Source: Candidatus Auribacter fodinae (GTDB lineage Bacteria > Auribacterota > Auribacteria > Auribacterales > Auribacteraceae). From it: a DNA stretch of 64,000 nt. Location of the stretch: the NCBI GenBank assembly GCA_003599815.1, contig QZJZ01000094.1, positions 1 through 64,000 of the forward strand, read 5' to 3'. The notes under the pieces were generated by a model. The model was not told the DNA's origin and searched no databases. It saw only the letters and a program-made list of their open reading frames with translations. Position 1 is the first letter of the stretch. Each line of letters opens with the position of its first letter. Below, one piece after another: positions 1 to 64,000 of the stretch. The translations under genes were made by a program, and so were the position numbers.

Positions 1-2099
1 GTTTTTGACAACGGAACTTTTTTCTGGTTGAGCTTAGCTATCTGGCGGTTGACTTCGTTTGTCAATGCATAACTGCAAACTTCCTTCAGAACATTAGGGA
101 GAGGGAGGTCATACTGTGTCAGAGTCGCTAAGAGGTCAACATTTTTACGATAAATGGTGTTAAAGGTTTTGTCAAGGCGCTGCATTTCGCTGTGCAATGC
201 CATTTCAATAAGTTTTTCACGATTGTATCCGATCAGGTTTTTAAGCCCATAAAAGCGGTAATGAGCCAGTTCGGCTATCCTCTCTTCGATTGTATCGAGC
301 GGTGATATGTTAAACTCCAGATTCACGTCGGGCGATAAAATATAACAGCGCATATCGCGGTATGAAGGTACAAAAAGATAGTATATAAAATCCTGTTTTT
401 TCTCGGTTTTTTTGTTGATGAGTTTTACCATCCCTTTATAGACCGGTTTGTCGGTATCTGTATTTTTTTCGCACAGCAATGGTTTAACGCTATAGAAGAA
501 GATTTCTCCATCAGCGGAGTTGTTAAGTATAAAATTCTCCATGGCATAGGTACCGATGATGACCTCCGGATAGCAAATATACGGTTTGACAAACGAGAGA
601 TATATATCTTTACCAGTACCGAATTCCTGAATGTTGCTTTTTGCTGTATCTAAAATATTAAGAAATTGAGTTTCAATATCCTCATCGGTGAATTCGGAAA
701 GAAGATCTATCACTTTAGCCGCGTACTTCATGTTCTGCACTGGTTCGATGCGGGAAATATCCGCGAAAAACCAAGCGCAGCTGGTAAACATAAGCTGGCT
801 GTTAAATTGTGCCTCAAGTAATTGAAAAATAACGGAAGTATCCTGAATTGAGCGGGCGGCTTTCAGGTGTTCTTTCAGGAAAGCCTCTTTTGTTTCAGGA
901 TTCAGCACCACATTTATATAGTCATTGCGCATTTTCATAAGATCATGCACGTGTTCTTTTAAAAGGTTGGCATAAATACGGTTGCATTCATTATGCAGAT
1001 AGTTGAACGCTTCACGCAACGGACCGCGCCATTTCTGGTTCCAGCCCCATCCTCCGCCATCTGAACAGGAACAGTCACGGATCCATCTCCCTATGCCGTG
1101 CGCGCAACTCCACGCGGTGCCTTCATTGTTGTTGCCGGTTTTGAGTATTACCTCAAATTGAGGCGGATACATTTCATGGAAATGACCGAAGTTCGTCATT
1201 TTAAAGTGCCTGTTTTTTATTTCTCTTGTCGCCAGTGCGCCGAAACACATATCTCCATGGCGTTCATGGTGTCCGTAGGATTCTCCGTCTGTTGCCACGA
1301 TAGCGGCCTGCCCTTCGTCTGACCAATGATCAAATACTGATTGGATTCGGTCAGCGAAACGTACTGAGTCGGTGAGAAGATGCTCAAATCCGACAGCGGA
1401 CGATATTCTCGGCTCGTAAAAAAAGACATCGATAAATTTATTGTCGAGACGGTTTCCTGATGGATCATATGCGAAAATACGATAAGGCACGCGGGTATCG
1501 ATATTTCCGGTACCGACATTAATCCATGTTTTGCTGTTGAACGCACGGATTTTATCTGCCTGATAGGGCGATAGGATAATATATTTAAGGTTGTATTCCA
1601 TAAGGATTTCAGCAGTGCGGTAATTAATAGCGGTTTCCGCCAGCCATATCGCTTCAGGATAGCGATTGAAACGATGGACGAAATCCTTGATACCCCATTC
1701 TATCTGTGTACGTTTGTCATCGTCGTCAGCAAGCGGCATGATTACGTGGTTATACACCTGAGCCACGGCGTTGCCATGCCCGTTGTGCAGTTTGACGCTT
1801 TCTTTGTCCGCTTCGATAATTTTATTATATGCTTCAGGGTATTTTCGTTCAAACCACTGCAGTAAAGTGGGGCCGAAGTTGAAACTCATATGTAAGAAAT
1901 TATTGGTTATATCATTGATTAATCCGGTTTCATTTAAAATGCGGGATGATGTATTTGGCGTATAGCATTCCGCGGCAATGCGGTCGTTCCAGTCATGAAA
2001 TGGGTGTGCTGATGGTTGGCGTTCTATTTCACCTGTCCATGGATTTTCGCGAGGAGGCTGGTAAAAATGTCCGTGAATGATTGCATATTTGTTTTGCAT
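1..2099 (-). CDS. GH57-family glycosidase-like protein with DUF3536 region (3' end outside window)
   Basis: This reading frame is open from an ATG at 2099 to the window edge, so about 699 codons are visible and the C-terminus is missing; the ORF track omits it because it has no stop here. The N-terminus reads IIHGHFYQPPRENPW, the signature of the GH57-like proteins that carry a DUF3536 region. IWLAETA near residue 150 matches the GH57 strand that bears the catalytic glutamate, and VATDGESYGHHERHGD near residue 266 matches the strand with the catalytic aspartate. Family members act on alpha-glucans such as glycogen or amylose; the substrate here is inferred only. No signal peptide is seen, so it should be cytoplasmic. 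GGAAG lies about 8 bases before the ATG. It is divergent from era. Confidence 0.9.
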   Translation of the reverse strand, partial: MQNKYAIIHGHFYQPPRENPWTGEIERQPSAHPFHDWNDRIAAECYTPNTSSRILNETGLINDITNNFLHMSFNFGPTLLQWFERKYPEAYNKIIEADKESVKLHNGHGNAVAQVYNHVIMPLADDDDKRTQIEWGIKDFVHRFNRYPEAIWLAETAINYRTAEILMEYNLKYIILSPYQADKIRAFNSKTWINVGTGNIDTRVPYRIFAYDPSGNRLDNKFIDVFFYEPRISSAVGFEHLLTDSVRFADRIQSVFDHWSDEGQAAIVATDGESYGHHERHGDMCFGALATREIKNRHFKMTNFGHFHEMYPPQFEVILKTGNNNEGTAWSCAHGIGRWIRDCSCSDGGGWGWNQKWRGPLREAFNYLHNECNRIYANLLKEHVHDLMKMRNDYINVVLNPETKEAFLKEHLKAARSIQDTSVIFQLLEAQFNSQLMFTSCAWFFADISRIEPVQNMKYAAKVIDLLSEFTDEDIETQFLNILDTAKSNIQEFGTGKDIYLSFVKPYICYPEVIIGTYAMENFILNNSADGEIFFYSVKPLLCEKNTDTDKPVYKGMVKLINKKTEKKQDFIYYLFVPSYRDMRCYILSPDVNLEFNISPLDTIEERIAELAHYRFYGLKNLIGYNREKLIEMALHSEMQRLDKTFNTIYRKNVDLLATLTQYDLPLPNVLKEVCSYALTNEVNRQIAKLNQKKVPLSK

Positions 2100-2302
2100 A
2101 ATACTTCTTCCGCTTTTGTTCTGTCAGTTCAATGATGCGCGGGACATTTTTAATACGTTAAGCATATCTTAATAGTATCGCGAGGGTATAGCAAGCGGAA
2201 AACAGGATAATTTTGAGAAAATCACGTACCAGTGTATTAATGTCTTTGCGCATTATCATTATTGCCATGGTATTAGGCAAAATAAAAGAAAACTCTATTT
2301 TA

Positions 2303-2331
2303 TTGTTTGATTTTGTATGATACAGTATTAG
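2303..2331 (+). promoter_or_regulatory. possible sigma-70 promoter for era
   Basis: TTGTTT and TATTAG are separated by 17 bases, about 60 bases before the era start. The -35 match is poor, so this is only a plausible candidate in the 295-base divergent gap, which otherwise holds AT-rich sequence with no visible gene. Confidence 0.3.
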
Positions 2332-2394
2332 CTTCATCAGATATTATCGGGAACATGAGAGAAAAGTTAACCTCAAAATAGTGTGGCATGAAAC

Positions 2395-3291
2395 ATGACG
2401 AAAAACAATTTCAGATCGGGTATTATCAGTATTGCCGGCAATCCTAATGTTGGTAAGTCAACTTTGCTCAACAGGTTGCTTGGACAGAAGATAGCCATAG
2501 TGTCTCCGCGTCCTCAGACGACACGCGGTGTTATCAGGGGCATATATACGGATGATAAAATGCAGATATTATTTGTGGATAATCCCGGATTTCTCTCACC
2601 GCGAGATAAACTTGATGAATTTATGTTCAAACAGGCGCATGCAAGCGTGAATTCGGCTGACCTTGTATATTTGGTTGTGGAACCCCGGATGCCGGATCAG
2701 GCTTTTCAGGAAAAAGTGCTGGCCCCGGTGATAGAGGCTCAGAAGCCAGTGTTTCTGTTGATTAACAAAGTTGATACTATTGCGAAAATCGAGCTTTTAC
2801 CTATAATTGATGCATTCAATAAACTCTATACTTTCAAACAGATTATACCGTTATCCGCGTTACAGGGAGATAATGTAGCTGATTTGCTTAAAGCGACTGT
2901 TGATTATTTGCCGGAAGGGCCGCCTCTGTTTCCCGATGATATGGTTTCGGATCAATACGAGCGTTTTTTTGTCAGCGAGCTTATACGCGAGAAGATTTTT
3001 TTGCTGACGCATCAGGAAATTCCTTATTCTGTGGCTGTGCGTATAGATGAATTTGCCCAGAGGGAAGAGGGCAAGTGGTTTATAAGAGCAACCATTGTAC
3101 TCGATAAGGAATCGCATAAAGGAATTGTGATCGGGAAAGGCGGGTTTCTTATAAAAAAAATAGGCAGTGCCGCGCGTCTTGATATTGAAGATATGCTGGG
3201 CGTGGAATGTTACCTTGAACTGTTCGTCAAAGTAATTAAAGATTGGAAAAAGAAAGATATTTATTTACGGGAGTTGGGATATAAAGAGTAA
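2395..3291 (+). CDS. era: GTPase Era
   Basis: Era is an essential GTPase that binds the 3' end of 16S rRNA during 30S assembly. At 298 residues the protein has the family's usual length. The G1 loop GNPNVGKST is at about residue 15, G4 NKVD near 123 and a SAL motif follows. The C-terminal KH domain is shown by VIGKGG near residue 245. The G3 motif reads DNPGF instead of the usual DTPG. The ATG at 2395 is the earliest possible start because the frame is stopped just upstream at 2389; the ribosome binding site is weak. It stands apart from the usual rnc or recO partners. Confidence 0.97.
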   Translation: MTKNNFRSGIISIAGNPNVGKSTLLNRLLGQKIAIVSPRPQTTRGVIRGIYTDDKMQILFVDNPGFLSPRDKLDEFMFKQAHASVNSADLVYLVVEPRMPDQAFQEKVLAPVIEAQKPVFLLINKVDTIAKIELLPIIDAFNKLYTFKQIIPLSALQGDNVADLLKATVDYLPEGPPLFPDDMVSDQYERFFVSELIREKIFLLTHQEIPYSVAVRIDEFAQREEGKWFIRATIVLDKESHKGIVIGKGGFLIKKIGSAARLDIEDMLGVECYLELFVKVIKDWKKKDIYLRELGYKE

Positions 3292-3365
3292 TATCCTGCA
3301 ACCGGAACCATTGCGTTGTGTCTTATTCTTTGAGTATATAGCATTCTTTAGCGAGGTTGGATAAA

Positions 3366-4325
3366 ATGAAAAGAATGACTGCTGTTTCACTGATGTGTAT
3401 GATGTTTTTTACAACCATATCCATTTACGGGAGGCAGAATGTGAGAGAGTCAATACTTGCCGGGTCGTGGTATCCGGGATCCAAACAGGCATTGCATACC
3501 GAAGTCCAGTCGTTTCTTGATAAGGCTGATCCTGAAAATGTTACAGGGAGGATTTTTGCGATTATCTCTCCACACGCAGGGTACCGGTATTCCGGCAGGG
3601 CGGCGGCATATGGCTATAAATTACTGAAAGATAAAGATATTCAGCGAGTAATCGTTCTTGCTCCGAGCCATCAGTGGGGATTCAGGGGCGCCTCCATTCT
3701 GGATGTGGACGCCTATGAAACGCCGCTGGGAGTAGTGCCTGTCGACCAGGAAGCTGGGGATCAGCTCCGTACTCATCCGTTGATTGAGAACATACCGCAG
3801 GCGGATATGCGTGAACACTCTCTGGAAATCCAACTTCCGTTCTTGCAGGAAGTACTTGGCGAATTCAAACTTGTGCCGCTGGTAATCGGTCAGTTGCGGG
3901 GCAATGATTATAGCGATATTGCACAGGCGATAAAGCCGTTGCTTGATGATAAAACAGTAGTTGTCGTAAGTTCTGATTTTACTCATTACGGTTATAATTT
4001 TTCCTATATCCCGTTCCGTGATAATGTGAAAAACAATCTTGCAAAACTTGATGGCGGCGCAGTCGATACCATTCTTAATAAAAATTTTGATGGGTTCCGT
4101 TCTTATTTATCCGATACCGGTATTACGATTTGCGGTAAAGACCCGATCTGTGTATTGCTTCAGATGTTGCCCGAAAACGCTGACGGAACGAAATTGATCT
4201 ATTATACATCCGGCGACGTTACCGGCGATTTCGTGAGCTCTGTCAGTTATGTATCAATTGTGTTCACAGTGCCTGAACCGTCGCAACCTGAACAGTCACC
4301 AGCGGAAACAACGAATAGTCAGTGA
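3366..4325 (+). CDS. MEMO-family protein with N-terminal signal peptide
   Basis: The protein belongs to the MEMO family (AmmeMemoRadiSam protein B), a fold related to extradiol dioxygenases. Visible family motifs are AGSWYPG, SPHAGYRYSG, APSHQWGFRG, EHSLEIQLPFL and SSDFTHYG, including the conserved histidines. The ATG at 3366 is preferred to the track's TTG at 3357 because a GAGGT Shine-Dalgarno sequence lies about 8 bases upstream. The first 20 or so residues (KRMTAVSLMCMMFFTTISIY) look like a Sec signal peptide, so the protein is probably exported, which is unusual for a fold normally thought cytosolic. A Pro/Glu-rich tail ends it. The usual AMMECR1 and radical SAM partners are not in this window. 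Biochemical role unknown. Confidence 0.85.
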   Translation: MKRMTAVSLMCMMFFTTISIYGRQNVRESILAGSWYPGSKQALHTEVQSFLDKADPENVTGRIFAIISPHAGYRYSGRAAAYGYKLLKDKDIQRVIVLAPSHQWGFRGASILDVDAYETPLGVVPVDQEAGDQLRTHPLIENIPQADMREHSLEIQLPFLQEVLGEFKLVPLVIGQLRGNDYSDIAQAIKPLLDDKTVVVVSSDFTHYGYNFSYIPFRDNVKNNLAKLDGGAVDTILNKNFDGFRSYLSDTGITICGKDPICVLLQMLPENADGTKLIYYTSGDVTGDFVSSVSYVSIVFTVPEPSQPEQSPAETTNSQ

Positions 4326-4334
4326 TGTTGCTTA

Positions 4335-5900
4335 ATGCCGGCATATAGCAGATTTCTCATCAAAAACGCGAATATCATCACCGGTGATAATACACCTTGC
4401 TTTAAGGGAATGGCGGCTGTTGAAGGTTCGCGTATTATCTACGTTGGTGCGGATATCCCGTTTGAATGTGAATATGTTGTTGATGCGGAAGGATTAAATC
4501 TGAGCCCTGGATTTATCGATGTGCACGGGCATTCTGATTTTTCCATTTTGCTTTATCCTGAGGCAAGTTCCAAGCTTCTACAAGGAGTGACCACGGAAAT
4601 ATCAGGAAACTGCGGGTTGTCATCTTCGCCCTTGTATGAAACGGCATATAACAGGTGGGCTCCGCGCTGGGAACGAAACGGGCTCAATGTGACATGGCGA
4701 ACACCAAAAGACTATTTTTCCGTGCTTGAACACGCTGAACCAGCCATCAACTTTCTTCCCTTGTTGGGGCATACCAATGTCCGTACAGCGATAAAAGGCT
4801 ACCATTCAGGTACTTTGGATGCCAATGAACTTGCTCAGTTCAAAGAGGTATTAAATGAAGCGCTCATAAACGGTTTTTATGGAATATCGCTGGGTTTGGC
4901 TTATCCGCCGGGAATATTTGCCCATGAGACTGAACTGAGCGTGTTATTTGATGCCGCGGCACGGCATGTTATACCTGTTACCGTCCATATGCGTGATGAA
5001 GGGCCTGAAGTCGAGGAAGCCCTTGATGAAATGATCCGGCTGGCTGAAAAATCAGGCGCCGCGTTACAGGTATCGCATTTAAAAGCATACGGAACGAAAA
5101 ACTGGCATAAGGCGAAATTATTGTGTGAGACAATACAGGCGCATCACGACAAAGGTTTAAATATTCATTTCGACCGTTATCCGTATACCGCATTTAATAC
5201 TGATCTGGATATTATTCTTCCTCAGGCATTGTTTGACGGCGGGCATGAAAAGGCATTGAGCAGGTTACAGGAACGAAAAGATGAACTCGCCATATATCTT
5301 AGTACGAGGTTTTCATATGCAGACGCGGAAAAAATTATCATATCGGATTGTGTTGATGAGGATTGTATTGGTAAACCGTTACCTGCTATAATCGGGGCGG
5401 AACGAGGAGAAATATTCTGGAAACAGGTGATTGAGTTTATCTGTGCTGTCAAATTCGATGTGTTCGCGAATTTTTTTCTCATGAACGATGAAGAGCTTGT
5501 CACTATTACACGTCATCCTTTATGCATTATCGCTTCTGATAGTTCAGTGCGCCCCATGAACATTGGGCGTGAACGCCCGCACCCGCGGACATATGGTACA
5601 TTTCCGCGATTTTTGTGCATGGTTCTTGCTGATAATATTATATCCGCTGAAGAAGCTGTGTATAAGATGACCGGATTGCCCGCAAGGAAGTTTGGCATTC
5701 CTTTGCGCGGCTTGATTAAAGAGGGGTATTACGCCGATTTAGTTCTCTGGGATCAGCGGAAGATAGCTGATCGAGCCGCCTACAGCCAGCCTGCTCATGC
5801 TCCAGATGGCATACGCGCAGTATGGGTGAATGGGCGTCAGGCTGTTTCTGATGGGAAACAGACCGGAATCAGAGCAGGTAAGCTATTGCTGAAAAGGTAA
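4335..5900 (+). CDS. N-acyl-D-amino-acid deacylase-like amidohydrolase
   Basis: This 521-residue protein matches the D-aminoacylase branch of the amidohydrolase superfamily, zinc enzymes that remove acyl groups from N-acyl-D-amino acids. The metal-binding HxH appears in GFIDVHGHSD near residue 65. GVTTEISGNCG follows, then VHMRDEG, QVSHLKAYG, DRYPYTAFNTDL, the catalytic aspartate region ASDSSVRPM, and HPRTYGTFPRFL. No signal peptide is present, so it should act in the cytoplasm. It starts 9 bases after the MEMO-like gene and ends 7 bases before a peptide-binding lipoprotein, so it is probably co-transcribed with the importer. D-amino-acid peptide or peptidoglycan fragment use is a reasonable inference; the exact substrate is not readable. 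Confidence 0.88.
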   Translation: MPAYSRFLIKNANIITGDNTPCFKGMAAVEGSRIIYVGADIPFECEYVVDAEGLNLSPGFIDVHGHSDFSILLYPEASSKLLQGVTTEISGNCGLSSSPLYETAYNRWAPRWERNGLNVTWRTPKDYFSVLEHAEPAINFLPLLGHTNVRTAIKGYHSGTLDANELAQFKEVLNEALINGFYGISLGLAYPPGIFAHETELSVLFDAAARHVIPVTVHMRDEGPEVEEALDEMIRLAEKSGAALQVSHLKAYGTKNWHKAKLLCETIQAHHDKGLNIHFDRYPYTAFNTDLDIILPQALFDGGHEKALSRLQERKDELAIYLSTRFSYADAEKIIISDCVDEDCIGKPLPAIIGAERGEIFWKQVIEFICAVKFDVFANFFLMNDEELVTITRHPLCIIASDSSVRPMNIGRERPHPRTYGTFPRFLCMVLADNIISAEEAVYKMTGLPARKFGIPLRGLIKEGYYADLVLWDQRKIADRAAYSQPAHAPDGIRAVWVNGRQAVSDGKQTGIRAGKLLLKR

Positions 5901-5907
5901 TTAAGTA

Positions 5908-7488
5908 ATGTATAAAATTTTTTGCCGGTGGGTATGTTTTTTTCTGACGCTGGTTGCTGTTGCCGGCTGTGGGTTCAGGGAACGTTCATATGATACTGTG
6001 TACATCCGTTTGAAGGACGACATCACCACCCTTGATCCGGCATTAATAGTTGATGTTGATGGGGGAATGCTTGCCGCCTACTTGTATAACGGGCTGGTAA
6101 AACTCGATTTTTCCCTGAATGTGGTACCCGACATCGCACATAAGTGGGAAATACTGGATAATGATACCCGATATCGTTTTTATCTGAGAAAAAATATCCG
6201 GTTTAGTAATGGCGATGAGTTGACCGCTCGTGATGTAAAACATTCTTTTGAACGCCTGCTTGATCCATCTGTTAAATCGTCCCGGTCGTGGATTTTTGAG
6301 AATGTGGCTGGCTGTAACTCTTTTATGTCCGGGAACGCTGGCGGAATCGAAGGTTTTGTAGTTGTAAATGATTATACCCTTGATATTGTACTCAAGGAAC
6401 CATTTGCGCCATTTATTTCTTTATTGACGATGCCTAATGTAATGATTTCAAAAATCGTTTCTGATTCTGATGGAAATAGGCATGTTTATGGTACAGGCCC
6501 TTTTATCCTTAATGACTGGGTGCGGGGGGATAGTATACGTTTCATCCGTAATGAGAATTATTATGATAAAATGGCGAGTGTTGCTAAAGTCGTTTTCAAA
6601 ATTATACCTGAGGATTTCACTGCCATCACGGAGTTTGAAAATGGACGAATAGACATACTTGAAGTGCCCGGTTCGGAATTCGAGTATTTTGTCACTGATG
6701 CACGATGGAAGGATCGTGTATATCGTTCACCTTTGCTGAATACCTATTACGTTGGTTTTAATTGTCAGAAGGAACCCTTTAACAGTGTTGAAATGCGCCA
6801 TGCCGTAGGATATGCGGTTAATCGTGAGGGCATTATAGAAAAATTTCTTCACAACAGGGTTACACGCGCTGATTCGCCGGTACCGCCTGATTTGCTCGGA
6901 TCCAAGATTAGTATAGCTGAACACAAGTACGATCCGGGCAAGGCAATTGATATGATTTCCTCCTTGCCGGGCAGTACAAGGAAAGAGATATCTCTGTATT
7001 TCAGCAGTAACAAAGAGACGGAGGGTATTGCGGAACTGATACAATATGATCTCGCACAGGCAGGGTTGTCAGTTTCATTATGCCAACTGGAATGGAGCGT
7101 TTTTAAAGAAAAGGTTGCCAGCGGAGAAGCGGAAATGTTTATACTCTCATGGTGGGCTGATTATCCTGATATCGAGAATTTTCTCTATCCGGTTTTCTAT
7201 TCAGGTAACTGGGGTTCAGCCGGCAATCGGGTTAGATATAAGAATGAAGAATTTGACGAAGTGATTCTAAAAGCACGCAAGACCGCTGATGATATGCTTC
7301 GTACAGATTTATACCGTCAGGCATTATCAATCATAGAAAATGACGCGCCTTGGGTTTGCTTGTGGCATAGAGACAAATTCGTGGTGGTCCAGCCGTGGAT
7401 ACATAACTTTAAGCTTGCCGGCGTTCACTCGGTTGATAAAGGCACTGATATAACCATAGATGCAACAACCAAACTTCATGAGGACTAA
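5908..7488 (+). CDS. peptide ABC transporter substrate-binding lipoprotein (SBP family 5)
   Basis: The N-terminus has a basic start, a hydrophobic core and the lipobox VAGC near residue 21, so the mature protein should be lipid-anchored. The body is typical of family 5 extracellular solute-binding proteins (DppA/OppA): DDITTLDPALIVD near the start, HKWEILDNDTRYRFYLRKN, SNGDELTARDVKHSFERLL and a C-terminal WWADYPDIENFLYPVF segment. At 526 residues it has normal family length. The two permease genes follow at once (the next ATG abuts this stop), so it supplies ligands to that importer. Ligand likely oligopeptides; the adjoining D-aminoacylase hints at D-residue-containing peptides. Confidence 0.93.
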   Translation: MYKIFCRWVCFFLTLVAVAGCGFRERSYDTVYIRLKDDITTLDPALIVDVDGGMLAAYLYNGLVKLDFSLNVVPDIAHKWEILDNDTRYRFYLRKNIRFSNGDELTARDVKHSFERLLDPSVKSSRSWIFENVAGCNSFMSGNAGGIEGFVVVNDYTLDIVLKEPFAPFISLLTMPNVMISKIVSDSDGNRHVYGTGPFILNDWVRGDSIRFIRNENYYDKMASVAKVVFKIIPEDFTAITEFENGRIDILEVPGSEFEYFVTDARWKDRVYRSPLLNTYYVGFNCQKEPFNSVEMRHAVGYAVNREGIIEKFLHNRVTRADSPVPPDLLGSKISIAEHKYDPGKAIDMISSLPGSTRKEISLYFSSNKETEGIAELIQYDLAQAGLSVSLCQLEWSVFKEKVASGEAEMFILSWWADYPDIENFLYPVFYSGNWGSAGNRVRYKNEEFDEVILKARKTADDMLRTDLYRQALSIIENDAPWVCLWHRDKFVVVQPWIHNFKLAGVHSVDKGTDITIDATTKLHED

Positions 7489-8421
7489 ATGCCGTTTGTG
7501 TATGTTCTGAAACGATTAACGGAAAGTATCCCGACCTTGATAGGTGTAACTCTTATTACTTTTGTCCTTTTGAAGTGCGCGCCGGGCAATCCTATATATT
7601 CAATTGTGGGAGAACGGGTATCTCAGGATAGAATTGAAGAATTGAAAAAATCTTTGCAGGCCGGTGATACCAGATGGTGGAAACAGTATGGCGCGTATAT
7701 GGGAAATATTCTAAAAGGTGACTTTGGTGAATCATATATAACTAGAGAACCTGTATTAAAAGCGCTTTCCGTCCGGTTTCCCAACACATTGAAACTGGCG
7801 TTGTTCAGTATAGTTCTCGCTGTTGTGTCAGGATTGCTGTTGGGCATCATATCGGCATATGTTCGTTCGACATTCTGGAATCAGGTGTTTACGATACTGT
7901 CCACCTGCGGCATCTCTACACCGGTATTCTGGTTTGGTTTGCTGTTAATTTATGTTTTTTCCCGGTTATTGAATGTTTTGCCCGCTTCAGGGATGGGAAA
8001 TGGGGAACTGGCGTATCTGGTTCTTCCTGCAATTACTCTGGGAAGCCGGTCAGCGGCATATATAGCACGAATAACATGTACGAGCCTTGAAGAAGTGCGC
8101 AAATCGCGATTTGTGCTGTCAGCGTGGGCGAGGGGCATATCGCCGCTATCTGTTGTGTTTCGTCATACTTTGAAAAATGCATTAATACCGATTGTGACAG
8201 TTATAGGACTGGATATTGGCAGTTACCTGAACGGATCTGTTCTAACCGAAACCATTTTCGGCTGGAATGGAGTCGGGCGTTTACTGGTACAGGCCATTTA
8301 TCAGCGCGATTATCCGCTTATTATGGGCGGAATACTTATAGGTACGTTTATTTTTATAATGGTAAATATTATCATGGACATTGTTTACGCTTTTATAGAT
8401 CCAAGAATAGAGTTACGGTAA
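7489..8421 (+). CDS. peptide ABC transporter permease, DppB/OppB type
   Basis: This 310-residue inner-membrane protein has the DppB layout: an N-terminal helix (TLIGVTLITFVLLKCAPGNP), a periplasmic loop, then five more membrane segments. The ATPase-contact loop near residues 205-225 is visible as the RKSRFVLSAWARGIS / FRHTLKNALIPIVT region, and the C-terminal GWNGVGRLLVQAIYQRDYP motif is typical. It starts directly after the binding-protein stop codon and overlaps the next permease by one base (TAATG), showing translational coupling. It forms the heterodimeric channel with the next gene. Confidence 0.93.
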   Translation: MPFVYVLKRLTESIPTLIGVTLITFVLLKCAPGNPIYSIVGERVSQDRIEELKKSLQAGDTRWWKQYGAYMGNILKGDFGESYITREPVLKALSVRFPNTLKLALFSIVLAVVSGLLLGIISAYVRSTFWNQVFTILSTCGISTPVFWFGLLLIYVFSRLLNVLPASGMGNGELAYLVLPAITLGSRSAAYIARITCTSLEEVRKSRFVLSAWARGISPLSVVFRHTLKNALIPIVTVIGLDIGSYLNGSVLTETIFGWNGVGRLLVQAIYQRDYPLIMGGILIGTFIFIMVNIIMDIVYAFIDPRIELR

Positions 8422-9233
8422 TGTTGAGAAAAAGTATAATAGTAGTGTCACTGGTTATTGTCACTGGACTGATTATTGCGACGGTGTTTGCGCCCCTCAT
8501 TGCGCCATATGACCCGAATGTGCCTGATCTGGACAGTATAAAGGAAGCGCCTTCTCTGGTTCATTTGATGGGAACAGATGACCGAGGCCGTGACATTTTC
8601 AGCAGAGTGCTGTTTGCCGCTCGTTTTTCTCTGGTTATCGGGCTGGCATCTACAGCAATGGCTTTGGTAGTTGGGGTAGTGTTTGGATTTCTCAGCGGAT
8701 ACTATGGCGGTCTTATGGATTCAGTAATCGGATTGTTTACGAATATAACGCTGGCATTTCCATCATTACTGCTCGCCATAGGGTTATCTGCGGTAATGGA
8801 GCCGGGGTTCTGGTCTGTTTTTATTGCGATTGTGGCAATCAGCTGGGCTGGGTTCGCTCGTCTGGTCAGAGCGGAAACGCTTAAACTCAAGACAAGTGCT
8901 CATGTTGACGCGGCACGCAGTCTTGGGGCGGCACATATGTATATATTGATTCGCCACATATTGCCATTATGCACAGGATTAATTATAACCACAGCGACAT
9001 TACGCATCGGCACAGCGATGCTGACTGAAAGTTCGCTGAGTTTTCTTGGACTTGGGATACAGCCTCCTGAACCGACATTGGGAGGAATGGTAAGCCAAGG
9101 GAGGGATTATTTCAGGTCGGCACCGTGGATAACACTGTTCCCCGGTGCCGTTATCACCCTGATTATTATTGCATTAAACACTATTGGCGAAAATTACAGA
9201 ATACTTTTTCGCACGCGTTTTGAAAAGAACTAA
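8421..9233 (+). CDS. peptide ABC transporter permease, DppC/OppC type
   Basis: The product of 270 residues carries the DppC signature MGTDDRGRDIFSRVLFAARF after the first membrane helix, the ATPase-contact loop DAARSLGAAHMYILIRHILP, and SSLSFLGLGIQPPEPTLGGM near the end. The ATG at 8421 overlaps the dppB stop by one base; the ORF track extends 99 codons upstream into dppB, which is an artefact. No ATPase (DppD/DppF) gene follows: the next gene is on the other strand with no gap, so the ATPases must be encoded elsewhere or shared with another importer. Confidence 0.93.
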   Translation: MLRKSIIVVSLVIVTGLIIATVFAPLIAPYDPNVPDLDSIKEAPSLVHLMGTDDRGRDIFSRVLFAARFSLVIGLASTAMALVVGVVFGFLSGYYGGLMDSVIGLFTNITLAFPSLLLAIGLSAVMEPGFWSVFIAIVAISWAGFARLVRAETLKLKTSAHVDAARSLGAAHMYILIRHILPLCTGLIITTATLRIGTAMLTESSLSFLGLGIQPPEPTLGGMVSQGRDYFRSAPWITLFPGAVITLIIIALNTIGENYRILFRTRFEKN

Positions 9234-9911
9234 TTACTCTTTCCGTACCGGGATAATCAAAATCTGTCCCGGACGTATGATGTCCGAAATACTTTCCATC
9301 TTATTGGCGTTGGCGATGTCTTCCATAGTTACCCCGTAATTTTGAGCGATAATCCACAGATTCTCACCGCTTTTTACGGAATGGCGGACATATTCGGATG
9401 CATCACCAGATGATTCCATTACATCAACACCAGACGACGTTGAACTCTGCTCTACGGTGGGTTGAGGAGCGGCTTCACCGTAGACATCTTTTTCCACAGA
9501 CCTGATTCGTTTAATAATACGCTGGTTTTCTTTGAGAACTTCATCAAGAAGAACTTTAAGGCGTTTGGTCGTCTGAGCGTCCATATCATCAAGTCTCTTC
9601 GCAAGCTGATTGTTAGCCGCCTGAAGTTCGCTTAGCTGAATATTCAGGGTTTTAAGCTCATCAAGTTTTGAATATATGTACTTGTTGTTTTCGTTGACAT
9701 TATCGTTCATTTTGATGAGCAGATTACTGATTTCTTCGAGCCGGTTTTCTGTAGTAAGAGTTCTGTCCTGAATACGGTTCATCTCAGAGTTGATGTTTTG
9801 TTCCTGCTGGATCATATCTTCACGCAGGTCTTGCGTACAACCAGTCAGCAATATGGGGGCAAAAAGTCCGCATATTAATGTATAAACGACTGATGGAACT
9901 ATTGTTTTCAA
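9234..9911 (-). CDS. LysM-domain coiled-coil lipoprotein at the end of the tol-pal operon
   Basis: A signal peptide ends in the lipobox LTGC. A long region rich in Asn, Gln, Leu and Lys (about residues 30-140) looks like a coiled coil, then a Ser-rich linker leads to a C-terminal LysM domain starting SVKSGENLWIIAQNYGVT, which should bind peptidoglycan. Three consecutive TTG codons (9917, 9914, 9911) could start it; AAGGAGG is best spaced for the one at 9911. The gene follows pal, the position that YbgF/CpoB holds in proteobacterial tol-pal operons. Its coiled coil resembles CpoB's N-terminal trimerising region, but LysM replaces the TPRs. It converges with the permease gene without a spacer. 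Confidence 0.88.
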   Translation of the reverse strand: MKTIVPSVVYTLICGLFAPILLTGCTQDLREDMIQQEQNINSEMNRIQDRTLTTENRLEEISNLLIKMNDNVNENNKYIYSKLDELKTLNIQLSELQAANNQLAKRLDDMDAQTTKRLKVLLDEVLKENQRIIKRIRSVEKDVYGEAAPQPTVEQSSTSSGVDVMESSGDASEYVRHSVKSGENLWIIAQNYGVTMEDIANANKMESISDIIRPGQILIIPVRKE

Positions 9912-9932
9912 CAACAAGCCTCCTTATTTTGC

Positions 9933-10439
9933 TTACTGGGCAAGTTTGAATTCAGCGCGGCGGTTTTCAGCCCAGGCGATTTCAGTATGCTGTGTGTTGC
10001 GCGGCTGTTCTTCACCATAACTGATGGTGAATAAACGGTCGGCAGGCACGCCTTGTTCATTGAGATACCGGCGTACGCTCAATGCTCTGCGTTCACCGAG
10101 CGCTAAGTTGTACTGTTCTGTACCACGTTCATCACAATGCCCTTCAATCCTGACCAATACTTTCGGGTGTGTTTTCATCCATTCTGCAACCTGATTCAGG
10201 CCAGCCTGCATATCCGCGCGAACATCAGATTTATCATAATCAAACAGTATCGGCTGGAAAATGTATTTGAATTCTTCTGGCGGATCAATGAAAGTGCCGG
10301 CAGGTATAGCGCTCAACGGTATATCGCCTTTAACTTTACCTTTGTCCCTGCATTCCGGTGACAGCATGCAGCACCCATTGAGCATTGTTACAACTACTAG
10401 AACTGATGACGCGGTGATGATTGCATTTGATAGACGCAT
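9933..10439 (-). CDS. pal: peptidoglycan-associated lipoprotein Pal
   Basis: Pal tethers the outer membrane to peptidoglycan and pairs with TolB. The ATG at 10439 (MRLSNAIITASS) is chosen because GGAGGAAT lies just upstream; the track's extra 39 residues are an artefact. The signal peptide ends at the lipobox LNGC. The OmpA-like domain is clear: FDYDKSDVRADM, IEGHCDERGTEQYNLALGERRA, and a final ENRRAEFKL, which includes the Asp and Arg that hold meso-diaminopimelate. The mature domain has normal size (168 residues total). It lies 34 bases downstream of tolB. Confidence 0.96.
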   Translation of the reverse strand: MRLSNAIITASSVLVVVTMLNGCCMLSPECRDKGKVKGDIPLSAIPAGTFIDPPEEFKYIFQPILFDYDKSDVRADMQAGLNQVAEWMKTHPKVLVRIEGHCDERGTEQYNLALGERRALSVRRYLNEQGVPADRLFTISYGEEQPRNTQHTEIAWAENRRAEFKLAQ

Positions 10440-10473
10440 GTATTCCTCCTTTTTTTTGCTTGTTATGTTAATG

Positions 10474-11787
10474 TTACTGTAATGAAGGTCCCCAATCCGG
10501 CAAACTGGAATTATTACTATCCGTCGTAACCCTGACGGGTTTTTCTTCACGAACATCCATAAAATATATATCCGATCGGTAGTTTTGTGTCAATGTATAT
10601 GATACATGAATACCATCCGGAGCCCATGTTGGGTGGTCTTCTGATTCCATAGATGTGGTTAAACGGCGGAAGAAACCGCTTGATGCGTCGATAATGCATA
10701 GTTCTGAGTTGCGCCCGTACAAAGAAGAATAAACAATTATATTAGAACCCTTGATGGGTGACCAGTCTGGAGAAGCATTATAATTACCCTGAAAGGTGAT
10801 TCGTTTTGGTGTGCCGCCCCGGTAATCGACAACATAAATCTGAGGTGTTCCACTGCGATCCGATACAAATGCCAGTGTATTGCTGTCAGGCGCCCATGTT
10901 GGAGATGTATCTACTGCCGGGCTGAATGTTACCCGCTGAATAACATTTCCCGAAAAATCAATGACATATATTTCCGGATTTCCGTTAAAACTGAGGGTCA
11001 GGGCTATCTTTGTGCCGTCAGGGGAGACGTCAGGTACTGAGTTTAGCCCGGGCCGTTTTGAGATTATCTGCATACTTCTTGTTCGAAAATTCTGCAGGTA
11101 GATAAAAGGATAGTTTTCAAAATAGCTGGAATAGATAATTCCCTCGCCATTTGGAAGCCAGTTTGGGTCAAGATTAAGCGAAGTATTGGATGTAACTTGA
11201 CGGACGTTATGCCCGTCGTAGTCCATCATGAAAATGTTTTTAGCCTTTCCATTTTGTTGTACAAAAGCGATCTGCGTGGTGGTAATGGATGGGCGGCCTC
11301 CAGAAACTTTTTCTATGATTTTAGCTGTTGCCTTATGCATCAAAGCCCGGGTTTCAGAGATTGGCCCGTTGACGACTACTGAAGTAAACTCACTGCGTGT
11401 CGCCATGTCGTAACAGAAAAGTTCTATGGCAAGTTCGGTGCCGCTCATGGTATAAAGCCCTTTTATAATCATTTCCGTACCGTAATCAAGCCAGAAATCG
11501 TAATCAGCGGATTTATAATTTTTCCCTTTGTCGAGAGCGGAGTCAGGGAGAGGTTCCTGCGGCCATAACTCGAAATAGCCGGCATGCTTCAAATCAAATT
11601 CCGCAACGGAATACAATTCGCGGGAAGCAACCACATTATTTGTCTCACTGAAAAAGGGCAATATGGTCACGCGAATTTTACGGTCTATTTTTTTCTCGAT
11701 AGTAATCTCTATTTCTTTCGCCGGAACCAAACTGTTTTCGCATGCCGCGGCTAAGAAAAGTATCAACAGAAGAAATGTTTTTTTCAT
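10474..11787 (-). CDS. tolB: Tol-Pal system beta-propeller protein TolB
   Basis: The 437-residue product has an N-terminal signal sequence, an alpha/beta N-terminal domain (DRKIRVTILPFFSETNNV onward, to about residue 160) and a C-terminal beta-propeller with repeated blades such as TLAFVSDRSGTPQIYVVD and IALTLSFNGNPEIYVIDF. TolB is periplasmic and binds Pal and the TolA C-terminus. The signal region FLAAAC contains a cysteine that could be lipid-modified, although TolB is normally soluble; the lipobox is poor. AAAGGT is 8 bases before the ATG. It follows the TolA C-terminal frame by 15 bases. Confidence 0.95.
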   Translation of the reverse strand: MKKTFLLLILFLAAACENSLVPAKEIEITIEKKIDRKIRVTILPFFSETNNVVASRELYSVAEFDLKHAGYFELWPQEPLPDSALDKGKNYKSADYDFWLDYGTEMIIKGLYTMSGTELAIELFCYDMATRSEFTSVVVNGPISETRALMHKATAKIIEKVSGGRPSITTTQIAFVQQNGKAKNIFMMDYDGHNVRQVTSNTSLNLDPNWLPNGEGIIYSSYFENYPFIYLQNFRTRSMQIISKRPGLNSVPDVSPDGTKIALTLSFNGNPEIYVIDFSGNVIQRVTFSPAVDTSPTWAPDSNTLAFVSDRSGTPQIYVVDYRGGTPKRITFQGNYNASPDWSPIKGSNIIVYSSLYGRNSELCIIDASSGFFRRLTTSMESEDHPTWAPDGIHVSYTLTQNYRSDIYFMDVREEKPVRVTTDSNNSSLPDWGPSLQ

Positions 11788-11802
11788 ATCAAGTACCTTT
11801 CA

Positions 11803-12536
11803 CTATTGTTGAGTATCAAAATTAATAATAATATCCAGCGACTCTTCGTGCAGGTCTGATGGAAAAGGAGGAAAAGGTTTCGAGTTATCAATCGCGTCAA
11901 TGATCGATTTTTTTAATAAAACGTTATCCGTATCACTTACGAATTCCATCTCCGACACCGTACCTGTATTCAGGATTCTTATTTTAATAGTTACGATGTC
12001 AATTTGTTCCTGTCCCCGAAGCGTACCGGGTATAGCCCATTGAGCATAAACACGTTTTTTTACCAACCCTGCATAATATAAGAGAACCGTTTGCGGCGCT
12101 TGGGTTGATGTTTTTTTTATTTCTTGAGGTACAGGCTCTTCAGGACGGGTTACTTTTTTTTTTCCAGATCATCCCATTGCTTTAATATATTATTTTCCAA
12201 ATTGGAATTAAGAGGTTCAGGCGGCGGCCGTTTAATTACCTTTTGTTCCACAAGAGGTTTTTCCGGCTCCGGTTCCTTTTCAGCCGCCTTTTCCTGTGTT
12301 TGCGGCTCTTTCTTGTCTGCCGGTTTTTCCTGTTCCTGAGGCTGTGGTGTGAATAGTTCTACTTCCTGAATTTTAATCGGTTCGCTTTTTTTCTGTTTCC
12401 ATAAAGGAAGCATGATAACCACAGCAGTGATAATAATTATGTGACAGCTTATAGATATGACCAGAAATTTTCTTTGTTTAAAAAGCACTAGCAGTCGTTG
12501 TTTAAAAAGTAATAATAATGAATCTAATTTGCTCAT
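11803..12536 (-). CDS. tolA: TolA/TonB-like protein in two frames joined at a putative -1 slippery site
   Basis: The first frame (12536-12150, 128 residues) has a short cytoplasmic start, one membrane helix (FLVISISCHIIIITAVVIML) and a Pro/Glu/Lys-rich linker, then stops at TAA. The second frame (11803 up to the same point) encodes a TonB/TolA C-terminal domain, including YYAGLVKKRVYAQW and RILNTGTVSEMEFV. The two frames differ by -1 and meet at an A10 tract whose last two codons before the stop form the slippery heptamer A AAA AAG. No stop interrupts the second frame from that tract, and the domain begins before its first possible start codon (TTG at 12066). A joined product would have about 244 residues. 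Either programmed -1 frameshifting or transcript slippage, or a homopolymer sequencing error, explains this. The ATG overlaps the tolR stop by 4 bases. Confidence 0.85.
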
Positions 12537-12949
12537 TTTACCCGTTCCACACTGGTTGCAAGCCCCAGTTTTGTTATGCCTGCCTTCTGAATAGTATCCA
12601 GAACTTTAACTATAAATTCGTAAGCGAGCCCTTTGTCCGCCCTGAGAACTACTGGTAAATTAGGCACGCTTTCACGCAAAGATATCAATCGCTCTTCAAG
12701 TTGCGGTAATGTAACCGCGGTATTACCTATAAAAATTTTTTTATCTTCAGACAGGCTGATAGTTACTGATTCCTCATGCGCCATTGTCCGCGCTGAGGTT
12801 TCCGGTAATTTTACGGTAATACCTTGTTCAATAACAGGCGCTATCAGAATAAATATAATGAGCATCACCATGGTCACATCTACCAAGGGGGTAATGTTTA
12901 TATCATTTAACGCCTGAGATTTATAGAATTCGTCCCGTTGAGACAACAT
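12533..12949 (-). CDS. tolR: ExbD/TolR family biopolymer transport protein
   Basis: The protein has 138 residues with one N-terminal membrane helix containing the proton-path aspartate (INITPLVDVTMVMLIIFIL) and a periplasmic domain with EESVTISLSEDKKIFIGN and VVLRADKGLAYEFIVKVLD, all typical of ExbD/TolR. With TolQ it forms the proton-driven motor that energises TolA. It starts directly after the tolQ stop and overlaps tolA by 4 bases. Confidence 0.95.
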   Translation of the reverse strand: MLSQRDEFYKSQALNDINITPLVDVTMVMLIIFILIAPVIEQGITVKLPETSARTMAHEESVTISLSEDKKIFIGNTAVTLPQLEERLISLRESVPNLPVVLRADKGLAYEFIVKVLDTIQKAGITKLGLATSVERVK

Positions 12950-13624
12950 TTATTCGTTGTGCCCTCTTTCAACCAGTGAAAGAAATTCTGTAGCGAAATT
13001 TTCCATATCAATCATGAGGTTCCTGATGGAATTCAACAGATAATTATACCCGACACCTGACGGTATAGCTACAAATAAACCTATAACGGTTGTTATCAGC
13101 GCTTCTGATATACCCGGCGCCACAGCATCGATACTGGCTGAACCCATTCGCCCCATATCGTAAAAAGCTATTAGCAAGCCGTATACCGTTCCGAGCAACC
13201 CCAATAGCGGACTGATGTTGGCCGATGTCGCCAGAATAATCATATTTCTCTCTAAAGTTTGAGCCTTTTGGGACATTATACGTTTCAAAGAAAGTTCCAG
13301 ATCGTTTTGCTGTGATTTCGTCAGAGATGTATATCGTGTGTCTGAAGAGGTGATTTTTCGAAGCTCTTTTATTCCGGTAGAAAATACCGCACTTAATAAA
13401 GAGGCATTTGTTTGGTTACTGTTTTGAAACGCTTTTTCCAGAGAGTTCACTGAACCGCGAAAGAAATCGAGAAACTCGCGTCCTTCACGATTTAGTTTTC
13501 TGAAAAAAATGAGTTTTTCAATAATAACCGACCAAGCGGTTATCGAGAGTATCAGCAGAATAATCATGATACCCTGTCCAATAGGGCCTGAACTTGTAAA
13601 TGAAGTGATTAGTGGATGGCTCAT
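12950..13624 (-). CDS. tolQ: MotA/TolQ/ExbB proton channel family protein
   Basis: The 224-residue protein shows the TolQ/ExbB plan: an N-terminal helix (IMIILLILSITAWSVIIEKL), a cytoplasmic loop, and two C-terminal helices with LLGLLGTVYGLLIAFYDM and ALITTVIGLFVAIPSGVGYN. It is the multimeric stator that surrounds TolR. First gene of the tolQRAB-pal-LysM cluster. The 132-base gap to fusA upstream contains a 14-bp inverted repeat, so the cluster could have its own promoter or be attenuated from fusA read-through. Confidence 0.95.
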   Translation of the reverse strand: MSHPLITSFTSSGPIGQGIMIILLILSITAWSVIIEKLIFFRKLNREGREFLDFFRGSVNSLEKAFQNSNQTNASLLSAVFSTGIKELRKITSSDTRYTSLTKSQQNDLELSLKRIMSQKAQTLERNMIILATSANISPLLGLLGTVYGLLIAFYDMGRMGSASIDAVAPGISEALITTVIGLFVAIPSGVGYNYLLNSIRNLMIDMENFATEFLSLVERGHNE

Positions 13625-13667
13625 GATAGTATTCTACCGGTTTCGTCCGATTCTATGTGCAGTTATA

Positions 13668-13728
13668 AATTGACACCTGTTAAATCCGTGACAATCAGCG
13701 TATCAAAACGGAAAAACAGGTGTCAATT
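13668..13728. repeat. 14-bp perfect inverted repeat between fusA and tolQ
   Basis: AATTGACACCTGTT (13668-13681) is exactly repeated in inverse as AACAGGTGTCAATT (13715-13728). The 33-base interior has a second short stem, TCCGT with ACGGA. No T-run follows the arms on either strand, so it is not a standard intrinsic terminator. It could be a REP/MITE-like element, an operator or a stem that buffers fusA transcripts. Confidence 0.8.
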
Positions 13729-13756
13729 AAATCTATATTATAATTAATGAAAATAT

Positions 13757-15838
13757 TTATTTCTGCATGCGTTCCTGATAAATTTTCTGTCCCAGTTCAT
13801 ACGGTACTTCGGCGTACTGCTCAAAATGCATGGTATAGTTTGCACGGCCTTGTGTTAAGGAACGCATAGCAGTAGCATATCCGAACATTTCAGATAAAGG
13901 AGCTTCTGCTTCGACAACCTGAACGTTTCCGCGCATTTCCATGCCGAGTATTTTGCCGCGACGGGAGCATATGTCGCCCACTATATCACCGAGAAATTCT
14001 TCCGGTGTGGTGACTTCAATCGACATAATAGGTTCAAGAAGTACTGGATTCGCTTTCATGAAGGCTTGTTTGAACCCTTCAATGGCGGCGGTTTTAAAAG
14101 CCAGTTCAGAAGAGTCGACTGCATGGAAACTGCCGTCAAGGAGCCGTACTTTTACATCGACTACCGGGTATCGGGCGTATACTCCACGCCGCATTGCTTC
14201 AATAACACCTTTTTCTACAGCGGGAATATATTCACGAGGAATGCGTCCACCGACAATTTCGTTTGAAAATTCAAACCCTTGACCCGGATCAGCAGGTACG
14301 AGTTCCATGACAACATGCCCATACTGACCGCGCCCGCCGCTCTGTTTAGCGTGTTTGTAATCTACTTGTTTGGTAGTTGTAATAGTTTCACGGTACGCAA
14401 CCTGCGGCTGGCCGACTTCTGCTTTTACGCTATATTCATGAAGCAGTCGGTCAACAATGATTTCAAGGTGGAGCTCACCCATGCCGGAAATAACGGTGTC
14501 TTTCGTTTCTTCATCGGTTTGAACAGTAAAAGTAGGATCTTCCTCAGCAAGTTTTACCAGCGCTTTGGATAGCTTATCTTCAGCGGCTTTATTTTCAACA
14601 GTGACTTTAACAGACATCACAGGTGATGGGAACTCTATAGCTTCAAGGATAATAGGGTTGTCCTCATCACAGATGGTATCTCCGGTAATGGTGTTGCGTA
14701 ACCCGATACCCACAGCGATGTCGCCGGCGTAAATCATATCCTGGTTTTCCTGCTGGTTGGCATGCATCAACACGATGCGTCCGAGACGTTCTTTTGAATC
14801 GCGCGTGCTGTTATATACGTAACTTCCCGCGGCAATCTGTCCTGAATAAACTCGGAAATAAACCAGTTTTCCCATGTGTTTATCAGCCATAATTTTAAAC
14901 GCGAGGGCTGAAAACGGCTCGTTGTCGCCCGGTTTACGGGTGATTGTCTGTTCTGTGCCGGGAAGAAATCCTTCAACCGGAGGAAGATCAATTGGCGACG
15001 GAAGATAGAAACATACAGCGTCGAGCAGTCTCTGAACGCCTTTGTTTTTAAATGCTGAGCCGCAGAGTACGGGAATAATCTTATGAGACAATGTGCCGCG
15101 GCGAATCACAGAAATAATTTCTTTTTCCGTAATTTCTTCCTCAGCAAGATATTTTTCCATGATGGCGTCATCAAGGTCAGCGACTTTTTCCAGCATTTTA
15201 TGGCGGTATTCGTGGGCTAATTCCTTCATATCTTCAGGAATTTCTTCAATATGATAGTTTTTGCCCAGAGTTTCATCATCATAAATAACAGCGTGCATTT
15301 TAACAAGGTCAATAATTCCACGGAAATTGTCTTCACTGCCGATGGGAAGCTGGATAGGTGCAGGGTTGGTTTCAAGGCGTGTTTCCATCATTTTCAGCAC
15401 ACTGTAAAAATCCGCGCCGAAACGGTCCATTTTATTGATAAACGCCAGCTTGGGAACATTGTATTTGTCAGACTGGCGCCACACTGTTTCAGACTGAGGT
15501 TCCACGCCGCCGACCGCGCAGAATACCGCGATAGCTCCGTCAAGTACGCGCAGACTGCGTTCCACTTCAACAGTGAAATCAACGTGGCCGGGCGTATCAA
15601 TAATGTTAATACGGTTTTCATTCCACATACATGTTGTAGCGGCTGAAGTAATGGTAATGCCGCGTTCCTGTTCCTGCTTCATCCAGTCCATGGTTGCGGC
15701 ACCTTCGTGTACTTCGCCGATTTTATATGAACGCCCTGTGTAATAGAGTATTCGTTCGGTCAATGTTGTTTTTCCAGCGTCAATGTGTGCCATAATACCA
15801 ATATTTCTTACTTTGTCGATACTGATCATTCGAGGCAT
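13757..15838 (-). CDS. fusA: translation elongation factor G
   Basis: EF-G translocates tRNAs and mRNA on the ribosome using GTP. The 693-residue sequence has the G1 motif AHIDAGKTT near residue 18, [19 protein letters not shown], and C-terminal domains IV-V with [20 protein letters not shown] and the typical ending. The switch I region ([13 protein letters not shown]) is intact. The start ATG 15838 has GGAAGGAAAA about 10 bases upstream; the in-frame ATG three codons later is an alternative. It stands alone, not in the rpsL-rpsG-fusA-tuf string, so it may be one of two EF-G paralogues. Confidence 0.97.
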
Positions 15839-15942
15839 GGGGTGTTTTTCCTTCCGTAATTTATGTTTACAGTTTAGTTTTATTTCAAAATATCGTATTA
15901 TTTGGTTAAATAAATCTGCCCAATTGAAACAAAGGGGATTAT

Positions 15943-15970
15943 ATTATCTACATTTTGCATTGAAAGTAAA
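15943..15970 (-). promoter_or_regulatory. candidate sigma-70 promoter for fusA
   Basis: Reading the minus strand, TTTACT (15970-15965) and GATAAT (15948-15943) are spaced by 16 bases in a very AT-rich segment about 105 bases before the fusA ATG. Both boxes are partial matches. Confidence 0.35.
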
Positions 15971-16046
15971 TATATTTTTTAGTTAAAAAATATTTATGTA
16001 TTACTTTATGAAATAAATTTTATCCTCTTTTGCCAAAAGAAGTTAT

Positions 16047-16325
16047 ATGCATGAAAAACAATTAAGCAAAAATGTCGAGTTATTGCGTGCAACGCTCAGG
16101 CGGGGACAAGTTGTTCCCGGGGAAGTATATTTACGCTTAACTGAACGGGAGGTACTTATAAAGGTGAAGGGCAAGATCATTAAAGCGTACACGAATCTGG
16201 CTTTTTCGCAGGGAGATAGTGTTTATTTGCTTATCGAGCAGGTACACCCTCAACTGCGTTTTAAGCTGTTAAGTAAGGATGACTATAACCGCATACTTAC
16301 CAGTGGGATCGACTATACTATTTAA
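16047..16325 (+). CDS. small beta-rich protein of unknown function
   Basis: The 92-residue product is not recognised with confidence. It has a short helical start (KNVELLRATLRRG) followed by a segment of alternating hydrophobic strands, GQVVPGEVYLRLTEREVLIK and QGDSVYLLIEQVHPQLRFKL. The pattern GQxVxGxV...G...V.V..v.PQ..l.L resembles a small OB-like domain I recall near the N-terminus of FliK-like flagellar hook-length proteins, but no flagellar gene is nearby, so this is a weak comparison. Its stop lies 8 bases inside the 3' end of the convergent TPR gene. Confidence 0.6.
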   Translation: MHEKQLSKNVELLRATLRRGQVVPGEVYLRLTEREVLIKVKGKIIKAYTNLAFSQGDSVYLLIEQVHPQLRFKLLSKDDYNRILTSGIDYTI

Positions 16326-17061
16326 TCTGTGACCGTAGGTCGGCGCTCATTTGCGGGTTTATAGATTCCAGCCGAGACGCAATTTCCTCAGTTTTCTTCG
16401 TATCATGCATATCATTATAACTGAGCCCCAGAGCAAATAAGCCTTTAGCGGATTGAGGGTTATCGGTTATAAGCGTATTGAGTGTGCCAATAGCGTTTTT
16501 CAAGTCGCCTGCGGCTCGATAAGTTTCTCCGAGAAAATACAGCGCATCATAATATACCGCTTTTTTTTCTGTGTCATCACGAGTTATTTTCGCCACAAAT
16601 TTTAGCTGGTGTTCGGCTTCCTGATATTGTTTTGTGTGAAACATACAGATTCCCAAAAGAAGGTGTGATTCCATAAAGTTTGGTTTAACAGCCAGTGAGT
16701 TGCGTGTCCATTGAAGGGCGTTTTCGTATTGGTGAAGATTTGCATAGCAGTCAGCGATGGCGAACAAAATAAAAAAATCCTTCGGAGTGATGTCTGCGGC
16801 ATACTTCAAATGGTTGATGGCGGAATCATAGTTTCCCATTTCCTTGTAGCTGCTGCCCAGAAAAAAACGCGCTTTGACGTTTTCCGGCTCAAGTTTAAGT
16901 CCCTTTGTGAAATGAACGCTGGCACGCTCATAGTTGCCGGCGTTGAAGTCACTCATCGCCTGTTCAAAATACTCCTGAGCGCTTTTGCCGCATCCGTTCA
17001 AAATACTAACCGCTATAATAAATAATGAAACTGCCGCTGAAATACGAATTTTATATGACAT
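16318..17061 (-). CDS. TPR-repeat lipoprotein
   Basis: The start is taken at 17061 (MSYKIRIS) because AAGGAGAA lies 6 bases upstream; the track's TTG six codons earlier sits inside that site. A signal peptide ends in the lipobox LNGC. The rest is a series of tetratricopeptide repeats, for example AMSDFNAGNYERASVHFTKG, FFLGSSYKEMGNYDSAINHL and IADCYANLHQYENALQWTRN, giving about six repeats over residues 35-230. Such lipoproteins act as scaffolds in envelope complexes; the partner is unknown. It is followed convergently by the small 92-residue gene. Confidence 0.88.
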   Translation of the reverse strand: MSYKIRISAAVSLFIIAVSILNGCGKSAQEYFEQAMSDFNAGNYERASVHFTKGLKLEPENVKARFFLGSSYKEMGNYDSAINHLKYAADITPKDFFILFAIADCYANLHQYENALQWTRNSLAVKPNFMESHLLLGICMFHTKQYQEAEHQLKFVAKITRDDTEKKAVYYDALYFLGETYRAAGDLKNAIGTLNTLITDNPQSAKGLFALGLSYNDMHDTKKTEEIASRLESINPQMSADLRSQIK

Positions 17062-17081
17062 ATTGTTCTCCTTTCTCAAAC

Positions 17082-17111
17082 CTTATAACAAATCATCGAC
17101 ATAAATGTCAA
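17082..17111 (-). promoter_or_regulatory. sigma-70 promoter for the TPR lipoprotein gene
   Basis: On the minus strand a perfect -35 TTGACA (17111-17106) is followed after 18 bases by TATAAG (17087-17082), giving a start site about 15 bases before the chosen ATG. Confidence 0.55.
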
Positions 17112-17145
17112 TCATTGCAAAAGTAGGATGAAAAAAACCTTTTTG

Positions 17146-17174
17146 TTGCCACAAAAATATTTATAATGTATGAT
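17146..17174 (+). promoter_or_regulatory. sigma-70 promoter for the phosphohexomutase gene
   Basis: TTGCCA and TATGAT are spaced by exactly 17 bases, each one base off consensus, ending 57 bases before the ATG at 17232. It is divergent from the TPR gene promoter in the same 170-base gap. Confidence 0.6.
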
Positions 17175-17231
17175 TCGGCACATAGATGAACCTAACTTGC
17201 ATTAAAGATAAAGATAAAAGAGGATACGAGA

Positions 17232-19145
17232 ATGGTTTATGATGAAAGAACAGGTTTTGAGATAGGTGATCCGGCTATTCAGTTGATACCTGCGGGCACA
17301 TCGTTATCAAAAGAAGATAAAGAAATCTTTTTGAAAAACACTATTCTTTCAGTATCTGGATGGCGGAGAGTTTTTGCTGTTGATGGGGATGAGGAAAGCA
17401 CAACTCCCGAAATAGGATTACCGGATAAGATTATGGTTGGATCCTGCGCCCGCCTGTTTACTGAATTTCTCTGTGCGGAACAGAAAAAGAAACGCCCAAC
17501 CATTGCAGTCGGGCTTGACGCCCGTCATACAGGCCCTGTCATTGGGATGATTCTGATCCGTGCTTTTCTTGCGTATGGATGCAATGTACAGTACCTTTTT
17601 ATCGCAGGCGCGCCTGAGATAATGGCATATGCCAAGACTAACCCTGATATCGATGGTTTTATGTATGTCACAGCCAGCCATAACCCAATAGGGCACAACG
17701 GATTGAAATTCGGGTTAAATGACGGGGCAGTTATTGGTAAAGCTCAGGCTCAGCCGCTTATTGACAAGTTCAAAGTTCAGTTTTTTAATGATAAATGGAT
17801 AGAAGAGCTTGTCCGCGATATTAATGCCGTTGACGTCATGGCGGTAAAAGATGTTTTTTCTAAGATTAACATGTATAAGAATGAAGCTTTACGGCAATAT
17901 CGTGAATTCACGGATGCGGTCATAACCGGCATCACGGATAAATCAGGACGCGAGGAGATGCTCGCAACAATCCGCCGGAAAATAAAAGCGATGAATGTCG
18001 GTGTTCTTGCGGAATTCAATGGGTCTGCACGCGCAGTTTCCATAGATGTGGATTATCTTAAGCAGATAGGTTTGCAGGTGACTGCTCTTAATGATAAACC
18101 CCGACAGATCGTACATCGTATAGTCCCTGAAGGGCAGTCACTCGACCTTGCACGTCAGGAACTAGAAAAGCTCAGCGCTTCAAATAAAGCGTACAGGTTT
18201 GCGTATGTACCTGATTGCGATGGCGACAGGGGTAACATTGTAACTCTGGACGCCCGAGGTAAATCATGGATTTTAGAAGCGCAGGAAGTGTTTGCGCTGA
18301 GCGTTGTTTCTGAACTGGCATATCTGGTTTATGCCGGAACATTAACATATGACAGTGCCGGCAACCCTCAGCAGAAAGTCGCGGTTGTTGTGAACGGGCC
18401 TACATCCGGGCGGATAGAAAAAATTGCCGAAGCGTTTGGCGCAGAGGTATTCAGGGCTGAGGTCGGTGAGGCGAATGTTGTCAGCCTTGCCGCGCTGAAA
18501 CAAAAACAGGGATATATCGTTCGTATTCTTGGAGAGGGAAGCAACGGCGGCAACATAACGTTACCTAGTACTGTTCGTGACCCTATCAACACCATTTTCG
18601 CTTTTATAAAGATGCTGGTGCTTCGTTCAGAAAACGGTAAACCGGGTTTGTTTGAAATATGGGCGAAACGCTCGGGCAATATGTCTGTCTATTGTGCTGA
18701 TTTCGAGTTGTACAGTGTTGTCGAGTCGTTGCCTGTATTTACCACCACCAGCGCTTTTGAGAACCGTGCCATAGTAAGAATCACCACAGAAGATCACGCC
18801 AAACTAAAAGCAGAGTATGAAAAAGTTTTTCTTGGTGAATGGGATAATAAAAAATCAATGCTTAAAGAGAAGCTTGGAATAGAAAAGTACAGAGTATTGA
18901 ATTACGAAGGGATTGAAACAAAGGAAGGGATCGGCTCAAAATTCCGGTCAGGCGCAGAACGCGGCGGTTTAAAAGTTCTCTTTGAGGATTGTAAAGGTTC
19001 TCAGGCGGCATTTATATGGATGCGCGGTTCAGGGACGGAACCGGTGTTTCGTGTACTTGCGGACGTGCGGGGCGATAATCCTGCCGCAGAAAAAATATTG
19101 CTTGACTGGCATGTATCGATGATTCAGCAAGCTGATAAAGCCTGA
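17232..19145 (+). CDS. phosphoglucomutase/phosphomannomutase-type alpha-D-phosphohexomutase
   Basis: The enzyme family moves phosphate between C1 and C6 of hexoses. All four active-site motifs are present: the phosphoserine loop TASHNPIGHNGLKFG near residue 148, the magnesium loop PDCDGDRGN near 330, a sugar-binding GEGSNGG near 436, and the phosphate-binding MRGSGTEPVFR near 597. At 637 residues it is longer than the usual 450-560, with extra sequence between the domains. AGAGGATACGAGA precedes the ATG. Glucose versus mannose or glucosamine substrate cannot be decided from motifs alone. It converges on nagA with one base between stops. Confidence 0.9.
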   Translation: MVYDERTGFEIGDPAIQLIPAGTSLSKEDKEIFLKNTILSVSGWRRVFAVDGDEESTTPEIGLPDKIMVGSCARLFTEFLCAEQKKKRPTIAVGLDARHTGPVIGMILIRAFLAYGCNVQYLFIAGAPEIMAYAKTNPDIDGFMYVTASHNPIGHNGLKFGLNDGAVIGKAQAQPLIDKFKVQFFNDKWIEELVRDINAVDVMAVKDVFSKINMYKNEALRQYREFTDAVITGITDKSGREEMLATIRRKIKAMNVGVLAEFNGSARAVSIDVDYLKQIGLQVTALNDKPRQIVHRIVPEGQSLDLARQELEKLSASNKAYRFAYVPDCDGDRGNIVTLDARGKSWILEAQEVFALSVVSELAYLVYAGTLTYDSAGNPQQKVAVVVNGPTSGRIEKIAEAFGAEVFRAEVGEANVVSLAALKQKQGYIVRILGEGSNGGNITLPSTVRDPINTIFAFIKMLVLRSENGKPGLFEIWAKRSGNMSVYCADFELYSVVESLPVFTTTSAFENRAIVRITTEDHAKLKAEYEKVFLGEWDNKKSMLKEKLGIEKYRVLNYEGIETKEGIGSKFRSGAERGGLKVLFEDCKGSQAAFIWMRGSGTEPVFRVLADVRGDNPAAEKILLDWHVSMIQQADKA

Positions 19146-19146
19146 A

Positions 19147-20307
19147 TTATAGCAGTTTTTTCCCTTTGAGAAAGACGGATTTGATCTGCAGTTCGTCATC
19201 AATAATTAATATGTCGGCGTCAAGGCCTTCTTTTATGGCGCCGATGTAATCCTGCAAGCCGAGCACTCGTGCAGGAGTGGTGCTGGTCATGTGGATTGCT
19301 TCTGAAAGCGAGACATCACCGAAACTGAGAATATTTCGAAAGGCGTCCAGCATGGTCATGCCTGTGCTGGCAAGATTGCCTTTTTCATCTTTGACAATGC
19401 CATTATGGTAATGGACTTTTTCGAAATTGCCGAGCATGTACTCACCGTCGGGCATGCCTGCGGCGCGCATGGCGTCAGTGACAAGGCACACGTTAAAGCA
19501 GGATTTGAGGCGCACAACCATTTTTACAATAAGCGGGTGAAGATGAATACCGTCACATATCAGTTGAACCGATAACCGGTCATCCATCAATGCCGCTCCG
19601 AGAGCTCCCGGATACCTGTGATGCAATGGTTCCATTGCATTGAAAATATGAGTAACATGCGAAGCGCCAAGTGTGATTGCTTTCATTACCAGTTCATAAT
19701 CCGCGCCTGTGTGTCCTAAAGCGGCAATGATTCCGTATTCATTACAGAATTGAATCATTTCCAGTGCGCCTTCAAGTTCAGGTGATAGCGTCAGCATGCG
19801 GACAGTGTCATACGATGCGTCTACCAGTTGTTCCAGTTCCTTGATATTTGGGATGCGTAATTTTTCAGGAGGAAGCATCCCTGCGTATTCAGGATTCAGA
19901 TACGGGCCTTCGAGATGTACTCCGACCACGGATTCGTGAGTATCCATAGCTTTTCCGAGTTGTTCAACATGATATGAGAGTTCTTTAATGGGTACACCTG
20001 ACATTGTTGTCAGCATTAATCCTGTTGTACCGTGGTTAAGATGAAAATTAATAAATGTCTCAATACTGTCGCTGGAAGCGTCAGTCACATCGGCGCCGCC
20101 TCCGCCATGAGAATGGAGGTCTATGAAGCCGGGAATGACACAACTGCGTTTTGCATTAATTACTGTATATGATTCCAGATTGTCTAAGGGAATGGGATCG
20201 CTGTCTGTAAGAATACGTTGTATGGTGTGTCCGCTGATCAGTATTTTTCCGTTATGGATAATGCCTGTCGGGGTGTATATATCTGCATGCTCAATGAGAT
20301 ACTTCAT
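19147..20307 (-). CDS. nagA: N-acetylglucosamine-6-phosphate deacetylase
   Basis: NagA converts GlcNAc-6-phosphate to glucosamine-6-phosphate in amino-sugar and peptidoglycan recycling. The 386-residue protein shows GFIDLHSHGGGGADVTD with the metal-ligand HxH, GVHLEGPYLNPEYAG with the catalytic-site Glu, LGHTGADYE, THIFNAMEPLHHRYPGALGA, the QLICDGIHLHP motif and LVTDAMRAAGMPDG, which contains the catalytic Asp. It is cytoplasmic. nagB is not in the window. Its 5' end overlaps a small upstream membrane-peptide gene by 17 bases. Confidence 0.95.
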   Translation of the reverse strand: MKYLIEHADIYTPTGIIHNGKILISGHTIQRILTDSDPIPLDNLESYTVINAKRSCVIPGFIDLHSHGGGGADVTDASSDSIETFINFHLNHGTTGLMLTTMSGVPIKELSYHVEQLGKAMDTHESVVGVHLEGPYLNPEYAGMLPPEKLRIPNIKELEQLVDASYDTVRMLTLSPELEGALEMIQFCNEYGIIAALGHTGADYELVMKAITLGASHVTHIFNAMEPLHHRYPGALGAALMDDRLSVQLICDGIHLHPLIVKMVVRLKSCFNVCLVTDAMRAAGMPDGEYMLGNFEKVHYHNGIVKDEKGNLASTGMTMLDAFRNILSFGDVSLSEAIHMTSTTPARVLGLQDYIGAIKEGLDADILIIDDELQIKSVFLKGKKLL

Positions 20308-20497
20308 ACGTTTTTCTTGATGATATGGTAATTATCTCTGTATTGGTTATGTCGGTATGAAAATACGCCTGCTGTATAGGAGTATTATCTGTATCGCTGA
20401 TTGCGGCAAAGACTTCTTTTAGTTTGTGGTTTTCGCTCCATTGATTCACCTTAGCGATCAATAATAATAATATAAAAATAATAAGTATTTTGCTCAT
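20291..20497 (-). CDS. small single-pass membrane or secreted protein, unknown
   Basis: The 68-residue frame starts with a strongly hydrophobic stretch (ILIIFILLLLIA) that is either a signal anchor or a signal peptide, then a polar tail of about 50 residues. A GGAT motif lies 9 bases upstream of its ATG. It overlaps the nagA start by 17 bases, which suggests coupling. No family is recognised; it may also be a spurious frame. Confidence 0.5.
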   Translation of the reverse strand: MSKILIIFILLLLIAKVNQWSENHKLKEVFAAISDTDNTPIQQAYFHTDITNTEIITISSRKTYEVSH

Positions 20498-20628
20498 TTT
20501 TTTTATCCTTTTTTTGATATTATATTCATCGGTACAAATTTTTTTTAAATAAGCAAAAAGTATGCGAGCCGCAGTTATTCTCTTTTGAACTTAAAAATAC
20601 AAATTTCATTCGGATCTGATGTGCGACT

Positions 20629-21555
20629 ATGTTTGGTGACGTTCGGTATAATAATTTTAACAGCTATTTGCAAAAGAAATTCGGATGCAGAGTATATAAG
20701 ATATCGCTTGATGCGGGGCTTGGCTGTCCTAACCGGGAACTCGGAACGCCCTGTGTTTATTGTGATGCGCAGGGTTCGGGTACCGGAGCGTCTTTAGAGC
20801 AGGCATCAATAGAAGATCAGATGACAAAGTGGATGCGCAGTTACCGCAAATATTATAGCGCGGAAAAGTTTATCGCTTATTTTCAGGCATATACCAATAC
20901 CCATGCAACTGTTTCCGAACTGAAACAGTTGTATATCCGGGCGTTGCATTTTGACGACGTTGTCGGGCTTGCTATCGGAACTCGCCCTGACTGTGTCGAC
21001 CATGAAAAGATCGATATGATCTCCTCATTTGCCGGTGATTATGAAGTATGGGTCGAATACGGTATGCAGACATCTCACGATAAGACACTTTCCCTGATTC
21101 AGCGAGGGCATACATACGCAGATCTGAAAAAGGCTGTGGCGATGACAAAGGGGAGCGGTGTGAAGATTTGTGTTCATGTTATCATCGGTCTGCCGGGTGA
21201 AAGCTATGATGATATAATGCAGACTGCTCATGAAGTCGCACAGCTCGGTATCGATGGGGTAAAGATTCATCTTCTCCACGTAATAAAAGGTTCTCAGCTT
21301 GAACAATGGTACCTGAATGGGGACATTCGGCTGTTGGATAAGGAAACCTACGTCCATTTTGTATGTGATTTTCTTGAAGTTCTGCCCCCGAATATACTGA
21401 TACAGCGTTTGACCGGAGAACGGCATCAGGATATGCTGACAGCTCCAAAATGGTGTCTGCAAAAAGCGGTGGTAATTCGGGATATACAGAGAGAATTAAA
21501 ACGAAGGAATTCCCGTCAGGGATTGAGATGGAAGGACAAAAACAGTGGATTATAA
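20629..21555 (+). CDS. radical SAM protein, TIGR01212/YhcC family
   Basis: The 308-residue protein has the family's opening (YKISLDAGLGCPNRE) and the spaced cysteines CPNRELGTPCVYC that bind the 4Fe-4S cluster, then GVKICVHVIIGLPGES and a C-terminal TGERHQDMLTAPKWC motif. These match the TIGR01212 (YhcC-like) radical SAM family, whose reaction is unknown; it is cytoplasmic. The ATG at 20629 lacks a strong ribosome binding site. The next gene overlaps the 3' end by 11 bases. Confidence 0.9.
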   Translation: MFGDVRYNNFNSYLQKKFGCRVYKISLDAGLGCPNRELGTPCVYCDAQGSGTGASLEQASIEDQMTKWMRSYRKYYSAEKFIAYFQAYTNTHATVSELKQLYIRALHFDDVVGLAIGTRPDCVDHEKIDMISSFAGDYEVWVEYGMQTSHDKTLSLIQRGHTYADLKKAVAMTKGSGVKICVHVIIGLPGESYDDIMQTAHEVAQLGIDGVKIHLLHVIKGSQLEQWYLNGDIRLLDKETYVHFVCDFLEVLPPNILIQRLTGERHQDMLTAPKWCLQKAVVIRDIQRELKRRNSRQGLRWKDKNSGL

Positions 21556-22246
21556 ATCATTTTTTTTGACGTATTTTACTTTACGCAGTGTTGCCCTGAT
21601 ATGCATTTCAGGATGTATACTTGGCGCGCTATTTATTATTAAAGTCTATTTAAAAGGACATCTCGGATATACCGGAAATGTTATTAGGAAACTGGTGCAT
21701 ATTTCTGTCGCGTTATGGTCATGCTGGGCATTTTATGTGTTTGATAACAAATACGCCGCATTGACACTGCCGCTGTTTTTCATCGCTGTCCATGTACGTC
21801 CGTTGAGAGTACGGCTTTACAGGATTGCTCATCTGGAAGGAGAATACCATGCCGGTACATTATATTTTCCTGTTGCAGTAGCATTGTTATTTTGGTTTTG
21901 CTGGGATTTTCCTGCACGCTGGGCGGCTTTGATCGGTTTGCTGAATATGGGCATAGGAGATCCTATGGCGGCGCTTATCGGTTCGCGCTACGGCAGGAGA
22001 CAGTTTTCTTTCGGAGCGGCAGTCAAGTCGTATGTCGGTTCTTCAGTCATGTTTATTACATGTTTTATTACTACAATGTGTATGTTGTGGCGTGCGGGAT
22101 ATCTGACGGATATTTCGTCGGTGATCGCTGTTTTTTGCATTGCGGCGTCTGCCGCAATACTTGAAGCGATAAGCGGGAACGGACTGGATAACCTGTCCGT
22201 CCCGCTGGGATCGGCTTTTATATACTCATTATTTTATCAAATATGA
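21545..22246 (+). CDS. membrane CTP-dependent polyprenol/phytol kinase-like protein
   Basis: The 233-residue protein has several hydrophobic helices and the motifs of the dolichol kinase/phytol kinase/CTP-diacylglycerol kinase group: RKLVHISVALWS near the start, GIGDPMAALIGSRYGRR, and the terminal EAISGNGLDNLSVPLGSA. Such proteins phosphorylate an isoprenoid or diacylglycerol alcohol in the inner membrane, often with CTP. The start is a GTG with GGAAGGAC 7 bases upstream, inside the end of the radical SAM gene. The lipid substrate cannot be told. Confidence 0.8.
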   Translation: MDYKSFFLTYFTLRSVALICISGCILGALFIIKVYLKGHLGYTGNVIRKLVHISVALWSCWAFYVFDNKYAALTLPLFFIAVHVRPLRVRLYRIAHLEGEYHAGTLYFPVAVALLFWFCWDFPARWAALIGLLNMGIGDPMAALIGSRYGRRQFSFGAAVKSYVGSSVMFITCFITTMCMLWRAGYLTDISSVIAVFCIAASAAILEAISGNGLDNLSVPLGSAFIYSLFYQI

Positions 22247-22250
22247 GATA

Positions 22251-23579
22251 TCAGAACATGGTTTTGTTCTGGCGTCTCATTCTTTTCTGCATACTTTTCT
22301 CACGTTCGTGCTGGCGCCAATCGGCTTTATTTTTCCGTGACGGCTTCAACTCTTCATAATCATCCTCATCAGAGATTGTTTTTTTCTTTAGAGCACTACC
22401 ACTACTTTTTGAAAACTGCGCCGATTCAAATTTCTGTCTGAAGTCGAATTCTTTGTGTGTTAACTTCTTTTCCATTTCAGTGAGCTCCTGTAACTCAAGA
22501 CCTTTTTTGCTTTTCACCAAAGCTTCTGCCCGAGCTTTGATTTGATTCATGTTAACCAGCCCTTCAACCCACCGGCCGGGGATAGCAGAAAAACCCCGGT
22601 AAGACCCGGTGAGGGCTCCGACAAGAGAAGCGAGCGTATCCGTATCGCCTCCCATATTTACAGCTTCCACAACAGGATCGTAAAACGATGTATGTGAAAG
22701 AAAAAATATACGCATTGCAAGCGGCACCAGAGTAAGCGCATAGGGAACAGTCAGCTTATGAAGCGGCTGTGAGGCATACTGCCGGGCGTATTCTAAAATA
22801 AATAAATCTATCGCGGTACTGTCTGATGACTGCAATATTTTTGAGAACTGCGGAATCATATTGCTTACGGCATAAATGCCGTCAGGATGGCTGGCATACA
22901 GCAGATGGCTGTATTGTGAAGCGAGTAATTCTTCACCTTCTCTGCAAAACCCGGCGCAATATGACAGCAGGCCATCAATGTCCAAAGGCGCGTCAGGCGA
23001 TAAACGCAATAATTGTGCTATGAGTGATCCCTGCCATAAAGCGGCTGATATGCCGATGGGGTCTTTATGCGTAACAAGTGCGGCTTCAATAATTTTTAGC
23101 TTCATCTGAACAGGGTCGTCGATATAATAAATCGCAACAGGCGGTATGCGGACAGCCGCCATACATCCTGCGGTAGAGCCTTCTGCCTGATCCCATTCAG
23201 CGCCGTTCAAGTAGCTTTGCATGGTTTTACGGAAGCAGTATCCTGAACCTCGAAAAACACCACAGTCACCATACATAGTATGTTTGCTCATGGATATAAA
23301 TGTATCGCTTAATATATCAGGGGTAAGGCTGTTGTGGATGATGAGAGTGTCGCACACAGCAAGGACCTGTTGAGTGTCGTCGGTATACAACCCTTTCATG
23401 CGGAAATACTTGATGCCTTTTTTTTTGAATTGTTGAACGTCAACGAATGAATCCAGTCGTTTAAAGAGTGTTTTTATATGACCCGGTCTGAGTCCTTCAA
23501 CAGGGGCTCCCAGAGCGTCACCAATCGCTGACCCTATAATAGTTCCACAACTTTTATCGGTAAAAAAAGAATTTTGCAT
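22251..23579 (-). CDS. ADP-ribosylglycohydrolase (DraG-like) with charged C-terminal tail
   Basis: The family hydrolyses ADP-ribose from modified proteins or small molecules using a dinuclear magnesium centre. The N-terminal GTIIGSAIGDALGAPVEG, the metal-binding LYTDDTQ near residue 66 and NMGGDTDTLASLVGALTG near 310 are all present. After about residue 345 there is an added tail of nearly 100 residues with many Lys, Arg and Ser, ending MQKRMRRQNKTMF, that is not part of the usual domain. It converges with the kinase-like gene with 4 bases between stops. No partner ADP-ribosyltransferase is visible nearby. Confidence 0.9.
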   Translation of the reverse strand: MQNSFFTDKSCGTIIGSAIGDALGAPVEGLRPGHIKTLFKRLDSFVDVQQFKKKGIKYFRMKGLYTDDTQQVLAVCDTLIIHNSLTPDILSDTFISMSKHTMYGDCGVFRGSGYCFRKTMQSYLNGAEWDQAEGSTAGCMAAVRIPPVAIYYIDDPVQMKLKIIEAALVTHKDPIGISAALWQGSLIAQLLRLSPDAPLDIDGLLSYCAGFCREGEELLASQYSHLLYASHPDGIYAVSNMIPQFSKILQSSDSTAIDLFILEYARQYASQPLHKLTVPYALTLVPLAMRIFFLSHTSFYDPVVEAVNMGGDTDTLASLVGALTGSYRGFSAIPGRWVEGLVNMNQIKARAEALVKSKKGLELQELTEMEKKLTHKEFDFRQKFESAQFSKSSGSALKKKTISDEDDYEELKPSRKNKADWRQHEREKSMQKRMRRQNKTMF

Positions 23580-23660
23580 AATATATAATTGATTAGTAAA
23601 AAATACGAGCTTTATTTTCTATTAAATTTTATCATCATTCCGAACTCAAAGTAAAGCAAA

Positions 23661-26600
23661 TTATCGTGAAATAAGTTCGGATGTTATTTTATAAAAACGC
23701 ATTTCAAGCGAGGGGTCGCTTTGCGGCTTGCTCCCGGTGTTTCTGCCGTCGTCTGTCCATGTTATTGTTGCGCCTGTTCCTGCTCTATCCGGTCCTGCCT
23801 GCGTCCATGTTGAGGCTGAACCGAGCGTGTTCGAGTAATAAATTCTGTATTTGTATGCGTCTGATGTTGAAAACGATACCTTTGTCGCTGTCGAATCATG
23901 AGTAAAAACGACTTGTTCAGGGGAGAGCGGATTAGTGCCTTGCCGGAACTCATCGAAATTTATCACCGCGTCGCAGTCAGGGTCATGAAAACCGGCATAC
24001 TCCGTTATGTGTGAGAAATAAGTTGTTTCCCATGAATCCTCGATCCCATCATTATCCGAGTCGGTATATGTGAACTGACCGGTGTCTGAGATCGTTTCAT
24101 TTCCTGCGGGGTCGCGGGCTGTTACGTAAAATGAATATTCAATGCCGGGTTCTATCCCAGACAAAATAATGCGCGAATGCCGTGAGTACCATTTTGTGTA
24201 TCCTGAGTCCTGTACGTCATTCTGTGATGTAAAATATGTTACCGAGTGATCGGTTATTTCATCTGTATCCCATGTAATGGACATGGCGTTGTATCCCGCA
24301 GGGCTGGCTGAGACATTGCTGATAATGGGAGCGGTGGTGTCGTTATCAGGAGTGTTTGCATAAGGATTGAAAAGCGGGTCACCGAGCAAAATCATACGCC
24401 ACCTGAGCGTGTTTGAGGCGCACCAGTACGATTCAGCGAGGTTGAATCCCTTGTTCAGACGGTCATGCAAAATACCTCCAGCCGGAAACGCGAGGGTATA
24501 TGGTTCGCTGACTGAACCGTACACCGCTGTTGCGCCGCGAGTTATCAAATGGATACCCCAGTTGTTGTCTCCGGTATTATACAATGCCTGAAAACTGGCT
24601 GAATCAAGGTGCCCTGCTATTGACCCTGGCAAAAAAGCGTCCGCGAAAATGTCTTTGAAATTCCAGTATGAATACCAGCCGTAATAGAATTTGGGGTCAG
24701 TACAGCTATTATTGGCAAACAGCGCGGATGTTTTTTCCTTCACAATCACCGTATCTTTGGCAAATACAGCAGTGGTTTTTATAAAGCGTTCCGCCTGAGC
24801 GTAACCGCCGTCGTATGCATTCGGAGATATATTTCTTTCATCAAGGCACGTTGAACCGTAGTGAAAATACTGCGGGTATTTCTCCGCATACAATGATCGG
24901 TCTATAAGATCTTTGACCATCCCAATCGACGGTCCGTCCAACCGGGCTGTGAGTATCATATTGTAGTCGCCAGTGAACCTCTGTTGTGCCAGATAATACG
25001 GATGGACTGAAGCTGACATATCTTCCACATTGGGAATATATTCCTGATTGGAATTAAACAAATCCGCCAGAACCGCGTCTGTGCTCAGTCCTGCGGTTGT
25101 AACTTTTATCGGAATGCCTCGTGTAGTGGCTATAAACCGTATTTTTTCAGTAAGCCCATTCTGGGTTATATAGTTATAAACAGGCTGATAAATCTGTGGT
25201 ATGAACGATTCCGCCGATATGTTATATACGTCATATGTGTTCAGGGTAATCATGTTGCTTTCTGGTATGCCGCGTGCGTTCTGATAATATTCTCCTATTT
25301 CAAGTGATACCGGATTATGCATGTTCATCAAAACCAGTGTTCTTTCGGCATCTGTCCAGCCTGCTGTACCGGGGAGTTGTTTTGATGGCTGGCTTTCATT
25401 GCCGGCAGTGTCTACCGCTGTAATATAATAGGTATATGTCTGGTTGACGGTTCCGGTACTATCCGTGAATTGTGTTGATATCCCAGAATTTCCCAGCAGG
25501 GTAGTTGTACTGCCTGACTGCCTGTATATCTTGTATCCTGATATATCCGGTACAGCGACAGGTTCCCACCTGAGGCGGACAGAATCCTGTTCATTATAGA
25601 CGCGTAACCAGTCAGGAGCCGGAGGGATTGTTGCGTCTTTCGATGTACCTGACGCCGCTGTTGAAGTGCTCAGGTTTCCGTTCTCGTCAAATGCAGTTAC
25701 AGTATATGTATAGAGAGTGTCTTTGGAATTTGCTTCGTCAATGTATTCAGTTGTGTACGCAAGATTTGCAAGGGGATTGCCATTCCGGCTGATTATGTAC
25801 CCCGCTGTATCTGATGATGGACTGTGGTTCCATGTGATTACCATTCGGAGATAGTCCGATGGCGTAACAGTTATATTTGTGGGCGGTGAAGGAGTAGCAG
25901 AATCATCCGATGGTTGTGTTAAAATGGTTATGATATTTGAAAGATCAGATACGTTGCCCTGATCGTCGGACGACTGTATTGCGATATAGTACTGCGTGTT
26001 TGCCTTTAGATGCTCGAGTAACCGTGATTCAGCTGAGCCTGATATCAGCGGAACTGTTCCGTCTATGATTGATGGGTACTCCGTATCTGGTATGATTGGT
26101 TCTTCGGAGTATATAAAAGTATATTGATCTGCTTGTCCGCTTGTTCCGTCATCGCCCGGTGCGGAAAATGATAACTCTGCGGACTCAGATGTTACTGTTC
26201 CTGAAGAAAGATCAAGTATAGCGGACGGTGGCATCACATCTGTTTTTCCTTGCCAGCAGAGCCCTAACAGCAGGAGTTTATGTGATGAGTCGGTATGATA
26301 TGTTATGTCGCCTGTTCCGTCTGCGTTCTTATATACAATATGAAAATATTTTCTTGTCACGCTTTCAATAACAACAGTAACATCATAAATGAATGCCAGT
26401 TGTGTACCGTCCGGCGACCATGCAGGAAAATATTCATTGTGGTCGCCGGTAGACGTTATGGCAGTGAGGTTTGTCCCACTGGAAGATACAGTGTAAATAT
26501 CATATGTTCCGTTCTGGCTGTTGGATGCCTGAAACGCTATTTTTGTTCCGTCAGGGGAATAGCAGGGGTATTGTTCCGCCTGTGATGATGACGTGATTTG

Positions 26601-27464
26601 CGTTACTGATTTCGTAGTAATATTAATTGTGTATAGATCGTCTCTAACAACTTGTCGGGAGACAAACAATACATGTGTTCCGTCCGGGGAAAACACCGGA
26701 TACCGGTTGTTCTTTCCGTTTCGAAGCAGTTCCGTTTCATTTCCTCCGTCACTATCTATCATATACAAAGAACTTTTTCCGCTTGCCTGTTTGACATATA
26801 CAAGGCGATTACTATCCGGCGATAATGAAAATCCGTATTCGCTTTCAATAAGTGAGGATGTGACCTGAAATACCTCTCCATTGTGCATATTTTTTTTGTA
26901 AACAGTGTTTTGTGAGGCGTAATAGAGCCATTTACGATTTTTGCTCAGGCAAATTGAAGGGGACGCAACGGTTGCAGACTGCATTGAAACGGAAAAAGAC
27001 TCGCCTGCATCTTCCGTATATGCCGCTTCAGTGATGCTGGCTCGAGCGATAGTATTGATGACTGAGTTGTCGTTCATCAGCCATGGGTTGAAATAATAAA
27101 TATAGTCGCTCAGGCGGTAATACGCGAATGTTCCTTCGCTGTGCGGAGTCGCGGATAGTATCTGAGATGGGACGCTTTGCGAGTCATTGTCTTCGGCAAT
27201 AATGTAGTACTCGTATGTTGTATCAGTGAGAACATTTTCATCTCGGTAAGATGTTTCCGCCCGTGTAGCTTCGAGGGTAAATGAGGTATCTGAACCGGCT
27301 TTTTTGTATACTTCATATTCCATCGCACCGGGTACGGAACTCCAGTTCAGTTCGATGACCGCATTGCCGGCAGACGCAGAGACTTTGAAAGGCGGCTGAA
27401 TCGCGTAAGTGTCCGCAATCTGCAGAAAAATATAAAAGCATAATAATATTTTAAATAAATTCAT
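23661..27464 (-). CDS. secreted FN3 / TolB-like propeller / TIGR03790 multidomain protein
   Basis: The start at 27464 (MNLFKILLCFYIF) is chosen because GGATGTG lies just upstream and a signal peptide follows; the track adds 11 residues. Order of domains in the 1267 residues: fibronectin type III near 25-105; a PD40-type beta-propeller near 165-395 with blades such as YPVFSPDGTHVLFVS and YPCYSPDGTKIAFQA; several FN3 domains between about 400 and 700; a region near 703-1030 that matches the TIGR03790 family (RTLVLMNMHNPVSLEIGEYY, IRFIATTRGIPIKV); another FN3; and DSDNDGIEDSWE near 1135, a calcium-binding-like linker. Function unknown, probably surface-exposed. It stands alone on its strand. Confidence 0.85.
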   Translation of the reverse strand: MNLFKILLCFYIFLQIADTYAIQPPFKVSASAGNAVIELNWSSVPGAMEYEVYKKAGSDTSFTLEATRAETSYRDENVLTDTTYEYYIIAEDNDSQSVPSQILSATPHSEGTFAYYRLSDYIYYFNPWLMNDNSVINTIARASITEAAYTEDAGESFSVSMQSATVASPSICLSKNRKWLYYASQNTVYKKNMHNGEVFQVTSSLIESEYGFSLSPDSNRLVYVKQASGKSSLYMIDSDGGNETELLRNGKNNRYPVFSPDGTHVLFVSRQVVRDDLYTINITTKSVTQITSSSQAEQYPCYSPDGTKIAFQASNSQNGTYDIYTVSSSGTNLTAITSTGDHNEYFPAWSPDGTQLAFIYDVTVVIESVTRKYFHIVYKNADGTGDITYHTDSSHKLLLLGLCWQGKTDVMPPSAILDLSSGTVTSESAELSFSAPGDDGTSGQADQYTFIYSEEPIIPDTEYPSIIDGTVPLISGSAESRLLEHLKANTQYYIAIQSSDDQGNVSDLSNIITILTQPSDDSATPSPPTNITVTPSDYLRMVITWNHSPSSDTAGYIISRNGNPLANLAYTTEYIDEANSKDTLYTYTVTAFDENGNLSTSTAASGTSKDATIPPAPDWLRVYNEQDSVRLRWEPVAVPDISGYKIYRQSGSTTTLLGNSGISTQFTDSTGTVNQTYTYYITAVDTAGNESQPSKQLPGTAGWTDAERTLVLMNMHNPVSLEIGEYYQNARGIPESNMITLNTYDVYNISAESFIPQIYQPVYNYITQNGLTEKIRFIATTRGIPIKVTTAGLSTDAVLADLFNSNQEYIPNVEDMSASVHPYYLAQQRFTGDYNMILTARLDGPSIGMVKDLIDRSLYAEKYPQYFHYGSTCLDERNISPNAYDGGYAQAERFIKTTAVFAKDTVIVKEKTSALFANNSCTDPKFYYGWYSYWNFKDIFADAFLPGSIAGHLDSASFQALYNTGDNNWGIHLITRGATAVYGSVSEPYTLAFPAGGILHDRLNKGFNLAESYWCASNTLRWRMILLGDPLFNPYANTPDNDTTAPIISNVSASPAGYNAMSITWDTDEITDHSVTYFTSQNDVQDSGYTKWYSRHSRIILSGIEPGIEYSFYVTARDPAGNETISDTGQFTYTDSDNDGIEDSWETTYFSHITEYAGFHDPDCDAVINFDEFRQGTNPLSPEQVVFTHDSTATKVSFSTSDAYKYRIYYSNTLGSASTWTQAGPDRAGTGATITWTDDGRNTGSKPQSDPSLEMRFYKITSELISR

Positions 27465-27653
27465 GATTAAACACATCCGTGAGTTGAACACATTCAATTA
27501 TATATTACATAATCGACGCATTTATAACAGAACTTATATATTTAACTTCATGATGGTTATATAAATAAATCGGCAATAAAACATTAAATGAAAAGTTTTG
27601 CCCTGATCCGCCGACAAATAAGTTTGTGCGAGGGCTTAACAGACTGTGCTTAA

Positions 27654-27683
27654 TTGACTTCAAAACTGTAATTGTGGTATTAT
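27654..27683 (+). promoter_or_regulatory. sigma-70 promoter for the giant protein gene
   Basis: TTGACT and TATTAT, each one base off consensus, are spaced by 18 bases. Transcription would begin near 27690, leaving about 55 bases before the ATG at 27745 but only 10 before the track's TTG at 27700, which supports the later start. The rest of the 235-base gap (27465-27699) shows no gene. Confidence 0.55.
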
Positions 27684-27744
27684 GTTAGTGTAAAGTTAGT
27701 TGATAAAACACAGCGTTTTAAAAACGAAAAGGCCCTTGTCTGTT

Positions 27745-30700
27745 ATGATCAAAAACAGGAATATTCTGAAATTTATTTCTATAGCGCTGATCGAACTTCT
27801 TTTCTGCCCTGATGGTATATTTGGCGCTGACCTGCCGGAGCGGTATTCCGTACCTGAAAAGTATGGTTCAGTAAAGATGATTCATACCGCACCGAACTCG
27901 GATAAATGGATCATTCATATTCAGGATGCCCATTGCAACAGTGATGCTCAGATGAATATTGCCGCGATTCTCCAGCGATTGAACAGAAATGAAGCTCTTG
28001 ACCTTGTGTTATTGGAAGGCTCAGAAGGCGTCATAGATCCCGCCCCTCTTCGTGATTATCCCGACCATAAAGCACGTAATACGGTATCAAAATATTTGGT
28101 TAATTCCGCTGATATATCAGGAGCTGAGTATTTTTCAATATTGAGTGATCTGGATGTGCCGCTTTATGGTATTGAGGAAGAAGATCTGTACACAAAAAAT
28201 CTTGAAGCCTTAGTCACTGTAATGAATTTGAAAAACAGGAATATGGCGTTGCTGGATATGTTAAACCAGTGTGTCAATGACTCGATTTTGAATCGTTGTT
28301 CCAAAGAAGTACAGGAATTCGTCTCATGGAAAACACGGTATGACCATCACCAGACAGATGTTTACGATTACGTGTCATATATAAAACAATATATTGATAT
28401 TGAGCATGATGCATATCCGAATATATCGTTCATATTGGATCTTACCGCGAAAAAGAACGCTGTTGATTTTGGCACGCTTGAAGAAGAGACCGCTGACCTG
28501 CTGAATTATTTTTCAGCGAATCTTGCGCGTGAGAAGCTGGCGGAACTGTTTAAGCTCAATCTTCGATTTAAAGTAGGTGAGTTATCTGCGAGCGCTTTTT
28601 TTCAGAAAATACGTTCATTTATGCAGGAAGAAGAGATCAATGAGGAACGCTATCCTCACATAGTGCAGTATTGCGGTATGATCGATCTGTACGCCTCGAT
28701 AGATCACAGGGTTCTGGCTGATGAGATAGCGGTATGTGAAGCGCAGGCGGTCAGTACATGTGTAAAATCTCAGTTCGAGATGGATTGCTATGATCTATGG
28801 TACAGGTTAGGCATACTCAGGAACTATATGAATCTTGAACTGACGAAAAACGAAAAGGCGTATTATTCTGCGAATACGGAGCTGTTTGCGTTGCCAGCCA
28901 TGCGCGGGTTACTGCAATCGGCGGCTCCTGATAAAGCAGGCAGTATGGAAAGCGCTTTGAATGAGCTGGATAGTAATAGGAACAATATATCTTCTTTTTA
29001 CGAATACGCTTATAAACGCGATGAGATTCTGGTGGAAAAAACGCTGGAATATATGGATTCAACCAATTCCTCCTCAGCGGCGCTGGTGGCTGGAGGCTTT
29101 CACACGGAAGGCATTACGCGAATACTCGCTGAGAGGGACGTCAATGTAGCGGTAGTGGTTCCGAAAATAAGCAAAATAACAGATCAGGATCATTATTTTT
29201 CAATAATTTCACATACCAGATCGCCGTATGAGCAATTTATAGAAACCGCTCTGAATTCTCTTGCGGATACATCGTTTCTGGCTCAGAACCAGATTGGCCC
29301 CGATCAGATGCGGCGTCAGATTAAACTGACAAAAGCAATATCATTATTTATGGGCGAATCTGCGGATAACCTCCATGCGCAGAACCGCGCTTTCGGCCCT
29401 CAGGAACTGATAAACAGCCTGAATAGCATGTTGCAGGGATATGATACTCATTCAGTCCGTTTTGAGGATATGACGTTCATTGATGGATACCGTTTTTATA
29501 TGCTGTCCATAAACGGCAGGAAAACAGTCTTCTATTTTGAGGATAAAGGTTCACCAGCCATATCAAAAATTATGGATTCCGTTGTTGATGACATAGCTTC
29601 GATTCTTGAGACAAAGATAGAGTTGGACGGCGAAAAAAATGTAACTGTGCTGCGCCCGGAAATCATGGCACGGCTGGAAGAACAGAGATCTGTGATAGAA
29701 GCCCGGTTACAGTCGCAGTTGTCCGGAGCAATACAGATGACCGCAGATTTAAAGAAACAGTTGAAAAATGCTATTGTCGATTTTGCATATCTGAACGATC
29801 AGGAATTTACGCTGGAAGAAGTAGTGAATATGCTTCGCCAGACTTACGGTATGGTATTTGACTACCGTGCCGACCTTCAGCCTGTAATTGAAGAAATGAT
29901 CCGCGAAAATTGGCTTAATGGAAATTTTGATATTCCTGAATTGCCTTTCACCCTTGATCTTGATGTCCGTCTGGCTTATTATCTGAGTATGATGGCTGAG
30001 GACGAAAATTATTTCCCGAAAACGTCCGAACTGTCGGAAATGTACAGGGCTCGTTTCCGTCCGTTCAATATAGAGAATATCATGATTGAACAGGGCGTGC
30101 CGATGGAAGCGGTTTTATCCATTGTGCGCCAAATGGATAGTTATGGCACATCAGGCAAGTTAGAGACGGTTTTCGGGTATACTCTCCCATCCGGAGATGC
30201 GTTCGAAGGGCGTATTATAACAAACGAAAACGGATTCAGTTATCTGAGCATTTCGTCGATAGGGCAGTCGGCGATAGATAATTTTGGGGCAGGCTTTGAT
30301 TTTGATATGCCCGCAGTACCCGATGTTGAACTTGTTCAGGAACAGACCGCTTTAACGGTGATGATTGAGAATAATCGCTATATTGTTTCTTTAGTGGAAA
30401 TGGGGGATGAAGAGAAACCCGCAAATATTCTTCTTCAGGAGGAGATACCGTTTTCAGAGACAGCCCGTGAATCGCTTATGAATATTCTTAATACTATTAT
30501 AGTTAACTATGTTCCATACACATCATTAAACAGTCTGGTGATTATGAATCAGGATCGAGTTCGTCTTTTTGATATTAGTGAAGGAATTGAACCGGAAGAT
30601 ATTCAAGGGCTTATTCCTGATGCTGAGTTTGGGAATATATTAATTTCCGAAATTAATGGTATCAATCAAGCTGTTGCCAATATCATCGACGGTGAGCCGC

Positions 30701-33700
30701 TGGACAGCCTGAGCCCGATTCTTGATGAACGCTCGGATGATTCTGACATTATACGTAAACTGAGCGCTTATAATCCGCACGCTCTGCTTGAAATTGCGCG
30801 CACATCACGGAATTCAGCGTATTTAAAAGTGCTCGCCGGACAGGATCTTTATTCTCAGCCTGATTCACCCGTAAGGCTCTCGGACTTTAATACGTTTCGC
30901 ATTAAAGAAGTACTTATTGACAACAAATTTACGCCTACGGATTCATTACGTGAACTTGCCATGGACAGTCACTTTTTTGAGTATCTTTTAAAAAGAAACC
31001 CTCAGAAACTGAAACGGCTTATCGATCATGAACAGTCTATACCTGAATTACTTGAACTTGTTGGCGATCAACTTGAAGAAATTGATGATACCATTGACTC
31101 TGCTGTGGCGGAAGACCTGAAAACCTATATTATTCAAAGCAAATTAGCTGATGATACTTTGTTGCTGAAATATTTAAATGATCCTTCGCTGAAAGTGCGC
31201 GTTGCTCTTGCCCGATCTCAATTATCAGATGTGATGGCGCATGATCCAGCCGAAGAAGTGCGCATTGAGGTCGCGAAGAATCCGAAAACAACATTGATTA
31301 TTTTGAAAACCTACCTTGATTCCGAAGGCACAGCGGTTAAGACTGCACTGGCGTCAAATACTATGATTGACCGTGAGATTGTTGATTCATTAATGGCTGA
31401 AACTGATGAAAACCTCAAAGCCGTGCTGGCGCGTACATTAAGCGCTGAATCGTTACCGTTGCTGGAACAGTTTCAAAAGGAAATATCAGCCTATTTGATA
31501 CGCCTTATGAATGAGCATGGTTCTCTGGTGGATGAGGCTATTGCCCGCAGTAAGGGCAAACTGGATGAGCAGGTGTTGCTGAAATTACTTGAACAAGGGC
31601 CCAAAGTGCAGGAACTTGTTGCCGCTCGTTCTGATATCACCCCGAAGGTGCTCAAGGAATTATATGACATAAAGGCAGATGCTATTCGCCACCAGCTGGT
31701 CATTAATAGTGTTGTCGATTTACCCACTAGCGAATATATCTCCATTATCAATAAGAGCAAAAATGAAAAGGATGGATGGAAAACACGGCGCGCTATCGCA
31801 TCGAAAAAGCATTTAAAAGAGTCCGTGATGGAAATTCTCGCGGAAGATGAAAACGTCTTGGTTCGCGCTCAGATAGCTCATCGGCATGACCTTAAATCAG
31901 ATCTGTTTGAGGTGCTTGCCGCTGATCCAGTCCCGTTAGTACGCTCTTTTATCGCCGCAAACAGTGAGGCGCCCATAGGGGTAATACTTGGTTTAAGGAA
32001 TGATGAAACGCTTTTAAGCGAAGGACTGGTCACGGAACGTGGATTACTTGAAGGAATAACGCCTGATATGGTAGACAGGCTGAACAATCAGAAAACAACT
32101 GTTCTGACAAGGCTGGCAAGCAACCCCAGAATGTTACAGAGCCACAAACTGACGGATCGCCTTATTCGCGATTATAAGTATCACATTATTGTACTTCGCA
32201 CGATTCGTGACCAGCGGCAGAAGGCCGTTGATCTCTACAATGCGGGTGATTTTCATGGCGCGAAAGATATTCTTAAAATGCTTGCCAATTCGCATTATGC
32301 TCCGTACGGAACACATTTTCAGTTGGCTAACGCCATGATCCATATTCGTGATTTCCACCGCGCTGAAGAGTATTACAAGCGTGCTGTTGAGGAAACGAAT
32401 AATGTCGCGGCTCAGATTGCCTTGACCTCATTGCAGGGGCAGGTTGAAGTTTCTCCGCACTTGTTATACCTTGAAACGCCGTTACTGACGATTTTGCAGA
32501 ATTTCCATAATGTTTTACCGATCAAACCGGCAGACCACAATGTCATTCTGGAGTTTATACAGGACGCGCAGTCCACTGTTTCCGGCGCGACGAGTATTGA
32601 AAATATACCCGACTATATTTCTCCGTCTTCCCGCTGGGTAGATCTCCTGAAAAACGAAAATGTCGAACAGTTAGTCGCATTGCAGGTATATGCGTTGCGT
32701 GACGTATTAAGCCAGAGACTGATAGATATTCCCGGCGTATTAAAAGTACTGCGGCATTCTTTGCCGACAATGCTTGATTACCGCAACGTGACTGCGAAAA
32801 TGGATGAGGTTCGCGGTCATTTCTGGAGCGAAGTTATTGATAATTCCAACTTATCTGCGGAATTAAAAGCTGAAATGAGAAAAACTTCACCGGAACTGGT
32901 GGAATTATTTATGCGAGGCGGCGTAAGAGCGCTGGCAAAACGTGAAGAATACAATGAGTTCCGCCAGTCCATCATTATGGATAATGTACCGTCGATGATA
33001 CGGGAAGACGTGGCCCGTTCCGTGTGGCTTGAATTTCTCGAAATGACTGAAGATATGTTATTTAGCGAGCCTGATTACTTCAGGCGACTGAACCTTGTGA
33101 AACAATACGGTACTTTCGGCGGGATAGACCAGACCCTGAAAATAAGCCTTTCCTTGAGCGGCGGCGATTTTTATTATGGAGTCGGCGATATAAATTCGGT
33201 AGTTCGGTCGGAGGGGGCGCATAGTATAACCAGCGGTATTTTCCGCAACCTTGGAGAGTATCGGTACGTTGACGAGCTTCAGGATCGGGCGGCGCATTTG
33301 TCTTTTCCGGCGGATCTTGATAATTCCATTGAAGGGCAAAGAGTTCTCGCTATTTATACTAATCATGACGCATTGGCAATGGATCTATATCATATGATTT
33401 CCACAAAGCTGTCTTCAACGCAAATTATAGAGACAATCAGGAATTTTAAAGGAAAGAATTTAGTAGAAGATTACACTGTGCGCAACGCCTTGACCGCCTT
33501 GAGCGAACTCGATGATACCACATTGGGAAAACGGCTTATTGGCGAAGCCTTGTTTTATTTGTACCGTGACGAGTCGAACCTTGAATTAATCGATGAGGAA
33601 TTGCCGCTTGTGATCCAACGGCTTGGACAGTTGAAGGATGATATAAAATCGTTGCGCTGGAATGTTCGTGCCTTTTTTGAGGGCGGTGCGTACCTTGAAA

Positions 33701-35847
33701 CGTATAACCAGCCTTTCCCAACACTTGCGCCGCCACTGGATTTACTGGTAGGCGTAGAGGCTCTTGATAAGCTTAACCAGCCGAATATTAACAATCATTA
33801 CACAGGAGAATGGCTCCATTATTTATTGCGTATGAGAGTTCGTGAGCTTCTTGTCGCGAACCAGTTGACTCAATATAACCTTCGCCGGTTTTATACTACT
33901 GCTGTCATTTACCTGTCCGCGGTGACGAAACATGGCGAGCTGTTTGGGCATCTTGCCAATATAAAAGCTAAGTTTGAACAAGCCGATCAGAATGTACTGC
34001 CTGATGTGGTTAATATGCTGAATAATAACCGTATAACCGGATTGTCAGCGGTGATGCAGGAGCATATGCTTGACCTTCGGGCACGGGCGTCATCGCTCAT
34101 AAAGTTTGATAAAATGCGATTGATGGCATTACTTCAAAAGAGCACATTGGATAGATTTGTCGATACGGCTCACCCTTCGTATCCGATGACTATGAGTTTG
34201 GCGAATCACATTATTGACCGCCTGAAAAAGGGACAGTATCCTGAAGCGGCATATTTAACCTCGAACCTGATGGAACGCCTGCGAAAACATCAGTACCTTG
34301 GATATGCTCAGGAAATTGAAAGAAGTATTTTACCGATGGATGAGGAAGCTCGTGCGTTTGTTCAGGGCTTCTTTTCTGAATTTGAGCGATATGATGATTT
34401 GCGCAAAACCGCCGCGACAACTTTGCCGCAGGTAACAGAGGTGATAAAATCATTAACGCCGGAAACGGTTTTTGGCGCTGTGGAGAACCGGCAGGTAGCG
34501 GCGGCGGAGCCTGAAAAAGTTATGCTCAAGGAAATAGGGTCGCAGTTGACTAAGCTTCTTCTTATGACAGGCGAAATCACGTTTTCACAGTTTATGAACC
34601 TTGCCACTGATTATTATACAGGCGCTTATCAGGCATTTAAGAAGTCAGGTCAATTTGTTCCTCAAGCCGCTTTCGTGCCAACGTCACCGGTATTCTGGTC
34701 AACGCTGAAAGATCAGCTTTTTGGTTTTCTGAAGAGATACAGTTTCATCAATATGGCATCCCTTCTTGAAAAGTTTAAAGAGGATTTTTCTATGAATGCC
34801 AAAACTGACCGCGGCGGCGCAAAGCTGTATACGCATTGGTCGTCAGTATTGCCTGTCTTCTATATTTTTGGAGGCGAAGCAGTACGGTCTGTCATGTCTA
34901 TGGTGGGAGGCGCCGCTTTTATTGCGCTTGGTATTTTCGGTATATTTAAAGCAGGACAATTATTAGCCCGTTATTTCGCCGAACAGAGAGAACGGAAATT
35001 TGCGGAATCCGGTACGGATACTCTTGTCCGTCCTGAGTTTTCTCAATGGGGTAATGGCTTACAGCCGTTGACGCCTGAACTGGATATTAAAGCAGTTGAC
35101 TTGATCAGGCCGTATATTGTATCCAGCGTGCCTGAAGGCAGAAAACGTACTACTCTGATTATGGATTTCGATTCTTTATCATCAAATTGGGATGTGGTGT
35201 CTGTGATTGAGTATTACCTGAAAAACGATTTAGCCGATGGCAGGCAAATCTTTTTTGTATCGGCAGAAAAGTCACAACGGCAAATGCGGCATATTCTTAA
35301 CAAAGCGGGCATAGTCCTGACACCGGCCATACGAACCATAGGTATTGATGATTTACGGGCGGGCCTTGAGCCGGGCGCTCAGCCTGAGGATGTATTTCGC
35401 TATTTACAGCGGAATTACAATATTTCAGTTCAGGAGTCCCTGTTGCTGGTCTCGTCATCATATGACTCATCTTTCACGCCATCCTTTATGAATCAAGGAG
35501 GTATTATATTTCAGCTTACGCCTGTTGAGAATATAGGGAGTATTTTTACCTTTTTTGATACAGCATTATCTTTCTCTGATGCTGATAAAATACCCTATAT
35601 GTTACCTTTGAATGACGTTTCTTCGCAAAGCCCATATTATGATTGGTTTATGCATAAGAAAGAGAACTATGGTACCGTCAGTGTTGATGATCTGATTCAG
35701 GAAATAGAACGGCGAGGAAAACAACCATCTCCGCAGGATATGGCGGGAATATCTTTTGGTATTCTTCCTGCAGGAGGTTATCTTGGTGTACCGAATTCAA
35801 AATTGAAACTCAATCCCCGATCTGATATAATCGAGTCTTCCTTGTAA
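27745..35847 (+). CDS. giant exported protein with EreA/ChaN/TIKI-like N-terminal domain and repeat-rich body
   Basis: The protein has 2700 residues from ATG 27745, chosen over the track's TTG because a signal peptide (ILKFISIALIELLFCPDGIFG) follows and the promoter is close. Positions here use track numbering. About residues 65-490 form a domain with IIHIQDAHCNSDAQ, LVLLEGSEGVID, ISGAEYFSI, PLYGIEEEDLY and AALVAGGFHTEGI, an arrangement of His, Glu and Asp like EreA/ChaN/TIKI-type folds. Residues near 1090-1430 hold alpha repeats with L..D....VR..VA spacing, like LRV/HEAT repeats. A TPR-like pair lies near 1507-1567. A hydrophobic helix (SMVGGAAFIALGIFGIF) is near 2400, followed by a soluble tail with TTLIMDFDSL that might be a degenerate HAD-like fold. 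I recall similar first domains in very large Omnitrophota proteins. Function unknown; no stop interrupts it. Confidence 0.9.
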   Translation: MIKNRNILKFISIALIELLFCPDGIFGADLPERYSVPEKYGSVKMIHTAPNSDKWIIHIQDAHCNSDAQMNIAAILQRLNRNEALDLVLLEGSEGVIDPAPLRDYPDHKARNTVSKYLVNSADISGAEYFSILSDLDVPLYGIEEEDLYTKNLEALVTVMNLKNRNMALLDMLNQCVNDSILNRCSKEVQEFVSWKTRYDHHQTDVYDYVSYIKQYIDIEHDAYPNISFILDLTAKKNAVDFGTLEEETADLLNYFSANLAREKLAELFKLNLRFKVGELSASAFFQKIRSFMQEEEINEERYPHIVQYCGMIDLYASIDHRVLADEIAVCEAQAVSTCVKSQFEMDCYDLWYRLGILRNYMNLELTKNEKAYYSANTELFALPAMRGLLQSAAPDKAGSMESALNELDSNRNNISSFYEYAYKRDEILVEKTLEYMDSTNSSSAALVAGGFHTEGITRILAERDVNVAVVVPKISKITDQDHYFSIISHTRSPYEQFIETALNSLADTSFLAQNQIGPDQMRRQIKLTKAISLFMGESADNLHAQNRAFGPQELINSLNSMLQGYDTHSVRFEDMTFIDGYRFYMLSINGRKTVFYFEDKGSPAISKIMDSVVDDIASILETKIELDGEKNVTVLRPEIMARLEEQRSVIEARLQSQLSGAIQMTADLKKQLKNAIVDFAYLNDQEFTLEEVVNMLRQTYGMVFDYRADLQPVIEEMIRENWLNGNFDIPELPFTLDLDVRLAYYLSMMAEDENYFPKTSELSEMYRARFRPFNIENIMIEQGVPMEAVLSIVRQMDSYGTSGKLETVFGYTLPSGDAFEGRIITNENGFSYLSISSIGQSAIDNFGAGFDFDMPAVPDVELVQEQTALTVMIENNRYIVSLVEMGDEEKPANILLQEEIPFSETARESLMNILNTIIVNYVPYTSLNSLVIMNQDRVRLFDISEGIEPEDIQGLIPDAEFGNILISEINGINQAVANIIDGEPLDSLSPILDERSDDSDIIRKLSAYNPHALLEIARTSRNSAYLKVLAGQDLYSQPDSPVRLSDFNTFRIKEVLIDNKFTPTDSLRELAMDSHFFEYLLKRNPQKLKRLIDHEQSIPELLELVGDQLEEIDDTIDSAVAEDLKTYIIQSKLADDTLLLKYLNDPSLKVRVALARSQLSDVMAHDPAEEVRIEVAKNPKTTLIILKTYLDSEGTAVKTALASNTMIDREIVDSLMAETDENLKAVLARTLSAESLPLLEQFQKEISAYLIRLMNEHGSLVDEAIARSKGKLDEQVLLKLLEQGPKVQELVAARSDITPKVLKELYDIKADAIRHQLVINSVVDLPTSEYISIINKSKNEKDGWKTRRAIASKKHLKESVMEILAEDENVLVRAQIAHRHDLKSDLFEVLAADPVPLVRSFIAANSEAPIGVILGLRNDETLLSEGLVTERGLLEGITPDMVDRLNNQKTTVLTRLASNPRMLQSHKLTDRLIRDYKYHIIVLRTIRDQRQKAVDLYNAGDFHGAKDILKMLANSHYAPYGTHFQLANAMIHIRDFHRAEEYYKRAVEETNNVAAQIALTSLQGQVEVSPHLLYLETPLLTILQNFHNVLPIKPADHNVILEFIQDAQSTVSGATSIENIPDYISPSSRWVDLLKNENVEQLVALQVYALRDVLSQRLIDIPGVLKVLRHSLPTMLDYRNVTAKMDEVRGHFWSEVIDNSNLSAELKAEMRKTSPELVELFMRGGVRALAKREEYNEFRQSIIMDNVPSMIREDVARSVWLEFLEMTEDMLFSEPDYFRRLNLVKQYGTFGGIDQTLKISLSLSGGDFYYGVGDINSVVRSEGAHSITSGIFRNLGEYRYVDELQDRAAHLSFPADLDNSIEGQRVLAIYTNHDALAMDLYHMISTKLSSTQIIETIRNFKGKNLVEDYTVRNALTALSELDDTTLGKRLIGEALFYLYRDESNLELIDEELPLVIQRLGQLKDDIKSLRWNVRAFFEGGAYLETYNQPFPTLAPPLDLLVGVEALDKLNQPNINNHYTGEWLHYLLRMRVRELLVANQLTQYNLRRFYTTAVIYLSAVTKHGELFGHLANIKAKFEQADQNVLPDVVNMLNNNRITGLSAVMQEHMLDLRARASSLIKFDKMRLMALLQKSTLDRFVDTAHPSYPMTMSLANHIIDRLKKGQYPEAAYLTSNLMERLRKHQYLGYAQEIERSILPMDEEARAFVQGFFSEFERYDDLRKTAATTLPQVTEVIKSLTPETVFGAVENRQVAAAEPEKVMLKEIGSQLTKLLLMTGEITFSQFMNLATDYYTGAYQAFKKSGQFVPQAAFVPTSPVFWSTLKDQLFGFLKRYSFINMASLLEKFKEDFSMNAKTDRGGAKLYTHWSSVLPVFYIFGGEAVRSVMSMVGGAAFIALGIFGIFKAGQLLARYFAEQRERKFAESGTDTLVRPEFSQWGNGLQPLTPELDIKAVDLIRPYIVSSVPEGRKRTTLIMDFDSLSSNWDVVSVIEYYLKNDLADGRQIFFVSAEKSQRQMRHILNKAGIVLTPAIRTIGIDDLRAGLEPGAQPEDVFRYLQRNYNISVQESLLLVSSSYDSSFTPSFMNQGGIIFQLTPVENIGSIFTFFDTALSFSDADKIPYMLPLNDVSSQSPYYDWFMHKKENYGTVSVDDLIQEIERRGKQPSPQDMAGISFGILPAGGYLGVPNSKLKLNPRSDIIESSL

Positions 35848-35896
35848 TACTATCATTTTTTCAATGAGGCATATTCTGTGATAACAGGATTACTAT

Positions 35897-36490
35897 ATGG
35901 TTAGAATTATTGCCGGTAAATGGCGCAGTAGAAAAATTGTCATACCGCAAGCATCTAGTATACGCCCTACTTCCGATAGGGTGAAAGAAGCCCTATTTTC
36001 TTCTCTTGGCGAGAAGGTTGTTGATGCGCGTGTCCTTGACTTGTTTTGCGGTGCTGGCAATCTGGGGCTGGAAGCGTTGAGCAGGGGAGCACGCTCATCC
36101 TGTTTCGTTGAGAATAATACAGTGTGCCTGAGATTTCTGGAGACCAATATACGGGCATTAGAATGCAGTGAATCCTCACGGGTGGTCAGGTCTGATGCGG
36201 TGAGGTTTATTGAATCATATAAATCTTCTGAAAACGGATTTGACATAGTTTTCGCCGATCCCCCGTACGATATTGTCACACAATTGTTTACACTGCATGG
36301 CAATAGAAATATATTGCAACTGATGGTGGAACATGGTATAGTTAGCGGCTTTACAACGATTGTCCTTGAGCATGGGGCTAAGTTTGCTATACCAGAGAGC
36401 CTGAATACCATCATGAGTGTCAAAACACGGCGATATGGTGATACGGCTGTTTCGTTTTTTCAATTGATAAATAAGGATTATACGCAATGA
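35897..36490 (+). CDS. rsmD: 16S rRNA (guanine(966)-N(2))-methyltransferase RsmD
   Basis: RsmD methylates G966 of 16S rRNA. The 197-residue protein begins RIIAGKWRSRKIVIP and IRPTSDRVKEALFSSLG, has the SAM-binding VLDLFCGAGNLGLEALSRGA and the catalytic motif FADPPYD, all typical. Its stop overlaps the coaD ATG by 4 bases, the usual rsmD-coaD pairing. It opens the long plus-strand housekeeping run 49 bases after the giant gene. Confidence 0.95.
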   Translation: MVRIIAGKWRSRKIVIPQASSIRPTSDRVKEALFSSLGEKVVDARVLDLFCGAGNLGLEALSRGARSSCFVENNTVCLRFLETNIRALECSESSRVVRSDAVRFIESYKSSENGFDIVFADPPYDIVTQLFTLHGNRNILQLMVEHGIVSGFTTIVLEHGAKFAIPESLNTIMSVKTRRYGDTAVSFFQLINKDYTQ

Positions 36491-36975
36491 ACAATACGCT
36501 TGCAGTATATCCCGGAAGTTTTGATCCTGTTACATTCGGGCATATTGATATAATTGAGCGTGCTTCCCGGTTATACCCCAACCTGATAGTTGCGGTTCTT
36601 GGAAATTCTGCGAAAAAATCCTGTTTTTCACTTGAGGAACGGACTGATATGTTGCGGGCGGTTCTGGGGAATAAAAAGGGCATTGAGGTCGACAGCTTTG
36701 ATGGATTGCTTGTTACATATATGCGCAACAAGCGGGCGAATATTCTGGTTCGCGGGTTGCGGGCTATATCGGATTTCGAGTATGAGTTTCAGATGGCTCT
36801 TTTTAATAAATCGTTGGATGATAATATAGAAACAGTATTTTTAATGTCTCGGGCGGAGTATTCGTATGTCAGTTCGCGGCTCATCAAAGAGATAGCCGTT
36901 CATGGCGGGGATATATCCTCTTTTGTTCCGCATATAGTTGTGGAAAAAGTACATGAAAAACTTCAATTCAATTAA
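36487..36975 (+). CDS. coaD: phosphopantetheine adenylyltransferase
   Basis: CoaD makes dephospho-CoA from 4'-phosphopantetheine and ATP. The 162-residue protein shows the nucleotidyltransferase motif YPGSFDPVTFGHIDII with its GH pair, LVRGLRAISDFEYEFQMAL, and the second ATP site SYVSSRLIKEIAVHGGDIS. Overlaps rsmD by 4 bases. Supply of phosphopantetheine matches the downstream acyl carrier protein gene. Confidence 0.97.
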   Translation: MNNTLAVYPGSFDPVTFGHIDIIERASRLYPNLIVAVLGNSAKKSCFSLEERTDMLRAVLGNKKGIEVDSFDGLLVTYMRNKRANILVRGLRAISDFEYEFQMALFNKSLDDNIETVFLMSRAEYSYVSSRLIKEIAVHGGDISSFVPHIVVEKVHEKLQFN

Positions 36976-36994
36976 TTGTAAGGTGGTGATGGTC

Positions 36995-37501
36995 ATGTCG
37001 CATTATCCTAACAGGTTTAAAATCAGAGTAGACAGCGTCACTTCAATGGGGATTGACATTGAAAGCGAGCTCTCTGTTCTTCTTCTTGACGAGGATACGC
37101 CGCTTGAATTCATAGATCCTATTACAGTGAAGGTGCATGCCAGCAAAGTGGAGAGGAGCATTGCCGTTAAAGGGACTATATCCGTTCGCGCGAAAGCTGC
37201 ATGTGCACGATGTCTTAACGAGCTTAACTATCTGGTGGAACGTGATAATTTTTTTGCATTTGTAAAAATTCCCCACGATGAGAATATAGACTTGACAGAG
37301 CAGTTGCGTGAAGATATTATTGTCTCTTTGCCTATCCGACTGCTTTGTAGCGATGATTGCAAAGGGTTATGCGATGTTTGCGGAACAAACCTGAATGAGA
37401 GAACGTGTGAGTGTACTCATACAGAGTTTATTAAGGAAAGCGCATTCGACGGTCTCGATAAATTAATGGACTTAAAAAATAAACAGGATAACGAAAATTA
37501 A
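36995..37501 (+). CDS. DUF177 (YceD-type) protein
   Basis: The product (168 residues) belongs to DUF177, whose gene nearly always sits before rpmF and which is linked in other bacteria to 23S rRNA or ribosome assembly. The paired cysteines CARCLNEL near residue 70 and CSDDCKGLCDVCGTNLNERT near residue 120 are the family signature. The ATG at 36995 is chosen for the AAGGTGG site 8 bases upstream; the track's start lies inside coaD. ATG 36989 is a less likely alternative. Confidence 0.92.
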   Translation: MSHYPNRFKIRVDSVTSMGIDIESELSVLLLDEDTPLEFIDPITVKVHASKVERSIAVKGTISVRAKAACARCLNELNYLVERDNFFAFVKIPHDENIDLTEQLREDIIVSLPIRLLCSDDCKGLCDVCGTNLNERTCECTHTEFIKESAFDGLDKLMDLKNKQDNEN

Positions 37502-37531
37502 CGTTAATAGATAATATAAGGATGTTTAACA

Positions 37532-37717
37532 ATGGCTAATCCTAAGAAGAGAATGTCAAAGTGTCGTACTCACACCAGAAGATCGCATGACAGGCTTGAT
37601 ATGCCTGCAGTGGTGTCATGTGATAATTGCGGCCAGCCGAAACTGCCTCATCGTATTTGTCCTGAATGCGGTTATTATGGAAAAAAACAGATTGTTGAGG
37701 TAGAAGAAGGGGTCTGA
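37532..37717 (+). CDS. rpmF: 50S ribosomal protein L32
   Basis: The 61-residue protein starts ANPKKRMSKCRTHTRRSHD and has a zinc ribbon with CDNCGQPKLPHRICPECG, four cysteines in CxxC pairs. It belongs to the zinc-binding form of L32. TATAAGGATG precedes the start. It lies between DUF177 and plsX, the standard arrangement. Confidence 0.97.
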   Translation: MANPKKRMSKCRTHTRRSHDRLDMPAVVSCDNCGQPKLPHRICPECGYYGKKQIVEVEEGV

Positions 37718-37725
37718 TTGCTCCA

Positions 37726-38754
37726 ATGAGAATAGCCATTGATGCTATGGGGGGTGATTACGCCCCTGAAGCAGTGGTGCTTGGTGTAATTGAGGCGCTC
37801 GACGTTGTAGGGGACAGGTGTAAACTGGTTCTTGTCGGCGATGAAGAACGCATCAAGCAGATACTGGATAAACATGGCGTAGGCCATGATAAAAGGCCGG
37901 AGATCGTTCATGCACCGGAAGTTGTTGGTATGGATGAGTCTCCAAGCATTAGTCTTAAACGTAAAAAGCGATCTTCAATCGCGGTATGCGCCAGCCTCGC
38001 TAAATCAGGTGAAGTCGATGCGCTGGTTAGTGCTGGAAACACAGGAGCTGTTGTTGCCGCCACTAAACTTCGGTTGCGTTTTTTACGCGGCGTGGAAAGA
38101 CCGGCTATCGCAACCCCTATACCTACTCCAAAAGGTATAACGGTGATGCTTGACGCAGGCGCGAATGTTGATTCCAAACCATATAATTTGCTTCAGTTTG
38201 CGGGCATGGGCGCCTGTTATTCCAAATTAATTTTCGGTATAGAAAACCCTAAAATCGGTATTCTCAGCATCGGCGAGGAAGAAGGTAAAGGAAACGAACT
38301 GACCAAAGAGACATTTAATCTGCTGAAAAATAGCGGGCTGAATTTTATCGGCAATGTGGAAGGCAGGGATATTTTTACTCATAAAGCTGATGTTGTTGTG
38401 ACCGATGGGTTTGTTGGAAATGTAGTTTTGAAAGTAACCGAAGGTGTGCATCGTACCTTTAAGACGATGTTGAAGGAAGCAATTTCTAAATCTATATTAA
38501 GTAAATTAGGGGGGCTTCTTATTGCTCCTGCCTTTAAAGATGTAACCCGTCGCGGCGATTATGAAGAATATGGCGGAGCTCCGTTGCTAGGTGTTGATGG
38601 TATTTCAATAATATGTCATGGGTCTTCCTCTCCAAAAGCTATCAAAAACGCTGTTAGAATTGCACATGAGCTCGGTCAAATTGAAGTCAATCGCCATATC
38701 GAAGATTTGATGGACCGCTTGAAGGTTCTAAAGAACAATAATAATACTTTTTAA
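37726..38754 (+). CDS. plsX: phosphate acyltransferase PlsX
   Basis: PlsX transfers acyl groups from acyl-ACP to phosphate, starting phospholipid synthesis at the inner membrane. The 342-residue protein starts IAIDAMGGDYAPEAVVLG and contains VSAGNTGAVVAA, GANVDSKPYNLLQFA and TDGFVGNVVLKVTEG, all family signatures. It begins 8 bases after rpmF and is followed by fabH. Confidence 0.97.
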   Translation: MRIAIDAMGGDYAPEAVVLGVIEALDVVGDRCKLVLVGDEERIKQILDKHGVGHDKRPEIVHAPEVVGMDESPSISLKRKKRSSIAVCASLAKSGEVDALVSAGNTGAVVAATKLRLRFLRGVERPAIATPIPTPKGITVMLDAGANVDSKPYNLLQFAGMGACYSKLIFGIENPKIGILSIGEEEGKGNELTKETFNLLKNSGLNFIGNVEGRDIFTHKADVVVTDGFVGNVVLKVTEGVHRTFKTMLKEAISKSILSKLGGLLIAPAFKDVTRRGDYEEYGGAPLLGVDGISIICHGSSSPKAIKNAVRIAHELGQIEVNRHIEDLMDRLKVLKNNNNTF

Positions 38755-38777
38755 ACTATACCATATTGAGGTGCGTA

Positions 38778-39770
38778 GTGGTCGAAGCAAAGAAAACCAT
38801 TAAAGTCATAGGGACTGGCTCGTTTCTTCCAGACAAGGTATTGACAAATTCCGACCTTGAAAAAATGGTGGAAACATCTGATGAATGGATCGTTACGCGA
38901 TCTGGTATAAAAGAAAGGCGACTGGTTGGATCCAATACTTCGACATCGGATATAGCCGCCGCCGCCGCCACAAGCGCTCTGAAAAACGCGAACCTTACGC
39001 CGGATAAGTTAGACTTAATTATTGTGGCTACTGTCACAGCAGATTATGTGTTCCCGTCAACGGCCTGTCTTGTGCAGGATAAGATAGGGGCTGTTAACGC
39101 CGCGGCTTTTGACATTTCTGCCGCATGTTCCGGCTTTCTGTACGGACTAATTACTGCCAGTTCGTTCCTGTGGTCAAAAGTACATCAAAGAGTTATGGTG
39201 ATCGGGGCTGAGACCTTATCTAAAATTACTGACTGGACTGACCGTTCAACATGTGTTCTGTTTGGCGACGGCGCTGGAGCGGTTATACTTGAACTGGGGA
39301 ATGGCGGTTTTGAAATGCTTGATTACTGCATGGGCGCTGATGGTTCGGGCTCTTCTCTGCTGGAAGTTCCCGCAGGTGGTTCTGTCTGCCCTGCATCGCC
39401 CGAGACAGTTGAAAATCATATGCACTTTATCAAAATGAAGGGCAATGAATTGTATCGTTGGGCGGTTAATAAAATGAAAAATCTGCTTGATGACGCCATA
39501 GAGCGTTCAGGCATTACTGTTGAGGACATTGCCTACATTATACCTCATCAGGTAAACATTCGGATCATTGACGCGGCTTTAAAAAGATTGGATTTATCGA
39601 GGGATAAAGTGATAATTAATCTTGATAAATATGGTAATACTTCGGCGGCGTCGATACCAATTGCGCTTGATGAATTGTCACGATCCAATGGTATTAAAAA
39701 GGGTGATGTAATTATATTTGTCGCTTTCGGTAGTGGACTTACCTGGGCATCATGCACGGTGCGCTGGTAA
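38778..39770 (+). CDS. fabH: 3-oxoacyl-[acyl-carrier-protein] synthase III
   Basis: FabH condenses acetyl-CoA with malonyl-ACP to begin each fatty acid. The catalytic Cys lies in SAACSGFLYGL, the His in IPHQVNIRIIDAAL and the Asn in DKYGNTSAASIPIAL. The GTG at 38778 is favoured since GAGGTG is just upstream, although the gap is short; the track's TTG at 38766 overlaps that site. The resulting 330 residues match the family. Confidence 0.95.
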   Translation: MVEAKKTIKVIGTGSFLPDKVLTNSDLEKMVETSDEWIVTRSGIKERRLVGSNTSTSDIAAAAATSALKNANLTPDKLDLIIVATVTADYVFPSTACLVQDKIGAVNAAAFDISAACSGFLYGLITASSFLWSKVHQRVMVIGAETLSKITDWTDRSTCVLFGDGAGAVILELGNGGFEMLDYCMGADGSGSSLLEVPAGGSVCPASPETVENHMHFIKMKGNELYRWAVNKMKNLLDDAIERSGITVEDIAYIIPHQVNIRIIDAALKRLDLSRDKVIINLDKYGNTSAASIPIALDELSRSNGIKKGDVIIFVAFGSGLTWASCTVRW

Positions 39771-39793
39771 TTGCGAAATTGAGAGGTGATAGA

Positions 39794-40744
39794 ATGAAAA
39801 AAACTGCGATTGTATTTCCCGGACAGGGCGCGCAATATGTTGGTATGGGCGCTGAATTGCTGCAGGAGCCGTGTTGTCAGGAAACGGTAAAAACTGCTTC
39901 GGAGTGCCTTGGCTTTGATTTGGCTGGCCTTTGCCTTAATGGGCCGATTGAGGAATTGACCAAGACGAACAATAGTCAGGTTGCCTTATATACTTTTGGT
40001 TACTGCGGATATCAATTATTGAAGAAAAGTATGCCTGAAGGATGGAATCCGTCATTTGTTGCGGGTTTAAGTCTTGGAGAGTTAACTGCTCTTGCTGTTG
40101 CGGGTGTCTTTAGTTTCACTGACGGGTTGAAGCTGGTGCGCAAACGCGGCGAATTTATGATGAAGGCATGTGAGGATTATCCCGGAACAATGGCATCGAT
40201 CATGGGTGCCGGCAGAGAAGAGGTTCAGTCGGTTATAAACCGTACTGTTGCGGCAAACGAAGTGCTTACCATGGCTAACCTGAATTGTCCCGGACAGATT
40301 GTGATATCAGGAACACGGCGCGCTGTTGAGGCCGCGGCGGCTCAGGCTGAAGCGGATGGGTTTAAAGTTGTGGTATTGCAGGTAAGCGGTGCATTTCATT
40401 CTCATTTAATGGAATCCGCACGGGTAAGGCTTGCTGAGGAAGTTGCCCGCATGGCATTTAATGACCCTGAATTTCCTGTTATCGCCAACTGTGACGCCGG
40501 CATCAAAAAGTCCGGCTCTGCAATAAAAGAATCCATAGTGACTCAAATCGTCAGTTCTGTTCTTTGGGAAGATTCGGTTAATTTTATGATAGGTAATGGT
40601 GTTGAACTTTTTGTTGAACCCGGATGCGGTAAAGTACTCAAAGGATTAATCAAACGTATAAATCGTGCTACACCGTGTCTGACAGTAGAATCAAAACAGG
40701 ATGTTGAAGCTGTAGTATCTTCGCTCTGTCAGCACGTTGGATGA
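39794..40744 (+). CDS. fabD: malonyl CoA-acyl carrier protein transacylase
   Basis: FabD loads malonate onto ACP. The 316-residue protein starts AIVFPGQGAQYVGMG, has the nucleophile motif GLSLGELTAL near residue 90 and the catalytic His in SGAFHSHLM near 200. ATG 39794 is chosen for the AGAGGTG site 5 bases upstream; the track's start lies in fabH. Confidence 0.96.
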   Translation: MKKTAIVFPGQGAQYVGMGAELLQEPCCQETVKTASECLGFDLAGLCLNGPIEELTKTNNSQVALYTFGYCGYQLLKKSMPEGWNPSFVAGLSLGELTALAVAGVFSFTDGLKLVRKRGEFMMKACEDYPGTMASIMGAGREEVQSVINRTVAANEVLTMANLNCPGQIVISGTRRAVEAAAAQAEADGFKVVVLQVSGAFHSHLMESARVRLAEEVARMAFNDPEFPVIANCDAGIKKSGSAIKESIVTQIVSSVLWEDSVNFMIGNGVELFVEPGCGKVLKGLIKRINRATPCLTVESKQDVEAVVSSLCQHVG

Positions 40745-40763
40745 TCTAGGAGGAATAAGGTTT

Positions 40764-41510
40764 ATGGAAATCAGTCTCGCTGGCAAAACAGCATTGATTA
40801 CCGGTGGCGGGCGCGGTATTGGAAAACGGATCGCTGAAGTTATCGGGCAGGCAGGCGCCAAAGTAGTTATTTGTGATCTGGATGAAAAAGTCGGCGCTGA
40901 AGTAGTTAAAGAATTTGAGCAGAATAATATTTCCGCTGAGTTTTATAAGGTTAACGTGTCTTCCTTTGATGATGTGAATGATACCGTTTCGAAAATTCTT
41001 GACAAGAACAAGGTAATTGATATACTAATCAACAATGCAGGAATTACACGGGACCAACTGTTGTTGAAAATGACTGAATCTGATTGGGATGCAGTTATTT
41101 CCGTTAATTTAAAAGGGACTTTCAATTTTACGAAAGCCCTCTACAAACCCATGATGCGCCAGAAGAGCGGACGGATGATTAATATCGCATCAGTAATCGG
41201 GTTGATGGGAAATGCAGGCCAGGCAAATTATGCGGCTTCTAAGGCAGGTATAATTGGTTTTACCAAATCGGTTGCCCGTGAGCTCGGACAACGCGGAGTA
41301 ACGGTTAATGCAATCGCGCCTGGATTTATTCAAACAGCAATGACTGATGTTCTCAGTGATGAAATCAAATCAAAATTACTTGAGCAAATACCGCTTAAAG
41401 AGTTGGGAACCACCGACGATATTGCAAACGCAGTATTGTTCCTTGCCTCAGATATGGCGCGCTACATTACCGGCCATGTACTGAACGTAAGTGGTGGGAT
41501 GGTAATGTAA
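40764..41510 (+). CDS. fabG: 3-oxoacyl-[acyl-carrier-protein] reductase
   Basis: FabG reduces 3-oxoacyl-ACP with NADPH. The 248-residue SDR protein has the dinucleotide loop TGGGRGIGK, NNAGITRD, and the Ser-Tyr-Lys triad in IASVIGL and YAASKAG, and ends in VSGGMVM. AGGAGG lies ahead of ATG 40764; the nine extra codons in the track are upstream of that site and overlap fabD. Confidence 0.97.
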   Translation: MEISLAGKTALITGGGRGIGKRIAEVIGQAGAKVVICDLDEKVGAEVVKEFEQNNISAEFYKVNVSSFDDVNDTVSKILDKNKVIDILINNAGITRDQLLLKMTESDWDAVISVNLKGTFNFTKALYKPMMRQKSGRMINIASVIGLMGNAGQANYAASKAGIIGFTKSVARELGQRGVTVNAIAPGFIQTAMTDVLSDEIKSKLLEQIPLKELGTTDDIANAVLFLASDMARYITGHVLNVSGGMVM

Positions 41511-41570
41511 ATAATGAGAAGTATAAAGTTATAAAATAGCTACGACACTTAAATGCAAGGAGGAATGAGG

Positions 41571-41813
41571 ATGTCAGTTGAAGCAAAAGTGAAAGAAATT
41601 ATTGTGGAGCAGCTTGGCGTTAATGCAGACGAAGTAACTCCGGATGCTTCTTTTGTTGAAGATTTGGGCGCGGATTCACTTGATCAGGTTGAACTGGTTA
41701 TGGCGCTTGAAGAAGCTTTCAAAGCTGAAATTCCTGACGAAGCCGCTGAAAAATTGAAAACAGTTGGCGACGCGGTAAAGTACATTACGGATAACTGCCC
41801 TAACGCAGAATAA
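41571..41813 (+). CDS. acpP: acyl carrier protein
   Basis: The 80-residue acidic protein carries the phosphopantetheine site [16 protein letters not shown] near Ser-38. It shuttles the growing acyl chain. Three in-frame ATGs exist; 41571 is chosen because AAGGAGG ends 8 bases before it and gives the usual ACP start ([10 protein letters not shown]). A terminator hairpin follows, so ACP mRNA may be made in excess over fabF. Confidence 0.97.
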
Positions 41814-41851
41814 GGTATTACTTACAATATAATCTTTTTCGGCAATTAACC

Positions 41852-41895
41852 AAAAAGGGACATTTAACGCAGTTGTACGGTTAATGTCCCTTTTT
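41852..41895 (+). terminator. intrinsic terminator between acpP and fabF
   Basis: AAAAAGGGACATTTAAC and GTTAATGTCCCTTTTT form a 16-bp stem with one bulged T and a loop of about 11 bases, ending in a T5 tract. It lies 39 bases after the acpP stop and only 24 before the fabF start, so it can only be partial or fabF must use read-through. Confidence 0.75.
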
Positions 41896-41918
41896 GTTGA
41901 GAACATAGAGGTGAAGTA

Positions 41919-43169
41919 ATGAGAAAAAATATTTCCCCGCGAAGAGTGGTAGTTACGGGACTCGGTGTCGTTTCACCAGTTGGTAACACGATAGATGAAT
42001 ACTGGGATTCGCTTTGTAACGGCAAAAGCGGTGTTGATTATATAACTCATTTTGACGCCTCTGAGTTTACTACTCGATTTGCCGCTGAAGTAAAAAATTT
42101 CGATCCTGAAAAATATATTTCTAAAAAAGACGTAAAACGGATGGACGAGTTTGTCCAGTTTGCTGTCTGCGCTTCATATATGGCTGTTGAAGACGCCGGG
42201 CTGGATTTTTCCACTATGGATCCATATGCCGCCGGCGTGCTGATTGGTTCCGGTATCGGCGGAATGAATGTTATTGAAACACAACATAAAATCCTGCTTG
42301 AACGCGGACCTGCGCGTGTATCTCCGTTTCTTATACCGATGCTGATTACCAATATGGCTTCGGGGCAGGTATCGATTAACTTTGGTATTCGAGGCCCGAA
42401 TCTCTGTATTGCAACCGCATGTGCGTCCGGGTCGCATGCTATAGGCGAAGCCTACCGTCATATTGCGCTGGGCGAAGCTGATGTGATGATTACCGGGGGC
42501 ACGGAATCCGCGACAACGCCGCTTGGACTTGCAGGATTCTGTTCTATTAAAGCGCTTTCTCAACGCAACGATGAACCACAGCGCGCGAGTCGTCCTTTTG
42601 ATCGTGACCGTGATGGTTTTGTGATGGGAGAAGGTGCTGGTATCGTTATTCTTGAAGAATATGAAAGCGCGAAAAAGCGGAATGCAAAAATTTACTGTGA
42701 ATTGTTGGGTTATGGGTGTACGGGCGATGCGTATCACATGACCGCGCCGTCTCCGGGTGGTGAAGGCGCCGCGCGCTGTATTCAAATGGCTTTACTTAAC
42801 TCATCACTTAACCCTGAGCAGATTGACTACATTAACGCACATGGGACTTCTACTCCGTTAAATGACAAATTCGAGACACAATCAATTAAATCGGCTTTTG
42901 GCGATCATGCCTATAAGCTGGCAGTGAGTTCTACAAAGTCGATGACCGGGCATCTGCTGGGTGCCGCAGGCGGTATTGAATTGGTTGCGTGCGCGAAAGT
43001 AATTGAAACGGGTGTAATACCTCCGACAATAAATTATGAAAACCCCGATCCTGAATGTGATCTTGATTATGTACCGAACACTGCTCGTGAAGCGGATGTT
43101 AAGTACGTAATTTCAAACTCGCTTGGGTTTGGCGGACATAATGCTACTCTGGTTGTCGGAAAAATATAA
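41919..43169 (+). CDS. fabF: 3-oxoacyl-[acyl-carrier-protein] synthase II
   Basis: FabF elongates acyl-ACP. The 416-residue protein has the catalytic Cys in ATACASGSHAIGEA, the His pair in NAHGTSTPLND and STKSMTGHLLGAAGG, and starts with VVVTGLGVVSPVG. AGAGGTG precedes the ATG. It closes the fab group; rnc, common after it in other genomes, is absent and murJ follows. Confidence 0.97.
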   Translation: MRKNISPRRVVVTGLGVVSPVGNTIDEYWDSLCNGKSGVDYITHFDASEFTTRFAAEVKNFDPEKYISKKDVKRMDEFVQFAVCASYMAVEDAGLDFSTMDPYAAGVLIGSGIGGMNVIETQHKILLERGPARVSPFLIPMLITNMASGQVSINFGIRGPNLCIATACASGSHAIGEAYRHIALGEADVMITGGTESATTPLGLAGFCSIKALSQRNDEPQRASRPFDRDRDGFVMGEGAGIVILEEYESAKKRNAKIYCELLGYGCTGDAYHMTAPSPGGEGAARCIQMALLNSSLNPEQIDYINAHGTSTPLNDKFETQSIKSAFGDHAYKLAVSSTKSMTGHLLGAAGGIELVACAKVIETGVIPPTINYENPDPECDLDYVPNTAREADVKYVISNSLGFGGHNATLVVGKI

Positions 43170-43214
43170 CCATACTGCCAGTCTGACCAGTACGACTAGA
43201 ATGTACTGAATTAC

Positions 43215-44807
43215 ATGAATAATGCCAAACCGATATCTAAACATGAAGTGACTCGCAAGGCTGGAACATTCGGTGCTGTCACCATGCTCAGCCGTGTGCT
43301 CGGTTTAGTTCGTGACATGTTGTCTGCCAGTGTATTTGGAACATCAAGCGCATGGGACGCTTTTGTGATTGCGTTCACCATTCCGAACATGTTTCGTATG
43401 ATGTTGGGCGAAGGCGCTCTGGCGGGAGCGTTTGTCCCTTTGTTCAGTGAATATCTTCATAAAGACGGCGAAGAAAAGGCCTGGGATTTTACAAACAGGG
43501 TTATAACGCTTCAGTCGCTGGTATTGATTATACTAGTCATTCTTGCCTGTTTTGCGCTTGGCGGCGTATTACTATTTGACATTTCACCTCGGTTGCGCGA
43601 AGTTTTAATTCTTTCCATGCTTCTTTCACCATATCTGTTTTTTATTTGTAATGTAGGGCTTTTCATGGGCATTTTAAATGCCTTTTACCATTTTTTTCTA
43701 CCTGCTTTTGCCCCTGTTATATTAAACATAGTCCTGATTATTGTCATGATTTCCGTTGTGAGAGTAACGTCTATTTCCGTGGAGACGAAGGTCAGTTTTG
43801 TGGTAGTGGGTGTTCTTATCGGAGGGATGATACAGCTTATGTCGCATTTCAGGCTGGCAGTGAAGCATGGATTGCGTTTCAGAGTTATTTTTGACCTGAA
43901 GGATGAAGGTGTTCAAAAAATATGGCGATTGATGTTGCCCGCGGTGCTTGGATTGTCGATCACCCAGATTAATCTCATGATCGATCGTTTTCTCGCGTAC
44001 ATTATTGGTGAAGGCGCCGCATCGTCACTGTATTATGCGAACCGGATCATCCAGCTTCCTGTTGGCGTTTTTGGTGTTGCGCTGGCAACTACCTCATTTC
44101 CATTGCTTGCTCAATACGCGGCTCAGGAAAACAAAACTGATTATCGACAGACCTTGATACATGTTATCAAAATGATGATATTTATTGCCGCACCTGCTAC
44201 ATCCGGATTGCTGGTACTGAGTTATCCGATTATCAAGATGATTTTTCAGTATAACGAGTTTGACAGCAGTTCTACGCTTACAACTGCGCAGGTGCTTTTT
44301 TGCTACAGCATTGGACTGATAGCATATTGTGTCAGCAAAACGGTGATACGAGCTTTTTATTCATTGCAGGATACAAGGACACCGGTAAAAATCGGGCTGA
44401 TTACACTGGTGCTGAATGTGGTGCTAAACCTGATCCTTATGATCCCATTGAAACAAGCGGGATTGGCGTTGTCGACTTCCATCACGTCGTTTATCGGATT
44501 ATTTTTATTGTTTCACCAAATGGGAAAGCGAGTAGGCTCTCTAATGACTGCCGATCTTGTCTCTAACATAAGCAAGGCGGCGTTTTGTTCGGGTGTCATG
44601 ATGCTTGTGTCTTATATATTATATAAAGTTTTGGATAGAATAATTGTTGCCCCTTTATTCAATAAAATAATGACAGGTATTGTACCTGTCGCCGTTGGAG
44701 TACTCGTGTATTTAGCGGTCGCGCATTTCATGAATATGCCCCAGACACGTGAGTTACTCAAACTGGTGGGAATAAAAATACCGCCGAGAACCAACCGTGT
44801 CAGCTGA
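43215..44807 (+). CDS. murJ: lipid II flippase MurJ
   Basis: MurJ flips the peptidoglycan precursor lipid II across the inner membrane. The 530-residue polytopic protein has the family N-terminus AGTFGAVTMLSRVLGLVRD, then MLGEGALAGAFVPLFSEYL, and about 14 hydrophobic segments with an Arg in the central cavity region (YYANRIIQLPVGVFGVAL). It is placed between fabF and secA. No strong ribosome binding site is seen before its ATG. Confidence 0.95.
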   Translation: MNNAKPISKHEVTRKAGTFGAVTMLSRVLGLVRDMLSASVFGTSSAWDAFVIAFTIPNMFRMMLGEGALAGAFVPLFSEYLHKDGEEKAWDFTNRVITLQSLVLIILVILACFALGGVLLFDISPRLREVLILSMLLSPYLFFICNVGLFMGILNAFYHFFLPAFAPVILNIVLIIVMISVVRVTSISVETKVSFVVVGVLIGGMIQLMSHFRLAVKHGLRFRVIFDLKDEGVQKIWRLMLPAVLGLSITQINLMIDRFLAYIIGEGAASSLYYANRIIQLPVGVFGVALATTSFPLLAQYAAQENKTDYRQTLIHVIKMMIFIAAPATSGLLVLSYPIIKMIFQYNEFDSSSTLTTAQVLFCYSIGLIAYCVSKTVIRAFYSLQDTRTPVKIGLITLVLNVVLNLILMIPLKQAGLALSTSITSFIGLFLLFHQMGKRVGSLMTADLVSNISKAAFCSGVMMLVSYILYKVLDRIIVAPLFNKIMTGIVPVAVGVLVYLAVAHFMNMPQTRELLKLVGIKIPPRTNRVS

Positions 44808-44900
44808 TCAATAATACTAAAATCGACTTGAAGAGAATATGTAAAAGTGATAGGGTAAGATTCTATCGCAATTAAAATAAGGCTTAGAAAGGATTTGCAT

Positions 44901-47900
44901 ATGTTTAACTGGATTCTGAAAAAGATAATAGGAAGCCGGAATGAACGGCTGATAAAAAAAATAAAACCATTGGTTCAAAAGATAAATGAACTGGAAAAAT
45001 CCTATCAGTCTCTGACAGAAGAACAGTTAAAAGCGAAGACATCTGAATTCCGGGAACGTCTGTCGCGCGGTGAGGCCCTTGATGATATTTTACCTGAAGC
45101 TTTTGCTGTGGTGAAAAACGCTTGTCGCCGGTTATGCGGTACATCGTGGCTGGTATGCAATCATGAAGTGAAGTGGGAAATGGTGCCGTATGACGTACAG
45201 ATTATTGGCGGTATTGTTCTGCATCAGGGGAAAATTGCTGAAATGGCTACCGGTGAAGGAAAAACGCTTGTCGCGACCATGCCATTGTATCTCAATGCAC
45301 TGGAAGGTAAAGGGGCACATCTTATTACGGTAAACGATTACCTTGCTCGACGTGACAGCCAGTGGATGGGCGGTGTGTTTAAGTATCTGGGGCTGACCGT
45401 GGGATGCCTGCAGAACAGCATGGAGCCTCAGGAACGGCATGAACAGTACGCTTGTGATATTACCTATGGCACAAACTCCGAATTCGGGTTTGATTACCTG
45501 CGTGACAATACTGCACGCAATTTCGAAAATCAGGTACAGCGGTATCACCATTACGCAATTATAGATGAGGTTGATTCTGTCCTTATAGATGAAGCGAGGA
45601 CACCGTTGATTATTTCCGGGCCTGTTAGCGTATCAACACAGGAATACGATAAACAACGCCCGCTGGTTGAAAATCTTGTGCGCAACCAGCTCATGTACTG
45701 TAACCGACTCATAGCGGATGCGAAGACATTGATTGAATCAGATCCTGAAGCCGCGGGTATAAAACTGTTTCAGGTTTCCCGCGGTCTGCCGAAAAACAAA
45801 CAGTTCCTGAAGCTTCTGGAAGATCCCGCGATACGTAAACTTTACGATAAATCCGAGTTGGAAATGATGCGCGACGAAAATAAGGAATATGCGCACGATA
45901 TACTTGAAAGTCTTTTCTATGTAATTGATGAAAAAAGTAATAGCGTCGACTTGACAGAAAAAGGGCGTGAAACCATATCTCCGGGTGACCCTGACCGGTA
46001 CATAATTCCTGATTTTATTACCATATCTCAGGAAATAGATGAGGACGAGGGGGTGTCTGAATCGGAAAAGGAGCAGAAAAAACTTCAGCTCCAGCATGAT
46101 TACGAAAGGACAAACAGGATAATTCATAACTTGTCTCAGTTGCTTAGGGCATATTCATTGTTTGAAAAAGATGTTGATTATGTTGTGCAGGACAACAGGG
46201 TTATGATTGTCGACGAATACACCGGGCGTCTTATGCCTGGAAGACGGTTCGGCGATGGGCTTCATCAGGCGCTTGAAGCGAAAGAACGGGTCAAAATCGA
46301 ACGTGAAACCCAGACATTCGCTACTATTACCATTCAGAACTATTTTCGGCTATATAAAAAACTGGCAGGTATGACCGGTACCGCTGAGACAGAAGCGCAG
46401 GAATTCAGTCAGATTTATTCTCTGGAAGTAGTAGTCATCCCAACAAACGAACCTATTCGCCGACTTGACCTTGATGATGTTATCTACAAAACTAAGCGGG
46501 AAAAGCTCAACGCAATCATTGATGAGATTGTTGAATGTAACACCCGTAAACAGCCGGTGCTCGTTGGCACAATTTCAGTCGAGACTTCGGAACTGTTGAG
46601 CCGGATGCTGCGTATGCGCAAAATACCGCATCAGGTGCTCAATGCCAAATATCACGAGAAAGAAGCAGAAATTGTAGCGATGGCTGGTCAGCCCGGTGCG
46701 GTAACGATTGCTACTAACATGGCAGGGCGCGGTACGGACATTAAACTCGGACCCGGAGTCGTGAATGTTGACCCCCGCAAAGAGGAAAACGGCGTTTTTT
46801 CCATGAAGAAGTCTAAATGGCAGGAGTACATGAAGACATATGGAGGATTACATATTATTGGTACTGAACGCCATGAGAGCAGGCGTATCGACCGTCAGCT
46901 TCGCGGGCGCGCAGGACGGCAGGGTGACCCGGGGTCATCACGTTTTTATGTTTCTCTGGAAGACGATTTAATGCGTTTGTTCGGATCTGACCGGATCGCG
47001 TCGGTTATGGAAAGGATCGGTATCGAAGAAGGACAGGAACTGACTCACCCCTTATTGAACAGATCCATAGAAACAGCTCAGAAGCGAGTGGAACAGCGCA
47101 ATTTCAGCAGCCGCAAACACGTGCTGGAATACGATGATGTTATGAATAAACAGCGTGAGGTTATATATGGTTACCGGAATAAAATTCTTCGAAAAGACGG
47201 CTTAAAGGAAATGATTATTGGCATGATGGAGGATGAAATCGCTGAAAAAGTGGCTGGATTTATCCCTCTTGACCAGAAAAACGCAGACCTGAGTTATGAG
47301 GCTTTCGGGTTATGGTGGCTGGAAACATTCCTCTTTCCGATTGATATGAAATATATTCGGTCTCTCAAGACGGGTGAAGAAATCACTGCGTTTGCCTCGC
47401 AATGGATGAAGCGCCATTATGACTCGAAAGAAATGCTTGAACAGCCTGACCGGATGCGTGAGCTGGAAAAAATGATCGCGCTTCAGACTATTGATAAGCT
47501 CTGGATCGAACATCTTTATAATATGGATAATCTTCGCCATGATATCGGATACCGCAGTTATGGACAGAAAGATCCGTTGATTGAATACAAACAGGAATCT
47601 TATGTTCTCTTTTCACAATTGGTGGATGATATCAGGAAGGATATTGTCAACATCGTGTTTAAAGCGTCTCTTATTCAACCTCAGGAACAGCGGAACATCA
47701 TGGCAAATATGGTGGAACAGTTCGCGCCGCAGTCATCCGCATCGATTTTTGATCAGGTGTCCGCTGAACGTGAAATGTTTACCAATTCGCCTGAAGCTCC
47801 AGCCCGGCCCGATTTAAAACCTCTTACGCGCCAGTTGCCTAAGGTAGGGCGAAATGAACTCTGCCCATGCGGCAGCGGAAAAAAATTCAAGAAGTGTTGC

Positions 47901-47909
47901 GGCAACTGA
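44901..47909 (+). CDS. secA: preprotein translocase ATPase SecA
   Basis: SecA drives proteins through SecYEG. The 1002-residue sequence has Walker A ATGEGKTLVATMPLYL, the DEAD-like DEVDSVLIDEARTPLI, GTAETEAQEF, NMAGRGTDIKLG and the C-terminal zinc motif CPCGSGKKFKKCCG. It is longer than the usual 840-900 residues because of extra sequence in the preprotein-binding region near residues 225-320 (YCNRLIADAKTLIESDPEAA onward). ATG 44901 is chosen for the AAAGGAT site; the track's TTG is two codons earlier. Confidence 0.97.
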   Translation: MFNWILKKIIGSRNERLIKKIKPLVQKINELEKSYQSLTEEQLKAKTSEFRERLSRGEALDDILPEAFAVVKNACRRLCGTSWLVCNHEVKWEMVPYDVQIIGGIVLHQGKIAEMATGEGKTLVATMPLYLNALEGKGAHLITVNDYLARRDSQWMGGVFKYLGLTVGCLQNSMEPQERHEQYACDITYGTNSEFGFDYLRDNTARNFENQVQRYHHYAIIDEVDSVLIDEARTPLIISGPVSVSTQEYDKQRPLVENLVRNQLMYCNRLIADAKTLIESDPEAAGIKLFQVSRGLPKNKQFLKLLEDPAIRKLYDKSELEMMRDENKEYAHDILESLFYVIDEKSNSVDLTEKGRETISPGDPDRYIIPDFITISQEIDEDEGVSESEKEQKKLQLQHDYERTNRIIHNLSQLLRAYSLFEKDVDYVVQDNRVMIVDEYTGRLMPGRRFGDGLHQALEAKERVKIERETQTFATITIQNYFRLYKKLAGMTGTAETEAQEFSQIYSLEVVVIPTNEPIRRLDLDDVIYKTKREKLNAIIDEIVECNTRKQPVLVGTISVETSELLSRMLRMRKIPHQVLNAKYHEKEAEIVAMAGQPGAVTIATNMAGRGTDIKLGPGVVNVDPRKEENGVFSMKKSKWQEYMKTYGGLHIIGTERHESRRIDRQLRGRAGRQGDPGSSRFYVSLEDDLMRLFGSDRIASVMERIGIEEGQELTHPLLNRSIETAQKRVEQRNFSSRKHVLEYDDVMNKQREVIYGYRNKILRKDGLKEMIIGMMEDEIAEKVAGFIPLDQKNADLSYEAFGLWWLETFLFPIDMKYIRSLKTGEEITAFASQWMKRHYDSKEMLEQPDRMRELEKMIALQTIDKLWIEHLYNMDNLRHDIGYRSYGQKDPLIEYKQESYVLFSQLVDDIRKDIVNIVFKASLIQPQEQRNIMANMVEQFAPQSSASIFDQVSAEREMFTNSPEAPARPDLKPLTRQLPKVGRNELCPCGSGKKFKKCCGN

Positions 47910-47920
47910 AATCGGAACTG

Positions 47921-49507
47921 ATGAATAAAGTAAAACGGTTTACTCTCATTCGATGTATTGGCGCCCTTATGACAGGGTTGTTAATGACACTGGTATTTCC
48001 GCCATATGGTATGTCAGCGTTGATATGGTTGCTGTTCATTCCATTATTTTTTGCGGTGGAAAATGTGTCATGGAGAGCGCGGTTTTTTATAAGTTATATT
48101 GCGGGGCTCTCGTTTTTTACCGGGCTGGTTTACTGGCTGATACATGTCACCAGTATTGGGGTGATATTGCTGATTGGGTATCTTGCGTTATATTTTCCGT
48201 TGTTTATCCTGTCAATTCATTGGTTGAGGAACTCGATACAACTGCCATTTATCATCAGTGCGCCGCTGGTATGGTGTTTTATAGAATATCTCCGGGCTAC
48301 GGTTATGACCGGTTTCCCGTGGGATAATCTGGGGTATGCCTTTTATGCATCAAAGCCATTAATGCAGGTAGTTGAGATTACCGGAGTGACAGGTTTATCG
48401 GCACTGGCAGTGCTTGGCAATGTTTTTGTGTTTAACTCATTACAGCGTATAATCAGGCAGAAGTCACGGTCTAGAATAATAACTGTTACGGTAATTAAAA
48501 TCTTGATTCCAGTTTTATCTTTCTTTGCATTTGTTGCTGTTTTGCATCAGTTGGGAACCGTTAGAATCATGCGGCTCGCATCAATGGAACCTGATAAGAA
48601 GGTACGTGTCGCTTTGATTCAGGGAAACATCCCGCAATATATTAAATGGGATCAGGCATATAAAGATCGGATCATGCGAACATATGATGGACTTACCCGT
48701 CAGGCGGCGGAATTTGAACCTGATCTAATTATCTGGCCTGAAAGCAGTTTGCCTGTTTTTTTTCAATACGATGATAAGGGAACATACCTTATATACTCTT
48801 TGGTGAAAGAGTTGCAAATACCATTGTTGTTTGGCGGCAACCGCTATGTATATAAGGAAAATAAGGATTATTATTTTAACAGCGCTTATTACGTTGTTCC
48901 CGGCGCTGAGATAGTCCAGACGTATGATAAAATGCATCTTGTGCCGTATGGCGAGTATATCCCAAACAAAAAAATGCTGAAGAAAATTATTCCCAAGCTT
49001 GAGTCGATTGTTCCATTTGAGGATTTTACGCCGGGCAGGGAAATGACAGTTTTTGAGGTGGATGGAACAAAATTTGGTGTGCTGGTGTGTTACGAGGATA
49101 TTTTTCCTGAACTGGCGCGCCTGATCCCTGCTCAGGGAGCGGATTTTATAGTGAATGTTACCAATGACGCATGGTATATGAAAACGAGTGCGCCGTACCA
49201 GCATTTCGCAATGGCTTCGTTCAGGGCGGTGGAAAACAGGGTGCCTTTTATCCGGTGTGCGAATACGGGGATTACCGGTTATGCGGGAATAGACGGTTCC
49301 ACGACTGTCTTTATTGGAAAAAATGGTTCGGCTATATTTGAAGAAGGGTATTTAATAGCGGATATACCGATTTACGATGTTCCTCCGACATTTTATACGC
49401 GACATGGCGAACTTATCCTATATTTAGCGAGTATTATTTCTGTTTTACTTTTATGCGTATCTTTTGTATATTCTTTGACTAAAAAACGACTGAGGAGAGA
49501 TAGATAA
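47921..49507 (+). CDS. lnt: apolipoprotein N-acyltransferase
   Basis: Lnt adds the third acyl chain to lipoproteins in the inner membrane. The 528-residue protein has several N-terminal helices and a nitrilase-type domain with the catalytic Glu in IIWPESSLP, Lys in YDKMHLVPYGEY and Cys in VCYEDIFPEL. ATG 47921 lies 11 bases after the secA stop; the track's start is inside secA. Together with lolC and lolD it shows a diderm lipoprotein pathway. Confidence 0.95.
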   Translation: MNKVKRFTLIRCIGALMTGLLMTLVFPPYGMSALIWLLFIPLFFAVENVSWRARFFISYIAGLSFFTGLVYWLIHVTSIGVILLIGYLALYFPLFILSIHWLRNSIQLPFIISAPLVWCFIEYLRATVMTGFPWDNLGYAFYASKPLMQVVEITGVTGLSALAVLGNVFVFNSLQRIIRQKSRSRIITVTVIKILIPVLSFFAFVAVLHQLGTVRIMRLASMEPDKKVRVALIQGNIPQYIKWDQAYKDRIMRTYDGLTRQAAEFEPDLIIWPESSLPVFFQYDDKGTYLIYSLVKELQIPLLFGGNRYVYKENKDYYFNSAYYVVPGAEIVQTYDKMHLVPYGEYIPNKKMLKKIIPKLESIVPFEDFTPGREMTVFEVDGTKFGVLVCYEDIFPELARLIPAQGADFIVNVTNDAWYMKTSAPYQHFAMASFRAVENRVPFIRCANTGITGYAGIDGSTTVFIGKNGSAIFEEGYLIADIPIYDVPPTFYTRHGELILYLASIISVLLLCVSFVYSLTKKRLRRDR

Positions 49508-49508
49508 T

Positions 49509-50637
49509 ATGATTGAAGAGTTGAGAGAACTGCTTAGAGATAAAACTGAGCGTTTAGACCAGCTATGGAGGTATCTTTGACCTCGCTAAAATGGAAAAAG
49601 AGCTTGCGGCGTTGGATGAAGTCATGGCAAAACACGATTTCTGGGACGATCAGCAGGCGGCCAGAACGGTAATTGATCAGGCAAAGGTACTGAGAGCATG
49701 GGTTGAACCGTGGAAACGGGCAAAAAAAGCGTGTGGCGAGGTTGGTTCTATTCTTGATCTGCTGGAAATGGAATATGATGAGGATATGGCGAATGAACTC
49801 AAAAAGGAGTTTGATGCCATCGAACACGACCTCCATAAACTTGAATTCAAGAAAATGCTCGGTGGCGAACATGATATTAATAACGCGATTTTTACCATTC
49901 ATTCGGGAGCTGGCGGAACAGAAGCCTGTGACTGGGTTTCGATGTTGAACCGCATGTATCAGCGGTGGGTAGAAAATCAAGGGTTTTCGATAAAAATAAC
50001 CGACCTGATACCCGGCGAAGAAGCAGGGATAAAAAGTATCACCTTTATTGTTGAAGGGGAATACGCGTTTGGGTATCTCAAGGCGGAAAAAGGGGTGCAC
50101 CGTCTTGTTCGCATATCCCCGTTTGACTCAAATAAGCGCCGTCATACGTCGTTCGCCTCTGTTGATGTAATTCCTGAAGTTGATGAAGAAGTTGATATAG
50201 AAATTGACGAAAAAGACTTGCGCATAGACACATACCGTTCGTCAGGCGCCGGCGGACAGCATGTTAACGTAACGGATTCCGCTGTAAGAATTACCCATTT
50301 GCCAACAAATATTGTTGTGCAATGCCAGAATGAGCGTTCTCAGTTTAAGAACCGCAGTTTCGCGATGAAAATTCTGAAGTCTCGCCTTTTTGAGCGTTAT
50401 GAAAAAGAGCGTGAGGCTCAGTTAATGAAAGAATATGGCGCTAAGGATGATATTGCATGGGGGAGTCAGATCAGGTCATATGTCATGCATCCGTATTCAA
50501 TGGTAAAGGATCACCGTACAAAGGTTGAGACCAGTAATGTTTCCGCAGTGATGGATGGGGATATCGACGAGTTTATAGAAGCGTATCTGAAGATGAGCAA
50601 GATGCGTGACAAGGACGTACCAAAAAACAAACCGTAA
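49509..50637 (+). CDS. prfB: peptide chain release factor 2 with programmed +1 frameshift
   Basis: RF2 terminates at UGA and UAA. The first 23 codons (ATG at 49509) end in CTT followed by an in-frame TGA at 49578; shifting +1 there gives GAC CTC GCT and joins the 352 remaining codons, a total of 375 residues. The site GGAGG TAT CTT TGA C matches the E. coli prfB recoding signal in spacing (Shine-Dalgarno, 3 bases, CTT TGA C). The body holds SPFDSNKRRHTSFASVDV and the catalytic SGAGGQHVN. The track's ATG at 49591 is not a start because it lacks a ribosome binding site and the upstream frame is conserved. Low RF2 allows the shift, so the gene autoregulates. Confidence 0.97.
49567..49581 (+). 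promoter_or_regulatory. RF2 frameshift element
   Basis: GGAGG (49567-49571) acts as an internal Shine-Dalgarno sequence three bases before CTT, followed by the TGA C context at 49578-49581. The arrangement equals the well-known prfB autoregulatory frameshift. Confidence 0.97.
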
Positions 50638-52106
50638 TGATTAATGATAAAAAAGAGATGGCAGTAATGGATGAGAGATGTGAGCATTTTCAACAGAAGC
50701 TGGGCCAGTTGAATGAATTAAGACAGGCTGGCATAAATCCGTACGGAAGCAGGTTTGAGCCCCAGTCAATACAAGCGGTCAAAGATGCGTTTGAAGAAGG
50801 CAAAAATGCTGTAATCGCGGGTCGCATTATGGCGTATCGCGCTCATGGAAAAAGTATTTTTGTTGACCTGAAAGACAGCTCAGGCAAAATGCAGATTTAT
50901 GTTCAGAAAAACGCAGTGGGTGACAGTCAGTTTGAAATTTTTGAAAAACTTGCTGTTGGCGATATAATTGGTGTTGAAGGACAAACCTTTATGACTCGTA
51001 TGGGCGAGCCGACTGTCAAAGTAGATGCTTTTATTGTGCTGAGCAAGTCGCTGTTGCCGTTGCCGGAAAAATGGCACGGGCTGAAAGATGTTGAGACACG
51101 CTACCGTCAGCGGTATGTTGACCTGATCGTGAATGATGAAGTACGCGATGTATTTCAGTCGCGAAGCAGGATAATCCGGGAAATTCGTCGTTTTCTTGAT
51201 GATAAACATTTTCTGGAAGTGGAAACACCGATGATGCAGCATCTTGCCGGTGGTGCGACCGCTCGTCCGTTTGAAACGTTTCACAATGCTCTTGGGATTC
51301 CTCTTTTTCTGCGCATAGCTCCAGAATTATATTTAAAGCGCTTGCTTGTCGGCGGTTTTGAACGGGTATATGAACTGAACAGGAATTTTCGTAATGAGGG
51401 AATATCTCGCCGGCATAATCCTGAGTTTACCATGTTGGAAGTGTATCAGGCGTATGCGGATTATCAGGTTATGATGGATCTGACCGAAGAACTGATATCT
51501 TCTCTTGCGCAAATAGTCTGGGGTGATACGAAACGGCAGATGAACGACGGGAATACGCTGGACTTTACCCGCCCCTGGAAACGAATTACCCTTCGTGACG
51601 CAGTTAAAGATGCGTCCGGCATTGATTTTATGACCGTTGAGGATCCGGTTGGGGAGGCTCGTAACTTAAAAATCGATATACCGGTGACACTAACTCGTGA
51701 TGAAGTGCTGTGCGAAGTGTTTGAGGCGTTGGTTGAACCGAATCTTTATCAGCCTACCTTTATCACAGAATACCCGGCCAGCTTATGTCCGTTGGCTAAG
51801 ACACTGGACACTGACCCGTCATTAACCGCGCGGTTTGAATTAATCGTCAGAGGACAGGAAATGGCGAATGCCTACTCGGAGCTGAATGATCCATTGGAAC
51901 AGAAAATACGTTTTGAAAAACAGCTTGCGGCATCTGATGAGGAAAATAAGGAAATGGATGAGGATTTCGTGCGGGCGCTGGAATATGGCATGCCGCCTGC
52001 CGGCGGCTTGGGTATAGGTATTGACCGACTCGTTATGGCATTGACTGATTCTGATTCCATACGTGATGTGATCTTGTTTCCGCAGTTGAAACCGGAGAGC
52101 CGTTAA
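50637..52106 (+). CDS. lysS: lysyl-tRNA synthetase, class II
   Basis: LysS charges tRNA-Lys. The 489-residue protein has the N-terminal OB anticodon domain (IAGRIMAYRAHGKSIFVDLK), motif 2 NRNFRNEGISRRHNPEFTML and motif 3 GLGIGIDRLVMALTDS. Its ATG overlaps the prfB stop by one base (TAATG), the frequent prfB-lysS coupling. In-frame ATGs 7 and 10 codons later are alternatives. Confidence 0.97.
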   Translation: MINDKKEMAVMDERCEHFQQKLGQLNELRQAGINPYGSRFEPQSIQAVKDAFEEGKNAVIAGRIMAYRAHGKSIFVDLKDSSGKMQIYVQKNAVGDSQFEIFEKLAVGDIIGVEGQTFMTRMGEPTVKVDAFIVLSKSLLPLPEKWHGLKDVETRYRQRYVDLIVNDEVRDVFQSRSRIIREIRRFLDDKHFLEVETPMMQHLAGGATARPFETFHNALGIPLFLRIAPELYLKRLLVGGFERVYELNRNFRNEGISRRHNPEFTMLEVYQAYADYQVMMDLTEELISSLAQIVWGDTKRQMNDGNTLDFTRPWKRITLRDAVKDASGIDFMTVEDPVGEARNLKIDIPVTLTRDEVLCEVFEALVEPNLYQPTFITEYPASLCPLAKTLDTDPSLTARFELIVRGQEMANAYSELNDPLEQKIRFEKQLAASDEENKEMDEDFVRALEYGMPPAGGLGIGIDRLVMALTDSDSIRDVILFPQLKPESR

Positions 52107-52138
52107 CTCTTACAGAACAACAATCAGGTGAATTAGTT

Positions 52139-53383
52139 ATGCTGTATCCCAGTTATGAACTTCTGATTACGCTTCGTTATCTCAATTCAAAACGGCGAGA
52201 AAAATTTGTTCCTTTCATAACGATGTGTTCTCTTATCGGTATCGCTATTTCCGTGATGACATTGATTGTGGTCATCGGGGTTATGGCAGGGTTTGAGAGA
52301 GACCTGAAAAGCAAAATGATCAGCATGAATGCCCATATTACCATAGAAAATCAGGTAGGGCAGGGCATAGATAATCCGCAACAAGCTATTCAGGCTTTAG
52401 CTAAGGTGGCGCACATAGAATATACTGCTCCCTTCCTGATGGGTGAGGCTTTGATTCGTACGCGTGCGGGCGGCAGGGGAGTTGTTCTGAAAGGTATTAA
52501 TCCAGAACAGGAAAATTATGTATCTGAACTTGCGAAATATGTATCGATCGGTGAATATAGGGTTACCGGCAAGGAAGTTCTGGTCGGTTCCGAGCTTGCC
52601 CGCTATTTCAGCATAACGGTTGGCGATGTAATTGTGCTGAATCTTCCAACCCGGTCGGCAACATCGTTCGGTATGATACCGCGTGAACTGAAGTGCAGGG
52701 TGAAAGGGATTTTTGTATCGGGGCTTTACGAGTTTGACATGAATTTTGTCTATATGCCGCTTGATACCTACCAACAGTTTCTTGGTGTCGGTGAGATGGT
52801 CTCCGGCATAAATGTGCGCGTAGATAATTTTGATCGGTCGTTTACGGTCAAAAGGGATATTATGAATGTTCTGGGATTTCCTTATTTAGCACGGACGTGG
52901 CTTGAGCGGAACCAGAATTTGTTTCGTGCAATTCATACTGAAAAAGTAGTTATGTTTATTATTCTGGTCATAGCTATCGTGATAGCGGCGTTTAATATTT
53001 CCAGTACACTGGTTATGACAGTGATGGAGAAAACACGCGATATAGGCGTGATTAAATCGCTAGGGGCTACCAGTGGCAGTATAATGAAGATATTTCTCTA
53101 TCAGGGTTTGTTTGTAGGCGTTATTGGAACAATTAGCGGTGTGCTTATCGGACGATTGATTATCAGCCGGATTGATACGATTGCTGATCTGGTATCACGC
53201 CTGTTCGGTTTTGAGGTTTTTCCGAAAGATATCTATTTATTTGACAAAATTCCGGCATATATTTCAGGTTTTGATACAGCTATAATTGCCTGTGCGGCTG
53301 TGCTCGTAAGTGTTGCCGCCGCAGTATATCCTGCATGGAAAGCGTCTATTCTCAAACCAGTTGAAGCGTTGCGATACGAGTGA
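52139..53383 (+). CDS. lolC: lipoprotein-releasing ABC transporter permease LolC/LolE
   Basis: The 414-residue protein starts YELLITLRYLNSKRREKFV, has one N-terminal membrane helix, a large periplasmic domain near residues 45-270, and three C-terminal helices with NISSTLVMTVMEKTRDIGVI, typical of FtsX-like LolC/E. Only one permease gene is present, so it may form a homodimer (LolF type) with LolD. CAGGTGAAT precedes the ATG. It should release lipoproteins for transfer to the outer membrane. Confidence 0.92.
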   Translation: MLYPSYELLITLRYLNSKRREKFVPFITMCSLIGIAISVMTLIVVIGVMAGFERDLKSKMISMNAHITIENQVGQGIDNPQQAIQALAKVAHIEYTAPFLMGEALIRTRAGGRGVVLKGINPEQENYVSELAKYVSIGEYRVTGKEVLVGSELARYFSITVGDVIVLNLPTRSATSFGMIPRELKCRVKGIFVSGLYEFDMNFVYMPLDTYQQFLGVGEMVSGINVRVDNFDRSFTVKRDIMNVLGFPYLARTWLERNQNLFRAIHTEKVVMFIILVIAIVIAAFNISSTLVMTVMEKTRDIGVIKSLGATSGSIMKIFLYQGLFVGVIGTISGVLIGRLIISRIDTIADLVSRLFGFEVFPKDIYLFDKIPAYISGFDTAIIACAAVLVSVAAAVYPAWKASILKPVEALRYE

Positions 53384-53386
53384 GGC

Positions 53387-54094
53387 ATGATGACTGAAAA
53401 AATAAAAAAACAAATTATTATACAAGCGACGGGTATTGGGCGTGAGTACCGGATTGGAAAACAGGTTGTGTCCGTACTTAAAAATATTGATCTTACTATA
53501 TATAAACATGATTTTATGACTATTTCAGGCGCATCAGGGGTGGGAAAAAGCACATTGCTCCACATTCTTGGTTTGCTTGATGAGCCAAGTGAAGGAAAAA
53601 TAGCGTTTCAGGGTATAGAAATTCAATCTTTGTCAAACGCTAGAAAAGCGGAAATACGCAATAAGTCTATTGGATTTATTTTTCAGTTTTTTCATCTGTT
53701 GCCGGAATTCAGCGCTATGGAGAATGTATTGCTTCCTGCCCTGATGAGGCGTAATACTACACCGGTGAAAGAACTTAAAGAACGGTCAAAAGCTTTGCTT
53801 GATAAAGTCGGGCTTAGTCACAGAATGAAGCATAAACCCTCTGAATTATCAGGGGGAGAACAGCAAAGAGTTGCTATCGCTCGTGCAATAATGAATAAAC
53901 CGGATGTGATTTTTGCCGATGAACCTACTGGTAACCTTGATAGCAAAGCAAGTCTCGAAATACAAAACCTCCTGTATGAATTGAATGACCAGACGAATCA
54001 AACAATCGTAATTGTGACTCATAATACGGAATTAGCGGCGATTGGCAGACGAAAAATGCATATGAGTGACGGTTCTATCCATGAACTGGAATGA
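53387..54094 (+). CDS. lolD: lipoprotein-releasing ABC transporter ATPase LolD
   Basis: The 235-residue ATPase has Walker [13 protein letters not shown]-loop [18 protein letters not shown], signature [14 protein letters not shown], Walker [13 protein letters not shown] and the H-loop VTHNTELA. The FHLLPEF segment is typical of LolD. It starts 3 bases after the permease stop, so the pair is translated together. An ATG one codon later is an alternative start. Confidence 0.94.
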
Positions 54095-54250
54095 AACTTG
54101 TTTATTCAGATTTGTCTAACATTATGTTGTGGGTAATTTGATTCTGTTTATTACATTGTACCGGGATTCAACACTCGGTGAGATAATAGCTCAACACAGT
54201 ATGTCTAGCCTGTATAGAAAAGTCACAGTTGACACATGAGGATAACTAAA

Positions 54251-54763
54251 ATGGTGTGTGATATTTGCGGTAAGAAGGAAGCGACTGTCCATTATACGGA
54301 GATTGTCCATAACCAGATGATCAAAATGGATATTTGTGAAGATTGTGCTCATGCCAAAGGGGTGGGAATACAGTCACCTTTTTCCATATCTGACTTATTA
54401 TCAGGACTTGCGGAACTGGATTCAGAAGTATCTGCCTATGCTGACCCTGTATGTTCATGTTGCGGTTTGAGCTTCAAGGAATTCCGCAAACGAGGCAGGC
54501 TTGGATGCAGTGAATGCTACGAGACATTTAAAGCTCCTTTGGAATCTTTGCTTCAGACCATTCACAAAAATACCCGGCACAAAGGCAAAAAATTCCGCGA
54601 ACAGCCGGATAAAAATATATCCGATACTGATATGAAAACGAAACTGAAAGAACTGAAAAATGAGCTGAAACAGGCTATTGAGAAAGAAGAATACGAATAC
54701 GCCGCAGATCTTCGTGACAGGATAAAAGATATAGAAAATGCATTGAAAACAGGGAAAAAATAA
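54251..54763 (+). CDS. mcsA: McsA-like UVR/zinc-finger protein
   Basis: McsA activates the protein arginine kinase McsB. The 170-residue protein has four CxxC pairs (VCDICGK, ICEDC, CSCCG, GCSEC) and a C-terminal UVR motif, AIEKEEYEYAADLRDRIKDI. ATG 54251 is favoured over 54236 because GAGGAT lies 8 bases upstream and the protein then begins as usual (MVCDICGK). The 3' end overlaps mcsB by one base. The repressor gene ctsR, normally first in this operon, is absent; no good direct-repeat CtsR operator is seen upstream. Confidence 0.92.
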   Translation: MVCDICGKKEATVHYTEIVHNQMIKMDICEDCAHAKGVGIQSPFSISDLLSGLAELDSEVSAYADPVCSCCGLSFKEFRKRGRLGCSECYETFKAPLESLLQTIHKNTRHKGKKFREQPDKNISDTDMKTKLKELKNELKQAIEKEEYEYAADLRDRIKDIENALKTGKK

Positions 54764-55830
54764 TGGATTTTAACAAAATTTCCGCAACGCAGGCAGAATG
54801 GCTGCTTGGAAAGGGACCGAACAGCGATATCGTGATGAGCTCACGTATTCGCCTTGCCCGTAACCTGAAAGGGGTACCATTCCCGCAACAAAATTCTCCC
54901 GCCAATAATGAGAAAGTCATTGATGTGGTTTTCGATGCGCTCAAGAAAACCAAGTTTTTTAAAAATGGCATTATTGCCAGGATGCAGGACATCCCTGATA
55001 TTGATAAACAAATTCTTTTTGAAACGCATCTTATAAGTAAAGAGCTGATTACACATAATCATGCCAGCGCCATTGCAATCAGCGCGGCTCAGGATTTGGT
55101 TATAATGGTCAATGAAGAAGATCACCTTCGTATACAGGTACTTAAATCAGGATTTAATATAGATGCCTGCTGGGAGTTGATAAATAAAGTCGATAGCGCG
55201 CTTGAAAAAGTGCTTGATTTCGCGTATTCTCCCTCGCTTGGATATCTTACTGCGTGTCCGACCAACGTGGGAACTGGGATGAGGGCATCTGTTATGCTTC
55301 ATTTGCCGGGACTCATGTTGATGGAGCTGATCAATAAGGTAATGCAGGCGGTTATTAAACTTGGGCTTGCTGTACGTGGTTTTTATGGAGAAGGTTCCGA
55401 AGTACTCGGCAACCTTTTTCAAATATCGAATCAGACAACGCTAGGTAAAAGCGAGAAAGAAATAATCGCGAACATCAGCAAGGTTATTGATCTGATGATT
55501 GAGCATGAGCGTAATGCGCGTGCGATGCTCAATAATAAAAGCGCTGAAAAAATTAAAGATACGGTTGGGCGTTCATATGGAATTCTGTGTAATGCCCACA
55601 TTATAAGTTCAAAAGAAACTATCAGCCTTTTATCTGCGCTTCGAATGGGAATGGATATGGGATATATAACCGGTCTGGATACATCGGCTATAAACGAGTT
55701 ATTTATCCAGATTCAGCCTGCGCATTTACAAAAAATTTCCGGTGAACTGCTTGATCCCGGCATGCGCGATGTGCGCCGTGCTCAGCTCATTCGGGAACGA
55801 TTACGGCAAAATAATGATAAACAATCATGA
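54763..55830 (+). CDS. mcsB: protein arginine kinase McsB
   Basis: McsB phosphorylates arginines, marking proteins for ClpC. The 355-residue sequence shows the guanidino-kinase-type SSRIRLARNLKGVPFP near residue 26, the NEEDHLRIQ loop, LTACPTNVGTGMRASVMLHL and the allosteric phospho-arginine motif RDVRRA near the C-terminus. It is cytoplasmic. It starts at the mcsA stop (TAATG) and is followed by clpC after 17 bases. Confidence 0.96.
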   Translation: MDFNKISATQAEWLLGKGPNSDIVMSSRIRLARNLKGVPFPQQNSPANNEKVIDVVFDALKKTKFFKNGIIARMQDIPDIDKQILFETHLISKELITHNHASAIAISAAQDLVIMVNEEDHLRIQVLKSGFNIDACWELINKVDSALEKVLDFAYSPSLGYLTACPTNVGTGMRASVMLHLPGLMLMELINKVMQAVIKLGLAVRGFYGEGSEVLGNLFQISNQTTLGKSEKEIIANISKVIDLMIEHERNARAMLNNKSAEKIKDTVGRSYGILCNAHIISSKETISLLSALRMGMDMGYITGLDTSAINELFIQIQPAHLQKISGELLDPGMRDVRRAQLIRERLRQNNDKQS

Positions 55831-55847
55831 AATAGAGGGGTGAGAAC

Positions 55848-58298
55848 ATGTTTGACAGGTTTACCAACAGAGCAAAGCAGGTGATTATCCTTGCCCGAAA
55901 AGAAGCAGACCGGTTCAATCACAATTACATAGGAACCGAACATTTGCTTCTTGGTTTGATTAAACTGGGGCAGGGTGTCGCGGTAGATGTTTTGCGCTCT
56001 ATGGGGGTTGATTTTGAGACAATCCGCATGGAGGTAGAAAAGGCAGTTGGCACAGGGCCGGAAAACAAGGCGGTCGGCGATGTGCCGTTGACTCTTCGTG
56101 CCAAAAAGGTTATTGAACTGGCTGTCGAAGAGGCGAAAAACCTTAACCATACCTACATTGGTACGGAACACCTTCTGCTTGGTTTGCTTCAGGAAGGTGA
56201 AGGCGTTGCGGCGCGAATTCTTAAAAATCTTGATGTTGACATTGAAAAGGCACGTAACGAAATACGGCGTGAACTGGAATCCGGTCTGGCAAAACCGGTT
56301 GAAGAATCACCGATCAGCGGTACCGGAGAGAAAGCTGACAAAACTCCGGCTTTGACTGCTTTCGGACGCGACCTGACCGAACTCGCTCAGGAAGGGAAAC
56401 TCGATCCGATTATCGGAAGAAAAGACGAAATTGAACGCCTTATTCAGGTGCTATGCAGAAGGCGTAAAAATAATCCGGTTCTCCTTGGCGAGGCTGGTGT
56501 TGGCAAAACCGCTATTGTTGAAGGGCTTGCTCAGGAAATTATCGCGGGTAACGTACCTGAAATTTTGCGTGATAAAAAATTAATCACTCTTGACCTTGCA
56601 TTGATGGTTGCCGGCACGAAATACAGAGGCCAGTTCGAAGAACGTATTAAGGCGGTTATGGATGAGATTCGCAAATCAAAGAACATTCTGTTGTTTATTG
56701 ACGAACTGCATACCATAGTCGGCGCCGGCGCCGCGGAAGGCGCTATTGATGCTTCCAACATATTAAAGCCGGCGTTGTCACGCGGTGAAGTGCAGTGTGT
56801 TGGAGCGACCACACTTGATGAGTACCGCAAATATATTGAAAAAGATGCGGCGCTCGAACGACGTTTTCAAACCATTATGGTTGATGCGCCGAACGTTGAG
56901 GAAACCATCCTGATTTTGCGAGGGTTGCAGAGCAAATACGAAGAACATCACAAAGTGCATTATACTGATGATGCCATTGAAGCGGCTACGACATTATCAG
57001 ACCGCTATATCAGCGGACGGTTCTTACCTGATAAAGCGATAGACCTGATGGACGAAGCCGGCGCCAAAGCCCGCATATCCGCTATGACGGTGCCTGTTGA
57101 CGTGAAAGCTATTGAAAAAGAATGTGATCGCCTGCGGTCACAAAAAGAAGCGGCAATAAAAGAACAGAATTATGAAAAAGCCGCTCAGCTCCGTGACAAA
57201 GAACGCGAAGCGCGCGAACGGCTGGAAAAGGTTGTATCCGGCTGGAAAGAAACGAGAGAAGAATCTGAAGTTGTTGTTAATGCTGAAGATATCGCGCAAA
57301 TTATATCAAAATGGACAGGAGTTCCCGTGTCTACATTGGAGGAGCCTGAAGCGAAACGACTGCTCAGCATGGAAGAAGATGTTCATAAGATCGTTATAGG
57401 GCAGGACGAAGCCGTTAAGGCGGTATCCAGAGCAATCAGGCGTTCACGCGCTGACCTGAAAGACCCGCGCCGTCCGATCGGATCATTTTTGTTTCTTGGC
57501 CCAACCGGCGTTGGAAAAACGTTGCTCGTGAAAGCGCTGGCGAAAGTTATGTTTGCGGATGAAGACGCGGTTATTCAGATTGATATGTCTGAATATATGG
57601 AAAAATTTGCCATATCCCGTTTGACTGGTTCTCCTCCGGGTTACGTCGGGTATGAAGAGGGTGGACAGTTGACCGAACAGGTACGTCGTCGCCCGTACTC
57701 GGTGGTGTTGTTTGACGAAGTCGAAAAAGCGCACCCTGATGTTACGCATATTCTTCTTCAAGTACTCGAAGAGGGTAAACTGACAGATAGTCTCGGGCGT
57801 ACTGTTGATTTTCGTAATACCCTGATTATCATGACTTCAAACGCGGGCGCTGATTTGATTAAGAAAGAAACTACAGTCGGGTTTAAAACAGGTGATAGCC
57901 CTGCTACCGATTATGAAACAATGAAATCGAAAATCGTAGCTGAAGTGAAGAAAATTTTTAAACCGGAATTCCTGAACCGCATTGATGATTTGATCGTATT
58001 TCACGCGCTTTCACGTGATGATATTAAGAAGGTCGTCGAACTTGAACTTGAAAAAGTTCGTAAACGCCTTGAACAGAAAAATATCCACCTGACAGTCGAT
58101 GCAAAAGCGAAAAATTTTCTCTGTGATAACGGCTACGATCAGAAATTTGGCGCGCGACCTTTGAAACGCGCTATTGAGCGGTTTGTGGAAAACCCGATGT
58201 CTGAAGAAATTTTACGCGGCAATATCATTAAGGGGCAGAAGGTTAAAGTGACAGCCACTAAAGATGGGCTGAAGTTTAAACCTGAGGATCCTGAATAA
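55848..58298 (+). CDS. clpC: ATP-dependent Clp protease ATPase subunit ClpC
   Basis: The 816-residue Hsp100 protein has two N-terminal ClpN repeats ([16 protein letters not shown] and [16 protein letters not shown]), the first AAA domain with Walker [11 protein letters not shown], a middle UVR segment ([16 protein letters not shown]), the second AAA domain with GPTGVGKT, and a standard C-terminus. It unfolds phosphoarginine-tagged proteins for ClpP. GAGGGGTGAGAAC precedes the ATG. Confidence 0.97.
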
Positions 58299-58304
58299 AT
58301 TATC

Positions 58305-58333
58305 TTGACAGTATGCGTGGATATATCGTAAAA
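58305..58333 (+). promoter_or_regulatory. candidate promoter for tRNA-Leu
   Basis: A perfect TTGACA is followed after 17 bases by GTAAAA (or after 18 by TAAAAG), 38-60 bases before the mature tRNA start. The -10 box is weak. Confidence 0.4.
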
Positions 58334-58370
58334 GATTATTCGATTTTTCGTGATAACCGCATTTTAGTGT

Positions 58371-58457
58371 GCCGGAGTGGTGAAACTGGTAGACGCAGAG
58401 GACTCAAAATCCTCCGGGGGCAACTCCATGCCGGTTCGATTCCGGCCTCCGGCACCA
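58371..58457 (+). tRNA. tRNA-Leu (anticodon CAA)
   Basis: The acceptor stem GCCGGAG pairs with CTCCGGC, followed by A and an encoded CCA. The anticodon stem GAGGA/TCCTC encloses the loop CTCAAAA, so the anticodon is CAA and it reads UUG. A long variable arm (class II) is present, as expected for leucine, and the T-arm is GCCGG TTCGATT CCGGC. It lies between clpC and the branched-chain synthesis genes. Leu-tRNA itself would feed into the Val/Leu-sensing leader just downstream. Confidence 0.97.
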
Positions 58458-58512
58458 ATTTTAAAATGGATGTTTCAAACTATTGCATTTAAGAGTGATA
58501 GTTAAAAAGATA

Positions 58513-58540
58513 TTGACTTTTTTTGATTATGCGATAGAAT
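58513..58540 (+). promoter_or_regulatory. sigma-70 promoter for the ilvBN leader
   Basis: TTGACT and TAGAAT are spaced by 16 bases. Transcription would start near 58547, just before the leader peptide's AAAGGTG ribosome binding site. Confidence 0.7.
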
Positions 58541-58565
58541 GAAAAAAATTAAAGGTGTGAAAACT

Positions 58566-58661
58566 ATGGATTTACGCACAAACTACCTCAATTTTTTGGT
58601 TTCCCTTGTCGCAGTAGTAGCTGTGGTAGTAGTGGTGCGTGTAGTCCGGTTTTCACCGTGA
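58566..58661 (+). CDS. valine-rich leader peptide of the ilvBN attenuator
   Basis: A 31-codon frame too short for the ORF track starts at ATG 58566, with AAAGGTG 8 bases upstream. It contains VSLVAVVAVVVVVRVVRF: 11 valines and 4 leucines among 31 residues, in an upstream position to an acetolactate synthase operon. This is the hallmark of a branched-chain amino-acid attenuator, in the style of the E. coli ilvB leader, though the sequence need not be homologous. When Val-tRNA is scarce the ribosome would stall and the terminator at 58685 would not form. Confidence 0.9.
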   Translation: MDLRTNYLNFLVSLVAVVAVVVVVRVVRFSP

Positions 58662-58669
58662 GGGTAACC
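58648..58669 (+). promoter_or_regulatory. small hairpin spanning the leader stop codon
   Basis: GGTT (58648-58651) can pair with AACC (58666-58669), and TCAC with the following GTGA region, closing a hairpin over the TGA stop. The CACC in it could also pair with GGTGA at 58693-58697 in the terminator arm, which gives a possible antiterminator. Pairing is short and unmeasured. Confidence 0.45.
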
Positions 58670-58684
58670 TGATAGAGATTTCAG

Positions 58685-58722
58685 CCCCTGCTGGTGAGCG
58701 AAGCCGGCAGGGGTTTTTTTTT
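58685..58722 (+). terminator. attenuator terminator upstream of ilvB
   Basis: CCCCTGCTGG and CCGGCAGGGG form a 10-bp GC-rich stem with one U-G pair and a 9-base loop, followed by nine Ts. It lies 23 bases after the leader peptide stop and 185 bases before ilvB. The rest of the leader up to 58907 also has CCAACC and GGTTGG arms near 58741-58768, role unknown. Confidence 0.9.
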
Positions 58723-58907
58723 GTCCTGAATACGTGCTTCGCCAACCGGCTGGCCAACAGAAGGTTGGTTAGTAGTAATGAAATGCGCTGGATGCATTAT
58801 AGAGCAAAGAAAAATTGTGGCGCAGAGCATGCCGCCATAGGGAACTTATTTAAGTGACGGATATTAATTTTTGTACTGGAACAATAACATAGCATGGAGA
58901 AAAAACA

Positions 58908-60581
58908 ATGAAAATGAATGGAGCGGAAATCACGATCTCTTTCCTTGAGTCTCGGGGAATAGAGTGTATTGCCGGTATACCCGGTGGGGCGAATTTGCCT
59001 TTGTATGATGCACTGCATAAGAGTTCAATCAGGCATATTCTGGCTCGTCATGAACAGGGGGCTGGTTTTATTGCGCAAGGTATGGCGCGATCTACGGGTA
59101 AACCCGCTGTTTGTTTCGCGACCTCCGGGCCTGGAGCAACTAACCTTATCACAGCTATTGCTGATGCTAAACTGGATTCTATACCGGTTATTGGTATCAC
59201 CGGACAGGTTCCCACTTCCCTGATAGGTACTGATGCGTTTCAGGAAGTTGATACCTATGGTATGACATTACCCATAACAAAACATAATTTTCTGGTTCGA
59301 TCAGCAGAAGAGTTGATTACAGTGTTACCTGAGGCGTTTCGTATTGCGGCGTCCGGACGTCCTGGCCCGGTTATAGTTGACATACCGAAAAATGTTCAGT
59401 GTGAGCACATTGAATTTGCAGGATGGCAGAAAGAAAAAACGAAACCAGCGGCTGAACATAAGATAAATGATCTTCCTGAAGCAGATATAAAACACATAGC
59501 GGAAATGATCAATAAATCAAAGAAGCCTGTTTTATATGTTGGCGGCGGTATCATCCATTCCGATGCGGAATCGGTTCTGATTGATCTGGCGCGGCGTAGT
59601 TCGATACCGGTTGCAACAACATTGATGGGACTTGGATGTTTTCCCGCTGATGACCCTTTGTATATCGGAATGCTTGGAATGCATGGCGCACGATATACAA
59701 ATTATATTTTGAGCGAAGCGGATCTGCTATTGGCTTTTGGTGTCCGATTTGATGACCGAGCTACAGGTAAAGTTGAGGAATTTTGTCCGAATGCTTCGAT
59801 CATTCATATAGATATTGACCGTTCGGAAATAGATAAGATAAAGAAGTCCAATATAGCTCTTGAAAGTGACATAGCCGACGCTATGACAGCAATGCTACCG
59901 CATATCAAAAATAACGCACGTGAAGCATGGATAGCGCGTGTAGAGCAGTTGCGAGATGAGTATGGTTTTAAAATGCCGTTCTCAGCTGACCCATTGAATC
60001 CTTTAAATCTCGTTAAGCATATTGCCGAACTATCACCAAAAAATTCCATTATAACAACCGATGTCGGCCAACACCAGATGTGGGTGGCACAGATATACCC
60101 GTTCAGTTTACCGCGCACTTTGTTAACTTCAGGCGGGCTTGGCACTATGGGATTCGGCTTGCCTGCCGCTATCGGAGCCGCTCTCGCAAATCCTGATAAG
60201 CGGGTGGTCTGCGTGAGTGGCGATGGTTCGTTTCTGATGAATATACAGGAACTGGCTACTCTGGCTGATTTAGGGCTTAATGTTACGGTAATAATCATGA
60301 ATAATGGGCATCTGGGCTTGGTACGCCAGCAACAGGAACTGTTTTATAAGGAAAACTATATTGCCTCGCGATTTCAGTCGAACCCTGACTTTGCTGCGAT
60401 CAGTAGAAACTTTGGCATTCGCAGTTATGATCTGGGCGATGAATCCGAACCGCTGGCGGCATTGGGCTCTGCTTTGTGTGTGGAAGGCCCTTGTGTGGTT
60501 AACGCGCCGATTCACTTCGCTGAGAATGTTCTGCCGATGGTCCCGCCGGGTAAAGCTAATCATGAAATGATAGGAGGGTAA
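58908..60581 (+). CDS. ilvB: acetolactate synthase large subunit
   Basis: IlvB makes acetolactate or acetohydroxybutyrate, the first committed step to valine, leucine and isoleucine. The 557-residue protein has RHEQGAGFIAQGMARSTG, the TSGPGATNL segment, the FAD-related region, and the thiamine-diphosphate motif SGDGSFLMNIQEL...NN. The sequence GTDAFQEVDTYGMT and the following ilvN gene mark it as the anabolic, regulated form. ATG 58908 has GGAG 9 bases upstream. It is controlled by the leader and terminator just before it. Confidence 0.97.
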   Translation: MKMNGAEITISFLESRGIECIAGIPGGANLPLYDALHKSSIRHILARHEQGAGFIAQGMARSTGKPAVCFATSGPGATNLITAIADAKLDSIPVIGITGQVPTSLIGTDAFQEVDTYGMTLPITKHNFLVRSAEELITVLPEAFRIAASGRPGPVIVDIPKNVQCEHIEFAGWQKEKTKPAAEHKINDLPEADIKHIAEMINKSKKPVLYVGGGIIHSDAESVLIDLARRSSIPVATTLMGLGCFPADDPLYIGMLGMHGARYTNYILSEADLLLAFGVRFDDRATGKVEEFCPNASIIHIDIDRSEIDKIKKSNIALESDIADAMTAMLPHIKNNAREAWIARVEQLRDEYGFKMPFSADPLNPLNLVKHIAELSPKNSIITTDVGQHQMWVAQIYPFSLPRTLLTSGGLGTMGFGLPAAIGAALANPDKRVVCVSGDGSFLMNIQELATLADLGLNVTVIIMNNGHLGLVRQQQELFYKENYIASRFQSNPDFAAISRNFGIRSYDLGDESEPLAALGSALCVEGPCVVNAPIHFAENVLPMVPPGKANHEMIGG

Positions 60582-60584
60582 TCG

Positions 60585-60878
60585 ATGACTACCATTACAC
60601 ATAGAATTATTGAGTTAACGGTGAATAATCATCCGGGTGTTATGTCGCACGTAACAGGTTTGTTTTCACGCAGGGGGTTTAATCTTGAAGGCATATTGTG
60701 TTCGCCAATCGGTGACGGTGCTAGAAGCCGGATGTACTTGCTTGTGAAAAGAGAAGAACGTATCGACCAGATCACAAAACAACTGGAAAAATTATATGAT
60801 GTGGAAAATGTCTCACTTCGCGATGACTACGACCATACTCTGTTTGATCGCTTGCACGACCTTGTAAAAGGCATTTAG
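60585..60878 (+). CDS. ilvN: acetolactate synthase small regulatory subunit
   Basis: The 97-residue protein starts RIIELTVNNHPGVMSHVTGL and SRRGFNLEGILCSPIGDG, a typical ACT domain of IlvN/IlvH that gives valine feedback control. It is short: the second C-terminal domain of longer IlvH forms is absent, as in IlvN of E. coli. AGGAGGG precedes its ATG, 3 bases after ilvB. ilvC is not adjacent; a minus-strand gene follows. Confidence 0.95.
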   Translation: MTTITHRIIELTVNNHPGVMSHVTGLFSRRGFNLEGILCSPIGDGARSRMYLLVKREERIDQITKQLEKLYDVENVSLRDDYDHTLFDRLHDLVKGI

Positions 60879-60879
60879 T

Positions 60880-60922
60880 AAAAAAAAGCGGGATATGACT
60901 GCTCGTAATGGTCATATCCCGC
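60880..60922 (-). terminator. intrinsic terminator for the minus-strand 47-residue gene
   Basis: GCGGGATATGAC (60888-60899) and GTCATATCCCGC (60911-60922) form a perfect 12-bp stem with an 11-base loop. On the minus strand the hairpin is followed by eight Ts (complement of 60880-60887). On the plus strand A residues follow it, so it is not a canonical terminator for ilvN. Confidence 0.85.
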
Positions 60923-60931
60923 AAAAAAAAA

Positions 60932-61075
60932 TTATCTGTTTTGATTCTGAACTACTGATCCCTGCCCTTTATCGCCTTTATGGCGAATCTTGTTCTGATC
61001 TCCGCCAGCATACGCAGAAACCGCTGAAAAGATGAAAATTGCTGTTAAAACATAGACCAGATGTTTGCTTTTCAT
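60932..61075 (-). CDS. small secreted peptide, 47 residues
   Basis: This frame, too short for the track, starts at ATG 61075 with GGGGG 7 bases upstream. It encodes a signal peptide (KSKHLVYVLTAIFIFSAVSA, cleavage after YA) and a mature tail of about 24 polar residues rich in Gly, Gln, Asn, Lys (GGDQNKIRHKGDKGQGSVV). A near-ideal promoter lies upstream, and a T-tailed hairpin begins 10 bases after its stop, so a real gene is very likely. No family is recognised. Confidence 0.8.
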   Translation of the reverse strand: MKSKHLVYVLTAIFIFSAVSAYAGGDQNKIRHKGDKGQGSVVQNQNR

Positions 61076-61115
61076 AACATACCCCCTAAAGGTTAAATAA
61101 TAAAAGCTCCCTTTA

Positions 61116-61144
61116 ATTATAACGTAAAAACATTCAAGCGTAAA
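61116..61144 (-). promoter_or_regulatory. promoter of the 47-residue secreted peptide gene
   Basis: On the minus strand TTTACG (61144-61139) and a perfect TATAAT (61121-61116) are spaced by 17 bases, about 40 bases before the ATG. The rest of the gap to 61348 is AT-rich with no visible gene. Confidence 0.65.
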
Positions 61145-61348
61145 ACAAAAAAATAATAATCACAAAAAAATCTAATGAAATCATACTGAAATACTATGAT
61201 ATAGTTGGTGTTGGTCGACTGGCTTGAATGTTAAATTGTAATATAAAAAGAATGCATAATTTTTTATTTTTTAATCGTGCTGAATCTGCTATTTTTAATG
61301 ATGTGTTATTATGATTAAACAGTGCGCATGTGTATAATGAGTGATGTT

Positions 61349-62932
61349 ATGATGAAAAATTTTTTTAATTTACGTGTATCGACTCAGCTGGCAATTCAGT
61401 TGTTCCTGATTATCATTATGATATGCAGTGTTGTCGGGATAGTGTTTTATGCAAAACGGAATGTGAATTACTATTATGAATCCACTATTGAAGCAGTTAC
61501 TCATAATCAGAGGCTTGCCAATCATATTAAAAAATTGATTTATCAGATGTCCGAACAGCTTGGCGAATATATTGCCGCTTCTGATCCCGCACAGCAGGAA
61601 GCACTTAAAGAGGAAATACATCAGACAGATTCTTTAATAGCAGAGTATGAGCAAAAGCTTTTTGCTGATGAGGATCAGCTTACGCTTTTTGCGCATGTGC
61701 GTAGCGAGTTCGCGAAGTGGCATGGTTTAAAAGAGGAAATATTTCTTTTAAAAAGGAGCAACGATGTCCAGAAAGCAATGTACGTACTGAATACATCAGG
61801 CAAAGATATTTGCGCTCGCTTCGAGATATTGATTCAGGTTTTATTGCTTCATGACAATGCGTTGCTGAACCATATGCATGAATACATCGCGAGTGGTTTT
61901 TATAAACTACTCTATTACATAGCCGTGATTGTTATTGTGATGTTTATTGTGTTGTTGTTTATGATGATTGTGATTTATAACAGTATAGTAACTCCTCTTG
62001 CCCATATCAAAAAAGTGGCGGAAAAAGTAAAGGCTGGCGATTATTCCTCACGAGTGCAGGTCGGGAATGATAAGAGTGAACTTGGTCATGTCGCCGCTGT
62101 GATAAATAATATGCTTGATCAGATAGAACATAACAAACAAGGCTCGGATGGCATAATCAGCTCGCTTGATAACCTGAATTGCAGACTGCAGTTAAAAAAT
62201 TCTGAGATGGAAGATTTTGTAAAAGTCATTGCGCATGATATAAAGTCTCCTCTCAGTACAATAGAGATGTATGGAGACCTGCTTCAGCGGGAAATTGGCC
62301 ATTCTCCAGAGCGTGTTCTGCACGACATCGAACGAATTCAGGCAAATACCCGGCGACTGCGTGTTCTTGTGGACGATTTGACAGAGTATTCACTCGTTGG
62401 GAGCGTTGAACTGGATAAAAAAAACATTCCTGTTCAGTCAATCATCGAAGATGTGCTGGGATTAATGGGTAAAAAAGAATCCATTAATCAATATGATGTG
62501 ATTATTGAGAATAATACTATTAAAATGACCTTTCTTATTGGGAAAACTGAAAAAGCAATGTTGTGCCTAGACAAATCTCTTCCCGATTTGTATGCTGTTC
62601 CTTCGCAGATCAGCCAGGTATTCATGAATTTTTTCAGCAACGCCATAAAATATAGGAGCGAGAAACCTCTTGAAATACACGTTTCCGGCACGCTGGGAAA
62701 TGGGGAAACGCATCTTGTATTTACGGATAACGGGCGCGGCATTAATCCTCAGTATACGAAAAAGATATTCGATATGTGCTGTCGGCTGGTTGCTCTGAGT
62801 GAAGTGGAAGGAACGGGCATCGGATTGGCAATGGTTAAGAAAATCATTGAGCGCCATAACGGGCGTGTGTGGGCTGAATCTAAGGGAGAAGGACATGGGG
62901 CATCGTTCCATATCATATTACCAGCGCAGTAA
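61349..62932 (+). CDS. membrane sensor histidine kinase with HAMP domain
   Basis: The 527-residue protein (start uncertain; ATGs at 61328, 61337, 61349, 61352 and the track's GTG 61322 are possible) has a first membrane helix near residues 10-32, a helical periplasmic sensor region to about 185 that is like the four-helix-bundle sensors, a second helix (YYIAVIVIVMFIVLLFMMIV), HAMP near 210-262, and the phospho-acceptor IAHDIKSPLST near 293. The catalytic domain shows N-box NFFSNAIKYR, G1 DNGRGIN and G2 GTGIGLAMVKKI. No response regulator gene is adjacent, so it is an orphan here. The next gene begins 38 bases before its stop. Confidence 0.92.
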   Translation: MMKNFFNLRVSTQLAIQLFLIIIMICSVVGIVFYAKRNVNYYYESTIEAVTHNQRLANHIKKLIYQMSEQLGEYIAASDPAQQEALKEEIHQTDSLIAEYEQKLFADEDQLTLFAHVRSEFAKWHGLKEEIFLLKRSNDVQKAMYVLNTSGKDICARFEILIQVLLLHDNALLNHMHEYIASGFYKLLYYIAVIVIVMFIVLLFMMIVIYNSIVTPLAHIKKVAEKVKAGDYSSRVQVGNDKSELGHVAAVINNMLDQIEHNKQGSDGIISSLDNLNCRLQLKNSEMEDFVKVIAHDIKSPLSTIEMYGDLLQREIGHSPERVLHDIERIQANTRRLRVLVDDLTEYSLVGSVELDKKNIPVQSIIEDVLGLMGKKESINQYDVIIENNTIKMTFLIGKTEKAMLCLDKSLPDLYAVPSQISQVFMNFFSNAIKYRSEKPLEIHVSGTLGNGETHLVFTDNGRGINPQYTKKIFDMCCRLVALSEVEGTGIGLAMVKKIIERHNGRVWAESKGEGHGASFHIILPAQ

Positions 62933-64000
62933 GATATTGTGCTGTATCTTTCTTTGTTTCTCTTTGTTGGTCGGGGTATACGTTGTTTTTGCTCAGACAG
63001 ATGAGCGTGTTGTGTTTCATAAAGCATACCTGATACCCATGCATGGCGAAGTTGATTTTGCTCTTTCGCGGTTTATTTCACGAAGTGCAGAGTCTGCTGT
63101 GAGCGATGGTGCGGACGTTATTGTTTTTGATATCGATACCTTTGGAGGCAGGGTCGATTCCGCGTTGGAAATCTCGCATACAATCACTAATCTCCAGAAT
63201 GTGCATACGGTCGGTTATATATCAGTGAAAGCAATATCAGCCGGAGCGCTGATAGCGTTGTCGTGCAATGAAATAATAATGAAGGAAAACACCACTATCG
63301 GGGACTGCGCGCCAATATCAATGACAAATGAAGGCCCGACCATGCTTGGTGAAAAGTTTCAGTCCCCATTGAGGGCGGAATTCAGAAAACTGGCTGATCG
63401 TAACGGGTATCCCGTTGTTCTTGCCGAAGCGATGGTAAGCGCGGATAGCGAGGTCTTAAAAGTTTTTGATACTCAGGGCGGTTATGTGTATATGACGCGT
63501 ACTTCTTACGATAACCTGACTGACACTGAAAAGGCGAATATCTATAAAACTGAAGTGGTTATTGAAAAAGATAAATTGCTCACCATGCATGATAAAGAAG
63601 CGTTGGAATATGGTTTCGCGGCTCTTGTTGTTAAGGGTATGGATGATGTTAATGAATACCTTGGTCTTAATAAAGATATGATAACCTCAACAGAGTTCTT
63701 ATGGTCTGAGAAGCTGGTACGGTTTATCGATTCTATCGCGCCGATCCTGATGCTGCTCGGACTACTCGGACTGTATACGGAGTTTAAAGTACCCGGATTC
63801 GGGTTGCCCGGCATATTCGGCATTACCTGCTTTGCTTTGGTTTTCGGCAGTAAATTTCTTGTCGGGCTGGCGACATATACTGAGGTTCTGCTGTTTCTGA
63901 TCGGGCTGATACTCTTATTTCTGGAGATATTTGTTATTCCCGGTTTCGGAATTACAGGTGTGACAGGGATTTTCTGCGTCATCATAAGTTTGTATCTTGC
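62895..64000 (+). CDS. NfeD/ClpP-class membrane serine protease (3' end outside window)
   Basis: The frame opens at ATG 62895 with GGGAGAAGG just before it, overlaps the kinase end by 38 bases, and runs off the edge after about 368 codons; the track omits it. A signal peptide (LCCIFLCFSLLVGVYVVFAQ) precedes the protease domain with VIVFDIDTFGGRVDSA and the nucleophile region ISAGALIALSCNEI, as in NfeD-type ClpP-class proteases. Hydrophobic helices near residues 275-368 (APILMLLGLLGLY, PGFGLPGIFGIT) are typical of the NfeD membrane part. Partner stomatin gene, if any, lies beyond the window. Confidence 0.9.
   Translation, partial: MGHRSISYYQRSKILCCIFLCFSLLVGVYVVFAQTDERVVFHKAYLIPMHGEVDFALSRFISRSAESAVSDGADVIVFDIDTFGGRVDSALEISHTITNLQNVHTVGYISVKAISAGALIALSCNEIIMKENTTIGDCAPISMTNEGPTMLGEKFQSPLRAEFRKLADRNGYPVVLAEAMVSADSEVLKVFDTQGGYVYMTRTSYDNLTDTEKANIYKTEVVIEKDKLLTMHDKEALEYGFAALVVKGMDDVNEYLGLNKDMITSTEFLWSEKLVRFIDSIAPILMLLGLLGLYTEFKVPGFGLPGIFGITCFALVFGSKFLVGLATYTEVLLFLIGLILLFLEIFVIPGFGITGVTGIFCVIISLYL

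Follow-up and report, generated by a model that had tools for sequence, protein, structure and literature searches.

A conserved A10 tract splits tolA in three genera of an uncultured bacterial class: a probable slippage-dependent gene

Working TolA combines, in one chain, an anchor that contacts TolQ/R and a C-terminal domain that contacts TolB/Pal. In the analysed window, the 64,000-nucleotide stretch of contig QZJZ01000094.1 from Candidatus Auribacter fodinae (GC ~43%), these two ends are encoded in different reading frames, which raises the question of how a functional protein is made and what purpose, if any, the interruption serves. Because TolA needs both ends in one chain, the tol operon would supply working TolA only by slippage.

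The break lies at a run of ten adenines on the minus strand (12154–12163; T10 on the plus strand), where direct reading gives CTG GAA AAA AAA AAG TAA. The 0-frame product, 128 amino acids encoded at 12150–12536 on the minus strand, consists of an inner-membrane anchor and a charged linker, with a hydrophobic segment near its N-terminus by inspection; 125 codons precede GAA AAA AAA AAG TAA, the stop codon occupying 12152–12150. The –1 frame is open throughout from its first codon, GTA at 12153–12151, to its stop at 11805–11803, and this part (11803–12153, minus strand) corresponds to TonB_2/TolA domain III, as judged from a Pfam TonB_2 match (profile positions 4–85 of 85, E 8e-12), NCBIfam TIGR02794 and an excess of third-codon-position differences against the two related genomes described below. 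TIGR02794 (tolA_full) is matched at model positions 1–75 by the 0-frame piece and at 279–361 of 362 by the –1 piece; neither score reaches the curated cut-off and the 0-frame match is weak, as expected for fragments. Since one piece matches the start of the model and the other its end, they represent the two ends of one TolA. The domain matches and the sequence itself thus bear out the initial annotation, in which the TolA frame was described as ending at the A10 tract with the C-terminal domain in the open –1 frame.

The surrounding genes, all on the minus strand, complete the expected architecture of anchor, linker and C-terminal TolA/TonB domain within a tolQRA–tolB–pal operon. Upstream are tolQ (MotA/TolQ/ExbB; 12950–13624; PF01618, E 7e-31) and the operon-mate tolR (ExbD/TolR; 12533–12949; PF02472, E 7e-30), whose stop codon is overlapped by the tolA start in the sequence ATGA (12533–12536). 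The tolB gene (10474–11787; TolB_N and PD40) starts 15 nt past the stop of the tolA –1-frame part and is followed by pal, encoding an OmpA-family lipoprotein (9933–10556; PF00691, E 2e-22). A gene for a LysM protein (9234–9917, minus strand) comes after pal, a position that in E. coli is occupied by the gene for the TPR protein CpoB.

Could the C-terminal domain be supplied in another way? A second, intact tolA in the same genome was ruled out by a genome-wide search with the –1-frame protein, which matched this single locus only. Two further TonB_2 proteins are encoded on contigs C16 and C21, and a TonB-like paralogue might stand in for TolA. Independent initiation of the C-terminal piece was considered and rejected, as the stretch leading from the tract to the domain contains no ATG, GTG or TTG in all three genomes compared. 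In the window, the first such codon after the tract is the TTG at 12066, which sits inside YYAGL, so that the conserved YYAGLVKK was correctly placed upstream of any in-frame start. A GTG in the –1 frame ahead of the tract is present in only one of the three genomes (G001).

The comparison comprised the genome of the analysed window (G000, 3.54 Mb) and both other available genomes of the class (G001 and G002), three in total and each from its own genus. In all three, the tolA tract sits at one and the same position, is exactly A10 in length and is followed by a C-terminus encoded in the –1 frame (site sequences: G000, CTGGAAAAAAAAAAGTAACC; G001, ATCGAAAAAAAAAACCTTCAG; G002, ATTGAAAAAAAAAACCTTCAA). 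Whether relatives would keep the slippery heptamer and the adjacent stop had been raised as a check on the locus. The break and the A10 are retained; the heptamer is A AAA AAG in G000 only and A AAA AAC in G001 and G002, where the 0-frame stop lies 13 nt past the tract. An uninterrupted tolA in related genomes, named as the finding that would speak against recoding, was not encountered within the class, both G001 and G002 being broken. Outside the class, TolA was examined by protein in 23 matches from the phylum, three of them cut by a contig end; the gene is continuous in all 20 usable matches, with frames of 226–462 amino acids.

Conservation of the break is accompanied by conservation of what follows it. 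The C-terminal parts of TolA share ~53% amino-acid identity between G000 and G001, 36% between G000 and G002, and 46% between G001 and G002. Between G000 and G001, differences in this part amount to 0.34, 0.24 and 0.52 at the three codon positions, the third being highest, which indicates that the –1 frame is read and selected. The third-position excess is seen in both halves of tolA and, as described next, in both halves of recF, indicating that the full-length products are selected. Judged by these substitution patterns, purifying selection acts on the frame that follows each tract.

The DNA-repair gene recF, which adjoins dnaN, has the same type of break. In G000, an A10 at C80:8141–8150 (L071) is associated with a –1 frame break; the N-terminal frame stops 24 nt past the tract. 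The RecF model TIGR00611, continuous in itself, is divided by the break, its positions 95–339 being matched (2e-64) by the C-terminal part, which lies in the –1 frame. G001 recF (C14:95352–95361, L067) contains the same A10 and the same frame break with a stop at equal distance, whereas G002 recF (L108) is continuous with an in-frame A9. Elsewhere in the phylum, 10 other members with a match have frames of 361–415 amino acids. Differences at the three codon positions of recF are 0.37, 0.30 and 0.60, again highest at the third position, and this pattern holds on either side of the break. The codon phase of the A10 is 1+3+3+3 in recF and 2+3+3+2 in tolA.

Long A tracts of this kind are uncommon in G000. 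All tracts of A9 or longer in this genome (67 sites), together with the listed ones in G001, were classified. G000 contains four A10 tracts, of which two are those in tolA and recF, a third is intergenic and the fourth is at the start of a gene; both A10 tracts inside genes are therefore frameshifted, each to –1, and tolA and recF account for the only interior frame breaks among tracts of A9 or longer. With A10 so scarce in 3.54 Mb and the tolA tract and frame break recurring in both relatives, the arrangement exceeds what chance would give. No out-of-frame interior A9 was found among the 30 A9 tracts checked in G000 frames of at least 150 amino acids, and about 12 of these are in frame with a clear coding signal on both sides. 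Four A9/T9 sites considered as frame breaks (L125, L205, L227 and L192) look like ordinary gene starts or overlaps. At another site, G000:C1:234–283 (L119), three in-frame A9 tracts spaced ~20 nt apart lie in a gene that has short coding repeats of the LKKKLEDV/VEDF type. G001 has the same two breaks and, in addition, two genes with an in-frame A10 and no frameshift (L064 and L077). Their intactness means that A10 by itself need not imply recoding; at the same time, the predicted slippage should give truncated side products from both genes, making them internal controls. G002 is richer in A tracts, and its breaks are in tolA and fliJ. The A10 break in G002 fliJ (C258:11098–11107, L191) has the opposite sense, requiring one A fewer or two more, and is private to that genome, fliJ being continuous in G000 (151 amino acids) and G001 (156 amino acids).

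Restoring a single frame takes either one additional A in the mRNA, yielding A11, or a –1 slip of the ribosome. Poly-A transcriptional slippage is known from C. rodentium tssM, Shigella mxiE and Thermus dnaX, and we consider it probable, on the sequence evidence, that tolA of this class is likewise a slippage-dependent gene, with A11 generated by RNA polymerase and both anchor-only and full-length TolA produced. In such a model, RNA polymerase would add one A on the A10 template in part of the transcripts. A11 would then be translated in a single frame (E-K-K-K-V at the junction in G000) to give full-length TolA, and the unslipped transcript would give the 128-amino-acid form, which keeps the anchor and linker and lacks the TolB/Pal-contacting C-terminal domain. 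Tract length would set the ratio of short to full-length TolA, and recF would rely on the same device in G000 and G001. A run of at least about 9 A/T at the break is a hallmark of slippage genes, and the run is A10 in tolA (three genomes) and recF (two); both frames are coding and conserved, as is the break itself. The initial annotation had offered a short anchor-only TolA together with full-length TolA as one outcome, and this is the outcome to be expected from a conserved, recoding-like break. We infer the slippage, its transcriptional nature, its efficiency and any role of the short TolA. Work on E. coli and Buchnera has identified insertion of one A as the transcription error that predominates in A/T runs, with single-A insertion in A runs climbing exponentially with run length (PMC5574713); one genome-wide survey in Buchnera did not detect any frame-restoring transcription error (PMC5574713).

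Several other explanations would account for the same break. Programmed –1 ribosomal frameshifting at A AAA AAG, A AAA AAC or A AAA AAA, of the dnaX or IS type, would also make full-length TolA and RecF, and the dnaX-type version had been proposed for this locus. The frame required is –1 at all five sites, all of which carry an in-frame A_AAA_AAN heptamer; in E. coli, A_AAA_AAG is tied to high frameshifting (PMC4066793). A10 always holds in-frame A AAA AAA, which makes a heptamer unavoidable and keeps a ribosomal slip on the A run conceivable. However, the last codon of the heptamer varies (AAG, AAC or AAA, with AAA in recF) while the length of the A10 does not. Six to seven As would suffice, yet A10 is kept though very rare in G000. 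No SD-like motif (GGAG, GAGG, AGGA, GGGG or AAGG) occurs within 30 nt upstream of any site, the downstream RNA is predicted to fold no more stably than its shuffled counterparts (z 0.25 to 1.05), and no Rfam family was matched. In addition, G000 encodes tRNA-Lys(CUU) on C93 (L259) besides tRNA-Lys(UUU) on C40 (L285), so that AAG has a competing CUU tRNA, which weakens the argument from tRNA-Lys(UUU) slipping on AAG in E. coli dnaX. Given the variable heptamer, the missing stimulators, this tRNA and the contrast between frameshifted genes with A10 and in-frame A9 tracts inside genes, all of which favor slippage of RNA polymerase, the dnaX-type proposal is probably wrong, and ribosomal frameshifting in general is an improbable source of the full-length proteins. 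Still less credible is phase variation, in which switching between A10 and A11 in the DNA would silence and reactivate tolA and recF: homopolymers are well known as contingency loci, but all five sampled tracts have equal length and the same off frame, both genes are housekeeping rather than surface-variable genes, and no other long intragenic A tract of G000 is out of frame. A one-base assembly or sequencing error in genes that are really intact, the second outcome initially considered for tolA, fits the tendency of long homopolymers to be misread on some platforms. The identical A10 and –1 frame in G001 and G002 argue decisively against it: the same state would have to have arisen in three separately assembled genera, and in recF in two, and the coding A9 tracts of the same assembly are in frame. 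We regard an error as close to negligible.

A further explanation shares the slippage mechanism with our preferred reading and differs only in purpose, namely that a near-neutral indel has been tolerated, with poly-A slippage leaking enough full-length product and the short product remaining idle, as has been proposed in Buchnera and Blochmannia. The two are not mutually exclusive, and tolerance is for that reason assigned a chance not far short of even. It is favored by recF, where the same device is associated with a short product of ~100 amino acids, containing the Walker-A end only, that is unlikely to work, and by the restriction of the fliJ break to G002. Because of this short product, recF is more likely to be a rescued or down-tuned gene, and the recF case leans towards tolerance; a use for both protein lengths is plausible in TolA and doubtful in RecF. 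Conversely, long A tracts mutate readily, and drift should often restore the frame, yet tolA stays broken in three genera and recF in two; a 3.5-Mb genome, with a window of ~43% GC, is also unlike that of a reduced AT-rich symbiont. The lasting out-of-frame state of an easily mutated tract leans towards selection. What might be selected can be suggested only tentatively, and we consider the following proposal possible though rather doubtful: the TolQRA motor would contain a fixed mix of anchor-only and full-length TolA set by slippage, RecF dosage would be set likewise, and the A tract would represent a general dosage device in an A10-poor, non-reduced genome. Short TolA would fill motors yet not reach the outer membrane. 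Since tolB begins so closely behind the –1 frame, its translation may also be coupled through slippage to full-length TolA.

The predicted slippage in tolA is reminiscent of tssM1 in the type VI secretion system (T6SS) of Citrobacter rodentium, which also encodes an inner-membrane envelope protein whose C-terminal domain is out of frame past a long A tract with a stop soon after, and in which slippage gives a short anchor-containing form and a full-length form, as proven experimentally for tssM1 and predicted for tolA (PMC4256274). In tssM1, an A11 tract supports 20–25% slippage, and both protein lengths as well as their ratio are required; the related tssM3 of Y. pseudotuberculosis slips towards the shorter form (PMC4256274). 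In contrast to tssM1, the tolA break affects another protein in another lineage and is kept in position and frame over three genera. Buchnera and Blochmannia also have core genes that are intact except for a single indel in an A/T run; some of these indels are conserved between species, and transcriptional slippage is considered to correct them (PMC3017870). Those genomes, however, are small and AT-rich, with more than 100 long A tracts in genes (PMC3017870), whereas G000 measures 3.5 Mb and has four A10 tracts, two of them frameshifted. In Thermus thermophilus dnaX (A9), RNA polymerase slippage on the A run results in two protein lengths, as predicted here, but there the full-length protein needs no frame change and it is the short form that slippage generates (PMC5009743), the reverse of the situation in tolA. 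E. coli dnaX and G000 tolA share the heptamer A AAA AAG and, in one frame, a stop close by. Unlike tolA of G000, E. coli dnaX possesses an SD element and a stem–loop, and in tolA it is the long rather than the short product that lies in the –1 frame, with a heptamer that is not conserved.

In open-licence papers, no relevant report of tolA frameshifting or slippage, or of recF slippage, was found. The present analysis adds tolA and recF to the few cellular genes with an apparent dependence on poly-A slippage, in the setting of a non-reduced genome from an uncultured class and with conservation across genera. Annotation pipelines will label such genes as pseudogenes or fragments. More generally, a natural mix of headless and full-length TolA would make the stoichiometry of TolA in the Tol–Pal motor testable.

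Follow-up and report, generated by a model that had tools for sequence, protein, structure and literature searches.

A probable ribosome-mediated valine attenuator, homologous to enterobacterial ivbL–ilvBN, upstream of an AHAS I operon that was probably acquired horizontally

Attenuation of ilvBN is established in Escherichia coli (PMC1183508). Leader peptides of ilv operons have also been described in Actinobacteria (PMC1262725) and in Firmicutes (PMC5794164, PMC5864092); in Streptomyces, codon changes in the leader were reportedly without effect (PMC1262725). In 2010 leader-peptide systems were stated to be known in Proteobacteria and Actinobacteria only, and transfer was weighed against convergence as the cause of their spread (PMC2965389). 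AHAS I itself has been thought to be confined to gammaproteobacteria, except for Desulfovibrio and one firmicute (PMC5727371). The window, which is the whole 64 kb stretch of DNA that was analysed, contains an AHAS I ilvBN operon in a different phylum. Our analysis makes it very probable that this operon is preceded by a classical 1:2:3:4 ribosome-mediated valine attenuator that is homologous to that of enterobacterial ivbL–ilvBN, operon and attenuator probably having been acquired horizontally. The features of the locus are as follows.

58371–58457, + strand: tRNA-Leu(CAA), left boundary of the apparently inserted stretch (gene order kept in two same-family genomes)
58513–58540, + strand: putative sigma-70-type promoter, TTGACT-16-TAGAAT (sequence and consensus scan)
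58549–58556, + strand: Shine–Dalgarno sequence of the leader peptide, TTAAAGGT (sequence)
58566–58661, + strand: leader peptide open reading frame, MDLRTNYLNFLVSLVAVVAVVVVVRVVRFSP followed by the stop (sequence; resembles E. coli IvbL)
58598–58606, + strand: segment 1, GGTTTCCCT (found by eye and partly in the fold of 58580–58682)
58653–58671, + strand: segment 2, TCACCGTGAGGGTAACCTG (stalled-ribosome fold; compensatory pair changes versus relatives)
58683–58695, + strand: segment 3, the 5' arm of the terminator, AGCCCCTGCTGGT (hairpin detection and folding)
58703–58715, + strand: segment 4, the 3' arm of the terminator, GCCGGCAGGGGTT (hairpin detection and folding)
58714–58722, + strand: nine-T tract of the intrinsic terminator (sequence)
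58647–58724, + strand: segments 2–4 and the T tract as a single homologous RNA element (covariance-model match)
58908–60581, + strand: ilvB, acetolactate synthase large subunit of the AHAS I type (NF006016/PRK08155; AHAS I clade)
60585–60878, + strand: ilvN, AHAS I small subunit (best family NF006036/PRK08178)

An earlier note on this DNA had listed a promoter, a ribosome-binding site, a valine-rich peptide and a GC-rich hairpin with nine Ts, and on direct reading all of these are present. TTGACT (58513–58518) and TAGAAT (58535–58540) are separated by 16 bp and agree with the consensus at ten of 12 positions. This is the sole promoter-like match in 58200–59200, where 1.8 are expected by chance; since similar matches are so common, the putative promoter on its own is weak evidence. 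The sequence AAAGG lies about 10 nt 5' of the leader ATG at 58566, and the frame that follows, 31 codons with 11 Val and four Leu up to the TGA stop at 58659–58661, is predicted to be a translatable leader in which codons for the product of the pathway occur in a run. The hairpin 58683–58715 has a 13 bp GC-rich stem with a folding energy of −24.4 kcal/mol, and together with the T tract it constitutes a predicted intrinsic terminator between the leader and the first structural gene. The small hairpin that the note placed over the stop codon exists as a weak CGG/CCG stem-loop, but folding identifies the functional element at this position as segment 2 of the antiterminator. Segment 1 could pair with 58661–58669 at eight of nine positions and is a candidate for one strand of a pause or anti-antiterminator hairpin. 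The distance from the start of the terminator to ilvB is 225 bp, compared with 48–151 bp in relatives, and this long stretch could contain another promoter. It also holds an inverted repeat, CCAACC...GGTTGG at 58742–58768, possibly a further regulatory site.

The alternative folds were computed with a ribosome modelled at different positions. When it is placed on the median Val codon, 58638–58698 is free and folds at −17.6 kcal/mol. TCACC (58653–58657) pairs with GGTGA (58693–58697), GAGG of segment 2 pairs with 58686–58689 within CCCCT, and CTG at the 3' end of segment 2 pairs with CAG just 5' of segment 3, with ten of the 13 nt of the terminator 5' arm being occupied. When the ribosome is placed at the stop codon instead, segment 2 is covered and the terminator is the one structure left (−24.9 kcal/mol). 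The E. coli leader (L035) behaves in the same way in the same test (−19.5 versus 0.0). In these models stalling thus frees the antiterminator, and a ribosome that has reached the stop prevents it from forming. By itself the window antiterminator is unexceptional, as 145 of 1000 shuffled sequences fold equally well, and its support comes from the family and not from the window alone.

These folds suggest how the switch would operate. With ample Val-tRNA, the ribosome would reach the TGA at 58659 and cover segment 2, segments 3 and 4 would form the terminator and RNA polymerase would halt near 58722. With scarce Val-tRNA, the ribosome would stall at the first Val codons (12–18), masking segment 1; segment 2 would be left free to pair with segment 3 as a 2:3 antiterminator and transcription would continue into ilvBN. 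We infer the position of the stall, and with it the masking of segment 1 and freeing of segment 2, from footprint arithmetic in which a ribosome extends about 15 nt to the 5' side and 12 nt to the 3' side of its P site. Leucine is perhaps sensed alongside valine.

The genes downstream are of the AHAS I type, with the element directly upstream of them, although their family scores lie slightly under the cut-offs: IlvB scores 859.9 bits with its best family NF006016/PRK08155, 10 bits below the cut-off of 870, and IlvN scores 115.7 bits with NF006036 against a cut-off of 128. Trees place IlvB within the AHAS I clade, distant from the ilvB genes of the family to which the genome belongs. Two further ilvB genes are present in this genome, at 43–47% identity, and no leader or terminator was found upstream of either. 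An Rfam scan of the window at the gathering score gave no T-box and no leader family, the tRNA being the only match.

We examined 25 AHAS I operons: those of the window and Fusibacter, and others from enterobacteria, Azospira, Accumulibacter, other proteobacterial MAGs and two further small phyla. In 24 of them, the window counted, a leader that is rich in Val, or in a few cases in Val and Leu, is followed by a GC-rich terminator. These 24 span beta- and gammaproteobacteria and three small phyla. Leaders like that of the window are those of E. coli IvbL and 22 further AHAS I operons, and the majority of AHAS I leaders end in Pro-stop. In Azospira (L034 3671–3890) the conserved leader stop TAG reads CAG and the frame extends to about 50 codons, with segment 2 kept. 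The sole exception among the 25 is Fusibacter paucivorans (Bacillota), which has a T-box (136.7 bits; L031 3682–3906). Its IlvB is the sister of the window IlvB, with support of 98/94 and 90/84 in two trees, and the same genes can therefore carry either of two sensing systems. Between the Fusibacter and window operons, one sensing system has been exchanged for the other.

Covariance models were built from 16 relatives with the window left out. The window element scores 34.2 bits with the terminator-structure model (E = 1.6e-6; next best in the 64 kb 13.7 bits) and 36.9 bits with the antiterminator-structure model (E = 2.4e-10; next best 8.4 bits), where the E-values are rough and part of the score stems from a generic GC-rich terminator with Ts. 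The segment 2–4 RNA is thus recognized as homologous by models that do not contain it. As controls, the terminators of ilvG-type attenuators reach at most 15.4 bits with the AHAS I model, and AHAS I members omitted from the model score 36–69 bits. In the relatives segment 2 starts with GCGCC, which pairs with GGCGC at the tip of the terminator 5' arm and past it. The window has UCACC and GGUGA instead, which amounts to two compensatory changes, G–C to U–A and G–C to A–U; one relative (G096, L146) has the intermediate G–U at one of these two pairs. Since MAFFT misplaced the GGG of segment 2, the count was restricted to the five outer pairs of the antiterminator. These five form in 96.9% of cells (13 sequences), and the observed covariation is reached by one of 500 shuffles and is lost when the partners are slid. 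Anatomy, modelled-ribosome folding, conservation across phyla and covariation together lend good support to the proposal, made in the earlier note, that ilvBN would be controlled by ribosome-mediated attenuation.

Could the attenuator have arisen independently in front of the AHAS I operon in this lineage, with the same working? Leader peptides elsewhere may originate repeatedly (PMC2965389), Val-rich leaders are likewise seen before ilvB genes of other than the AHAS I type in Bacteroidota, Fibrobacterota, Myxococcota and Spirochaetota, and the sister IlvB in Fusibacter comes with a T-box. We nevertheless consider such convergence unlikely: the RNA 3' of the Val run aligns with that of the AHAS I relatives, and the models made without the window score the element far over background, unlike the ilvG-type attenuators. 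With the same model, scores of 25–32 bits are reached by the elements upstream of non-AHAS-I ilvB in Fibrobacterota, Bacteroidota and Myxococcota, for which a wider relation or convergence is possible.

At these non-AHAS-I loci, Val-rich leaders with GC-rich hairpins are seen in Bacteroidota (Breznakibacter), Fibrobacterota, Spirochaetota (Treponema) and Myxococcota (loci L098 3640–3940, L070 3810–3940, L042 3752–3895 and L050 3792–3930), the hairpin of L050 being without a T tract. Their stalled-ribosome antiterminators are strong (z from −2.5 to −4.6), and in Breznakibacter a second Val-rich frame lies just 5' of the first.

The distribution of AHAS I is patchy. Among 44 genomes of the phylum of the window it occurs in one, namely this one (E ≤ 1e-170). 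Two other small phyla also have it, that of G055 in eight of 40 genomes and that of G058 in two of three. Two same-family genomes keep the order lolD–mcsA–mcsB–clpC–tRNA-Leu(CAA), with no ilvBN after the tRNA; other genes or noncoding DNA are found 3' of it. On the left flank ClpC is 86 and 83% identical to its counterparts in these two genomes, and on the far flank a flotillin-like protein is 76% identical to that of one of them. Assembly contamination as the source of ilvBN is ruled out, as both flanks match the family; because both belong to the lineage, the contig is genuine and the operon was seemingly inserted beside the tRNA gene. No duplicated tRNA 3' end resembling an att scar was found within the window. 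The composition of ilvBN is not foreign, GC and GC3 being equal to those of the host, and the transfer is therefore old rather than recent. It is thus probable from the gene content and gene order that ilvBN was acquired horizontally, next to tRNA-Leu(CAA); loss from all relatives instead of transfer would be the less economical alternative. Since AHAS I is absent elsewhere in the phylum and the same operon with its attenuator is present in other phyla, operon and switch most likely travelled together. Within the flank, the mcsA–mcsB–clpC genes (protein arginine kinase system) lie directly 3' of lolD at 53387–58298, and lolD indicates that the genome has an outer-membrane lipoprotein export system.

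Alternatively, the leader and terminator could be non-regulating relics carried along with the operon, with transcription starting in the 185 nt between terminator and ilvB. The distance from terminator to ilvB, longer than in the relatives, and the only moderate stability of the window antiterminator relative to shuffles would fit this idea. We judge it quite improbable, given that the two compensatory changes keep the pairing between segments 2 and 3, that neither the Val run nor the T tract has decayed and that the nucleotide composition is fully adapted to the host, which together imply that the element was kept through long drift.

The Val-rich frame is also singular within the window. 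It has nine Val within 12 codons and is the sole frame with six or more among frames of up to 60 codons on both strands of the 64 kb, and the folding of the whole leader has z = −5.6. Other attenuators were sought genome-wide with a Val-run pattern and the RNA covariance model. The pattern of about five consecutive Val codons gives ten matches in the 3.5 Mb genome, and among the open frames at these matches the window frame alone is leader-like. A second, weak match to the RNA model in the same genome (C10:14912–14988, 26.7 bits) was rejected, as its neighbour is a pilin-like gene and no amino-acid run precedes it. Weak matches in five relatives have no leader peptides nearby and look like plain terminators. 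A chance Val-rich frame followed by the ordinary terminator of the upstream tRNA-Leu transcript, the hairpin being 226 bp 3' of the tRNA gene, is hardly credible when no frame with eight or more Val per 12 codons occurs in 40 dinucleotide-shuffled windows and the same order of frame and terminator precedes AHAS I operons of other phyla.

We return to the reading of a valine attenuator that shares its ancestry with enterobacterial ivbL–ilvBN. The gene tree, the empty site and the RNA homology point to joint transfer of the genes and their switch. This bears on the open question of whether peptide attenuators pass from phylum to phylum or evolve afresh each time (PMC2965389) and on the view of AHAS I as essentially gammaproteobacterial (PMC5727371). 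Because it requires only ribosome, RNA polymerase and charged tRNA, the attenuator is an obvious candidate for a mode of regulation carried along with an operon. We lean, by a little, towards the broader view in which AHAS I ilvBN and its attenuator form a portable unit that regulates itself, has passed between phyla and works in each of its hosts with no host-specific factor, enterobacterial ilvBN, proposed to be a gammaproteobacterial duplication, being one nested branch of a larger mobile family. In the tree the enterobacteria form a branch within other proteobacteria that adjoins the phylum of G058; the tree is midpoint-rooted within the wider AHAS set, which makes any direction of transfer read from it tentative. 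The surprise that had been expressed at such a device outside the proteobacteria is lessened, as the genes are of the enterobacterial AHAS I type, which is otherwise missing from the phylum, and at least two other small phyla have this operon together with its attenuator. The device is of a known kind, and what is new is the joint spread of operon and attenuator across phyla; the surveys of Vitreschak 2004 and Lopatovskaya 2010, cited in PMC1262725 and PMC4833913, may list further phyla.

Among described systems, the Fusibacter T-box (RF00230) likewise attenuates transcription, before the AHAS I operon of the nearest IlvB relative, but senses uncharged tRNA directly and involves no peptide. 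The leader of ilvBNC in Corynebacterium and other Actinobacteria is by description similar, with a peptide that contains branched-chain codons and a terminator before ilvB (PMC1262725, PMC11857589), but belongs to a different operon, ilvBNC. The ilvG-type (AHAS II) attenuators of gammaproteobacteria likewise act on branched-chain synthesis through a leader peptide, one with Ile/Val/Leu runs; they differ in the type of AHAS, in their mixed Ile–Val–Leu leaders and in their low scores with the AHAS I model. Enterobacterial ivbL–ilvBN, as in E. coli, differs in its phylum, its neighbouring genes, the distance from the end of the terminator to ilvB (about 50 nt, versus 185 nt in the window) and the antiterminator pairing (GCGCC/GGCGC, versus UCACC/GGUGA). 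It shares with the window the AHAS I operon, a Val-rich leader that is about 32 codons long and closes with Pro-stop, a segment 2 over the stop, a GC-rich terminator with a T tract and the same alternative folds.
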